Positions 1 to 64,000 of a stretch of DNA of 64,000 nucleotides are shown here, one piece after another. The notes below the pieces were generated by a model. It saw nothing but the letters and a program-made list of their open reading frames with translations. It was not told where the DNA came from and did not search any database. Made by a program: the position numbers and the translations under genes. The DNA is taken from positions 1,054,001 to 1,118,000 of the forward strand of contig JAACJP010000003.1 of assembly GCA_013368375.1 (NCBI GenBank). Direction: 5' to 3'. This DNA is from Tricholomella constricta (lineage: Eukaryota > Basidiomycota > Agaricomycetes > Agaricales > Lyophyllaceae). The stretch's first letter is position 1. Every line of letters starts with the position of its first letter.

Positions 1-2025
1 ATAACGACCATTGTTGAAGCAACTCAATTGCCATCCATTCTGCCATACTTCCTGCAATCTATCAAAGACAAATCAATGTCGATCAGGCTCACCGCTGCTG
101 AAGGAACTCTGACGTGTATGAACTGTTTCAATCCACCGGACTTGGAAAAAGATAATCGTGCTCGCGACATCGAAACAGTGATACGAGTAACGGCCAGGGA
201 TTCTCAAGGGGACATCAGGGCGGTCAGCAGAAAGCTTTTTGAGGCTTACAAACTATTGCTGCCGAATCGAGTCGAGAGGTGAGCTCTGGCTTTCTGAGTA
301 GTCGTCTATATATTTCCACTCACGTTTTTTCCCAATAGCTTTACTGCACCTCTCAGTCCCAAGATGAAGAAATATCTTGATATCAAAGCTACTACCGTCC
401 ATCTAGAGCCTCTAATCACGCGCTCGACAACTACTTCGATCGCGAAGAGCCATCTTTCCTCTTCCACCTCTGCCATGTCTTCCACACGTGGTCGAACAGA
501 AACTAGTCGACCTCTCATTCATACTCGGTCTGCATCTTCGTCAGCCCTATCCAGTGATCAGCGATCAGTGACGGCAACCGCCAAATTACCTCCAGCGAGA
601 GCCCCGACGCGAAATAAACCTGGCAAAACGGATATGGCTCCTCCGCTCTTTGTCCCTGTACGACCGGCGCAGTCATCCAGGGTCGTGTCCGTATCTCGAT
701 CGACATCGGCCGTGGAATCTAGAACAGGCGTTGTGTCCACGCAAGCACTACGGCCTGCGGCGGCTATGGGTAGTGCGCATCCCCCAGTAGGGTTACCGAC
801 CCGCCCAACTTCGGCCAATAGCCATCGCGAAGTTCCACATCGTCCTCAAACACTGATCACAAATTTGCCTGGTACACAGGAGCTATCATCTGGACCTCGT
901 AGAGTGCCTATTTCAGACGTTCAGAGCTCCGAAACAAACAAGCAACTGAAAGTTGATGTTGCGAGAGCTAGAGTCAACTCCGCCGCTCCTCGTCCAATGC
1001 CAGCCGACCCAAAACCCCGAACTAATATGCCTCACGTTGCACCAATCCGCGAAAAAGCGAAACCCGTTCCGAAGGTGCGCGACACTCGCCTGCCCAGACC
1101 ACCATCGCCAGGAAAAACCGTAAAGTCTGGTGGGCTTACGCAGCCAACGTTATCACAACTCTCACGTCTTAAAGCTACCGCTGAGCGCAAGCCACCAGGC
1201 GCTGCAGCTCCCAAACAGCCTTGGGGTCGTCCAGCCTCGAAGTCAAGCACCTCACGTGAACCCACCGCCGCCCAGAAAGGCAACATAAAGCCTAGTCCTG
1301 ATTTAGAAGGCAAGGCTGATAGGCTCACCAAACCCACCCAGATCCCACTTCCTCCTTCTCCTATTCAATCTACCGCCGATTTACCGTCAAGCAACACCAA
1401 CGGCGAACCAACCTCAGTGTCCGAAATCCCTGCTGCTCCTCTACTTGCTCCTGTCACTTTACCGCAGGACGAATCTGGACTTCCTTGTATAACAAAGGAG
1501 GCTGCTGGCGTCCCTACTGAAGGGGATGACATTTCTCCTCCTCCTGCTGATCACGGTACACCAGTCTTAATTGAGGTACCACCAACACCGAACACTATTG
1601 ATGGTGACGGAGCGTCTTACTGTGGTGTTCAAAATGGCGGAAGGCTTCTAGTTGGAGACCACCTCGAGACGTCCAACCCGACTGAGGAGCACCTAGAGTC
1701 GGGAATTCCCACAACGCCTCGCGCGCTGCTTCTATCCGACACCAAGTCAGAGTCACCTACGAAAACACCAATATCGTCATTGCTGTCATCAATTCAGCGG
1801 GGTTTCTTGTTTACGCCTTCTTCGCCATTATCACCACCACAGTCATATCTGGCCCGAGGCCCTGGGATGCAGGACTTGCCTATTCCGTTTCCTTTGAATG
1901 TAGATGGCTCTGACGTTACGCAAGACCCTGCACAAGGCAAGAAACCGTTCATGTTTGGGGTCGGAGGTGATGATTATGGAAGGTCAACGTTAGGAAACGT
2001 AGAAAATTTGAACGTTCATAAGTGA
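1..2025 (+). CDS. CLASP/Stu1-family microtubule-associated protein, C-terminal part
   Basis: The reading frame is open from base 1, so the gene starts outside the window. Exon one (to 278) encodes the end of a TOG/HEAT-like CLASP_N domain: the stretch ending ARDSQGDIRAVSRKLFEAYK and the following LLPNRVES and PLSP segments match the helical repeat pattern of that domain. A 60-nt intron (279-338, GTGAGC...AATAG) joins it in frame to a long second exon of about 560 codons. That exon is low-complexity, rich in Ser, Thr, Pro and basic residues, with many SxIP-like and proline-directed stretches, as in the disordered tails of CLASPs that bind microtubules and end-binding proteins. CLASPs promote microtubule rescue and spindle assembly. 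The family call rests on the last TOG helices only; the tail is not diagnostic. The stop is at 2023-2025. Confidence 0.75.
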
Positions 2026-2144
2026 AAGAATCTAGCGTATATTCCTTCATGCCATGAATATTTTAGTAGCATAGGATAGATTTTCTGTGGGTTTGTAAGA
2101 CGGGTCTTGCTGCATTCTAGTATGAACGACGTACCCTGGAGCGG

Positions 2145-2495
2145 TTAATGCGTCAAGTACTTCCTTCCTTTATTCAGCCGCCGACCTAGGATGCGTCGAC
2201 CTCCAAGGCTCCTTTTTCGTGCAAGAAAGCCGTGCTTCCTCTTCCTTTTCCTCTGGGACGGTTGGTATTCAGCGCCCCTCTGGGCATGTCGCAATTGGAG
2301 TATAGAGCCAAGTATCGGGGATGACTTCCATGCAGGTGGAGTAGAAAGCGGTGAATGTGTGGGGCGGGAAAGTAGTAGCGGCTTTGGTGTTTGGAGGGAA
2401 ACGATGGAGAGAGAAGGTCGGCCAATGGAAGAGACTACGGGCAGACGGGGCAGACGGGCGAGGAGCTGCGCAAAAGCGCGTGGTATGCGAGGCAT
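2145..2495 (-). CDS. MRPL34: mitochondrial large-subunit ribosomal protein bL34m
   Basis: This single exon encodes 116 residues. The last ~45 residues are the bL34 signature: a [20 protein letters not shown] block, then [19 protein letters not shown] at the C-terminus. The first ~70 residues begin [16 protein letters not shown] and are Arg/Ser/Pro-rich with almost no acidic residues, as in a mitochondrial targeting presequence. The frame stays open 41 codons further upstream (to 2618), but the ATG at 2495 gives the better presequence. The protein is a small basic component of the mitochondrial 50S-like subunit. The gene is divergent from the alanyl-tRNA synthetase gene; their starts are about 250 bp apart (165 bp from the synthetase's upstream ATG), so they probably share a promoter region. 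Confidence 0.88.
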
Positions 2496-2659
2496 TGTGT
2501 CGAACAGATAGCAGAGCGGACTGCACGACGCTGGCGATGGAGTCGGGAGTCGGGACCAACGGCGAGCAACTTTTGCAGCACGTGACAACGGAAAGTGCCG
2601 CTCATCACGCGGCGTCACGAGTCAGAAATTATCCAGATTACTGCACGGAAATCAGTTGG
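2496..2659. promoter_or_regulatory. shared divergent promoter interval of bL34m and alanyl-tRNA synthetase
   Basis: The two genes point away from each other across this interval, and both products act in mitochondrial translation. No clear TATA box is visible. Promoter function is inferred from gene orientation only. Confidence 0.4.
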
Positions 2660-2746
2660 ATGGTCGTAAATTGCAGGTTTCCGTTCCGACCGCCATCGAT
2701 CTTCTCTCGCATTCGCAGCGAAACTAATCGACGAGTCCTTTCCAGC
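2660..2746 (+). promoter_or_regulatory. in-frame upstream ATG encoding a putative mitochondrial presequence for AlaRS
   Basis: An ATG at 2660 opens a 29-codon in-frame extension of the synthetase. It begins [18 protein letters not shown] and contains five or more Arg and a single acidic residue, an amphipathic composition typical of mitochondrial import signals. The downstream ATG at 2747 starts the canonical cytosolic protein. Yeast ALA1 also makes two isoforms from one gene by alternative initiation, so dual targeting is a reasonable inference. Confidence 0.6.
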
Positions 2747-6309
<3,563 letters not shown>

Positions 6310-6654
6310 GCCGTTGGTTTTGATCTGTTGATTTCTTTCTTTGTGTACATAGTAGCGACTAGCGCGTGCCCTCGCTGCGCTCGGGTACTTGCGGTTACCG
6401 GTATAGTGGGAAAGTTACGTGTGAATGTGGTGACGTGTATTATGTGGGCAGCGAAATTGTTCGTTTGTTGGTTGTTTTCTTATTACCGTTCCTGTTCTCG
6501 ATTTCCTAATGTGTGTTTCCCAACACACGCTCGACCTTTGTGTTCTTGTTGCAGCCTTATAAAGGTGAATGCAGAACTCAAAGATGCACAAACTTTGCAG
6601 CCCAATATGGGTGAATGAGAGTGCAGAATGTCTGTGTGTTGGCATTCTTCTTCT

Positions 6655-7480
6655 TTCTTTTTTTTTTCTTTTGCATGGAGAGATGCTCTCTATGATGTGT
6701 TGCTGGCGCTATGCTTTCTTTTATTGCAATGGTCACGATCCTAAGGCTGTGAGCTAACGCTGGAAGGTCGGTCCAGAGCTTCAGAGGAGTGTGGTGTAGG
6801 CTTGTTCATTGTTCCTACTCTTTTTAATGCAATGCTGACGATCTTTGTTTTTTTTTATGCCAGTTATTTCATTGACCGTTTCCTACACTGTCCTCTCTGT
6901 TACAGCCGTCTCCTCAATCCAAGGACACGTTCTCGCCATCTGGAAGCTCCCTCCTCCTCCTGCTCCGTCCCGGCCTGGAATGCCTTCAGGAGGTTTGGTG
7001 ATGTTCAAGTGCTTCAACAGGAATGAATTTGAGTTTACCGCTTGTGCTTTACATGCGACATCAGCAAGGTGCAGTCTTCCTTTTTCTGGTTGTTTTTTTT
7101 TCTTTTGCATGGAGAGGTGGTCTTTGCGATGTGTTGCTGGCGCTATGCTTTCTTTTATTGTAATGGTCACGATCCTAAGGCTGTGAGCTAACGCTGGAAG
7201 GTCGGTGAAGGCTTGTTCATTGTTCCTACTCTTTTTAATGCAATGCTGACGGTCTTTGTTGTTTTTTATGCTAGTTATTTCATCGTCTCCTACACTGTCC
7301 ATCTCGAAGCTCCGTCCTCCTTCTGCCCCGTCCCGGTGCTCCTCCGAACAGCCTTCTCTTCGTATTCCTGTTCAGTCTCATGTCAGATACACCCGTTTCC
7401 TCAATCCAACGACACTGCACTCGCCATCTCGAAGCTCCGTCGTCCTCCTGTCCCGTCCCGGTCTGCTCGTCCGAAATCGT
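6655..7480. repeat. internal duplications in the 3' part of the Helitron
   Basis: A block with a poly-T tract, a CTTTTGCATGGAGAG segment, the GCTATGCTTTCTTTTATTG segment and TTGTTCATTGTTCCTACTC occurs twice, at about 6655-6890 and 7086-7290, offset 411-433 bp because copy one has ~22 extra bases. A second motif, a CCATCT(C/G)GAAGCTCC stretch leading into a CCGTCCCGG core, occurs near 6940, 7300 and 7422. The stretch 6393-7824 has no convincing gene; it is probably untranslated Helitron DNA. Confidence 0.7.
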
Positions 7481-7824
7481 GTTGATGGCTATGATTGCAT
7501 GTGGATAAATTAGAGAGGAAAGGTACATCGCTTTCTCTTCCATGCCTTTTTCATATCTGATTTTTCCTACCGGTTTTCGCAGTGTTTCGGTTTTGTTTTG
7601 AATTGCGATATATCTTTGGCGTACGGGTAGGAGATCCGAGTGTTCGGGGGTGTTGGAGGCTTGCGAGTTCAGCGGTATTGCAAGATTTTCTATTTACCAA
7701 CTCTGTTGCTGTCTTGTGGATTTCCTGCTTAACATCGGTGTTCTTTGATAGTTACATATTCGATACAAATACAGATGATAGAAGTTAAATGTATGAAAAG
7801 AAAACAAAGAAAAGTTTTGTTACT

Positions 7825-8880
7825 TTAATTTTCCGTCGCCTTCTGAATGTCTTCCTCATCATCATCAGAGACAGTTTTTCCACGTTTATGCTCCAAGTCT
7901 TCTTCTGATTCTTCTTCTCGTTTTCTTTTTTCTTTCGAAGTAGAGGATTCCGGAAGATCGTCCGGGAGATTATTATAATTCCATCGTTTGCGATACCCCA
8001 AACGACGACCTGTGGAACCTAAAGAGTAATGTAGGATTAATATCATTGAAACAAAAAGAGGAATACATACGTGTGCGACTGGTAATTGAGTCGCCTCGAT
8101 TGGAAAGGTAAGAAATGTTGACGACTTCAATTTCGACGAAAGATAGTGAGCGGTCAATGTTGCGCTCGCGTACCACTCTGTTCATGTGGCCTCCGAAGGC
8201 GAGGATGGATCCGACGATGACTTTCGGTCCATTAGTACCCCACCTCTTTTTAAATTCTGGATCTGTGAAATGAGCGTGGATAGGAAACACTGGGGCGTCG
8301 TGCGTCAAGGCGGCGTATTGCGAGAGAGACATAGTGAAAGTATGGTCACCAGCATTGAAACTGGTAACTGTTCCTGCAATGGTGACATACGGATTAACGT
8401 TGGTATTGACGCTGCTATCATCGATAAGAAAGAGCTAGGGAAAATTGATTTCAGAAAGAGTTATAAAAGTAATCATTAGTGAGTTGCGACGTACCTGCTG
8501 AACGTCTCCTAGAAAAGCATATTCTCCAATGTCTTGGTCCTCCTGGATAATAGCTGCAGGAATTTTTTTGGGAGTAACAGAAGATATCTAGTGGGATGTC
8601 AGGATAAGAATGCATAAAGAAAAGATGGATAATAGGAAATGCGACGTACATTGGCAACGACGAATGCTTTTTGGAAGTCAGGCATGTTCATGATTTTTGC
8701 TGCCATGTCATCGGAAGTGAAGTAGCGAAAGAGGCCAACGGTGCCACTTCCAGTACCTTCAATGACGCAAAAAGTGGCGTCGAAAACTAAATGACGCTGT
8801 CCTTTTGAAGGATCAAGAGCTCGAGGTTCTTGCAATAAAGCAATGCCGGAGATGGAAACGTGACCAGGTGTGCTGTTCAT
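7825..8880 (-). CDS. Helitron-borne OB-fold-like protein, putative single-strand DNA binder
   Basis: Four exons join in phase (8880-8650, 8587-8495, 8434-8071, 8018-7825), encoding 293 residues. All introns start GTACGT or GTATGT and end TAG. I do not recognise the exact family. Residues ~110-210 alternate short beta-like stretches (PYVTIAGTVTSF, TFTMSLSQY, PVFPIHAHF, KVIVGSILAFGGHM, LSFVEIEVVNIS) in the order expected of an RPA-type OB-fold. The C-terminal ~60 residues are a charged tail with an RRLGYRKRW basic patch and alternating Lys/Glu runs, a likely nuclear localisation region. An alternative ATG in frame lies at 8940. The gene lies just downstream of the Rep/helicase on the same strand, so a role in handling single-stranded transposition intermediates is inferred, not shown. 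Confidence 0.65.
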
Positions 8881-9027
8881 TATGGTAGTGGTAGTGGTAG
8901 AAGAAGTGTCTGTCGTGTGGCGAAACAGTGAGGTCAGCACTTTTCGTCATAGTGTGGAGAGTTGGTAATCAAATCGTCACAGGCTTTCAATGAAGTGCAA
9001 TTCTTTACATTATAATGGTTTGGTTCA

Positions 9028-12000
9028 TTACACGTCATCTAAAAGTACTTCTGAATAGACGACATTACTTGTTTTGAAGCCGGCACCTTCAGGCAGCAGG
9101 ATATGGACGTTGTGAGAAGAAGTCGCCCGTGATAAAGCGACGTACAGCTGTCCATGGCAGAAGACAGGCGATATCAAATGTATACCGACATATTTCAATG
9201 ACTGGCCTTGAGATTTGTTGATGGTCATTGCAAACGATAAGCGAACGGGAAATTGACGCCGCCTGATGGTGAAAGGGTATCGGCGAGAAGAGGGCTTCAG
9301 TGTAATCCTTGGAATAAAAGCTTTTTGTCCATGGTGGTCGCCACCCATGATGATAACTTCCAAAATGCAGGGATATGCACGAAGAAGGATCATCCTCGTG
9401 CCATTGCATAATCCTTTCCCTGGATCCAAGTTGCGCAACAGCATCAGAGGACATCCTATTTTCATCTTCAGTTCCGAGAGCGGCAGCGAAGGGCTATTCA
9501 GGGTACGAAAGAAGTCTTCGGGAACGTCGTCACGTATGCCTTCGCCTTCGTCCTCCAAGCTGTCTGCACTGTAACACATGATTTCCTGGCCTTGCATGTT
9601 GTTAAGAATTTTTTCATTTGTCTGCTGAACGTCGACGTTTCGTGGCGCAAGAATGGCATGCTCTAGGAAATAATCGACAGGAGGAGGGGTAAGGGGAACG
9701 TCGCCGATGTCTCCATAGATTTGGTCGATGAGTTCATCTTCGCTGAAAGTCACCATGGATGGAGGAATGTCAATCTTTCCATCCTCATCAACATTTCGTC
9801 CATGCCCCACGTCCAGCAACCATTGAGAAAAACAGACGTCTTCTGGTGAATGCTGAAGTCGCATGTTAGTATGCAATTTCAAGACGTGCATCTCGTTCCA
9901 CAGGTTTGATTTTCGCAAACAGGTGTTCACGACGTCGGCGCGCGATCCGTTTGGAACTACAGGCAGTATTTGCTGAAAATCTCCACCGAAAATCATCGTC
10001 AGGCCCCCGAATGGCTTTGGACAGTCACGAAGGTCGCGAAAGGTTCGATCGAGAGCTTCAAAACAATGCCGATGGGTCATTAAACATTCATCGTAGATAA
10101 TTGCCTTCGCCATTCTCAGCAAGTCGGCTCGAAGACTCTCTTTTGGGATGCTGCAAACTGAGGTGCTGTCAAGTGCGTCGATCGGGATCTTGAACATGGA
10201 ATGCGCTGTCTGACCATTTGGAAGCAAGAGACCTGCGAGACCTGTAGATGCCACACAAAGGATTATTATTCCCTCCGCTCGAACAGCATGACAGAGAGCT
10301 TGGTAGAGGTACGTCTTGCCACAGCCTCCAAATCCTTCGACAAAGAAGATCTTGCCTTCGTCATAGATTATGGACTGCCAGATTGCTTGGAAGGCATACT
10401 TTTGGTCTGTGTTCAATGAGAACATGAACTGACGGGCCACAATGCCTTCGCATGCAGTATCGAAGTTCATCTGTTGTGATATCAAGCGATTATGAAGTGT
10501 ATCGGACCAATTCAACTGTGATTGTGGCATCGATGGGAAGTCGGAGAGAGCGTGTCCTGAATCGTGAAGGATGTTGTCGATAAGGTGTAAGCCAAAGTCA
10601 TAAACTTCACTTTGCATCACCGCTGTACGCCCCACTTGATAGAGTTTGTGGCGTAGGTCATCACAGATGTTATCGCGAAAACGGGTCCACAGTGCATTTG
10701 GTTCTGCAGGGGTACAGAAAAGCAATAACGTGGTGAACAGGTGTCGAAGTTGCGAGCCTGATTGGATTTCAGCTGCATCTCGTAGGCATATTTCCCATTC
10801 TCCATCGTCTTCTAAGAGACCGAGTTTTAGACAGGCGTCGTGAAATGTTTTGCACAGTTCACCATCGACCGTTCGCAAGTCTTCGAATGACTTGGGACCT
10901 TTCGTGACCATCAACAGTGTTCGAAGATGAAACCGTTCTCCGGCAGTTGGTCCGACATACACCATACGTCCGATGGCAAAAGATTCGCGTTGTCGGCGAT
11001 GCCATTCCTTGGACTGTGGATTGCTTGCACTGGCTTTAATGACAAAGTGGTTGGGAAAATCTTGATAAGTGAGAGTTCGTGCTAAGTCGCCTGTAGGACC
11101 TGGAAGCTGATTGGTTTTGAAGAAGGCCATTAGAGGTGTATCAGTGTTTTCTCCACATTCAACAATGTGCGCTGCATTGGCGGAAGGATCGAATATGATC
11201 CGTTGCTCATGAGGAAGATGGATTTGCAGAGGCACCACGTTCGGTTTTTGACCTGTGTAGGATTCAGTTCCATGTGAAACATTATTTTTGTTGATAGGCT
11301 TACCATGTAGATTGAATTGAAGAATCCGCCAAGCAGCTTCGATGGACGAAAAATAACGACCATCAATGTATTGTTTGACTTCATCGTCGCGGTCATGCAA
11401 TGTAAGGGTCCCGCAGTCTCCGCCTTTGTCGATGTATTTGTTGATGTATTTCATAGATGCAAAGCAGACGGCGCATTCAACGTTTGTATGGCACTGAAGC
11501 CATAGCATGCAGTATGGATTATGAGGTACAATCCACCGATTATCGAGCATGAAACCTCGGACTTGATAGCTGCGACCATCATCACGACGTGCGTAAGATG
11601 GATAACCATCGCTATCCATGGTGGTATATTGTTGAAAGGGTTTTGGATAGCCATAAATGCATTTGCCGTCGCGCATGCAAGGTGCGTTAGGATTACAAAT
11701 GCCGCAAGGTCCATGTACCATGAATTTCTTGACGACGTCAAATAAGCGAGATTGTGTCACTGGATCGGGCCATTGAGCGCTGATGATACTGTCGACAATA
11801 TCAGGAGAAAGGAGTTTATATTCTGCTTTTAAGAATATCAAGAGGTGCATGTGTGGAAGCCCCCTTTTCTGGAACTCGATGGCGTACACATGAGCGACAC
11901 AGGGTCCAAAAATGCCGTCTTCGAGAATCGCCTTCATAAGCGCTTTCTTCTTCAGTTGAAAGACACGCGCTACCAAGTCAGGTCGATCAGCAACTGTTTG

Positions 12001-13665
12001 TCCAGGAAGCAATTCCCGTTGAATCTCAGGCCACTTTGGGTTTGCGGTCATCGTCAAAAAAATGTCGATCTTTTTGAAGTGCCGTGCAATGGCCATGCCA
12101 TCCAGGTATCGCTGATGCATGTCTCGTGGACCCCCAAGATAAGACGATGGGAGGATGACACGCTGTCCTAATTGATTAAGGTCAACACGGTCATCGTTCA
12201 TTGATAATGCATCTTCTATTCCATTCAACAATGTAACGCGGAGTTTGTGTTGCTGGGTGCGAATGAAATGAAGTCGTTCTTGATCGATGCAGGCGAACAT
12301 GTCTACCAAGTACGTCTGAAACAATCGACATCCCCGTAGAATTGTGGAAAATTCGTTGCGGCGTGGATGGATCCGGTATGCTGTGTGCTGTAGCAGGGTT
12401 ATCCGCCTCGGATTATTGGGAACTCGCAGTTCATAATACCAGCCAGGTTCTCCGAAAGGAAAGAGAAGGACGTAGTGCAAGGGAGTATATGCTGCATGTC
12501 CTTCGCTGATACGGTAGAGCTGTAAATGATCCCGATTGTTCTGTGGATTGTGATAGTGCTGAGGTCGAAGATGAATAATAATATCACGATGGTCGCCTTC
12601 GAAAATGTTCTCTCCAGGTAGGATGACACCCACTTCATCGGCAGTTGGTAAATTATAGCGTCGAGGATCATGACCTGGAACAACACAGAGTTTGACGGTG
12701 TAATCTGGAGCATCATACATTCGCAAAACTTCATATGCATGTTGATATATAGGCGTATAGGCGTTGTAGTTCCACATGATGCGTTGAAGAACCTGCATTG
12801 TGTTGAGGGAGAGGTTTTCATTTCGAGAGATACGATATTGATATGCCTCGTGAGGATCGTAGATGTACAGTTGTGAATAGCGAGGAGGCGTAGTCTCTTC
12901 GGGAAGTAGGGAGCCTGACAGATGGCGAAGTTCTCCATGAATTCGGAAGACGGGAGGTCCATGACCGAGAACAGACCGATCAACCTTCACACCTAAAGAT
13001 GTAAATGCCAGCGCCGCATTGTATTGCACGATATTTGCTCGAAATTCTTTGCCTCCAGGAGTATCCGCCGTGAATAAATTATATAGAGGGGCTGGAGGGA
13101 CCCGGAGAAGAGGTAACTTTACTTTACCATGTGCACAACAGGTCCCAAATTCGGGATGACCGGCTCTCGACGATGAGACACGCTCATCAAGCCAATGAAA
13201 AGCATCACAAAAAGCACAAAGTATATTCATGATGCCTAAATCATGGGCAGGTGAAGTATCGAGAACAGGTTGTCGTGCAACGGAAAATAAAGAATTACGT
13301 GCTGCGAAGATATTGAGCATATATAGAACCACGAAGATGTAAGTACTCACTCGTTCGTGTCTCATTATGCAACACTGATGTTCGTTGTGTAGCAGTCTCA
13401 TTCTCTCTTCTCTGTGGATGATAAGGAACGGTAGGTGACGACGCTGTCTCTTGAAGGTAAGTGTCCATGTCTTCATGACGACGGCGTTGACCTGTAAAAG
13501 ATGTAGGAGCAACACCCTTGAAAAAATAACATAAAATTGAGCATCGTCTCAGTTTCGGACGCGGAAAAAACATACAGAGACTATCTCCGGTAGTCTCCAT
13601 GTCGTACGTGGCCGATAGGAGGGGCAGCGTATCCGTACAGATTTTCGAGTGGGCTCTTGAGCCAT
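9028..13665 (-). CDS. Helitron Rep/Pif1-type helicase (RepHel transposase)
   Basis: Three exons (13665-13576, 13516-13351, 13301-9028) give 1,509 residues with no internal stop. The N-terminal half is the Helitron_like_N region, including FHWLDERVSSS and FGTCCAHGKVKLPLL. The Rep nuclease shows the HUH-type motif GLPHMHLLIFL near 11,850 and the catalytic tyrosine motif YINKYIDKGGD near 11,450, with two Tyr four residues apart. The C-terminal Pif1-like superfamily 1 helicase has Walker A GFGGCGKT near 10,320, Walker B IIYDE, GGDFQQILPV, and the motif V/VI stretch INKSQGQSLKYVGIHL with YVALSRATS near the end. Rep nicks and joins single strands during rolling-circle-like transposition, and the helicase unwinds the donor. 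The first two exons are predicted from splice signals only. All catalytic motifs are present, so the element may be active. Confidence 0.93.
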
Positions 13666-13940
13666 GATGCGACGATGGAAAGAAAAGGAAAATCAATGGT
13701 CACATCTGCTGTCACGTTGCCGAGGTGCATAAATAAGTGGAGCACCCCCAACAAAGCGAGATAGCAGCGTGGCACAACCGCCCCGCTTTCGATAATGAAA
13801 GAGACGGAGGCCGCCATCATTCCATCCATGAGATCTGACAATGGCGTACAGAGATCTCATTCGGCACCCGCATCGCGCCCGCCTCACTCCCCGCAAGACG
13901 TGGGAAAGTGCCCGGCATCTAGCTACTTTAGTAGTACTGA

Positions 13941-14265
13941 TATCAAGAATGTATGATATTGAGTAAAAGGCGACTCGCAGTGCCACTCGAAACAAATAAG
14001 CGCATACATCGGAAGATGCCGATGGACGACCAGTGCGAGTGTACTAACAACGCAACCGCCGTCTACATCAAGTCATCCCGGGCGTGCGCAAGGTGAGAGT
14101 TTCCTGACGACTGTTCGGACTCGAAGTATAGGTCCAGGAGACGCATTTTGCAACTTGAAGGGAGCGTAACCGATGGAAATGGGGATGGATGGCGGGACTT
14201 TGGTCTGGATGTGCAACAAGGCCAAATTCTGACTTTTTTGCGTTCAGGCCAAAACTACCACCAAA
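13941..14265 (+). promoter_or_regulatory. RPS18 upstream region
   Basis: This interval lies between the proposed Helitron 5' end and the RPS18 ATG. It has no supported ORF and should contain the S18 promoter and 5' UTR. A pyrimidine-rich TTCTGACTTTTTTGCGTT tract lies 20-40 bp before the ATG, as is common at ribosomal-protein transcription starts. Confidence 0.4.
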
Positions 14266-14898
14266 ATGTCGCTCGTCGTCCCCGAGGCCCACCAGCAATT
14301 CCAGGTGCGTACGGTATGCTAGAAGATTGTGGATGGGGTGTTCATTTCGGCATCGCAGCACATCCTCCGTCTCCTCAACACTAATGTTGACGGCAAGCGC
14401 AAAATCATGTTCGCCTTGACCGAGATCAAGGGTGTCGGTCGCCGCTACTCCAACCTGGTATGCAAGAAGGCCGACGTTGACCTTAACAAGCGGTGCGTGT
14501 TGCTATGTGGTTTGAGATGAAGCTCTAGGGTTTATTGTCCTACAGCGCTGGAGAGCTCAACTCGGACGAATTGGAACGCATCGTTACCATTATCCAAAAC
14601 CCCACTCAATTCAAAATCCCCACTTGGTTCTTGAACAGGCAAAAGGACATTGTCGATGGGAAGAACTCGCAGATTCTGTCGAACGGCGTGGACTCGAAGC
14701 TGCGTGACGATTTGGAGCGACTGAAGAAGATCCGTGCTCACCGTGGTCTGAGGCATTACTGGGGCCTGCGTGTCAGGGGTCAGCACACGAAGACGACCGG
14801 TAGGTGTTGTAGGATATCTGAGTGTCCTTGTTACTGATGATTATCACCTTCTAGGTCGTCGCGGGAAGACTGTTGGTGTGTCGAAGAAGCGCAACTAG
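14266..14898 (+). CDS. RPS18: 40S ribosomal protein S18 (uS13)
   Basis: Four exons (14266-14304, 14359-14492, 14546-14799, 14855-14898) encode 156 residues, the expected size. The protein starts [13 protein letters not shown], a very short first exon as in many ribosomal-protein genes, then [20 protein letters not shown], the helix-two-turn-helix [20 protein letters not shown], and ends [13 protein letters not shown]. The segment [20 protein letters not shown] is the conserved uS13 tail that contacts the tRNA and the 40S head. It is a core component of the cytosolic small subunit. All introns are GT-AG and in phase. Confidence 0.97.
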
Positions 14899-15091
14899 TG
14901 GGCACGTTCGGTTAAGCTATGGTTGTTTTGTATCCGACTTTTACTATGATATACATGCATGCATGCAGCCATGATTTCACGATTGCGCTGGGTCTGCTTG
15001 AGATGTTACTGGCACGTGAGCGACTTGTCTAGAAAGTTCGCGTGTGTTGAGTTTTATATACGAGTCCGCGTCGCGCCCAACATTTCAAAAA

Positions 15092-15837
15092 ATGACTACC
15101 TGGCTTGCGTCCAGTCCTGTCTACCATCCCTGGTTCACCCAGCCGTCTGCCAAACGGAAGCTCTCCGCTGCGTCCAGCACAGACTCCAGCCCTACTCGCA
15201 GCCCGTTTTCCAGCCCATCCGCTTCACCTCCTCCGTTAAAACGGCGCAAATTCAATGCCCTGGAGACCGATTTTTCCACCCTCACCCTCGCCAATCCCCA
15301 CGACGGTAGCTTCTCCGCCTCGCCCTATGTTTCTGAAGCTATTTCCACCCCCAGTGACAACTCACCCATGGAGGATGACGATACCATCCCGATACCCACC
15401 GTCGTGTTGCCGAGTGTCATCGAGGAACCAGCCATTCCCGAAGTGAAGATGAAATCGTCATCGTGGTACGAGCCAGAACCTGATCGTATGTCGTCCATCC
15501 GTTCTCTGTCTTCGGCTACTCACGTTTGGTTCCAGGAATCGTCATCACAGACTTGGACTCATCGTCCGACGAGGAAGACAACCCGGACCCAGACACTACC
15601 TCTATATCAATATCGGAGGCGCTTTTGAAACAGATCTCGTCGCGCTCTCGCGACATGACTGAGCCTGTGCTTCCTCTGCAGCGTGAAACTCAGGCGCTGG
15701 TACTCTTCAAACCTTTATCGATCTGGAAGTCGACGGCGATTCTAGAAGAGCCAAAGGAGGATAGGACTTTAGTTAACACCGATGACATTGTCGATGTGAT
15801 CGAGGACGATGATGCTATGGACGTCGAGCCGTATTGA
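15092..15837 (+). CDS. conserved-looking Ser/Pro-rich protein of unknown function
   Basis: Two exons (15092-15485, 15536-15837) encode 231 residues. I do not recognise the family. The N-terminus, MTTWLASSPVYHPWFTQPS, is followed by a Ser/Thr/Pro-rich disordered stretch with a basic PPPLKRRKF patch (possible nuclear localisation signal). A DLDSSSDEEDN acidic run follows the splice junction. Near the C-terminus is the hydrophobic motif ALVLFKPLSIW, then an acidic tail DVIEDDDAMDVEPY. The composition suggests a nuclear regulatory protein, but no domain supports this. It is convergent with HAP2, with 108 bp between the stop codons. Confidence 0.7.
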
Positions 15838-15945
15838 TGGAATAAATAAGCAAAGGAAAGGATGACTGCCACAAGGAAAGCATAAGACGGGAGATTTCTA
15901 CATAAAAAAAGGGCATAAATGAGGAATGAAGTAACAGTCTACGGT

Positions 15946-16805
15946 CTAGCTACTGCCCGCAGCGCCGAACTGGATGATCTCCTCTGTCCTCCTTTGCAGG
16001 TCTGCGGTATTCGAATTCGAATTGGAGTCTGGACCGTTGTACAAACTATGGTTGTGGGAATAGTTGATGTGGGAGTGGTGATGCCTCGCATGGGCATGCG
16101 GATGAGGAACGTGATGCATCTGCACGGATGGGTAGGGAGAGTTGAGAGTGATGGGAGCAGAGCTGGTGGCAGAATGTTGTTGAGAGTAAATATTGTGCGA
16201 GGGGGAGACAGACTTTGCCGGCGGGGTCTGGGACTGTAAGTGAGGTTGAGATAGAGGGAGCTGGTGATGTGATTGAAAACGATAAACCGCCATCGGATCT
16301 GGAGAAGAGTTCATAAATGGGTCACGGTCGGGGACAGCTGGAGAAGGGATATCCATGGTGTCATCGTCTTCCATGTCTTCTTCGTTGTCGTTTTCGTTGT
16401 CGACAGGATTAGATGGACTGGCCGGGTCAGCCATTTTCTGTGCGGCAATCTCATCTGCTGTGAGAAAGCGACCACCGGGACCCCGGGGACGACGCATGGC
16501 GTGTTTATGGCGAGATTCGTGGAGGTACGGCTGGACAAAGACAGGGTAAGCGAGATATAATGAAGAGGATAAAGACAAACTTTGCGCTGGCGAGAGAGGC
16601 GATGAACCTCCTCGAGACGCGCACGAGCGACGCGCCGTTTGAGAATACGGAAATACTGTTTTGCGTTCACATAGAGAGGCTCATCGTCGATGGGCTGATC
16701 GTCGGGGACAGCAGGGGCTTCATTCTGCTGGTTAACTTGGTGGAAGAGCGGATGCTGGTACGAACGGTCAAAGTTGAGCTGGTACGCGGGAGGAAACAGT
16801 TCCAT
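15946..16805 (-). CDS. HAP2: CCAAT-binding factor subunit A (HAP2/NF-YA)
   Basis: Two exons (16805-16581, 16530-15946) give 269 residues. The conserved core spans the intron. The subunit-association helix [24 protein letters not shown] is followed by a linker (RLSRQRK) and the DNA-binding part [20 protein letters not shown] with the invariant H, R and GPGGRF residues. The C-terminus is His/Ser/Pro-rich and disordered. HAP2 joins HAP3 and HAP5 in the nucleus to bind CCAAT boxes and control respiratory and metabolic genes. The frame runs 20 codons further upstream without an ATG before a stop, so the ATG at 16805 is chosen unless an unseen 5' exon exists. It is divergent from the SAP-domain gene. 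Confidence 0.93.
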
Positions 16806-16943
16806 CGTCGCCGCGACGTCGCGGGCAACAGCGAGCTGCGATTGGTTCGAGCGTGTGATGGTCACGTCACGCTGCGCGATGCGGGGTCACGACAGCGGCG
16901 AAGGCGACACACGGCGACGACAGCGATTACAACAGCCACCCTC
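16806..16943. promoter_or_regulatory. short bidirectional promoter between HAP2 and the SAP-domain gene
   Basis: The two start codons are only 138 bp apart and point outward. The interval is GC-rich and contains GTCACGTCACG, two overlapping ACGT-core motifs like those bound by bZIP factors. No TATA box or CCAAT box is obvious. Confidence 0.45.
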
Positions 16944-17715
16944 ATGGACTCCCAACTCAAAGCCCTCAGAGTCGCCGACCTCAGAGAAATCCTCTCCAAA
17001 GCAACCGTTCCATTCACCTCAAAGGTCAACAAGACTGACCTTATTGCAAAAATTATCGCCTCCCAACCAGCCATTGACATTTACAAGTCTCTTTACCCCC
17101 CGCCCGACGCTCTCCTTTCTCCTCCAGAAGAGTATGTCGTTCCCCATCCTGTCTGCCCAATCTGACTTCGCTCCAGCGTTGACTGGTCCAATGAGCAGGA
17201 GGCACGCGATGCCAGTCCCGCCCCACTGTCAGTTTTCGCGCCCCCTGACCCGCCAAAATCCGCCACTCTCGACGAGAGCGATGTAAAAAGCCCCCAGGGC
17301 GCGACAAATACCAACGCCACGAACGTCACGCCCGTAGACGAAGACCCAGAGGCGGAGAAACGCCGCAAGCGTGCCGAGCGCTTTGGAATCCCTCTTGTCG
17401 AGCTCCCGACGCCAATCCCCCCACGTGCACAGGCTCTGACCAAGCGGTCTCCTCTTGATGTATCTCGCTTAATCCTCACTCTCGCTCTTGAACTGACTCG
17501 TTATCCTTACAGGATCCCAAGAAACTCGAGGCGAGGGCCACACGTTTTGGAAATATCCCTACTGCTCAGAAACGCTCTGCCCCTATGGAGACCATCGACA
17601 TCGAAGAGCAAGAGAAGCGGAGAAAGCGGGCAGAGCGCTTTGGTCTCGCACCTGCGGTAAGCCTCACATTGATCCGTGTCAGCTTCCACTGACATTTATG
17701 GAATAGGCTCCTTAG
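16944..17715 (+). CDS. SAP-domain mRNA-export/RNP protein (THO1/SARNP/MOS11-like)
   Basis: Four exons (16944-17131, 17177-17459, 17513-17656, 17707-17715) encode 207 residues; the last exon is only three codons (Ala-Pro-stop). Residues ~3-40 form a SAP motif (LKALRVADLREILSKATVPF and on to DLIAKII), a helix-extended-helix DNA/RNA-binding fold. The C-terminal half has a repeated motif: RRKRAERFGIPL, EARATRFGNIP and RRKRAERFGLAP. This repeat is the hallmark of the THO1/MOS11/SARNP C-terminus that works with the TREX complex and the DEAD-box ATPase Sub2/UAP56 in nuclear mRNA export. Short introns are in phase. The family assignment rests on this domain order. Confidence 0.82.
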
Positions 17716-18707
17716 CTTATGTATTTTCCCTTGTGTACATGTTCATTAGACTCGACGATACTGTAATTTTCAGACGCAAGATCATTGTCCAGGCAGTTCG
17801 GTTGATAGAGCGCCTTGACCGCTCGCCTTCGAATTTACCTTGTCAGCAATGAGGCTGCGGGTAAAACCAAAAAAAAAATTCCCCAGGAGGAGGAGTATAT
17901 TCCCCAATTGGAACAACTGCGGGTCTACTTATGTAATTAATTATATACCTTGGCAAGAACTCGTTGCAGTACACACATACCTACACCACCAATCATGTCA
18001 GAGATCACTGACTGTTGAGCACCTGATTGCCTGACAGACATGGCCGGATAGACCTGAATATCGCTCAAACGTCTCCTGAACATTGGATCATAATTTCCTG
18101 GATATTCCCCCGAGGCCAAATTTATAGATATTTGTGCCAAGATGTTTGCCAGATATCTCAATGTTGCTGATGTTAAATGCATGTTAAATGGTGACCTCTC
18201 AGTGACCTTGAGGAGGCAGGGCCTGGACAGCAAACAAGTGAGAATTCCAGCATTGCTGGCATTCTCAAATATAAATATGAATTATGAAAAATGTATTAGA
18301 AAAGACTACAATATATATACATGGGAAACCAGAAAGTTTATGTGGTAGCACGGCGCGCCCACAGTTGACCTGTACATATAATTCGACTTCTATACCAACC
18401 CAACAACAGCCCAGACCTTTGTGCTGGCCACCAACCTCCGACTTGGCCAATGATCACACGTGCACCCACCGTTCAACATCCCTCCCCCTCTTGTCACATG
18501 CTCTCAGTCAGTTGTCGCCTTTTGTGTTACCCTGGGAGTCAATCAAAGACTTCAGTCATGGAGGTTTTTAAAAGAGATGAAGGGATACATACAGAACATG
18601 ACATGCAGTTGTGCTGCACGCAATTTGGTCTGACATAGTAGCTTTGAGAGAGAAAGAATCAATTCAAGCAAAAGGGATAGAGTCCTGGGGTTGCTTACCA
18701 GTGCTAC
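17716..18707. other. intergenic region at the border of the gene-rich segment
   Basis: AT-richer DNA between the SAP gene and the first LTR element. No ORF shows recognisable coding signal and I see no repeat pair or RNA gene here. Confidence 0.5.
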
Positions 18708-19147
18708 TGTAAGGGCGCTGGCAGGGGCGGGCCTTCACTAGGTTCAGCTTAATGTGTTCACCAATAGACAGGGTAACATTATCTTTGTTGCACGGGGGGA
18801 GAATCAGTCTACTGCGTACATAGATAAATAATGGGGGGAATACTGACCTCCGTTGCATGGGGGAAGACTGAGGGCAACGAAGGGGGAAGAGAGATTAAGA
18901 GTGAAATGAAATGGTTCTCGAAATGTGTCATCAAGAAGTAGGTAGCATGAAAAGGGATGGTCAATACTTAAGTATATGGGTAAGGCTTCTTGTCCGAGGG
19001 GCCTGTGGGGCCCCGAGGGGAGTGGTGAAGGTATTCTTGCATCTGAATTAGCCGAGTGTAGCTACACCCGGCTAAATTGTGATCATGTGACTTGAGCTCA
19101 ACAGAGTGGTGAGCTCGACGCGCCCTCAGGCACACGGCGGGCTTACA
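18708..19147 (-). repeat. putative 3' LTR of Gypsy-A
   Basis: On the minus strand a purine tract GGGTGGGGAGGGG (plus 19148-19160) directly precedes TGTAAGCCC, as a polypurine tract precedes a 3' LTR. The left end at 18708 reads TGTAAGGGC on the plus strand, so the two ends form TGTAAG...CTTACA. The interval is 440 bp. It contains a near-perfect 24-nt palindrome at 19050-19073. The outer border is tentative because the matching 5' LTR is not present. Confidence 0.5.
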
Positions 19148-19160
19148 CCCCTCCCCACCC

Positions 19161-20321
19161 AAAAAAATCTGGCGTCGTTCAGACGTCAGTGCCGTTTTCT
19201 GCCTCCTAGATGTCGAGGGCTTCGGTGTCCTCTACCATTCTGCCTGGGAGCCACTCGTCGTGGTCGCGGTCATATCCAACCCACCGGACGAGGTATTGCT
19301 TTCTGCAGCTGCGGCGACGTGCATCGACTATTTTGTCGATCATGTTTTCTTCGGTTCTGTCCTTGGTGACAACAGCCCTGGGCCTAGTGAATTCACGGTC
19401 CGGGAAGAGGGCAGCATCGTTGGGGATGAAGGGTTTGAGGAGACTGGCGTGGAAGCCCGGGAAGGTTTTTGAATCATTCGGGAGGCGTAAGGTGTACTCA
19501 GAGCGCTTGGGGAAGGCTTTCACGATTGTATAGGGCCCATTGTGTCATGGCATAAATTTGGCGACATGTTTCTTGCCTTTCCATTTATAGTTTCGGCACC
19601 GGTTCTCCGTCGATAGCATGACCAGACCTCCTTCATTGTAGATGACTTCCGGAGCGCGGTGCTCATTAGCGTGGTAAGCTTGACGTATCTTTGCAGCAAG
19701 TAAGTTGTCTTGCGCCTCCTTAATGTCCAACTCCAGACACATGAGGATTTCGTTGGTGCTGAGTTCTGCTGGTGTTGCATCGGGAGCAGGTGGTGCAATG
19801 GGGGGAATGATGCGTGGGGAGCGGCCAGTTTTCAGCTGGAAACCAGAGAATCTGGTGGACGCGTTCACAGTGTTCATGATTGCAAAACGGACCCGTGGCA
19901 GTTTTGAGAGCCAACTGTACTGATTATTGTCAACATGATAGCGAATGGCCTGGTTGAGAGTCTTGTTCATGCGTTCACTCGAACTGTCTGTCTGTGGGTG
20001 ATAGGCAGTGGACATCTTTAGCTTGACTCTGGTGAGTTTGTGTAATGCCTCCCAGAGTTCCGCAGTGAATAAAGCATCACGGTCGCTGACAATGTGCAGC
20101 ATGAGCCCGTTCTCGCAGTACCATTTATCGAATAGGACAACTGCGATTTCGGCTGCAGTTTTGATGAGTGGACTCCAGCGAGGCATACGTCGGTGCCAAG
20201 AAGGTCGGTCATCGTAAGGATGGTGTCTTTGCCATCCTCTTCAGGTAGTGGCCCAACGAAGCCTAATACTACGGTGTCGAAACAGGCGTCAGGGACTAAG
20301 AGAGGGTGTAGGGAACAAGGT
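19161..20321 (-). pseudogene. Gypsy-A integrase and chromodomain, decayed
   Basis: Minus-strand pieces in at least three frames. From right to left they give an integrase start (FVGPLPEEDGKDTILTMTD), the catalytic core with the HIVSDRDALFT and STAYHPQTDSSSERMNKTLN blocks (DDE second Asp and Glu), then a C-terminal region ending in a chromodomain (QYLVRWVGYDRDHDEWLP). The chromodomain would steer insertion to marked chromatin, as in fungal Gypsy elements. Frameshifts near 20,200 and 19,540 and several stops make it dead. It is cut at 20321 by the TIR element; the rest of pol continues at 28209. The breakpoint lies just before the integrase SLHPL segment. Confidence 0.85.
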
Positions 20322-20322
20322 C

Positions 20323-20580
20323 TTTACACTCCCCCACCTATTCTGATCGGAATCCTATTGGACTCCTAGGAATTCCTAGGACCATCCTAGGATTCCGATC
20401 AGACCAGTTGCATAGGACTTTACCAAGATCCACTCATTTGGACCAGTCCGAGTCCTATCTAGCCCGATCAGAATCTGTCGGACTGTCAGATCGGACTCGG
20501 ACTCCGATAGGATTCTGACACAGGATAATCCGACGGACTCCTTGGACATCCTAGGACAGTCTGATTACTTGATATCTTTA
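20323..20580 (+). repeat. left terminal inverted repeat and subterminal repeats
   Basis: The first ~83 bp align with the reverse complement of the right end. Inside are several GATCGGACTC / GATCAGAATC-type 10-mers in both orientations, related to those of the right end, like subterminal transposase or recombinase binding sites. The stretch 20581-21032 holds no supported gene. Confidence 0.75.
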
Positions 20581-21032
20581 GTGAAAAAAATATGGAGCAG
20601 CCAGGATTGAACACTCACTTTGCCAACCCAAAGGAAAGGCAAAGCACACTTAGTGTGGAGAATTTACCGTGCTCTGGCGTATGGGAAAAAGATCTGAGCG
20701 AGACCTTGATCGGATCGGCCGCACGCCCAGAGCCGGAGGCCGGCCCTGTAGGGTCCTGTTTGCGATCAACGCTGATGCCAAAGCCGGCGGCTGCCCTGCT
20801 TTGATGCTGATGGCACGCTCTGATGGATCGCTCGCTGCAGCTCGCACGGATTTTTCTTTGCTTTCGACGCGACGACAAGACCACGACGACGACCGTGGTG
20901 TGCCCCCAGCCTGCCAGCCCAGACCACTGAAGGATTATAATGTGGTCTATCAATTAAGGGATGTGTTGTATTATACCTCTAATATCAAAATCTACTGTCA
21001 CTGATCCAGCTTCTCGCGTCGCAATTTCATCC

Positions 21033-23446
21033 TCAGTCCTCTGCGCTCGTGCTCGTGCTCATGTTCCTCTCAGTTGGTGAGCCATTCTTGCTCCTTCTTC
21101 GCTTTTTCCTAAGCTTGGTTCGAATGGCATCAAGGAGGGTTGTCAGATACTGATAGTCCTCAGGGTATGCGGCCTCAAATGCCTCGTCCGACCTGCCCAG
21201 CCTGTTGTCCAACTCGGTCAGTGTGATCATGGTTAACTGTTGCTACTCACCTAATCCATTCTTCTCCGATTAGCTCCCGCTGATGGCGCTTCGATGCCGT
21301 GAACAGCTTCATCTCTCCAGTGTACCAAGATGTCGGCCAATCCTTCAGTGGGATGTGGAGGCCACGAAAAGGATCACCATCTGTCCACTGCAACGCAGCG
21401 CGCTTCCATGCGCCCTCTCCTCCACCAATATCTGGGATGATGGCCTCTCCAATCGGCGGCATTGTTTTCTTCTTACGGCAAGTTGGCGCCTTCCCCTTGT
21501 TCGCAGAAAAGCTGACATCATTAGATTCCTGGGAGCCGATGCTTGTAACGCTGGGTGATTGAGTAGGATAGGGTGCGGTTTCTTTGATTCTTGCAAGACG
21601 GACTGAGGGCCTGGATCGGTGGGGCAGGGATGCATAGATAGTGTCTGGCGGGAACGTGTGGCCAGCATCGTAAGGATGCGTTGAGTGCCTCTGGTGAGTG
21701 CCGGCCCAACCTGCAGTGAACGATATCCTGCTCATGAAATCCTCCAGAGTACACTTGATCTCCTGCATGTTGGCCTTCACCTCACCCGTTGTTATCCCCA
21801 AAGACCGGTCCATCACAGCCTTAAATTCTCGCATCTCACTCGCCGTGGTCGCTTCTTGGAGCATTTGGTTCCCCGCGAAGCTAACATTAGCCTCACTCTG
21901 AGTAGGATTTAACGCATCTGAGTGGTCGTTCTCGTACCTTTGAAGCGAGTCGACAAGATAATTTATAAGGGTATCAACCTTGGATATAAATATATTAGTT
22001 TTCTTTTCATGCTCTCTACAATGTATTTCCATTACTCACGTTCTCTCCAATAGCCCAGCCACCCCACCAACGGACTCTGTTCAGTGTCCATCGGAGATGT
22101 CGCGGTGCAAACATGAAGCGGTACTGGGCGCCGCCTCGACGAAATGAGTGAGTCGTATAGGTTTTCTCGAGCCCAGCTGCCTTGGTAAACTGAGCCAGTG
22201 TTTTTGCGAAGGACGTATACGACATATCTCGCTTCGGGTGGATTGTTCCGTTGGGGGCAATGTAAGGGAATAGAAAATCATCTGGTTCCAGCGGTCGCCT
22301 AATCTGGGATTCGTATAGCTTTAACCATTGGGGAAGGTGTGTATACATGTCCATTTCTTGATGATCTTTCTGTTCGTAAATCTTGTATCTGCAACCTGAC
22401 ATTAATTGTACTCAGGTGATGATCGGTACACATAGAAGAAGTAATCCACATACTGTTTCGAGGGCCATCGAAGCCGGCCTGCTTCTGCCATCCCTTTCGA
22501 TTCTCAAGATGCACCTCGAAATGCGGAGTATAATATGGTGCGGGCCCCTGACAGTTCCAGGTAATATCCCTTACATTGAGTGTAAGGAGTTCAAAACAAC
22601 TGATTGATGTGTTAGTGCTAACCCTCCTCTATGGAAAACAACGAAATGGGTCATTTACCGTGTCCACAACGTAAAAGCTGTACTTGCGAAGCCACGAAGA
22701 AATCCATGCTCGACAATTTCTTTTGAGCATCCAAGTATGTCATTATTTGCCGTGGCTTCTAACTGATCGTGAGGGCAAGCGTCTTCAGAGAACCGCATAA
22801 GCTTTTGCAAGTCTTCAATGGGCATGGCTTCTGCATGGTGTCTTGTTGCGTCCGCGCCCTTCTTTTTTCCCTTTGTCTTTACAGCTTTCACAAGGTCTGT
22901 TACTAAGGGAGCACGCGCAGGGCAGCCCGTAATCTTGCCAGTAGTTTTATCGATCCGATAAGGCCCAGCATATGTTGTTCCGCTCCTGTTTTCCGGAGGT
23001 AAGCAAGTGTCCTAGTCATGAAATGCCTGAAGCACTCACATTGTATCCCAGTAGCGACAAAAAGCCGCATGGATCCCCTGCGCATAGCTATCAGACAGGT
23101 CCTCTGTAAAGCACTTCTGGGTTATGAAAGCCGCAACCACCGTAGCTGAATACTTGTTCGGCGCTGACAGATCCAGGGCTTTTTCGAGCTCGTCGGTGGG
23201 AATACCATCCTCACACACCTCGATTCCATCTGCTTTCCTTCCTTCCACCAATTCTGACAAGAACTCCTTGCCCTGATTCACGTAGCGTTCGTAGTTGTCT
23301 TCTGTTTTCTGGACACAAATATACTCCTTTACTTTTGCACTGCCAGTCTTTGTTAGGGTGTCGAGGCTTTTCTTGGCTCCGTCAGACTTCTTTTTGACAG
23401 ATCGTCTTGGCCGTTTGTTGCTTGTGTCCTGCAATGAGGATGCCAT
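21033..23446 (-). CDS. tyrosine recombinase (site-specific DNA breaking-rejoining enzyme)
   Basis: Six exons (23446-23040, 22985-22659, 22599-22454, 22395-22040, 21978-21251, 21201-21033) join in phase to 710 residues with no internal stop. Residues ~1-20 are basic (NKRPRRSVKKKS). About 40-200 is a helical SAM-like core-binding region (YATVVAAFITQKC-like helices). The catalytic domain has Arg I in LWTRCFELLTL (R245), a hairpin Lys in ENRKGWQ (K280), HxxR in THSFRRGG (H376, R379), Trp in RWWGGWA (404/407, in place of the usual His) and the nucleophile in DTLINYLVDSL (Y419). The Trp-to-Tyr spacing resembles Cre. After Y419 come ~290 extra residues of unknown role, including a possible coiled coil and a basic tail RKKRRRSK. 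It would cut and join DNA through a phosphotyrosine link, probably mobilising this element. Confidence 0.82.
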
Positions 23447-23650
23447 AGAAGACGTGGATGAGCGGCAATGATTCAGGAGAGCAAGACCTAATTTCACACA
23501 GATCTCATGTTTCACTGTCTCTTGATCACTTCCTTGCCCAAATAACTAATCTGATTGCTCACATAGGAAATTCACTAGCATACATCGGATACGTGGTTGA
23601 GAAAACCATAATTATACAACAGTACAGTTGAATAAATAGATGCAGTGAAT

Positions 23651-25658
23651 TCACTCATTGGAAAGGTCAATGTAACCGAGAAACCTGAACCCTTGACTCT
23701 CTGTTGCTCGACAAGCAGTAACTTCTGTCAGGCTATGTGTAGCCTTATAGTCATGAGTGTGTGCCCAGTTGACGAGGGACCGAAAATTGGCGTGATCAGG
23801 ATATGGCGGAGCGGGCACTGTAACAGGGGGAAACAACTAAACAAGAGTGGACTTATCAGCTATTCAACTTTTAGGAATGAAACGACACTTACAGGCTCAG
23901 GTTCTGTCGCCAATTGCTCGTCTTCTTCGATCCTGATTTTACGGCCAGGAGGCTCTCTATGAAATAGCTCAACCATTCTTGGAAGGGCTTGCCGAAGGAT
24001 TGACACCAGAAGCCAAATATTTGCCATCGCCTGGTCCTGCGGCCTAGGAATCTCGGCAGGGAGGCGACGGAACATGCTTGTAACGAGGGAGTGGGTTTCA
24101 ACTTTGATCATGTATCCTGGTACATTTCCATGTTCACGAGAGGAGCCCGGACCAAGCTTTGCACGCCGAATGGTGATAACATTTGAGTGGTTGAAGTCTC
24201 CCATCTCGATCCAATTTGAGGCATGTTCGAGAAGTAATGCAGTTGAGTTAATGGGCTAGAAGAAAGTCGATCATTAATTGTCATCCATCGAGGTAAGAAG
24301 AAAATAAAAAAATACCTTGAGGAGAGAACGAGCACAAATACCTCCCCACACCTTGTTCCGAAATCGAGAAAGAAGCTGGTTGCGAGTTCCCCAGGAAAAA
24401 TACTTCTCACACCATGAAGCGATCATCCCGAAGTCAGGCTGAAGGCGGCCCCACTGTGAGGTGTCAGGCAGTTTGAACTCGTCGGACCATGAGGTGACCG
24501 GCTGAACATAGTTGCGAAGCACAGGGATGGCGAGAAAGCCTCTCTTGATGTTCTTTGCTACTGAAGGGAATTTGGAGTTTAGTATTCTATTCGGGTTCGA
24601 GACCAGGTAATCTATCAATTGTGCCCTCCAGCCGACAAGATAGACCTTCAGTTCATCATCCGGCAGATGTCGAGCAGCTTAATATAGATCCTCGGCAGGT
24701 GAAGTGTTTTGGTTGAGCTTCAAGGCAGTGTCGATACCGCAGCCGGACAAACCCTCCTAGTAATTTTATTGAGTATAATGATAATGATATTATATGAGAA
24801 TCTCACCGTATCATAGTCGCCACCGCTGAGAATCGCAATAAGCACCATTTTGGAGGTGCTAAGTGAAAGTGAAGACTGAATTGTGTCCAACGTGTAGATC
24901 GAAACCAGGTCGCCATCCTTTGAGATGTTCGGGCTGATGGACATCAAAAGGAAAGAAAAAAAATCAGAGGAGAAAACAGACATACATTCGAAAAACATGG
25001 GTTGCACCAAAAAGAAAGGCATCGACATCTTCCGTCATAACAGCATCAATTTTTCCTGATTTTGATAGCTCCGCGAGCTCAGCTTCGGCCTCTCCTGGAG
25101 CCTAAATAACGAAGTGATTTGGTAAGGGAATTCATGTATTTGAAGTTTACATACCACATAGAAGTGGAAACCGACGCTCGTGAGGAGTTCTTGGAAACTG
25201 TTGGTGAGTGCATGAGGTGTCGTCTTGACTTCGCGGCCCCTTTTGTACAATGGCCCCTTATTGCCCTCGAAAACGTATACAGGTGTGACAGGGAGGGCAA
25301 GCATGCGGCAGATTTGCCAGAAGAGAATTTGCAAGGGCAGATTCTCCCCAGCCTGCATATTGAGACCACCTTTCTGGTGGTAAGCCGCGTATTGAGCCCG
25401 ATTGAGTAGAATGCTTGAGATAATTGTTAATGGTGCAGCACAGAAAGAAAGTATCGAAACACACCTAGCATCTACTCCAATAAATAGGGTACAAGATCCT
25501 CGCCTCTGGGATTCAAAACCTTCCACCGTCGCAACTTGAGTCAAAGTCCGAACTTGGACAGCAGGCTTAAGTACCTCGAAATATATATTCAGTTGTCAGT
25601 TTGGACACAAACTGGGGAGATACCAAAGGCTCACTTTCCATAATCCAGCGACACCCAT
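23651..25658 (-). pseudogene. XPG/GEN1-like Rad2-family structure-specific nuclease, one in-frame stop
   Basis: Eight exons join in phase (25658-25635, 25574-25465, 25413-25155, 25101-24986, 24933-24807, 24756-24316, 24255-23893, 23836-23651): 541 codons with a single TAA at 24681-24679 (codon 238). The N-terminus MGVAGLWK is the standard Rad2 start. Metal ligands seen: D43 (IGVDAS), E135/E137 (APGEAEAEL), D156/D158 (MTEDVDAFLFG) and D209/D211 (SGGDYD), followed by the helix-two-turn-helix GLSGCG. The usual Asp of the VFDG motif is Glu here (VYVFEGNKGP, E94). Such enzymes cut flaps or Holliday junctions; the acidic layout is closest to GEN1/Yen1. The stop falls just after the nuclease core, and the frame stays intact for 300 codons beyond it, so the break is recent, bypassed, or a sequencing error. 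Confidence 0.82.
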
Positions 25659-26814
25659 GATAGTAGCTCTGAAGAAAAGTCTGTAAGCTGAACTCCTGAA
25701 AACGATGATCTGAGACGTACATCATTTTACATCGTGAAACAAACACAGCTCAAAATGCTCGGGCAAAAACAAGAATGTCCAGAGGTAAGAAAAGCCAGAG
25801 CACCCCAGACAGAGGCGTTCATGAGAGGAATCAATGTCACTGAAACCAGAGGTCAGGATAGTGGGACGCAGGTGCAGAGAAATATTGTCCGACATCCATT
25901 ACCAGCAAAACCGCAACACCTGTAGTGCACGTGATGATAGCAACGTGTCAATACGACCAAAGCATACAAATACAGTTCATTCCAGCCCGACAATGCAACC
26001 TGGCGATTAAGTCAGTGCTGACGCTTAATCACACAAATTTACGGTAAATTTGTGTAAATCCAAATTTACAGACCAGCTGCTGTAAGGCTACATGTCACAC
26101 AGGCCAAAATTTACTAGCTTAGCTGGCAACGACGTCTCAAATTTACCACTTGTTCAAATCACAGGCTCTAGGTGTGAAGTAATTGAAATTTTACATGTTC
26201 AGGGTGTCCTCTGATTTGAAGCTAAGAAACTTTTTCGATCATATCTCATTGTACAGGGTTCAAAAATACAGGTGAAGGGTGTTTGCACGGTGCCTAATGT
26301 ACTGCCTGCATGGTGAATTAAATTTGTTTGCCAGTCAATTCAAGATATAGAGCTATTGATTGTAGAGTAGTGAAAAAGAGCAAAATATGCCGAGCCAAAT
26401 GGGCAAAAGTTAATGCAACTAGTGTCAAAAATGCCTGGTGAAATAAATGGTCATTACAGCCAAAATGAGTTATCGATGTTCAGAATAAACCTGGGACTCA
26501 CATTCCAGGTGCGTGCACCGGGGATCCACAATATGCATGTCTCGCTCGATAATCCATCAAACATTGCAAATGTCGCGACAGGTTGCAATACTGTGTGAAG
26601 GCCGGAGGGCTGAGCGCCTTGCAGTCTTTGTTTGGATGCACTCTGATGTCGGCTGTGCGCTCGGAGCTTGGCTGGCCTTCACCCGTTCGGCTGAAAATTA
26701 TCCGAATCATGCTCAATTTAATATCAGTCAGAGCTGTATGTAGGGGAAAATAAAGGACGACTTAAAACGAGCTCAGAGGCGCAAGGCTTCGAGACACGAA
26801 AAAAATGTAATGGC
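25659..26814. other. non-coding part of the TIR element upstream of the nuclease gene
   Basis: No supported gene. It would contain the nuclease promoter. Between 26,000 and 26,170 the short word AAATTTAC and relatives recur (at least five times) in both orientations. The rest shows nothing I can name. Confidence 0.5.
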
Positions 26815-27183
26815 AGTCCTGTGATTGTATCCGAGTGTAGCTACACTCGGCTAATGGACATGAGCATACATTGAGCAAGAACAAGTTTACAATGAAGCGG
26901 GTACCTTTTGGGCCAATGCTCTCGATCGACTGGGTTCCACTCACATTGCGTCGAGACGCGCCAAAATAATTAAACGACAGTCTGTGATCGTATCCGTAGC
27001 CGAGTGTAGCTACACTCGGCTGACGGACGTAAACATACATTGAGCAAGGACAGATTCACAATGAACAGATTACCTCTTGGACCAACACTCTCCATTGGCA
27101 TGCCATGCTACTGAGTTCCGCTCACGTTGCGTCGAGACGCGCCAAAATAATTTAACAACAGTCTGTGATCGTATCCGTAGCGT
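26815..27183. repeat. tandem duplication with a perfect 24-nt palindrome in each unit
   Basis: Two units of about 165 and 180 bp begin at the GT(C)CTGTGAT(T/C)GTATCC landmark at 26816, 26981 and (start of a third) 27161. They share ACATTGAGCAAG(A/G)ACA and the segment GCGTCGAGACGCGCC. Each unit carries the CCGAGTGTAGCTACACTCGG palindrome (26831-26850 and 26998-27021). The same palindrome, with one mismatch, lies in the Gypsy-A LTR at 19050. Confidence 0.75.
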
Positions 27184-27539
27184 CAGGACTTATGCAAAAT
27201 CGCGTGATGTCATAAGAGTTGTGTGCACCATCCAAGAGTCGTGACTCTACATGATCCCCGAGCTGAATTGAATTCCGTCAGGGTGACTAGGACTAGAGAA
27301 AAAGGACGTTACATAAAAAATGGACTGAGCGGCAAAGAGTCCATGGTCAGGATACAGCCGAGCTCCGAGCGCAGCCGACGTCAAAGTGGGTCCGAACAAG
27401 ACCGTTCGCAAGCCCCTTCATCCAAGTTCAACTCTAAGATCGCCCGATTCTTTGTCGATTGTCCAGGGCCCGTTGGCCGGATTTTACAGCAATTTACCGT
27501 GCAGCGGTGAATCGAGACAAATATCTGTACTTAACCATT

Positions 27540-28040
27540 AGGCCATCAATTCAATTTAATATCATGAGGATGAAGAAGTTGATGAAGAAGTGTAGGTAGG
27601 GTTGTAGTTATTGTATGTCAGTTTGATATATAGTTCAATCAGAATTTTGTATGTAGTCTGATCAGAATCTTAGGATGTCCTACCAGAGTCTTATGGAGTC
27701 CGATCAGACTTCAATAAGGTTGTAGTCATTGTATGTTAGTTTGATAAATAAATTCAACCAGAATTATGTATGTAGTCTGATCAGAATCTTAGGATGTCCT
27801 ACTAGAGTCTTACGGAGTCCGATCGGACTTCACAAGGTTACTTTATAGACCAAACTACATAAATTACAATCCATAGTCCTATCGGAGTCTTACAGAGTCC
27901 GATCGGACTTCATAAGCTTAATTTGTAGATAAAACTACATGAGTTAATAATTTGCAGTAGTCTGATCAGAATCCTAGGACGGTCCTAGGATTCTGATCAG
28001 AATCTTTGGAGTCCGATCGGAATAGGTGGGGGAGTGTAAA
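27540..28040 (-). repeat. right terminal inverted repeat and subterminal direct repeats
   Basis: Three to four copies of a ~100-bp unit contain AGTCTGATCAGAATCTTAGG, then GAGTCTTA(T/C)GGAGTCCGATC. The last 83 bp are the inverted copy of the left end. Multiple short binding-site-like repeats near an end are typical of DNA transposons. Confidence 0.75.
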
Positions 28041-28208
28041 GTACTGTAGAGGACCCGTTGCGGGCATGCATCATGGCCTCTACAAGGCATGGTCCGTGCA
28101 ACATACAAAGCTATAAATACATCATGATGTACTATGATAGATCTATCTTACCATATCCTGTCTCTCCCACCATACTGTGAGACTTGCTGAGGTTAACGCC
28201 TCCACCAT
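28041..28208. other. 168-bp segment between the right TIR and the resumption of Gypsy-A
   Basis: It begins near TGTAGAGG (28046) and contains CCTCTACA 32 bp later, an 8-bp inverted pair around GCGGGCATGCATCATG. It is not Gypsy coding sequence, and the AGGT duplicated with the left flank follows it. It may be part of an older insertion into which the TIR element landed. Confidence 0.45.
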
Positions 28209-29837
28209 AGGTTTTGTGGTGCAGCTCTTGTTCCTCTGGCATGGCGAGCATGACAGGATGTAAGCCTGCTCCAGATCTCGGTGCATGTTTGGCCAATAGT
28301 ATGATTCACAGAGTGCCTTGTAGCTCTTGTCGAACCCAAAATGGCCTAGCGTGTCATGGGTGAGGTTGTATAGTAGCTCCTGAACTCAAGGGAGCTTGGG
28401 GATGAGGAGGCGGTGCCCCACATATATGAGGTTGTTTTCTTCGCGGGTGCCAGCAATGATGCCTGCCTCAATGTTCTTGCGTAGCTGTTTGGCAAAATCA
28501 TCGACCTTGTAGCCAGCGATGATTTCGTCCAGTAGTTCCTTGTGTACCAAAATATCCAAGGTGGCGAGGCCGACAGTCACAGCTTGTGGGTTCCGCGTCC
28601 ACGCCAAAGCACAGGCGGCAAATAAAGGGCTCGGTGGTTTGTCTGGCATGCAGGATAGTGCATCAGCTGCCGTGTTGTCCTTGCCTTGTACATAGGTAAT
28701 GGAGAAGTCGAAGTCGGCAAGATAAGTGGACCATCTCATCTATCGCCGGGACATCTCCTTCTGCGACTGAAAGTACTCAAGTATGCGATGGTCTGTAAAG
28801 ACTTCAAAGCTGATTCTGAGGAGGCTTGTTCGCCATTTCTTGAGCACTTTCACAATGGCTAAGAGTTCCTTCTCATGTACAGGGTAGTTCTTCTCTGCAG
28901 CATTTAGCTGGTACGAATCAAATGCAACCAGGCGCGCCATTTTCCAAGTCTCTCCAAAACTTAGGACGGCGCCCGTGCGATGCTCGCTGGCATCAGTTGT
29001 CACGTAAACCTTCCATGTGGGGTCGTCGTAGTTGATCACGGTGAGGCATCCAGCTCCAGTGACAATGTGCTTAATTGCGTTAAATGCCGTCTGGTGCTCG
29101 GAGGTCCACGGAGGGAATTTTGTGTCGCATTCTTTAGAGGTGAGTGGTGTGAGAATGCTTGTGTGCTCTGCGAGAGTGGGAAGGAACACTGCAATATAGT
29201 GCATGAGCCCAAGAAACCCTCTGACATTGGTCGCAGTTTCTGACTGCAGCCAGCGGAGAATGCGGTCGATTTTCTGTGGGTCAGCTGAGATTCCCTGTGC
29301 GGAGATCTTGTGTCCCAAAAAAGAGATCTCTGTGGCGAAGAGGATCGTCTTGGTGGCGTTGCAGTAAAGTTTGGCCTTGCGCAGCGCCTCTAGTACCTTG
29401 ACCACATTTTCCTCGTGTTCTGCGAGGGACGAGGACCAGATAATAATGTCATCGAGGTATACATGGCAAATTTTGCCAATGTGCTCTCGTAGGGCATCTG
29501 TCATGCAGCGTTGGTGTGTTGACAGAGCATTGCATCCTCCCATGGGCATGACAGTCCATTCATAGAGGCCCCATGGTGTACAAACAGCTGTCAGGTGAAC
29601 ACTGTTGGGGTGCATGCGCGTCTGGAAGAAAGAATTTGTCATATCTATCTTCCCGAATATCTTTCTACCTCCACATGCCAATAAGATGTCGTCAACCGGC
29701 AGGGGGTAGTTGTCATGGTGCCACAGCCAAAAATGGTTTTCACTGAATCCAGCACGAAAACCCCGCACTGCGACAATAGTGCCTCTGGAAAAGAAATGCA
29801 CAATAGAGAATGGAAACCACCACACAGATAAGATCAA
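28209..29837 (-). pseudogene. Gypsy-A reverse transcriptase, RNase H and integrase zinc-finger region
   Basis: Minus-strand pol. It starts inside the RT (HHDNYPLPVDDIL, then GGRKIFGKIDMTNSFFQTR), with the catalytic YLDDIII box of palm motif C near 29,440 and the LGHKISAQGISADP connection. RNase H follows (YVTTDASEHRTGAVLSF, EKNYPVHEKELLAIVKVLKKW, FTDHRILEYF). After a stop at 28740-28742 the frame continues with GKDNTAADALS and, after another stop at 28386-28388, reaches the integrase HHCC finger (HDTLGHFGFDKSY ... CSPCQRNKSC). The RT N-terminus, protease and gag are missing. The element is dead and its integrase core lies on the far side of the 7.9-kb insertion. Confidence 0.9.
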
Positions 29838-29857
29838 TCTTACCTTATCAAATCACA

Positions 29858-30045
29858 GATAAGGCTGTCGCTGCTTGGAAAATTGCACGAGAGAAAGAAA
29901 GAGAGAAAGGTTGGGAGGGTTCGCGCCGCTAGCACCCGTGTAAAAAGTTTTGTTTGCGTCGGACGGGAGTCCGCGCTTCAGCAGGCAAAAACGGGGGAAC
30001 CCGGTACAAGAGGTGAGAAGGGAGCGAGGGAGCTAAGACTACCCA
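29858..30045 (+). repeat. 188-bp direct repeat, left copy
   Basis: This starts GATAAGGCTGTCGCTGCTTGG and ends AGCTAAGACTACCCA. It matches 35129-35316 at about 95% by eye, in the same orientation and with no length difference. The pair brackets the inverted repeat, like LTRs or a duplicated target region. Confidence 0.85.
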
Positions 30046-30215
30046 AATTCCCTTAGCACCAGCTGTGGTTTGAGGGAGGGATGGAGGGTCAATAAAAAGT
30101 TTTGCGAGTGGGAGAACAAGCAAAAGAGATATGTTTCAAAGGGACCGAGGGTCCCAAAAATAGTAAGAGAGATAAAATAGAAAATGGAGAAATGCGCAGG
30201 CTTATCACATACAGA

Positions 30216-33200
30216 CACTGCACTGTAATGTGACCAACGCTCTAGCAGGCCTATACAGTGTACCGTAATTGACGCATGCAGCGGGTCCTCTGTGCTGTAG
30301 CGGACCTCTGTACAGTGTGTGGTTGTTAACGAAGTAGCGGACACAATACACTGTATTGTGGTTTACTGCAGCAGCGGGCTCTCTATACCCACAGAGAGCC
30401 ATGGGGCCTGTAGCCAAACCGTCCGGGTATATTGTACGGAATTCACGGCCGGATTCCGGGTCGGATAGTGCACGGAAACTCTGGCTGAATGTGCACGGAA
30501 ACTACGGCTGAACGTGTACGGAAACCACGTTCAGAACCCGGATTGAGTACTGGACGGAAACCACAGCAGCGGGTGCACGGAAATTGCGGCCGATATCCGG
30601 ATCGGATAGTGCACGCATTGTACAGCAACAATCCGGATCCGGATAGTGCAGGGGAACTGCACGGGAATGGCACGAGCAGTTCCGAAATCACGCCCGAAAC
30701 CCGGAATGAGTACTGCACAGAAAGTAAAGCAGCAGGTGCACGGAAATTCTGGCCGATATCCGGATCGGATTGTGGACGGGTAGTACAGCAACAATCCGGA
30801 TCCGGATAGTGCAGGGGAACAGCACGGGAACAGCACGAGCAGTTCTGAAATCACGCCCGAAACCCGGATTGAGTGCTGCACGGAAAGGAAAGCAGTGGGT
30901 GCACAGAAATTCTGGCTGATATCCGGACCGGATTGTGCACGGGTAGTACAGCAACAATCCGGATCCGGATAGTGCAGGGGAACTGCACGGGAATGGCACG
31001 AGCAGTTCCGAAATCTCGCCCGAAACCTGGATGAGTACTACACGGAAACTAGAGCAGCGGGTGCATGGAAAATCTGGCTGAAGTCCGGATCGGATAGTGC
31101 ACGGATAGTACGGAAACAATCCGGATCCGGATAGTGCAGGGGAACTGCACGGGAATGGCACGAGCAGTTCCAAAAATCACGCCTGAAACCCGGATTGAGT
31201 ACTGGACGGAAAGTAAAGCAGCGGGTGCACAGAAATTCCAGCTGATATCTGGACCGGACTGTGCACGGGTAGTTCAGCAACAATCCAGATCCGGATAGTG
31301 CACGGAATCTCTGGCAGGATGTGCACAGAAACTACGGCTGAACATGCATGGAAACTACGTTCAAAACCCCGATTGAGTACTGGACGGAAACCACAGCAGC
31401 GGGTGCATGGAAATTCCGGCCTATATCCGGATTGGATTATGGACGGGCAGCTCAGCAACAGTCCGGATCCGGATAGTGCAGGGAAACTGCACGGAAACTG
31501 TTGCACAAGCAGTTCTGAAATCACGCCCGAAACCCGGATTGAGTACTTCACAGAAAGTAAAGCAGCAGGTGCACAGGCATTCCAGCCGAAGTCCAGATCG
31601 GATAGTGCACGGATACTACGGAAACAATCCGGATTGGATATTGCAGGGGAACTGCACAGAAACTGTTGCACGAGCAGTTCCGAAATCACGCTGGAAACCA
31701 GGATTGAGTGCTGCACGGAAAGTAAAGCAGCGGGTGCACAGCGATTCTGGGCAATATCCGGACCAGATAGTGTGCGGATAGTGCAGCAACAATCCGGATC
31801 CGGATAGTGCACGGAAACTATGCCAGGATGTGCACAGAAACTACGGCTGAACATGCACGGAAACTACGTTCAAATCCTGGATTGAGTACTGCACGGAAAG
31901 TAAAGCAGCAGGTGCATGGAAATTCTGACTGATATCCGGATTGAATAGTGCACAAATAATACAGCAACGCCACAGATTGGATAGCACACAGAACCTACAG
32001 AAGGTGCATAGAAACAATAGCTGGGAGCTGACTCGGATTGTGCACAGAATCTCTTGCACAGAGTGCACAAAGAACCTACAGCAGGGGGGCTTTTGCTGCC
32101 CTTCCCATACTCACTTTACTTTCCAATGTGGGTTTCCATCTCAGGCCCTCAATGTGTGGTGTTTCTGCACACAATTGTGATGCACAATAATGAATTGTGC
32201 ACACTGGCTAAGTCTGCCTGATCAGTAGGTAAACTGCAGAAACATTATCTGATCACTTCTACTGCAACGTCTCTCAATCCCTGCCAAGTTTGCACAGTTA
32301 TTTTCTATTGTAACTGAGAGAAACAATGTTCTGAAGTAGAAAGTGGATTGAAACTGGATGGCACAGCACAAACCCAGAGGACAAAAGTATTGAAAGCTGC
32401 AGCATTAAATGCATGGAAGTTCCCAAGAATCATGGCAAATAGAATGCAGAAGTCGCATGGAAGTAATGGTACCAACATGCAATGGGTCAACAAAAGCAGG
32501 ACAGGCATGCACAGACAATGCACAGAAGCTGAGACTTACAGTGGAAAGTGAATAGAAGCCATGGACATTAATGTTGACTGTAATTTCAGAGCACCTACTC
32601 TTGGATGCCTTGGTCAGGTTGTTGCTGTACCATCTATATACTATCCAATCTGGATATCAGCTTGAGTATCTATGCAACTGCTGCTGTAGTTGCTGTGCGG
32701 TACACAATCTAAGTTCTGGGCATGATTTCTGTATCTCTTTTCCATGCAGTTCTATTGCACTATTCAATCTGGATCGTTGCTGCACTATCCGCACACTATC
32801 TGGTCCGGATATTGGCCAGAATCGCTGTGCACACACTGCTTTACTTTCCATGCAGCACTCAATCCGGGTTTCTGGCATGATTTCGGAACTGCTCGTGCAA
32901 CAGTTTCCATGCAGTTCCCCTGCAATATCCAATCCGGATTGCTTCTGTACTATCCGTGCACTATCCGATCTGGACTTCGGCCGGAATTTCCGCGCACCCG
33001 CTGCTTTACTTTTTGTGCAGTACTCAATCCAGGTTTTGGGCACAATTTCTGCATACCTTGTGCCACAATTTGCGTGCAGTTCCGCTGCACTATCCAATCC
33101 GGATTGTTTCCGTACTATCCGTGCACTATCCGTGTAGTTTCCGTGCACATTCAGCTATAGTTTCTGTGCACATCCTGCCAGAGTTTCCATGCACTATCCG

Positions 33201-35096
33201 GATCCGGATTGTTGCTGAACTACCCATGCACAGTCTCGTCCAGATATCAGCCGGAATTTTTGTGCACCCGCTGCTTTACTTTCCGTGCAGTACTCAATCT
33301 GGGTTTCGGGCATGACTTCGAAACTGCTCATGCAACAGTTTCAGTGCAGGTCCCCTGCACTATACAGATCCGGACTATTGCTGAGCTACCCGTGCACAAT
33401 CCGGTCCGGGTATCGGTCGGAATTTCCATGCACCCGCTGCTTTACTTTCCGTCCAGTACTCAATCCGGGTTTCAGGCGTGATTTTTGGAACTGCTCGTGC
33501 CATTCCCGTGCAGTTCCCTGCACTATCCGGATCCGGATTGTTTCCGTACTATCCGTGCACTATCCGATCCGGACTTCAGCCAGATTTTCCATGCACCCGC
33601 TGCTCTAGTTTCCGTGTAGTACTCATCCGGGTTTCGGGCGAGATTTCGGAACTGCTCGTGCCATTCCCGTGCAGTTCCCCTGCACTATCCGGATCCGGAT
33701 TGTTGCTGTACTACCCGTGCACAATCCGGTCCGGATATCGGCCGGAATTTCTGTGCACCCGCTGCTTTCCTTTCCGTGCAGCACTCAATCCGGGTTTCAG
33801 GCGTGATTTCAGAACTGCTCGTGCTGTTCCCGTGCAGTTCCCCTGCACTATCTGGATCCGGATTGTTGCTGTACTACCCGTCCACAATCCGATCCGGATA
33901 TCGGCCAGAATTTCCGTGCACCTGCTGCTTTACTTTCCGTGCAGTACTCAATCTGGGTTTCGGGCATGACTTCGAAACTGCTCATGCAACAGTTTCAGTG
34001 CAGGTCCCCTGCACTATACAGATCCGGACTGTTGCTGAGCTACCCGTGCTCAATCCGGTCCGGGTATCGGTCGGAATTTCCATGCACCCGCTGCTTTACT
34101 TTCCGTCCAGTACTCAATCCGGGTTTCAGGCGTGATTTTCGGAACTGCTCGTGCCATTCCCGTGCAGTTCCCCTGCACTATCCGGATCCGGATTGTTTCC
34201 GTACTATCCGTGCACTATCCGATCCGGACTTCAGCCAGATTTTTCATGCACCCGCTGCTCTAGTTTCCGTGTAGTACTCATCCGGGTTTCGGGCGAGATT
34301 TCGGAACTGCTCGTGCCATTCCCGTGCAGTTCCCCTGCACTATCCGGATCCGGATTGTTGCTGTACTACCCGTGCACAATCCGGTCCGGATATCAGCCAG
34401 AACTTCTGTGCACCCGCTGCTTTCCTTTCCGTGCAGCACTCAATCCGGGTTTCGGGCGTGATTTCAGAACTGCTCGTGCTGTTCCCGTGCTGTTCCCCTG
34501 CACTATCCGGATCCGGATTGTTGCTGTACTACCCGTCCACAATCCGATCCGGATATCGGCCAGAATTTCCGTGCACCTGCTGCTTTACTTTCCGTGCAGT
34601 ACTCATTCCAGGTTTCGGGCGTGATTTCAGAACTGCTCGTGCCATTCCCGTGCAGTTCCCCTGCACTATCCGGATCCGGATTGTTGCTGTACAATGCGTG
34701 CACTATCCGATCCGGATATCGGCCGCAATTTCCGTGCACCCGCTGCTGTGGTTTCCGTCCAGTACTCAATCCGGGTTCTGAACGTGGTTTCCGTACACGT
34801 TCAGCCGTAGTTTCCGTGCACATTCAGCCAGAGTTTCCGTGCACTATCCGACCCGGAATCCGGCCGTGAATTCCGTACAATATACCCGGACGGTTTGGCT
34901 ACAGGCCCCATGGCTCTCTGTGGGTATAGAGAGCCCGCTGCTGCAGTAAACCACAATACAGTGTATTGCGTCCGCTACTTCGTTAACAACCACACACTGT
35001 ACAGAGGTCCGCTACAGCACAGAGGACCCGCTGGATGCGTCAACTACGGTACACTGTATAGGCCCGCTAGAGCGTTGGTCACATTACATTGTAGTG
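30216..35096. mobile_element. foldback-like element: 4.9-kb inverted repeat with tandem-repeat arms
   Basis: The left end (CACTGCACTGTAATGTGACC at 30216) is matched by the inverse of the right end (complement of 35077-35096). Paired landmarks keep a constant coordinate sum (30216+35096 and 30419+34893 both give 65312), so the outer arms are colinear. Each arm is a ~200-bp terminal block followed by diverged tandem units; right-arm unit starts (ACTCAATCCGGG landmark) lie at 33783, 33946, 34112, 34276, 34438 and 34601, a period of 162-166 bp, with roughly a dozen units from 32,860 to 34,770. Similar units fill 30,500-32,000 inversely. The centre (about 32,060-32,640) is unrelated spacer. Long repetitive ORFs cross the units but the period is not a multiple of three. 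Confidence 0.82.
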
Positions 35097-35128
35097 CCCT
35101 GCCCTGGGCTTATGTAGCCTTAGCAATC

Positions 35129-35316
35129 GATAAGGCTGTCGCTGCTTGGAAAATTGCACGAGAGAAAGAAAGAGAGAAAGGTTGGGAGGGTTCGCGCTGC
35201 TAGCACCCATGCAAAAAGTTTTGTTTGCATCGGACGGGAGTCCGCGCTTCAACGGGCAAAAACAGGGGAACCCGGTACAAGAGGTGAGAAGGGAGCGAGG
35301 GAGCTAAGGCTACCCA
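35129..35316 (+). repeat. 188-bp direct repeat, right copy
   Basis: This is the partner of 29858-30045. About 12 bp after it, GCATTACAATGTAGTG (35327-35342) is the inverse of a CACTACATTGTAATG terminus resembling the ends of the foldback element, perhaps a further element end. The stretch 35343-35567 holds no gene. Confidence 0.85.
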
Positions 35317-35567
35317 CCAGGTAGGGGCATTACAATGTAGTGTGTCCTACTGTCTGGTTCAAGGCTCTGTCTACCATGTCCGCGGGTCGGGTTTGGTGGC
35401 CCGCGGGGCTGATTCATTGATCTGTTATTTGGTGATGGACTCTGTTGGTCATTGGATTGGAGTTGATTTAGCCCGTGAGGTTCGTGGGGTTCATTATCTG
35501 CAGCATTATCTTCTCGGAGTTCATTGTGTTGGGTATGATTTTCCTGTCCACGGGGTTCGCTATCCAG

Positions 35568-37251
35568 TCATGGACTGGATTCATTGGGTGATGGACAGGG
35601 GTGGTTCTGATGACCACCTTCTAGGTCGGGCATTGAAATAAGGCTTTCAAAGGGGTCCGGAGCTGGTGCTTTTTTTTTGCTCTTCTTCCGCCTTGCTTTC
35701 TTTACTGCTGCCGCGGTAGCCAAAGCTTCCTGGTCCTTGCGCACTCCATAGACCACCTCTGTTCTCTCCTTTTGCTTGTTCAAGTAACTAGACCACCGAA
35801 AGGTCTCTGAGGGTCCAAGCCTCTTCTGGCGAGAGCGCCAGAAGTCGAGCAAATCCCGGAGTTCATTTAATCGGAGGTTCTGCGGGTCTTGAATTCGGAT
35901 GTCCGCGGGCACGTACTCCGCGGAGATGAACATTCCATTATCTGCCTTTATGGAAGTGAATGGAGGGGATGAGTAGAGGTGTCCCGATGCTAGTTCTGTA
36001 AGGAATTTAGTATGGGTGGTCTAATATGACATTATCACATACTATAATGATGTCTCAGGAATGCGCGGACCAGAAGCTCAAGGTCATCTTTGCTCTGTTG
36101 CACACCTTCTACCAACTCCGGTAGAATTGGAAAACCATCATTTTGTTGATCCAGCTGTAGATCAGGACGTGGCTGAATTACTGTATCATTCTGATGCAGG
36201 GGGTCTGGTGCAATGGATTCTTGGAGCAAAAGGACATAGTCCATAAGCTTTCTCTTGAAATCCTTCACCATGTGTGGAAAGGTATCAATGAAACCTTTAT
36301 AGATCACCCCTGCATTTGCTGCAATGCTATCGTGACTGCTCCACAGCGGACATCAGCACAAGTCCGCGGAGTCCATGAATAACTCATGCCCGGACATTCA
36401 TATGCCCATCTTGCCCTTTCCATACCACAAACGTAAGGGACAGCATGCCCATCTCTCGCCACCTGTTGGCATCCTCATTCTCCACTCGTTGAAAGCTTCG
36501 CTTATCCGCATTCCTGAGATAAGGTATTAACTCCGAGATGCCTGCGGGCCCGCGGAGTTACTCACTTGCGCTGCTCCTCAGGAGGATAGCCCTTGGTGCT
36601 CCATTTACGGGCAGTGGCCTCTGCCTCCTGGAGTTGTTGTGGAGTGAGTTTGTTCATCACCTGTGCCAAAGCCTTGGTGCGTTGCTGGAAGGCCGCGAGG
36701 GCCGATTCATCGACCTCTCCGAGCTCCAGTATCTCTTTCAACTCTTCGGTAATCAAGCCGCACATTGTCCAATTGACTACCTGGTGTGCAGTAACCTTCA
36801 ATTTACCCAATGACTGGTTGACCATTAGGTAGGGCCTCCAGTTGTTCCTTACCCAGTCTGCCAGTTTCTGTGTGCTGATCAGTGTGATGACTCAGGGATA
36901 CTCCCTAACCTGACAGACCGTGGTGGCAGATGCGGACTTCTTGTTGGTCTTTGGTTCTGTTCCCTTTGCCTTCTAGTAGTTGAATATATCAACAAGGACT
37001 TTGTCCTTGAAAATGGCCGCCCTTTTGTCCTTGTCTGACTCTGATCGGTACTCCTCTCAGTACTTGTTGAGGACCGCGCACTCGTCAGCCGGGTACTGGG
37101 GCTGTTTGCTTGTCTTCTTCAGGGCCGCGAGGGCATGTGGGACTGTTTCCGTGTCCCACAGTCCCGCATTTGGCAAAGAAGTTTCCAGTTTGGGTAATAT
37201 AAGGCACGGGTGCATTGATGGCCCCAATTGTGAGTGCAGCTGACCTTGCAC
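35568..37251 (-). pseudogene. decayed companion gene of the KDZ element
   Basis: Minus-strand ORF pieces (37251-37057, 36825-36562, 36307-36035, 35933-35568) look like parts of one protein interrupted by stops and by possible introns. They contain DECAVLNKYW, a helical segment LTPQQLQEAEATARKWSTKG, FIDTFPHMVKDFKRKLMDYV, and a C-terminal basic tail RKKSKKKAPAPDP. I recognise no domain. Fungal KDZ elements are often found beside a second divergent gene of unknown function, and the position here fits that. The exon structure cannot be settled because of decay. Confidence 0.5.
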
Positions 37252-37341
37252 AACTATGAGGACATGTCCGAGAGTAATCAGTGATCTATCAGTAGACAGG
37301 TTCTGATTTTTCCACCATATCAGATCTCACCCTTACCCACC

Positions 37342-39177
37342 ATGTTGCGTGCAGTAAAGTGCACATGTCGCAAGAAGGATGAAGTCCTTCAGGAAAGTTC
37401 TCGCTCACATGCCATGGATGTCGAGACAACAGTCAGGCATACCCAGAGGCATGACATTGTGGAATCCAGGAGTGTCCCTTTGCGCAAGAGGTCACCGGAC
37501 CCTGCTACATCTGACCCTCAGGGTGTGCAGACCCATGTCCAACCCTTTGAGCATTCAGACATTCACTCAACGCAGCTGGATGACACCACTGATGAGGTTG
37601 CCCCCAAACGGGCCAAGGTGAATTGTTCTTTGATGTATTGTGTACATGTAACTGAATCAAAGCACAGACACAAGCTGATTACCTTCAAGAGTTTGTGAAC
37701 CATGTTCCAGAGCTGTTGGAGGGGCTTCTTGGGAGAGAGTACATTGAGAATCATACTCAATGTTCTGATTGTCCCAAGGGCAACTATGGACGTTGGCGTT
37801 GCTGAGACTCTCTCAGTGACAGGATACTCTGCTGGGGTTGCATGCGGACAACTCACAGGGACAATCCTCTGCATCACATTGAGTTCTGGACAGGTCAATA
37901 CTTCCAGACAGCTCAGCTGCAGGAGGTTGGTACCTACTTGCACCGTGGGGGGAAGCCCAAAACATCGGAGATTTTATTTTGAATATATTTTAATAATGGG
38001 TCTGATATCAAATAAATTCAACACATATCCGAAATTTCAAAATATATCCGACGCTTATATGGGCTTATGCCCGCAGTGTTGCTGGTCCCTCACTCCTCTG
38101 GAAAAGCACTCTGTGATACGCTACAGCTGCAACAGGAGCAGTTGGAGAGATACCAAATGGAATACGATGATCAAGAACAGCAGAACCACCACTCGGAGCG
38201 GCGAAATGACCCCGCGGGTTGACATGCCAACGCTGTGGGCGCCGCGGACATTACCGAGCAGACTTCCTATGATGCACAGGATGACAATTATATGGCGTGT
38301 TTGAGCCGCGCTTATGGTCAAGAGCCAGGATTTCATCCGATAGCTGAGGATGGGTCTACTCTGGACACAGTTGAAGTTGAAGTTGACGAGGAAGATGACG
38401 ATGACACTGGTCTTAATGATGACCTTCCGGCGAGAATGCCGTGGCACGATGCATTCAACAATCCTTATGTGTGCATTGTCCATGTCAATGGAATTCACTA
38501 CATTCCACTTGTCTTCTGTTCATGCCGCGGAGTCAACCGGGTCAATACAGACCTCATGCACAAATGATTGGTGCCTGCGAGCTTCACTCGGTACAAGACC
38601 CTCTTCACCACTGCAGTCCTTGATGATTATCGCCTTGCAAACTTGGAATGCAAGGCATCTGCATTTCAGTATTGGCACAAACTCAGCCGGACTACCGCTG
38701 CAGCAACGAGCTCCATGGACATTGACAGCTTTTATTGCGAACTCCACCGGCTCTCGCGTTCATGGAGATGGCTCAAGAAGCTCAAATGGGGTGGATTTGG
38801 CCGCAATAACAGAGATCCAATGCAGACCACTGCAGGGGAGCTCGCCATTTTTTGTCCCACATGTCTGCAGCCAGGTGTGAATCTTCCCGCGGGGTGGACC
38901 GCGGACCCGAATAAGTGAGTGCATTTAGTGACGATTGATCATTGCTATTGACATGAGATGCAGAAAAGTATACATGAGGTCTTTTGTGGCAGACGGCAAT
39001 TTCAAAGCGGATCATGTTCGCCAAAAGAACAATGCATTGGATGTTTGGCTGTCGGAAGGGTCAGGTATCCTCCACGCGGGAGAGCAGCAAAAGAATGTGG
39101 ACTGGGCATTCCTCCAGGCACTTAAAACAACAAATGTGGAAGACATGTCCGAGAGGGAATTGAGGAGGCCTTGGTAA
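37342..39177 (+). pseudogene. KDZ-type transposase, truncated and inactivated
   Basis: Several plus-strand pieces belong to one Kyakuja-Dileera-Zisupton transposase. Near 37,770-37,930 lies a CxC2 cysteine cluster (CSDCPKGNYGRWRC, then CWGCMRTTHRDNPLHHIE and WTGQYFQ) with a TGA at 37803 in its middle. Around 38,440-38,900 comes the next block: HVNGIHYIPLVFCSC, a TGA at 38565, LVPASFTRYKTLFT, FQYWHKLSR, RLSRSWRWLKKLKWGGFG and FCPTCLQPGVNLP. From 38,960 the KDZ catalytic core begins (SFVADGNFKADHVRQKN, DVWLSEGSG) but ends at a stop after ~50 codons, so most of the catalytic domain is lost. It is divergent from the companion gene. Confidence 0.85.
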
Positions 39178-39180
39178 ATT

Positions 39181-39973
39181 TGGGACTGAAAGGCATAAGG
39201 AAATTCATGCAGAGGAGAGAGGGGAGATATACCTGGTTCTCAACTGGGATTTGGGTGTTTAGAAATTGTTGGACGAGGCGTGAGTGAGGCATCGTCCAGA
39301 GTAGGAGGCGTTGGTCTGCAGGGACCAAAGGGCGATACGGGCTCAGATCATATGTGTTGGGATCACGAGGAGTTTGGGCAGTATGGTGAGGGAGGGAGCG
39401 AGTTGCCAGAGGACGTGGGGAAGGGTTGGTGAGATAGACGCCTGGGGCGACCATGGAGGAGGTTGTACGAGGAGGATTGGGATTGGTTTCGAGGGAAGGA
39501 GTATGAGCGGGTAAAGATTTAGGAATTCGGAAAACGCCCAGAGCTACGGCTAGGGAGGTGGTGCGTGATGAGTGGGCGAGTTCGAACGAAGGGATTTCGA
39601 CTGTTGGAGTGCGTGGAGGGAGGTTAAGTCCCAAACCAACATCGTCGACCTCACAAGAGGCCGCACGTGGATTGGTGTTAGACATGGAAGAAATAGAGAA
39701 GTTCGCGCGGCAAAGGAAAGGTGCGCGTAAGGCATGTTCTTGGTGTACCCGACACTCCACGCGAGATTGGGTCTGCTGGATTAAGCTCGGACTCGATGTA
39801 CTTGAAGCATCGCTTCTTGATCCAGCACCACCACGTGCACAGCCACAAGTCGCAACCTCGCAACCTCTTCTAGCCTCTCTAGCCTCTATTTCTCGCTCGA
39901 TCTCAGTCAGCTCTGACGCCTTTTTCACTACTACACCACCGGGATCCTCGGAGATCCCAGTGGATCCAATGGA
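39181..39973 (-). other. relic of a retroelement, unclassified
   Basis: One minus-strand frame near 39,700-39,800 contains YIESELNPADPISRG, which matches the end of a retroelement RNase H domain. A second, longer frame (to 39,122) is Pro/Ser/Thr-rich and has no clear homology. No catalytic core remains. The plus strand here may instead be the 5' untranslated region of the LINE. Confidence 0.4.
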
Positions 39974-41884
39974 TTGGGGGGGGATGACCTCGAAACCACC
40001 CCCCAATGCCCCCAGGCGCCCACGGCGCCCCCCTCGATGAAATCATCGCGACCAGCGTCACCCTCTGCCCCAACACCCGACCCAAAGCGTTGGAAGGGAG
40101 ATAAGGACGGATCGGACGATGCTGACGATGAAAACACGTCCCAGGTGAGCAGGGACAGTACACCCATGCATACAGATGACTCTGTTGCATTCTAAGGACA
40201 ATCAGGCGACGGGTCCCCCATAGGCCTCACTGGAGGTGATGGGGACATCAACAGCGATGCCAAGGCCGTCTTCGATTCCCTCTTATCGATCAAGGAGTGG
40301 CTCCACTACCGGGAGCGCTCTACATTGCCCCTTACCGCACAAATGTGCGTCGCACTGGCCCATCGCATCACAGAGCTCTTTGAGGGCGCTGCTGATCTAG
40401 GCCTGATCAATCTCCTTGCCAAAGATGCTGGCAACGACCCCCGCACCATCGAGGCACTGTGTGCAGTGCGCGATGCGTGTATTCTTCAAGTTCCCTACCC
40501 AGGGAACCCACTACCGTCGCCCCCGTTCCCTGCACCATCCGGGGGAGCGGGTCCGTCGACTTCTTCTGCAGCTAAGGGCAAGCAGCGCGAGGGCGCGAAG
40601 CCCCCAGCTACACCAAACTCCAAACAGACTGATGCGGCTCCTGCAGCCACTAAGCCTGTCCTTAAGCGCAGCTACGCGCGCCCCACTCCAGGAGGTCCCC
40701 CACCCCCTATCCCTCGCCATTCGCGCCCCCTCCCTGGGGGAACGTTCGCTGCTGCTGCGCGTCGGGCACCTGCCAAAACGCCAGCACCTACAACAAACAC
40801 TTCAGTGGAGGGCATCCTTGCCCTTGCTAAGGTGTTCCCCGAGCTCTCTGCCTCAGAGATCTCGACTTTGTACCAACAGAACGTAAAGCGCTCTGCAGGC
40901 TCCCCATCCTCGCCTCCACCCTCTAAACGGGTGAAGTCAACGACCCGCGGTCCCTCTCGTATGCAGATCATTGTGTACGCAGAGGCCACGTTCACGGGCA
41001 ACCTTGAAACGGTTGTCACCCCTCTTAACAATCGACTGGCATCCAACCGCCGTCGTCTGCGCGTCGCCCAAGCCTTTACAGGCATGGGAGGCATCGTACT
41101 TGCTACACAATCCACCCCCACAGCCGAGGACCTGCCCGTCGTTATCGACGCGGCGCGCTCTTGGTTCCCAGCAAACACAAAGGTCACGGCGGAAATCCCA
41201 GCGTCGCGCTCCTATTTGAAGATCGTCAACGTCCCCTTCTTCCAGAAGGTGGGCGGGGCACCTATCACGCAGGATCTCGTCGAATCGCGCATTTGTCAAG
41301 ATCCTGTCACCAAGAACTTCCACCTTGCATCCAAGCCCCGGGTTTCGAGGAACTTGCCGGTGTCGGATTCCTGCACGGTGTGGTTCGACATCTGGGACAC
41401 CCAGTCTTGGGCCAACCTCAAGCAGCTCGTCAACAAACGCTTGTCGTTTGGTGGCCAGATCTGCATTATCCGACCTGCTGAGAAGCGTCCTGGCACGCCT
41501 CAGTGTCAACGTTGCTGGAAATGGGGCCACATCGACACACGATGCTCCTTGAACCGCAATATTTGCGCGCACTGTGGGGGCCCCCACGGTTTGCAATACC
41601 ACCGGGTGTTGGGCAGCTGCTGCAAAGCGAAGCCTAAAGCAAACCCTCCTGTCGAAGCGACACACCCCGACGAGGATTGCCCGCATCCCCCCAAGTGCGT
41701 GAACTGCGGCGGTGAGCATCTTGCGAATGCAAAGACCTGCCCGTATTTCCGACACCGATTCGAGCCCGAGTGGATCAAGGGCAGATACGAACGAGACACA
41801 GTAAGCAAACGCCTACAGCACTCTCGATCCCCCACTGATGCAATTTCTAGGCGCAATCGTCCTAATATGCATACTTCATCGTAA
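39974..41884 (+). pseudogene. LINE ORF1, gag-like zinc-knuckle protein
   Basis: The frame starting near MGGDDLETTPQ runs to a stop TAA at 40193-40195, then continues open to 41884 (about 560 more codons). The N-terminal half is Pro/Ala-rich. The C-terminus has three Cys-rich knuckles: CQRCWKWGHIDTRC (CCHC), CAHCGGPHG...HRVLGSCC and CVNCGGEHLANAKTCPYF. This layout is typical of ORF1 nucleic-acid chaperones of fungal and insect non-LTR elements, which coat the RNA template. One stop codon breaks the frame; otherwise it is well kept. Confidence 0.85.
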
Positions 41885-41889
41885 TACAG

Positions 41890-43172
41890 TTGTTACCTAT
41901 GCCTAGTACAACAACTATATCACGTATATCTATACTGTCCCAGAATGTAAATCGAAACTATGAGTTGGTTTCAAACATTTTGGAAGAACGCAAGTCGTCA
42001 TTCGACCTCTTATTGATTCAAGAACCTCCATGGAACTTCATACGGCGCACCGTCTCAGCTACCAACCCGGAAGGGGAGGCAGTGGTCGGTCCACCAATTC
42101 ATCCAGACTGGATGGTCATCTTCCGGCGCTAGCAGCAATGCGACCCGCGTTTCGCACAGACCTTGCAGATCACAGGGACATCCTGGTGCTCACGTTGTGG
42201 GGTGAAGACAACACTCCTCTACACTATATCAACGTCTATTCAGACCAAAACTCCACAGCCATTAACTGGCTGTGCGACAACGTAGAACGCCTGCCACAGC
42301 TTCAGTGCATGGCAGGCGACTTCACCTGCCATTCATCTGTCTGGGACCCCCGACACGAAGGCAACAATCATGTCGCAACGTCACTGATTGACGCTGCGTC
42401 TGACCTCGGGGTGGATGTAAGTGTGCAACCTGTTAGGACGCCCACGCACTTCCCCCACGCCAGGGGCCTTGTGCCCTCGGTAATCGACCTTATGTTCCTA
42501 CCACAAGACCGCCTGGTAGGACTTACACACGAGGTGCGCACAGACTGGATTGCTTCGGACCATGCACCACTCTGCGTAACCCTCCCTATCCGTGCTACAG
42601 AAGTAGCTTCAGAAAGGCTGGCAATGCCCAAAGGAAGCGAAGAGGAATCATCGTTTCTACAAGCACTGCTCACCTACATTAAGTCAATGGACATCTCCAA
42701 TATTGACACACGCGACGCTCTAGAAGACCTGATTGCAGGCCTTGCAAGAGCTTGCAACGACGCATGGAACTCAAATGCCAAAACAGTCAAAGTGAACACC
42801 CGGTCAAAAGCCTGGTGGAATGCTGACTGCGCCACTGCGATGAGGCAGTACAGACAGTCCCGGTCCCCTGCAGACTATGGGGCTCTTAGGCGCGCCACAA
42901 AGGCGGCTAAACGGCAATTTTTCGATGAACGCATCGAAACCATTGCTACCAAGAACAAGCGACCTTGGGACCTGATGAACTGGACCAAGCAACGCAACCT
43001 CCCAACATACGAGGCAATTCCCTACAACGAAGCGCCCTGTAATACGATGGATGACCTTTGGCAGGCCCTTCACGCCACATATAATGCTGCGTCAGATCGA
43101 CCAGTCAAAGTGGAAGTACTGGAGGAAGTGGAGCAAGAACCCCCGCGGGTCCTCGCCCAGGATGCGCGCTGA
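41890..43172 (+). pseudogene. LINE ORF2, apurinic-like endonuclease part
   Basis: The first piece (SILSQNVNRNYELVSNILEE, then FDLLLIQEPPW, the metal-binding Glu of the EEP fold) ends in a TAG at 42130. The remaining ~340 codons follow in another frame: YINVYSDQN, MAGDFTCHSSVWD (catalytic GDFN-like Asp), VIDLMFLPQ and IASDHAPLCVTL (catalytic His with SDH). It would nick target DNA to prime reverse transcription. Past ~42,700 is the linker (KAWWNADCATAMRQYRQSR) usual in these elements. The frame stops at 43,172, where it meets the RT remnant. Confidence 0.85.
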
Positions 43173-43605
43173 TGTCGGGGTTGGCCAAGGGTCCGCTCTG
43201 TCTCCAATCCTCTCTGCACTGTACCTTGTGCCAGTGATGAGAATTTTCCAGAAGAGAATCGAGGTGGACCTCTGCACTCTAATGTCATACGTGGACGATG
43301 GCTCCCTCATTGTCCAATCTAAAACATGGGATACAAATCTCATTAAACTCAAGGAAGCCTACGCAGTCATCAATGAACTGGTGGATGCGATTGGTTTACT
43401 CCTTGAACACGACAAAACTGAAGTCTTTCATTTCTCCCGCAAAGCAACCGATGATAACCCATCGATTGACTTAGGCTATGCCCCCTACACAGAGGACACC
43501 CCACTCAAGCCAAAGTGTGTCTGGTGCTACCTTGGGTTCTATTTTGACAGAGGTCTTACATTCAAAGACCATGTCAAATACTACGCTACCAAGTCACTCA
43601 AGTAG
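43165..43605 (+). pseudogene. LINE ORF2, reverse transcriptase remnant
   Basis: This begins abruptly at VGVGQGSALSPILSALYL (RT palm motif B, QGSPLSP type), continues to the catalytic MSYVDDGSLIV box (motif C), then ends at a TAG after WCYLGFYFDRGLTFKDHVKYY. The RT motifs that should precede it (about 200 residues) are deleted, so endonuclease linker and motif B are only tens of bases apart. Confidence 0.88.
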
Positions 43606-43698
43606 CCTGAATACAGTGGCAGATCGTTCCTTCAAACAAAAAGGAAAGGCAAGCCAATAGCACCATCACACCTTGATGGTAGCCCATGGCTTAAAGTA

Positions 43699-43980
43699 AT
43701 GGGCAAGTCAAATGCCCACACCGCTCGGATGTCTCGTAGCATCCTCAATCACGCCCCTATTGGCGAGTACCGGAGGCGGTTTAACCTTTCTGAGGAGGTG
43801 AACTGCTCCTGTCGCAACGGGGGGCTCGAAACCAGAGCCCACATCCTGGACCAATGTCCCAGGTACACGAGGAAGCGCCGGGCCCCGGCGCGCCTCAAAC
43901 ATAAGAATTACCTCGAATTCCTCGAGGTCAACCCACGGACCTTCGCTTTCCCAAGCGAAAATCCACCTCCACAGCAATGA
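43699..43980 (+). pseudogene. LINE ORF2, C-terminal tail with CCHC-like finger
   Basis: Frame with HTARMSRSILNHAPIGEYRRRF, then CSCRNGGLETRAHILDQCPRY (Cys-Cys-His-Cys), the conserved end of fungal LINE pol, stopping after FAFPSENPPPQQ. The RNase H domain that normally precedes it is absent. Confidence 0.75.
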
Positions 43981-43989
43981 ATTCCCCTC

Positions 43990-46390
43990 CATGGTCAGAG
44001 CGGAAAAATGTGACTTTACAGCCAGTGGAATTCTCGACGTGTGTGATAAACACTCTGAGTTCATTCCTAGTGTCGTTCTTCAACTTCAGGAATATCTTCC
44101 AGCCTTTTCGACTGCAATCGTCGGTGAAGCCGTGGATGGAGCGATTGAAGAGTCCTTGAAGATCGGCGTGAAGACGTTCGAGGATTTTTGTGGCGCGTTC
44201 CGTGGCTTGTCGAGGGAAGGGAGGTTGAGGATGCCTCCCCAATGCGCATCCTTCGCAAGGGTGTAGCTCGTCAGAGCGTCGAAGATTCAAGCCAGTGACC
44301 ATGTCATGCTTCGATAGATAGCAAAGGTAATTTTCGCTTATGTGACCTAATCGGCAGTGCCAGACGTCGAGGGATATTTTAGAGGAGGGTATGGCGGGCG
44401 AAGGCGAGTGTGGATGGAGGGGAGGAAGTGGTAGCGACGACGCAATTCATGTCATAAAGGCCTTCACGGAGGAGCTTGCCTTCCATGATGACCTGGCGAT
44501 CGTCGTTTGAGATGCGAACCTTCCCATGTTTCTTCCAGATGCCCAGGCCCTTTCGATCCCTTCTACTCTCCGAGATTAAGTTGTCCCATGCGGCAGGGCA
44601 AAAACGAACGCGTTGGAGGGTAACGACACGGTCTGGACATCCCTTGACGCTGACGACGAGGTCTACTTCGCCGCGTCCTTCAACGATGAGTTGAGGTCCA
44701 TTCGAATTGATGCCTCCGACTGTGGTGTTCTCGGGAGTGAAGGTCTTGAAGGCTGATCGATGTTTACTGTGGGCCGTAGCTCCACTATCTAGTATCCATC
44801 CAGTGGGCGAGGTGAATGGAGTAGTCGAAGCCATGTAAACGGAGGTCTCGGATAGTGTCGAGGCGCTGGAGTTGTCGTCAGAGTCAGTGTCGTGACGTGC
44901 CTGGTGTGCCTTCGTTCGCGAGGATCCCTTCCGTCTGCTCTTCTCTCGCTCCTTCTCTTTCTCCTTCTCCTTTCCTTTTCCTTTCCCCTTCGACTTCTTA
45001 CTTCTCTGGCGAGGCCCCTGCCCTTCAGCTCCACCCCCTTTCGACCAACAGTCTTTCGAAAGATGACCGGATATCCTGCAGTTCGTGCAGAATGGTTCGC
45101 CGGGGACGGGCGTTCGACTCTTGGGTTTCTTGCTGCCCGATGCATGCGAGGCATTATACGCCATGGCCGCGGTCTCCTGGTTCGTCCGAACTCCATATTC
45201 GTCTTTGATTCTGCGTTCGACTTCGGAGGATGTATACTTGGCGGGTAAGCCAGCGAAGACGTAGTTCCAGGAAGAGGGCATAGAGATGCGAAGGAAACAT
45301 GCGTACAAGTCGTCGTCAATGTCCCTCTGCATCATGATGAGGTCGCGGCGGTAGCCTTTCATCCGTGCGATGTGCGCGGGTAGGTCATCTCCGTCGACGT
45401 ATTTCGTCGTTACAAGGGACGTGATGGTGAGTGTCCAGTCAGTGAGCGTCCATCCCGCAAAAAGGCGCTGCGCTTCAAGCCAGATCACTGCAGCCTCGAT
45501 GGTGACCGAGTTGGTTCACCACCTCTTCCGTCATATTCGTGGTGAGGATCGCGCGCAGTTGAGCGTTAGCTCGTTTCCAGCGCTGCGCGGCAATTCGCTC
45601 CGTCTGGTCGTCCGGTTTCGGAACAAGTCCTTGACAGTAGTCGAATAAGTCCACGGTGTCGAGAGTAGATTCGATCATCGTGGTCCACGTAATGTAGTTA
45701 GTGGCGGAGAGTTTGTGTGGGAGGCGAAGAAGATGTTGATACTTCGAGGGCTCGATGTCCTGCTCCAGAGTCCAGTGAGTTGCAGAGTCGGGGTTCCCGT
45801 ATGGCGCCGGCGAGTGCGGGCGCGATTGTACCGGGGTCTTCGTTCCGTCTTCTTCCTCCAGAGAAGGAAACAGTGCTGGACGTAGGCGCCCTGTTACGGG
45901 CGAGCCAGAGGTGTGGGCGGACGGGTTAGTTGAGCTGTACGACATGGTGTTTGTCGGATAGATGGGATCGCGATGGGTGCTGATGGCGCGGCTCTGTGAA
46001 CTGTTCGAGATCCAGGCAGCGGCTCAGTGCAACAGGTTCTTCCTGAAGGAGTCTAGTGTTCGTGTTCACGACAGGTAGGCTTCTCGAGATGCGCTCAGGC
46101 TCCGGGGCTCATAACCTGATAGAAAGTACCGGGCTAGATGAAATACACTTAGTCCTCAGTCGTGTAGAGACTCGTTATATTGGATGTACCTAGATGAAAT
46201 ACACTTAGTCTAATAAGGAATGTATCAGTAAGTGTCCTAGGTACAGTAAGGATTGAGTTAGCTTACCCTCAGTCGTGTAGTAGAGACTGAGGGTGAGGAT
46301 ACGTGGTAGGCGCGTGTATGTACAGTGCACGTGAAGTGATTAGATTAGATTATCGAGAGGAGAAACGAGAGACGAGAATGTATAGTACAT
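43990..46390 (-). mobile_element. Copia-type LTR element, 3'-truncated and decayed
   Basis: Reading leftward there is a gag-pol start (ATG at 45945), a zinc knuckle, a protease, a GAG-pre-integrase segment and the start of the integrase, cut at ~43,990 by the LINE end. On the minus strand at about 46,112-46,100 lies TATCAGGTTATGAGC, a half-tRNA-Met-type primer-binding site as used by fungal Copia elements. The interval 46,131-46,395 would then hold the 5' LTR; inside it a 20-bp word (TAGATGAAATACACTTAGTC) is repeated 59 bp apart. LTR borders cannot be fixed. Confidence 0.75.
44063..45945 (-). pseudogene. Copia gag-protease-integrase polyprotein, broken
   Basis: From MSYSSTNPSAHTSG (45945) the gag region has HLLRLPHKLSATNYITWTTM and reaches a frame break near 45,490; the next frame carries AGLPAKYTSSEVERRIKDEYG, a CCHC knuckle (CTNCRISGHLSKDCW), a long Lys/Glu-Arg run, and the aspartic protease active site WILDSGATAHSKH. 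A stop follows at 44379. Beyond, GAG-pre-integrase HPCEGCALGRH and integrase start LHADLQG, FTDDCSRKGWKIF and FFRSDHGGEFIAV are visible to 43,990. The reverse transcriptase is missing. Confidence 0.88.
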
Positions 46391-46399
46391 ACGGATAGG

Positions 46400-47286
46400 A
46401 CTGGATTCCAACATACCACCCGCAGACCGACGGACAGACTGAGCGCGTCAACCAGGAGCTGCAACAGTTCTTGCGGGTCTTCTGCAACGAGCGCCAGAAC
46501 GACTGGGAGGACCTCTTGCCCGACGCCGAATTGAGTTACAACAACCATGTACATTCGGCGGCGCAGCAGACCCCCTTCCTGCTCGACACGGGTCGGCATC
46601 CACGCATGGGCTTTGAGCCGTGTCGGGGCACTTCCAAGAACGAGTCGGCCGACGAGTTCGTGGAGCGCATGAAGGAAGCACAGGAGGAAGCCAAGGCAGC
46701 GCTTTCAAAGGCCAAAGACGACATGGAGCGGTATTACAACCAGCGACACGCCCCAACGCCCGACTACCAGCCTGGCGACAAGGTGTACTTGGACACGACC
46801 CACATTTCTACGACCCGACTGTTGAAGAAGTTGTCGCATCACTACCTTGGCCCTTTTGTCGTGCAAAGGCGAGTCGGCCCGCTCGCATACCGCCTCCTGC
46901 TGCCTCAGTTCATGAAGCGCATCCATCCAGTCTTCCATGTCGTGAAGCTTGTCCCCGCCATTGCTGACCCGATTGAAGGTCGGCAGTCCGATCCACCGCC
47001 GCTGCCAGACATCATCGACGACGAGCCCCATTACGAAGTCCACAAAATCCTCGACAGTCGCATCTTCCGCAAGAAACTTCAGTACAAAATCTTGTGGAAA
47101 GGCTATGGCTATGAAGAGGCTTCGTGGGAGCCCCAGGAGAATGTCGCCACTCTCAACCTGGTTCGCAAGTTCCACTGCGACAATCCTGACGCCGCGCGCC
47201 ACATCCGTGGCATCTTCACTCTATCCCCCGCCGTCTTCGCCACCGTCACCCCGCACCGAGCCGTTGCAATTCAAAAGGGCGGGTGA
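46400..47286 (+). pseudogene. Gypsy-B integrase C-terminal half with chromodomain, 5'-truncated
   Basis: The frame enters at the integrase catalytic Glu region (TYHPQTDGQTERVNQE) and stays open for ~290 codons to the natural TGA at 47284. It contains LSYNNHVHSA, the GPFVV SH3-like part (HHYLGPFVVQRRVGPLAYRL, HPVFHVVKLVPA) and a chromodomain (YEVHKILDSRIFRKKLQYKI, then LWKGYGYEEASWEPQENV). Gag, protease, RT and the first integrase half are absent. The sequence is well preserved, so this truncation is young. A second copy lies inverted at 62,178-63,540. Confidence 0.9.
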
Positions 47287-47791
47287 TGTCAGGGGAACTC
47301 CTGTTCGCGCTCTCCGACGCTCACAGATCGTTCCCCGACTCATGCGCTCACCCCTGACCGACCGATTGCGATCCCGACCCGACGCTCCGACCCAAGCGTC
47401 GGTGTACATACTTACTCACTTCCTGTCGTTTCCCCTCCTTCCCTGCGCGCGCCCGACGCCGATCCCGATGACTCGACACCCCAACGTCGGCTGTCCCGCC
47501 TCGTGCCCGTACCCTGAGCCACGAGGATTGGACAGCGTCGGGAACGTGTCCATACACGCGCTGCACACCATTCGTTATTATTACATGTACAGTACACTCT
47601 GGAGGACTGGCCCTCACGTCCTACACTCGTATATAGTCGGCCCCCTGGCATTTGGGAATCCTTTACACTATTCTCTTCGGATTCCCCCTTGCCAGGTAAG
47701 CCTTACTTACCTTCGTTACTGTACATCAAATATAACTTCGGATTCCCCCTTGCCAGTGTGATAGCGCTCCACTGTAAGGGTTGCCCTAACA
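47287..47791 (+). repeat. Gypsy-B 3' LTR, copy 1
   Basis: It begins TGTCAGGGG right after a purine tract (AAAAGGGCGGG) and the stop codon, and ends TGCCCTAACA at 47791, so ends are TG...CA. It is 505 bp. The sequence matches the inverse of the 61704-62177 LTR through many blocks, including GATTCCCC(C)TTGCCAG and the CGGGAACGTGT segment. The 5' LTR is gone. Confidence 0.8.
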
Positions 47792-47825
47792 GTCAAGGCA
47801 CATATTTTCTTCTAGGTCTGAATTT

Positions 47826-48140
47826 CTTTGTCACTGTCAGATACAGCGTCGAAGCACGTAGTCTCCAATATCCTCCGTCACTGTCCGATACAGTGTCGAG
47901 GCACATAGTTTCCAATATCCTTTGTCACTGTGAGATACAGCGTTGAAGCACGTTCTGATATCCTTCGTCACTGTCTGATACAGTGTCAAGGCACGTAGTT
48001 CCCGATATCTTCATCACTGTCTGATACAGCGCCGAGGCACGTAGTTTCTGATATCCTTCGTCTGTCTGATACAGTTCAAAGCACGTATTTTCCAGGTCCA
48101 GCAATCCTTTGCCACTGTCCGATACAGCACCAAAGCACGA
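47826..48140 (+). repeat. ~47-bp tandem repeat, about seven units
   Basis: Units read TCACTGTC(C/T)GATACAG(T/C)G, then a (C/A)GA(G/A)GCACGTAGT stretch, then a (C/T)GATATCCTTCG stretch. They start near 47,830, 47,880, 47,925, 47,970 and 48,014, with two decayed copies to 48,140. Each contains a short CACTGT...ACAG(T/C)G stem. Confidence 0.75.
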
Positions 48141-49755
48141 ACACCCAGCACCAGTTAGTCAGCACCAACAGCATCAGTCACGACCATCAGCATCAGTCAC
48201 ATCTATTAGCATCAGTCATGATCATCAGCCTCAGTCAGTCATCAGCATCATACTTTGTTCATCATTGTCCACAGTCCCAAAGTATAGTCCGTCGTCATCA
48301 TTAGACATAGCTTGTCACTGTTGTACACAGCATCAACACCTATCTCTATCAGATCAAGTCTGTTTCACACTGTTTCAACATCAGACATTGTCAATCACTG
48401 TCCACAGCCTCACAGTATAGTCTGTCATCGTCAGACATAGCTGGTCAACACCTATCTTCATCAGTTCAAGTCTGTTTCACCCCGTTCTTTCAGTAGTCAA
48501 CACAGGACAACACAGCGATCAATATTCCCATGGTTATATAACTTTCCCACAGTCACAGATTTTACAGGTCAAGTCACATCTCATATTATATCATCACCTA
48601 TTTTCCCACGATCCCTTCAGGTGTCTCAAGTCTTGGAGGACACTAATAAACCATTTATAGGTTATTTACAGGTTATGCTTGATACTACAAATTCTCTCGA
48701 ACACCCAGGTAACTTTCTGTTGCATTCAGCTAGCTTCCGGTAGCCCTGGACACTGAGTTGAACAAACTTAAGTGTGACAGCGGAGTACCTAGAAGATGGA
48801 ATCTGAAGTTCAACTCAATGCAACAGGGGCCTTGGGATTTGTTGCGGTGAGCATCCACAGTGTGCACCCATGTGTTTGCATCTGAATTGTCACCATCAGA
48901 ATGAGGAGACGATTGGCCCTGACAAGCCTCGTGAGGTGGTCTCGGACACTCCTCTGTGGGAAGTGAATCAGTACAAGGCTTCAAAAATGAAGAATGACAC
49001 TCACCGCAAGCTAAATGACATTTTCTGGGCGACAGACTGGGTTGCTTGTGAGCCTGCGAGCCCTTCTAACCCGGTTCCCTGATGCCCTCTACCTGCATTG
49101 GACATAGCATTGGATGAGTGGGTTTGCTGCCCAATCATGTGAGCAAGGTTTTGGAAACCTCACTCGATCCCGGTTCTCAGATGGGCATATGCATCTGAGA
49201 GTTGATCTAGCTGAAGTCCGAGCTCCCTCAAACCCCTCTTTCGCAGACAGTGGCCATTATTAAATGGCTGCAGGTTTTTTAAAAAAGACTTACTTGTGAA
49301 ACCCTTGGCTCAGGCTCTATGTCATCTTCATCTTCCCCATCTCTGAGATTTCCGTCCTTGAGAGGGTTCTAAAAAGAAATGAGCCTTCGAACAGGAGAAC
49401 ACGATCCAGGCTTAAAAAACCTCGAGAGACTGGGTTGGGCTGCACAGGCCATTTGGCGCAATATCCCTGTGATACTAAGTTCAGATTCTTCTCGTGAGGA
49501 GAAGTCCTGTGAGCAACCCGGGTCACGGCACTCAAGAGAGGTGTTCTCCGGGTTAGAGAGTGGAGAGGGAGCTCAGGTCACAGTGCTCCATCAGAGGCGT
49601 TCCCAAGAGCTCCAAGGATGATCGGGTCACAGTGCTCCAGAGGAGGCGTTTCCTGATCGTCGTGAGGGAAAAGATAAGAGAGAGATAGAGAGAGAGAGAA
49701 GGGAAGAGTTGGGTCATGACACTAATGAGAGGTGTGACCCGGATGTTCCCAAGCT
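48141..49755. other. repeat-rich non-coding stretch
   Basis: From 48,141 to 48,480 the word CATCAGT(C)A recurs many times (CAG-CATCAGTCA type), grading into CACTGTC(C)ACAG units. From 48,500 to 49,755 I see no gene, clear element end or RNA gene; short open frames there have no recognisable motif. Confidence 0.5.
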
Positions 49756-50022
49756 ATGTCACCCTTAGCCAGGGGAGGTTTATCCCATGGGCTCTGTAAA
49801 CCTGAGAGCATGTGCATTGACCCTGCTCGGGGTCCTAAGCCTAGGAGGTGGCAGAGAGCCTCGTTCGCTTCATGGACCTACGAGGGAAGTCGGGCGAACA
49901 AGACAAGAAGATGGTGATGGTATTAGATCGCGAGTCCGTAAGGGACTCACATGGTATATATATCAAAGTTTGTACATATGTACAGTAAGTATTGCCGTAT
50001 TATATCTACATGGTATCAGACC
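49756..50022 (+). repeat. Copia-like 5' LTR end and primer-binding site
   Basis: At about 50,008-50,020 the sequence TATATCTACATGGTATCAGA ends an LTR-like AT-rich block in CA and continues as TGGTATCAGA, the primer-binding site complementary to initiator tRNA-Met used by Copia elements. The LTR start is not certain; a TGTCACCC at ~49,755 is one option. Following frames (AVQTGTAPQLSVSTPTPVSV) look like a gag start that ends after ~50 codons. Confidence 0.5.
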
Positions 50023-50163
50023 AGTCGTGCATGCTCCTTGGTGGCGCACTCATCACAGAGCCCCCCAGCAGTGCAGACCGGTACTGCCCCCCAGCTATCA
50101 GTGTCCACGCCCACACCTGTGTCTGTTCCATTCGTTCTGGCCAAGCCTTGGGCGTCGTAGGGT

Positions 50164-51410
50164 TCATGCAGATTGTGGGACTTCTCCGTCTTCCAAATCG
50201 TCATCATCGTCATCGACAAGTCGGTCGATCAAAGACACCGGATTTGAGAGCCTGTTTTGCAGCGGTCGCGGCAGGTCTGTGAATCTCTCACTCAAGGGAA
50301 AAGAGGGGCCGGCTACAGGAGGGTCCGGGGGAGGAGCGGAGGTTAATTGCGCACCCAAGGAACATGCCGGAGGTCTGGCCGATGGGATTGAGGGGGAAGA
50401 TGCAGGCACTGGAACGGACGTCGATGGTGGCATTGTTGACAGCGGCGCGGCCGCTGTATAGCCCATGCGCAGGAGGACTTCCATCACCGCTTGGCTCATG
50501 AGCTGAGCTAAAGTTCGCCTTGTTATAGCTGGGAAGCAAAAGGGAAACAGTGTCAAGATGCTCCCATTCCAATTCATGCACCGACTCTCCCGTGCTCTGC
50601 CTCTGGCAAAGGGAAGCAATGTCAAGTGAACCTAATCCCACCGTGACCGCGGCGTCAGCGCTTCCACCTGCTTTGGATCCCACTCGTCGTCTCTCGCACC
50701 TGAGCAATTTTATGCAGGGGCAAAGGGGAGCGGCAAAGCAATGGGGAATGTCCTCGAGGTTGAGGCCTCCACTGAGTTTGTGGGCGAAGCGGCGAACATT
50801 CGCTTCTCCTCTGATCTGGGGCAGGTTTTCTCGAATACGGGGTGAGCGACCGTTGCTTGGGCTTCTCGCGGTCCACAGCGTCCGAGAGACGATGCGGGGG
50901 TGTCACCGTCGAGGCTTGCACTTGATTAGCACCAGTCACTAAAGAGACCGGTGCTACAGTGCAAGCTTGCATGAAATCCTCCTCCGAGGCGTGCAAGAGT
51001 TCGATTCTCACTATGCTAGGCGTACTAGCTAGTGGGTAAGCTTCTTTCAGAACTAACACCCCTTCAGGGGTCGCCACAGCTATCCACAATGTTCTCCTGA
51101 ATGTAGTCGTCGTCTCCAACAGGTGCATGAGCTCGACTTCTGGCATGTTTTGCGCTGCTACTCTCACCACTTCTTCCACTAAAGCTAGCGGCGTTGACAA
51201 GGGACAAGGCGCAGAACAGAGGAATGGAGGTCCGAGGGAAGGTGGAATCAATGCTGTTCTAGCAGAAGGTTCGTCTGCCGCCATGGCAGAGTCGGATGTC
51301 GCTTCGGCAGGAGTTTCATTGACTACCATCGGGAGAGGGAAGTCTTCCTTTGGTGGGCGAGCGCCCTGCGTGGGGGAAGGGGCACTCTTTGTCCTGAGGA
51401 CGAGCACCAA
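50164..51410 (-). pseudogene. unidentified Pro/Ser-rich element protein, decayed
   Basis: Two minus-strand frames (51410-50655 and 50625-50164) could be exons or frameshifted parts of one protein. One has LLETTTTFRRTLWIAVATPEG and a Pro/Arg-rich tail; the other ends in an acidic run, RLVDDDDDDLEDGEVPQSA. I recognise no domain. Its place, upstream of an oligo(A) tract (poly-T on plus at ~51,523-51,541) and a LINE 3' fragment, suggests gag-like or ORF1-like transposon origin. Confidence 0.35.
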
Positions 51411-52035
51411 TGCTGGACACGAAGTTGTCGATCACAGCAGCTAACCGCGGTGACACTCCACCATCGTTCAAGGTAAGTGCAGTGATAGATGGCTGAAAAG
51501 GGGGAGGATTGGGCTTTGGGAGCTTTTTTTTTTTTTTTTTCTTTTTGAAATCCATATTTATACCCCGGCGCCCGGTCGCAGTCCGGCTGGTGTGTAGTAC
51601 ATGATATATCTACAGTGACAGTGACGGTGTTGCATGTAACATGTGCATCTCGATATGCAGGCCGCTCGGAAGAGTCCCGCATGGAGGCAGTATCTGCCAA
51701 ATAGCGAGGGTGTGCTCGCTGAGAGGTTCCAAGTCGCAGAAGGACCCCTCCGCCTTGGCGGTGGGGCTATCTTAACCCTCCCAAGGGAAGGTACCGCAGG
51801 AATGACCCCAAGGCCCCCTTCTGACGGTTAGGTACCAATCAGTCGAGTAGCCCGGCGCCTTGTTGCTGGTCAGTAAATACTAGTCCAGCAGCAATTGCTT
51901 CGTCTCGCCGTAGCAAGCGGAATAATTCAGGTACCCAGATGAGATTTTCTGGGTGTGCTGGTTGGTCGTGCGGGCCTTCGTCAGGCTGCATGCGATGTGC
52001 TACTCTGCGGTGATGTGGTTTCCGCTTTGGTCTGG

Positions 52036-52135
52036 CCTTGGGGAAGGGTGGAGGTGGGTTTAATTTTCACTTGGGAAAGCAAAGGTCCGTGGGTTGACCT
52101 CGAGGAATTTGAGGTAATTCTTATGTTCGACGGGT
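52036..52135 (-). mobile_element. 3'-end fragment of a second LINE copy
   Basis: About 100 bp match the inverse of 43,880-43,980: both encode the HKNYL(E/K)FLEVNPRTFAFPSEN end of LINE ORF2. It is a short, heavily 5'-truncated copy. The neighbouring 51,411-52,035 holds a poly-T tract (51,523-51,541) but no gene. Confidence 0.75.
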
Positions 52136-52139
52136 TGGT

Positions 52140-53949
52140 TTTGGGATCTAATAAAAGGCTACACACTCATAGAGAAGCTGCTGCGGGACCTGCTGCGCAA
52201 GGTAGCCATGCTGCCAGGGTGCTCAAAATTGATATACTGCTGGACGATGTGCGGTTGGAAGCTGGCCAACAGATGGACAAGGCCTTTATCGAACTGAAAA
52301 GACTGCTCACCTCGGAACCGGTGTTGCGAGTGCCAAAGTGGGACGGCACACATTTCATAATCATGAGTGATGGGTGCCAGGATGCATTCAGCGCTGTACT
52401 CGCCCAACAATTCACCACAGAGCTACCAAGTTGGAAAACTGTCACAAAGCTACACCCGCTTGGTTTCGCGTCGAAATGCACCTCGCAGGTGGAGAGGAAG
52501 TACAAGCCCTTTTTACTCGAATTTGCCGCACTGAAATTTGCACTCGACCAGTTTTCCAACCTAGTGTGGGGCTTCCCCGTCGAGGTCGTAGACTGCCAGG
52601 TGCTGCGTGATGTCCTCACCAATGACAAGCTTAGCGCAACACACGCATGCTGGCGTGACAGAATCCTTGCACACCAAATCGTCGACGTCAAGCATGTACT
52701 TGGCTGAACAAACATGGTCGCCGACGGACTGAGCAGAGCAATGGAAGGCAGACCCCAAGAGGAAGGCGACGGCAGCGACTGGGCAGTCAGCGAAGATTGG
52801 GAGGCAGTGACTGGATTAGTCTACGACATCTTCCAGGTTGCCGAATGCTCCGACTTAGATGCTTTGCGCCACTGCTTTGCTGACAAACTGATCTTCCTTG
52901 AGGTTGTAGAGATGTTGCACGAGTTGGATACAGGCAAGACCATGAAGGAGCGGAAGCGAGCGAAGCACAGAGCGGTTGATTACATGGTCGAGGGTGACAG
53001 GTTGTACAAGGTCCAGGGCGCGAGCAAGAGCATGGGCAGAGTGTGTGGTGAAGGGCGAGGCGGTCGAGATCGCACAGGCGGAGCACTTGAAAGGAGGACA
53101 CTGGGGTCGGGACGCGGTCAAGCGCAGGCTCACGGACAGCATATAAAGCCCCGGGCTCGATGCCTCCATCATGGAGGGGATCAAGGGCTGTAAGAGATGT
53201 AAGAATTTTGGCGGTACAAACTTACATTTTCTGCTGAACCCGATAACACGACGGCACCCCTTCGAGCTCCTAGTCGGTGATTACCTATCGCTACCGATGG
53301 GCATAGGCAGTTTCCACACATTGGGGGTGTACATCGACACGTACTCACAGCACGTGTGGGCCCACAAATTGAAGACAGCGGGCACTGCGAAAACCATGAC
53401 TGAGTCGCTCGGACACATATTCCATGACTTCGCCCCGTCGGAGTCATTCATGATCGACGGAGGCCGACATTTTGATAACAAAGAGGTCAGAGAATTCTGC
53501 GGATGATGGGGGACAGAAATGCACGTCGTAGCGGCCTATTCACCCTGGGTGAACAGGCTGGTAGAAGGTACAAACAAAATCTTGCTACACGTCTTGAAAC
53601 GACTCTGCACCCCCGATCTAGGCGAGGACAAATATGATGCCATGTCCGTCGAAGACTTGCCACAAACATGGCCCAAACACCTCAACAAGGCAATCCAAAT
53701 ACTGAACTGGTGGATGCTCCCCGCACTCAACCACACGCCAAAGGAACTTCTGCTCGGACTGGTCATCGGTACACCGAAATTAAATGTAGTGGAAAACACA
53801 TCAACTCTACAAATGGACGACATCACCACACAGCTCGCCTACATCACCCAGCAGTGACTAGACAGCTACGCCGCAGCCGTGGCGCATGCAGTGAAACAAA
53901 AAGCGGCCTTTGATAAATGTGTTTTAGCAAACGGACAAGGGGAGGTGAT
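52140..53949 (+). pseudogene. Gypsy-C RNase H and integrase, interrupted
   Basis: A plus-strand pol from the RNase H region onward: MDKAFIELKRLLTSEPVLRV, FIIMSDGCQDAFSAVLAQQ, VERKYKPFLLEFAALKFALD and, after a TGA near 52,706, VADGLSRAMEG. The integrase zinc region is frameshifted near 53,040-53,170, then the DDE core follows: FELLVGDYLSLP (first Asp), FMIDGGRHFDNKEVREFC (second Asp) and YSPWVNRLVEGTNK (Glu). It is cut at 53949 by the gag-only LTR element and resumes at 57758. Stops at 53,504 and 53,856 show that it is dead. Confidence 0.88.
53945..53949 (+). repeat. target-site duplication GTGAT, left
   Basis: This GTGAT is followed directly by the LTR start TGTAAGGAC. The same five bases follow the LTR end at 57753-57757. 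A 5-bp duplication is standard for LTR-retrotransposon integrases. Confidence 0.92.
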
Positions 53950-54144
53950 TGTAAGGACACAGGTCCATACTGGTCACCTGTGTTGGCATTGTTTGGCAAC
54001 GCCTTCGGCGTTGCCTATATCTATTGTTTATATCTATTAGTTTAAGTAGATCTTTGCAACTTCATGTATAACTAGCAGAAAAATGACATCTGGTCAAGCT
54101 CGGTTATAGTGTGAATCGCGAGGTCGTCCTGTAGCACCGCTACA
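53950..54144 (+). repeat. 5' LTR of the gag-only element
   Basis: 195 bp, starting TGTAAGGACACAGGTCC and ending TAGCACCGCTACA. It contains a GGCAACGCCTTCGGCGTTGCC hairpin around 53,997-54,017 that is missing from the 3' LTR of the same element. Confidence 0.9.
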
Positions 54145-54263
54145 TTTTTTTGAGCTATCCAGCTCTACTGCTATATACAGCTATATTCCGCTATAACCCA
54201 CTATCTGCTTCTTTTCTCAACCTGGCCACTCAAACCCCTTTTGGCCAACACCGACATCTTGAT

Positions 54264-54629
54264 ATGACATCGAGAACCACCCAGGACCATGCGACACGCG
54301 CATGGACACACGAGGCCGCGGACACGCGGCCACGTCACTCGTCGGAACCGCAGCATGCGGCTCCGAGAGGCTTTTCGATGTTCGAAGCATCGAAATTGAT
54401 GCCACGCACGGCAGAACCGCCGGCGACGGTTCCCTCGAGCAAACTCGAGCCATTCCTATGGAACGGCACAGGCGAATCTTCGTCGCCTGTGCACGAAGAG
54501 TGGATCGAGCTCACCCTTCTACGGCGCAAGCTTCAGTTCTTTTGGTCGGCTACTGGGATAACCAACGAAACTCAGCGACGTAGGCTCGAAGCCTGCGCCG
54601 AACACGATGTATCTGAGTATTTTGGCTGA
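54264..54629 (+). pseudogene. N-terminal part of the gag-like ORF
   Basis: From ATG in MTSRTTQDHATRAWTHEAAD the frame runs ~120 codons to a TGA, with KLMPRTAEPPATVPSSKLEPF and IELTLLRRKLQFFWSATGIT. The last helical block resembles the later frame's WEVKIEAFWATTDVQ and may be one repeated gag helix. A stop at 54627 and another at 54701 separate it from the large frame; whether introns bridge them cannot be decided. A near-identical start is present in the second copy at 63859. Confidence 0.55.
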
Positions 54630-54703
54630 ATATATATTGATGTAGGACATACAGAGTACCTACAACAATACATGGACGCGCTACGTGCACGCTATCGCGA
54701 ATA

Positions 54704-56918
54704 GTGCGGTCAAGGAACCGCACCGACTAAAAGCGCTACACCTTCCACTTGGGAGGTAAAAATCGAAGCATTCTGGGCGACGACTGACGTCCAGAGCCAG
54801 TACCGGCGTCGGAGGTTGATAGAGGCCACCGAGAAGATATACCGCAAGTACGGTGCCCCATACTGGCACCATACAGAGGTCGGCGAATCGTACGCCGACA
54901 AAACTATAGGAACACTTCGTGATGTCGTGGACCTATACAGGAAGCGGCGTCCGAAGGACGCACACCGAGGAGCGTCGCAGTTGGGCGACGCAAATACGAC
55001 AGCGCTACAAGCGCCATCATCGTCGAAACCGGTGGGACCATTGAGTTGTGGTTCTAAGAATGCACGTCCGATTGAACGTTCGGGTGGCATGAGTGCTGCC
55101 CCCTTCAAATCGATCGTGAAGCAATCCGAAAGACGCGAGGGCAATGGCCTCGCATCGGTGAATGTCACATATAGTGGCGGACACGACGACCGCAACTGGC
55201 GAGCACCGTTGCCAACGCATGATCAAAGTGTGCGACGGAGGGCACAACCCAGGCATGAGGCCCTCCAACCGGGTAACATCGAGGGGATCGGCGAGCATCG
55301 AAGGATGCTCAAGGAGACACAAACCGAGGCGAACGTCGTAGATCAACGACGTCCTAGTGGGGGGGAGAGGTACCAGAGCAGTAGCTGCCACCCCACAGAC
55401 CAGACGATGAAGGAAACGTCGCAGGGCGACGTTTCACGATCCATGGTGCCCAGCAAAGGCGCAACAGTTGTTGGCAAGAAAGTTGCCAGCAATACAACAT
55501 CGGAGGTGCCGAATATACGACATTCGGAGGCCGAGACGCGTCGGGAAGGCACAGGGAATGAGCACCGACGGAGTATGGTCCGGACAGACCATACTATAGT
55601 TGAGGGCGCGCGGCAAGGTCGTGCGCATCAAGTCGAACCCCTAGAAGGTGTACCGGAGGACAGCAAGCGTCCTCCCACTAAGCCGATAGAAAGGCTTGCA
55701 TCAACGCGCTTAGTAGCACGCGCTGACTCGTCATTTAGGTATGTTACACCTAGATCCTATAGTGGCGCTATGGCCGCCACATCGGCATCGGAGAGTGCCA
55801 GCGCTAGCGTGCGCCCTCAACCGGAACGACCACCGGAGCACCCGACAAGAGGTGCTGCCAGCGAAAGCGGAAACGTAGGCGCACCCCAGATAGAGGGGGT
55901 GCACCAGGACGGATCAAGGTATCCGGCACTACTGGAGGTGCGGACAAATGTTCGCAAGGGAGGAGATGGGTGTGGTGAACACCCATCGAAGAAGATTGAA
56001 CGCCATGGGACGACGACCGCAAAGGTGCCGATGCTGGCATACCCGGAGGCGGACTTCCACATTGCGTGGTGGATAGCACGACGCATAGACGACGGAAGCG
56101 ACTGGAATGAGACGTTCCGGGAGCTAATGCACGATCGGCCAGAAGACGATGTGCGCCGGGTTTGGAGGTGGGTGATGTACCACCTCCGGTATCACAGAAA
56201 AGAACTCTGTGGGGACACGGGGTTAATGGGCGTCAAGCCTGTTCCAGAGACGGCGTCAAGCGCTGAATCCGATGGTGGATCTAGTGACCAACCCAGTGAG
56301 GCGGGAAGGTCAAGATCGAGTTCGCAAATTGGACAGGAGCGAACATGCACCCCCGACCATGTCCTAGACTGGCTGGAGGGTAACTCGAGCACCTACTCGC
56401 GCAGTATTAGCGCGAGTAGGGACAACTACAACATGGTGGTACCGACGCCATCGGAAGTTCGGAACGAAATGCCCACCAAACGATTGGCGTGTATGCGCCA
56501 AATTGTTCATCGCACATATGGCGATGAACCGGAAGAGGAAGACGACGGGAACAGTGAGCGGTCCGAAGGTCATTCGGAATGCTCAGAAGCATGGCATGTC
56601 CGAACATATGAATGTGAGGACGCATGCCACAAGTACCAGTACCTCGATGAAGACGGGAAGGAAATTCACGTCTATGAAGTGGAGAGCGATGGAGAATCCA
56701 ACGCTCTCGAGGCGGAATATGATAGCTACCGAGAACGTGGTAGCTATCAAGGGGAGGAGGAGAGTGGCGCTGAGCATAGCGGCTCGGAAGACGCTTGTTT
56801 TAACAACGAGCAGGAGAATGGCGCTGCACATAGCGGCCCAGAAGACGCTCGTTCAAACGACAAGCAAAGCGACAAAAGCGCTCGTTATGATGATAACGAG
56901 TGCACCGACTCCGATTGA
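54704..56918 (+). CDS. gag-like protein of the non-autonomous LTR element
   Basis: The frame is open for ~737 codons from just after a TAG at 54701. The N-terminal ~60 residues are helical (WEVKIEAFWATTDVQSQYRR, then LIEATEKIYRKYGAPYW). A long basic, Arg/Ser/Glu-rich middle follows, with no zinc knuckle. At ~410-480 is a structured block (FHIAWWIARRIDDGSDWNE, then RRVWRWVMYHLRYHRKELCG) that resembles no motif I know. The C-terminus is strongly acidic with imperfect repeats (AEHSGSEDACFNNEQ and AAHSGPEDARSNDKQ). The gag role is inferred from its position as the sole ORF between LTRs. It could instead be an unrelated captured gene. The long open frame suggests selection. Confidence 0.6.
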
Positions 56919-57574
56919 GCGTGTTGGGCTCGTTGTGCCCAACAGTTCCTATTCAGGTCTTTGAGATGCGATATTAGATGCATCAGTCCGGCAGCCGTAT
57001 CGGTTAGGTGTCGATGGTTATAACGTCGAGGTGGCAGCCTACGCGACTTTAACCACAGTCGCAGCGATAACCATTGCTGAAACCCTTGTGGCATATATGT
57101 CGGCTCGATAAATAGCGCCTCAGTCTTCTGCGGTAGTTCAACCAGCCCTGGTCCGGCAGGCGCAATAGCTGTCGACGAGGAGTCGAAGACGGAGCCAAAA
57201 AATCGATGAAGCCATAAATCACCGGCTAACGACTCGATTGGCGACTATCAAACCAACTCAGGCGCGAAAGTCATCGTTGGGCATTATGTGTCCAACCCTA
57301 GCCAGTACGTCCATGGAACATGGACGCCAATCTCTCAGAGACTGGAGGAACAAGTCGCGGTCGACAGAATCGACACTACGTTAGGGCCATGACCTAACGT
57401 TATCATTATTCCATATCGTCGGAGTACCAATACCCAGACGCGACAACTGTGACGCATAAAATATGCGCAATACATTCGAATATTGTTGTGCATACTGTAC
57501 GCGCGATATATACGACATACCCTCGACATCCGCCTGGGTGTAAAGATTGCTGAGTGCAATCTTAAAGGGGGGTA

Positions 57575-57752
57575 TGTAAGGACGCAGGTCCATACTGGTC
57601 ACCTGTGTTGGCATTGTTTGGCAATGCCAAATTGTTTATATCTATTAGTTTAAGTAGATCTTCGCAACTTCATGTATAACTAGCAGAAAAATGACATCTG
57701 GTCAAGCTCGGTTATAGTGTGAATCGCGAGGTCGTCCTGTAGCACCGCTACA
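57575..57752 (+). repeat. 3' LTR of the gag-only element
   Basis: 178 bp. Beside a few substitutions it differs from the 5' LTR by replacing the hairpin region (CGCCTTCGGCGTTGCC...) with TGCCAAATTG, a net loss of 17 bp. The two LTRs of one insertion are identical when made, so this is a later deletion or a recombination product. The stretch 56919-57574 between ORF and LTR has no gene. Confidence 0.9.
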
Positions 57753-58112
57753 GTGATATTCCGATGCGGTCAGCTAGTACAGGTATACCGAAGTAATTTG
57801 GACTACACATTTAAGACGGAGTGCAAGTTGCTACCAAAATGGTCGATATCGCGCAGGGTAACAGAGCACCTCGCCAACTCCTACAAACTCGAAACACTGG
57901 AAGGGGTGGCGCTCGAGGGGGCCTTCAGTGTAAGGAGGCTGCAGGAATTTACACCGTGAGAGGAAACAGAATTAGCGGTGAAGCACAAGGAGGGGTTGAA
58001 GAGGGCGGCTGAGGAGGAGATACGGAGGGTGCAGGCCGAGAAGGAGGAAGTCGCACGGGACAGAGAGCAGGAGGACAATGACAGTTGGGAGACGGACGAC
58101 GATGCTGAATAG
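57753..58112 (+). pseudogene. Gypsy-C integrase C-terminal end after the insertion
   Basis: After the second GTGAT the integrase resumes as IFRCGQLVQVYRSNLDYTF, TECKLLPKWSISRRV, SYKLETLEG and RRLQEFTP, an SH3-like tail. A one-base shift at ~57,957 is followed by an acidic tail (ELAVKHKEGLKRAAEEE and EDNDSWETDDDAE) ending at 58112. Removing the element and one GTGAT joins GEVI to FRCGQLVQ in frame, which confirms the insertion site. Confidence 0.88.
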
Positions 58113-58867
58113 GTTGGTGAACGTGACTGGGAAGTCGCTTTGTTCGGAGGGGGCACATGGAGTAGTGCGCCAGCGCTATTCCAAGCGCGCTGTCAGTTCA
58201 CACCAAGCTTTATGAAAAAGTTCAGTGTCCAGGCTCAACCGGAAGCTATTATATGCGACGGGAAGGTCACCTGGTGTTCGTTGGGGAATCTTCCCAGATA
58301 CGATTACCTAGGAGTGGGTTAGTTTATTATCTGGTCTAGAGATGGGTGGTTAGTCAATTGTCTTTGTTAGAGAAATATATCTCAACAATATTTAAGACAA
58401 TGAGCAGCTGTGGAGTAGATCGTTAGTGACAGTGATGAGGGTCGTAGATAGTCGTGATAGATGTCGTGAGTGTGTCGTTGAAGATACTACGTGTATATGA
58501 TAACTTGATATACAATGACTTGATATATGATAACTTGATGAGACTTGACTTAACTTGACTTGACTGACTTGTGTATATATAATAACTTGAATAACCTTGA
58601 CTTGACTTGACTTGACTTGACTGGCAGATGTATACGATAACTTGAATAGACTTGACGATAACTTGACTGACTGGCAGATGTATACGATGACTTGAATAGA
58701 CTTGACGATAACTTGACTGACTGGCAGATGTATACGATGACTTGAATGGACTTGACAATGACGAAGGCTTCCTGATAACAAAAGATAGAATGTAAGTCAG
58801 TAATAAATGTAATCAACTAACTGATAGCTGATTAATATGAGAAACAATGACGAAATAAATCTAACAA
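58113..58867. repeat. TTGACT-type satellite with exact 50-bp units
   Basis: The landmark CTGGCAGATGTATACGAT starts at 58621, 58671 and 58721, giving three 50-bp units. On both sides (58,500-58,620) the simple word TTGACT/CTTGACTTGA is repeated many times. 58,113-58,490 may contain the Gypsy-C 3' end; I see no gene. Confidence 0.75.
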
Positions 58868-59260
58868 GGTTGCTCACTGTCTCTTACAGTGATGAACAAG
58901 CTTGAGAGATATGGACGATGATGAACACTAGTCTAAATCACACTCTTCTGGGCACTGCCAGGCTCGAGTAGATGTATACTAGACTTGACGAAGAATACCG
59001 AGTTTGCTCACTGTTGTGGACAGTGACGAACAAACTAATTATCAACTTGCTCACTGTTTCTTACAGTGACGGACAAGATTGACAGACAAGAACGACAGAC
59101 TAGCTCACTTCGCAACTCTTCTGGGCACTGCCAGGCTCGAGCAGGAATTCCACTAGACTGAAACTGACTTCCTGGTTTGCTCACTGTTGGCGACAGTGAC
59201 GAACAAACCAAACTACCAAGTTGCTCACTGTATCTTACAGTGACGAACAACCTTTGGTAG
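58866..59260. repeat. ~175-bp tandem repeat with TCACTGT...ACAGTGA stems
   Basis: The landmark TTGCTCACTGT(C/T/A)TCTTACAGTGA starts near 58,872, 59,045 and 59,221. Each full unit also holds TCTTCTGGGCACTGCCAGGC and a second stem (TTTGCTCACTGTTG(T/G)(G/C)GACAG, then TGACGAACAAA). The stem arms TCACTGT/ACAGTGA resemble those in the 47,826-48,140 array. Confidence 0.75.
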
Positions 59261-59447
59261 ACAGAAACAACAGTGAATCAACTAAGATTACTGTCTTGGT
59301 CAACAGTATGACCAATGGGGGGTGAGTACAGGCTGTATATTGGATGAAACCACTGTTATACCACACCAGACTGGGGGTAATACTCAATTTCCTCTCCCTT
59401 ATATATATTTTGGCTACCTACGCTTACTAAGCATTGATGCAGTACAA

Positions 59448-59993
59448 TGAGTCATGTAGAGTCATATATTGTAAGTGAAGGAGTCAGAATGAGTCAGGGT
59501 GAGTCAGAATGTGTATTTATAGAAAGTAATGAGTCAGGATGAGTCAGAGCGTATTTATAGAAATATAATGAGTCAGATGTTATAAATAAACAGCCTTGAC
59601 TGTAAATGAGTCATCCTGATGCAATCTATGAGTCAGATTACATGTGTAGAGTTAAATATAGAATTGTAATGAGTCAAGTGTTATAATGACTGTAAATGAG
59701 TCATCCAGATGCAATCCATAAGTCAGATCACATGTGGAGGGTTAATTATAGAACACTTGAGTCAGATTGTCAGAATGGAGTCATATAGACATGAGTCATG
59801 TTGAGATATGGTTATATTTAGCACACTTGAGTTAGAATGTCAATTTTAGATCATGTAGGCAGATGAGTCATGTGGGAGGTGTGAGTCATGCTGTCATATG
59901 AGTCATGCTTACATAAGTATCATGTGGAGCATGTGGACCATCCTGACATATGAGTCATAAAGGTGCAATGAGTCATGAGCTGCATATGAGTCA
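59448..59993 (+). repeat. dense TGAGTCA array
   Basis: I count 21 GAGTCA words, 18 of them TGAGTCA, in about 545 bp, all on the plus strand, at irregular spacings. Longer pieces recur, for example GACTGTAAATGAGTCATCC (twice). TGAGTCA is the binding site of Gcn4/AP-1-type bZIP factors. It may be a decayed satellite rather than a regulatory cluster. Confidence 0.75.
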
Positions 59994-60099
59994 TAATGAC
60001 GAAACAAGTCATATGGATCCAATCAGTCAAGTTCAGGAGTTATGACTAAGCTGAGGTCATCTGACTTGTCCTTAGGATTACAGAATCATCAGAATGATG

Positions 60100-60300
60100 G
60101 AGTTAACCATTGCGCCATGTGGGCTGCTTAGTAATCTCTTATGATTATAAAGTTTTGCACCAGGCCGGGATTGAAGCAAGGTCAAAAGTGCCAAAGCAGT
60201 AGGTGCAAGTTAACCACTGAGCCATTGGGCTGTTTGTGACAAGCTAGACTTTAAACTGTTTATGAGGCAGGGATTGAACTGGTGTTATAAAATATAAGGC
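60100..60300 (-). repeat. tRNA-derived SINE-like sequences
   Basis: On the minus strand, TGGCTCAGTGGTTAAC (plus ~60,212-60,227) fits a pol III A box, and ~40 nt downstream CTTCAATCCCGGCC (plus ~60,163-60,177) fits a weak B box. A second A-box match TGGCGCAATGGTTAAC lies at plus ~60,103-60,118, and another B-box match CAGTTCAATCCCTGCC near plus 60,265-60,280. The folds are too poor for a working tRNA. Confidence 0.5.
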
Positions 60301-61703
60301 ATTTCTTGAGATTGATCAATTCGACTGAGTGGGCTTTTTATGTCACTTTGTCTGAAACACTTTTCAGGCGTGACAGCGCGAGAGCCGCCACGGATGCTAT
60401 TTGTACATGTTTGGCAAGGACTTCCACATATTAGTCAGCAGTAGATGATATCTCGGGGAGAAGATAACAGATCTCCCCGAGACAACAGAGAACCATTCCA
60501 GCGAAAGAAGCACAAGGACAAGCTGGACTACTCCAACGTGAACATGAGGGCAAACATTCCAGAATTGATTGCAGAGGCCTGCAAAATCACTCCCTACCCC
60601 TGAAATCCACAACGAGCTTATGACCCGTTGCCTTCGGCATGGTGCCTGCAGGTCTGGCTTCAGCCCAGTGTCTCTAGCTCGGAGCATATTGTGCAATGAG
60701 AAATTTGCATGGAGTTACTTTACACTACCATGTGCATATACAGTCAATAAATAGAGCTATTTGAAAAATAACCACACATGTTCATACTCCTTAGGAACCA
60801 CTATTCCCAGTACTAATCCCTCCTGACACCTGTTTCACGGAGTCCCATCCTCACAAATCCCTCAATCATATATCCGGTCCGATGCCTATATCTAATTAAT
60901 CAAATACCACAGAAACCTTTCCCTTCAACAAATCATGTAGTGCCAAGCTTGATGATGAACCAGGTTCAATAAACCAATACCTCCTACCCAAACCTTTCGA
61001 CGAATCGTGTAGTGCCAAGCTTGGCAATAACCCTCCAATAAACCAATACCTCCTATATGGTCGCTCTCAGAAATTGTTTGTCGAGGACTTGCTAAGACCG
61101 ACACAGCGCGCGAAGCGCCCACTGTTCCCTTATCTGGTGAATTGCCTTATTGGGAGCAGTTATACCTTACAGCCATGATGCAGAGTGTTGTGGTCAATCA
61201 TTCACCGTATTTGCTAGTCTTTACAGCGAACCTTATATATTTTACTATACAGATATTCCACAATCCCTATACTGTCCCCTCAGTCATTTTCTACACTGCA
61301 TGTCTAGACCTGAGGGTGAGCAACTACTTATTATATTTCACGAACACTGACTGATTGCTACCTGTAGCTTATTTATCTCACGTAAATCTACAAAAACAGT
61401 AGCTCTATCATAAAGTATAAAAAACACATTATGTAGTAAACACAATCCTCAGTGAATTACAGCCCATATTATCCCTCAAACTCAGAGTTAACAGCTCAAA
61501 GCCTTTGTTATTAGTCTTGGAATTGTTCTAATTGTAACCTTTGTCCTTTGTCGTAAACCCTTGTCCTTTGCTGTAACCCTCATCAGTGTACCCGTAACCC
61601 AGCATCAGAACCTGTGAGTGTCCTTAGTTTCATTCCTGACCATCCCTTTGTTGTATTCTGACATAATAGTCATGTCTCTGACAAACCTCAATCACAACCA
61701 ATT
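60301..61703. other. non-coding stretch with a short direct duplication
   Basis: A ~70-bp unit containing GTAGTGCCAAGCTTG, then a CCAATAAACCAATACCTCCTA-like segment occurs twice (about 60,944-60,990 and 61,008-61,055). Elsewhere no gene, element terminus or RNA gene is visible. Short frames here show no motif. Confidence 0.5.
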
Positions 61704-62177
61704 TGTTAGGGCGACCTCTGAGCAGAGCTTAGTCGTACTGGCAGAGGGGAATCCAATGTTATATTATGTACGATAGAGAGAGCGTAAGTAAACCTACCTG
61801 GCAGAGGGGAATCCAATGAGAATAGAGTAAAAGATTCTCCCATGTCAGGAGGATGACTATATACGAGTAAGATACGTGAGGGCCGGCTCTCTGGGGTGTA
61901 TGGTACATAAATGATAACGGATGGGCAGCGGCGCGTGTATGTACACGTTCCCGACGCTGTCCGATCCTCGTGGCTCAGGGTGCGGGCACGAGGTCAGGCG
62001 ACCAATGTCGGGATGTCGGGCGTCGGGATCGAGTGCACGCTGGAAGGAGGGGTAATGACAGGAAGGTATAAGTATGTATACCAACGCTTGGGGCAGAGCG
62101 TCGGGGTCGGGATCGCGGTCGGTCGGTAGCGATCGCACGGTGAGCGTTGGAGGGCGCAAAAGGGAGTTCCCCTAACA
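61704..62177 (-). repeat. Gypsy-B 3' LTR, copy 2
   Basis: On the minus strand it starts TGTTAGGGG after a purine tract (AAAGGGGGGGGTGA) and ends CCTAACA, 474 bp. It is the inverted partner of 47287-47791. Confidence 0.8.
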
Positions 62178-63540
62178 TCACCCCCCCCCTTTGAATCGCA
62201 ACAGCTCGGTGCGGGGTGACAGTGGCGAAGACGGCGGGGGACAGAGTGAATATGCTGCGGATGTGGCGGGCAGCGTCAGGGTTGTCGCGGTGGAACTTTC
62301 GTACCAGATCGGGGGCGGCGACATTTTTGCGAGGTTCCCAAGAAGCTTCTTCGTAACCATAGCCCTTCCACAGGACCTTGTACTGTAGTTTTTTGCGGAA
62401 GGTTCGGCTATCGAGGATCTTTTCAACTTCGTAATGGGGTTCGTTGTCGATTATGTCGGGGGGTGGAGGGGGATCGGACTGACGACCTTCGATCGGATCA
62501 GCGACGGCGGGGATGAGCTTCACGACGTGGAAGACTGGGTGGATGCGCTTCATGGACTGAGGCAGCAGGAGGCGGTATGCAAGTGGGCCAACTCGCCTTT
62601 GCACGACGAAAGGGCCAAGGTAGCGATGCGACAATTTCTTAGATGGTCGGGTCGTAGAAATGTCGGTCGCGTCCAAGTGGCTGGTAGTCGGGCGTTGGGG
62701 TGTGTCGCTGGTTGTAATACCGCTCCATGTCGTCTTTGGCCTTTGAAAGCGCCGCCTTGGCTTCCTCCTGTGCTTGCTTCATGCGCTCCACGAACTCGTT
62801 GGCCGACTCGTTCTTGGATGCGGCCCGACACGGCTCAAAGCCCATGCGCGGATGCCGACCCGTGTCGAGCAGGAAGGGGGTCTGTTGCGTCGCCGAATGT
62901 ACATGGTTGTTGTAACTGAATTCGGCGTCGGGCAAAAGGTCTTCCCAATCGTTCTGGTGCTCATTGCAGAAGACTCGCAAGAACTGTTCCAGTTCCTGAT
63001 TGACACGCTCAGTCTGTCTGTCGGTCTGTGGGTGGTATGCTGTCGAGGCCGACAGCTTGATACCCAGGAGTCTGTACAGTTCGCGCGTGAACTCGGCGAC
63101 AAACTGTGGACCTCGATCGGAAACGAATGCGTCGGGGAGACCGTGCAGCTTCCAGACGTGGCGACGGTAGAGGTTCGCAGCTCCCAGGGCCGAGCAAGTT
63201 GTGTGCGACGCGATGAAGTGCGCGCGCTTTCTGACCGAATCCATGACATTCATGATCGCGTCGTGGCCGTTGGACTCTGGAAGTTCGGTGATGAAGTCGA
63301 CCAATACAACATTCCATCGGCCTTTGGGGATGGGAAGCAGCTGCAGCTGTCCGACGGGGAGTTGGCGGCGAGGTTTCGTGCGCAGGCACATGTCACAGGT
63401 GCTGGTGTACGAACCGATGAAGCGCAACATCTGGGGCCACCAGTAGTTGCGCGACACCAGTTCGAGCGTCTTCCAGCGACCGGGGTGACCAGCGATCTTG
63501 GAGTCGTGGTGCTGCTCCACAATGCGTCGGCGAAGGTCTG
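62178..63540 (-). pseudogene. Gypsy-B integrase and chromodomain, copy 2
   Basis: The piece includes more than copy 1: the HHCC finger (HHDSKIAGHPG, TCDMCLRTK), the DDE core (VLVDFITELPES, FVSDRGPQFVAEF, STAYHPQTDRQTERVNQE) and, after a frameshift, the chromodomain (LQYKVLWKGYGYEEASWEP). Against copy 1 it lacks 14 bases after PDYQP near 62,690, which shifts the frame. One extra G in the purine tract removes the stop codon. The 5' side is cut at 63540 by the second gag-only LTR element. Confidence 0.88.
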
Positions 63541-64000
63541 TGTAAGGATGCAGGTCCATACTGGTCACCTGTGTTGGCATTGTTTGGCAACGCCTTCGGC
63601 GTTGCCTATATCTATTGTTTATATCTATTAGTTTAAGTAGATCTTCGCAACTTCATGTATAACTAGCAGAAAAATGACATCTGGTCAAGCTTGGTTATAG
63701 TGTGAATCGTGAGGTCGTCCTGTAGCACCGCTACATTTTTTTGAGCTATCCAGCTCTACTGCTATATACAGCTATATCCCGCTATATCCCGCTATAACTG
63801 CTTCTTTTCTTAACCTGGCCATACAAACACCTTTTGGCCAACACCGACATCTTGATATGACATCGAGAACCACCCAGGACCATGCGACACGCGCATGGAC
63901 ACACGAGGCCGCGGACACGCGGCCACGTCACTCGTCGGAACCGCAGCTTGCAGCCCCGAGAGGCTTTTCGATGCTCGAAGCATCGAAATTGATGCCACGT
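63541..64000 (+). mobile_element. second gag-only LTR element, 5' part
   Basis: A 195-bp LTR (63541-63735) identical in layout to 53950-54144, hairpin included, followed by the same leader (TTTTTTTGAGCTATCCAGC) and the same gag start (MTSRTTQDHATRAW from ~63,859). It continues past the window end. The left flank GTCTG (63536-63540) should recur after its 3' LTR if the copy is intact. It landed in Gypsy-B copy 2. Confidence 0.9.

Follow-up and report, generated by a model that had tools for sequence, protein, structure and literature searches.

Starships are elements with a DUF3435 captain that carry large cargo. In the accessible text of a 2011 survey of Cryptons (PMC3212892), the mechanism of eukaryotic tyrosine-recombinase transposons is described as largely inferred by analogy with bacterial ones, Cryptons are credited with having given rise to several host genes, and one core copy is present before insertion and two after. 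The additional features reported there are GCR1_C, a C48 peptidase and a Mariner fusion, and the main text, as accessible, contains no word beginning with "nuclease". Here we describe a locus in Tricholomella constricta, an Agaricales mushroom of the Lyophyllaceae, in which a tyrosine recombinase gene lies beside a gene for a nuclease that is GEN1-like in sequence and predicted fold.

Mobile elements at the locus

The window analysed, a 64,000-nucleotide stretch of a 2.05 Mb contig in a 44 Mb genome, probably contains three nested mobile elements: a gypsy-type retrotransposon, a short KDZ-type (Kyakuja-Dileera-Zisupton) transposon within it, and, innermost, a Crypton-class tyrosine-recombinase transposon with a GEN1-like nuclease. 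The host LTR retrotransposon, of Ty3/gypsy type by our reading, lies on the minus strand in two parts, a chromodomain side at 19206..20316 (Chromo domain at 19206-19523) and a reverse transcriptase/RNase H side at 28047..29837 (RVT_1 and RT_RNaseH at 28740-29837). Its frame at 19545-20186 reads as integrase-like in translation and has no Pfam match. A genome search with the joined flanks for a gypsy site lacking the KDZ insertion returned the window's own flanks alone. The window is transposon-rich elsewhere as well: a minus-strand open frame of 1,495 residues at 9028-13515 encodes a stop-free Helitron protein (Helitron_like_N, PIF1 helicase), and frames at 42030-43172 and 44379-45488 carry an endonuclease-reverse transcriptase domain and copia-type gag/pol domains.

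Comparison with the ends of other KDZ copies delimits the middle element, to which no strand is assigned, as a left part at 20317..20647, with the TIR TTTACACTCCCCCACC..., and a right part at 27535..28046, ending in GTACTG. The matching inverted ends and subterminal repeats reported in an earlier note on this DNA are present, with arms at 20322-20355 and 28008-28041 (34 nt, 94% complementary). The limits it gave, 20323..28040, do fall at inverted ends, but the outer element extends 6 bp further on each side (AAGGTC, 20317-20322; GTACTG, 28041-28046). The end motif has 35 genome-wide matches at ≤2 mismatches, whereas its reversed control has none; 30 of the 35 form 15 facing pairs, one has a blastn partner in L028, and four are unpaired. 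The 16 resulting pairs, window included, span 2.0-13.9 kb and keep the outer hexamers GAGGTC and GTACTG, the left one being AAGGTC in the window. Exact target duplications flank eight of the 16 (six of 8 bp, two of 9 bp) and are absent from the other eight, including the window, whose flanks agree at 6 of 8 bases. In the one KDZ copy scanned for domains (L017), two frames contain CxC5 and CxC6, cysteine clusters associated with KDZ transposases. The outer element resembles an ordinary KDZ family in its CxC5/CxC6 domains, TIRs and target duplications of ~8 bp, the accessible text of PMC12730594 giving 8 bp for Zisupton, and it shows no kinship to the recombinase. The long TIRs around the gene pair are the ends of a KDZ-type transposon unrelated to the recombinase, not the recombinase element's own ends as the earlier note had it. 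Eight short KDZ derivatives (L009-L016, 2.0-2.8 kb) contain internally repetitive DNA, and frames in two of them, L012 and L013, read as proline-, histidine- and threonine-rich repeats.

The innermost element, 6,887 bp on the minus strand at 20648..27534, carries the recombinase and GEN1-like nuclease genes; its ends resemble those of seven relatives (L029-L035), and its insertion point is unbroken in other KDZ copies. Alignments of the window to other KDZ copies end ~5-30 bp from either inner-element end. Most other aligned copies read ...GTTAACCATTAGGCC... without a break at this point (10 copies in one alignment and 8 in another, with small differences), whereas the window reads ...GCACA, then the inner element, then ...CTTAACCATTAGGCC. 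To the right of the insertion the match to unbroken copies lasts just ~17 bp before jumping to sequence from the right end of the KDZ element (94.6% to L019 across 483 bp), and the window KDZ copy is therefore also internally deleted. Some KDZ copies hold further inserted elements, by reading of their frames, and no recombinase match was found in any KDZ copy other than the window's. There is very little doubt about the nesting and the Crypton-type insertion of the inner element, and both genes are that element's own set and not the outer TIR element's.

Ends, empty sites and copies of the inner element

The inner element begins with the direct repeat TTAAGT (27529..27534, minus strand; family form ATAAGT) and ends with CTAAGT (20648..20653, minus strand), both placed by end alignment and empty sites. 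Fragments of the window recombinase and nuclease match the same seven other loci, where the nuclease lies ~3 kb upstream on the same strand. These loci share the 5' end ATAAGTACAGTTATTT... (ATAAGTAAGGATATTT in L035) and the 3' end ...CTAATAAGT. The six measured copies are 6,188-6,365 bp long, except L029 at 7,143 bp; the L032 copy is interrupted before the 3' end is reached, and that contig has a matching 3' end farther along. The two ends do not form inverted repeats, agreeing at only 2-5 of 14 bases in six copies; L030 and L035 show weak subterminal inverted similarity, above most shuffles. A 5' subterminal region (27455..27534, minus strand), delimited by motif counts, contains repeated GTAAA/TTTAC motifs. 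Three such motifs occur in the first 80 bp of 10 of the 11 copies counted (L032 left out) and two in the window copy, against a mean of 0.1-0.6 per 80 bp, with a maximum of up to 5, inside the element. We would guess that they are candidate recombinase-binding sites. The seven longer frames of L034 outside both genes had no Pfam match at E 0.01, and no reverse transcriptase was found among them.

Aligning ends across copies and finding empty sites, a check the earlier note had proposed, defined the junction as ATAAGT with one core copy before insertion. When the flanks of L029 are joined at a single ATAAGT, the resulting sequence aligns through the junction with another locus for ~206 bp (reported as 100%, with one mismatch visible). 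The joined flanks of L034 match 13 loci at 94-99% (nine at ≥97%), covering 33-43 bp to one side of the junction and as much as 100 bp to the other; matches are weaker for L031 (82%) and L030 (76%), the same search gave none for L033 and L035, and L032 was uninformative. The 6 bp direct repeat therefore arises from one target copy at insertion. The first base of the core varies among ATAAGT, CTAAGT and TTAAGT; such variation would be expected if a resolvase tolerated mismatched cores, though later mutation also accounts for it.

Identity among copies L031, L032 and L034 is 98.4-99.6%, suggesting that they moved recently. Four short, MITE-like derivatives (L041-L044; 409, 1013, 1017 and 993 bp) have the same ends and match neither gene, implying mobilisation in trans. 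A scan for the end motifs at ≤3 mismatches found 21 5' ends and 17 3' ends (0 and 2 in the control) and turned up a fifth short derivative.

The recombinase and its nuclease partner

The recombinase gene (21033..23446, minus strand) has six exons by exon mapping and no internal stop. Its product is identical to the public T. constricta protein P0009 (D9615_002449) and has exactly the 710 residues first counted. The catalytic residues named in the earlier note are likewise borne out: in an alignment of 29 sequences K280, Y419 and W403/W404 are invariant and R245, H376 and R379 nearly so. The predicted fold is Cre-like at a weak to moderate level (TM 0.47-0.49 on target) and is taken as supporting only, the model being of moderate confidence (pLDDT 72.6, pTM 0.45) with values below 50 in the stretch 398-429 that includes Y419. 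Matches to Pfam are weak. The nearest family, DUF3435, appears at E up to 1 in 21 of the 29 sequences (best E 6e-4) and exceeds the curated cut-off in none of the six tabulated proteins nor in the window fragment. GCR1_C was found in none of the 29 at E up to 1, and a divergent, unrecognised form is possible. A Bac_thur_toxin match to the C-terminus (E 0.026, 0.21) was dismissed as chance.

The GEN1/XPG-like nuclease gene (23860..25658, minus strand) was delimited from frames, Pfam matches and exons compared across copies. An automatic splice model ran both genes together, with an intron over the window stop, and was set aside for this exon comparison. A Rad2-family nuclease does lie upstream on the same strand, as first reported, and one window frame matches XPG_N at a score above the Pfam cut-off; the nuclease frame, however, is broken by an in-frame TAA (24681-24679), and the 204 bp originally given between the genes becomes ~413 bp from the nuclease stop (23860) to the recombinase ATG (23446), a figure that depends on the gene model. 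The window copy also reads VFEG where seven aligned relatives have FDG. Because of the stop and this acidic-site change (FDG to FEG), the window copy is probably inactive. Relatives have XPG_N and/or XPG_I and keep the acidic active-site residues. Fungal GEN1 structures are the clear best match to the predicted fold, with 384-396 residues aligned, whereas non-GEN1 chains align over ≤312 among the 50 matches listed; human GEN1 has a lower Z, and GEN1_C matches stay below the Pfam cut-off. The element nuclease is, on these predictions, GEN1-like. The host also has its own GEN1-type protein, P0215.

The two genes occur together at 8 of 8 clear loci in the T. constricta genome and at 9 of 10 when degenerate ones are included, the ninth pair, on C16, being degenerate and the tenth locus, on C6, a recombinase fragment without a nuclease. 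The earlier note had asked whether the genes might usually lie apart and outside any TIR pair; they do lie outside these TIRs, but not apart. Nine of the genome's 14 XPG_I matches fall within pairs. The distant degenerate pair L038 (C16:163000-172000; nuclease at 524-1799, recombinase at 4117-4257; identity up to 37% and 45%) has no recognised ATAAGT ends and is possibly another subfamily or a domestication candidate.

The pairing extends to other mushrooms, in the form of shared contigs and fused gene models. The best 120 of 276 recombinase relatives were used, and the nuclease relatives, at least 150, were split by their precomputed GEN1_C label into 54 without and 96 with it. Among species other than T. 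constricta for which a recombinase is listed, 13 of 25 nucleases without GEN1_C share a contig with such a recombinase, as against 0 of 17 of the host type with GEN1_C (Fisher p 0.0004; same species and equal-sized contigs as the criterion). In two of the contig-sharing pairs the genes are numbered consecutively (Laccaria bicolor 316329/316330; Arthromyces matolae 002806/002807, the latter contig being 6.1 kb long). Fused gene models place the nuclease first in Gymnopilus dilepis and Cyclocybe aegerita and the recombinase first in Steccherinum ochraceum (P0104); given this reversed order, the two genes may have come together on more than one occasion. The pairing thereby spans Agaricales and Steccherinum of Polyporales.

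Protein distances of the two partners are correlated over 19 pairs (r 0.79; reached in none of 5000 permutations), as they are among the copies of Flammula and those of Mycena crocata, and nearest neighbours agree in 12 of the 19, the window pair being an exception; P0093, the second recombinase P0025 and the L030, L031, L032, L034 and L035 pairs stood outside this test. Between diverged copies the nuclease has a dN/dS of 0.09-0.14 and the recombinase one of 0.07; in the near-identical pair the values are 0.22 and 0.12, respectively. Both genes are under purifying selection. The pair is old and maintained, and we regard it with high confidence as a conserved functional gene pair.

Proposed mechanism and relation to known systems

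We infer a pathway in which the recombinase would excise a circle through the ATAAGT core, the circle would integrate at an ATAAGT-like core by Cre-type strand exchange via a Holliday junction, and the GEN1-like nuclease would resolve that junction. Resolution could allow insertion or excision to be completed if the second strand exchange stalls, as it might where the cores of element and target differ. The two-enzyme proposal of the earlier note, with a nuclease acting on Holliday junctions, is strengthened by the nuclease's GEN1-like sequence and predicted fold.

Two alternatives concern what moves. That recombinase, nuclease and long inverted ends are mobile together as a single TIR-bounded element would explain why TIRs flank both genes in the window, but it is ruled out by the empty sites and retains next to no probability: the pair has its own ends, KDZ copies elsewhere are unbroken at the insertion point and have no recombinase match, and the other seven clear pair loci have no TIR match. 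Only marginally less improbable is a composite now moved as a unit by a KDZ transposase, like the Mariner-Crypton composite MarCry-1_FO in the accessible text of PMC3212892. The outer ends are intact and the genome has at least one KDZ copy with transposase-associated genes, but a single such composite was found in T. constricta and its flanks, alike at 6 of 8 bases, show no exact target duplication, leaving this reading without support.

The other two concern what the nuclease does. A host GEN1 copy captured once and carried as neutral passenger cargo would account for the relatedness to GEN1 and to P0215, but is very unlikely given a pairing that reaches from Agaricales to Steccherinum, the low dN/dS between diverged copies and the retained acidic residues. 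The nuclease could instead be a genuine element gene with another job, such as flap trimming, gap repair after insertion, or raising copy number during host replication or recombination; this is the less favoured but serious alternative, against which stands the longer alignment to fungal GEN1 than to non-GEN1 chains among the 50 listed. Action of the nuclease on the element's own junctions, judged from sequence and predicted fold, has about an even chance of being correct. Somewhat more tentatively, the elements may form a eukaryotic transposon lineage, widespread in mushrooms, with a two-enzyme pathway in which the recombinase makes the first strand exchange and the Holliday junction is cut by a GEN1-type resolvase that the element itself encodes, so that integration would no longer depend on strict core homology. 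If true, this would be a case of a transposon encoding a Holliday-junction resolvase dedicated to its tyrosine-recombinase system. A resolvase-like nuclease conserved with the recombinase offers a concrete, testable partner that could act once strands have been exchanged, and it ties mobile DNA to host GEN1. The family may also account for some of the unnamed mushroom proteins whose annotations read "PIN domain-like" or "Tyr recombinase / integrase".

Among the papers listed from the literature searched, outside which lie Repbase and most subscription journals, none described an element combining a recombinase with an XPG, Rad2, GEN1 or PIN nuclease. Starships share with the inner element DUF3435 as the nearest Pfam family, below the cut-off where bits are given; the inner element differs in being ~6.2 kb with two genes and no large cargo. 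Compared with the GEN1/Yen1 resolvases (PDB 5cnq, 6grd), the element nuclease has the XPG_N and XPG_I regions, the acidic catalytic residues and a predicted fold that aligns over model residues 2-464, but it is element-borne and linked to a recombinase, with GEN1_C below the cut-off. With Cryptons the inner element shares the R-K-H-R-W-Y residues of the tyrosine recombinase, the 6 bp terminal direct repeats with a single core copy in the empty site (accessible text of PMC3212892), and the lack of TIRs and, in the frames scanned, of reverse transcriptase. It differs from them in its GEN1-like nuclease and weakly Pfam-matching recombinase, and from CryptonF in that the GCR1_C DNA-binding domain was not detected in its recombinases. 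The transposon is thus of a known kind, the Crypton class, and what is new, by the literature searched, is a lineage of it with a resolvase-like nuclease.
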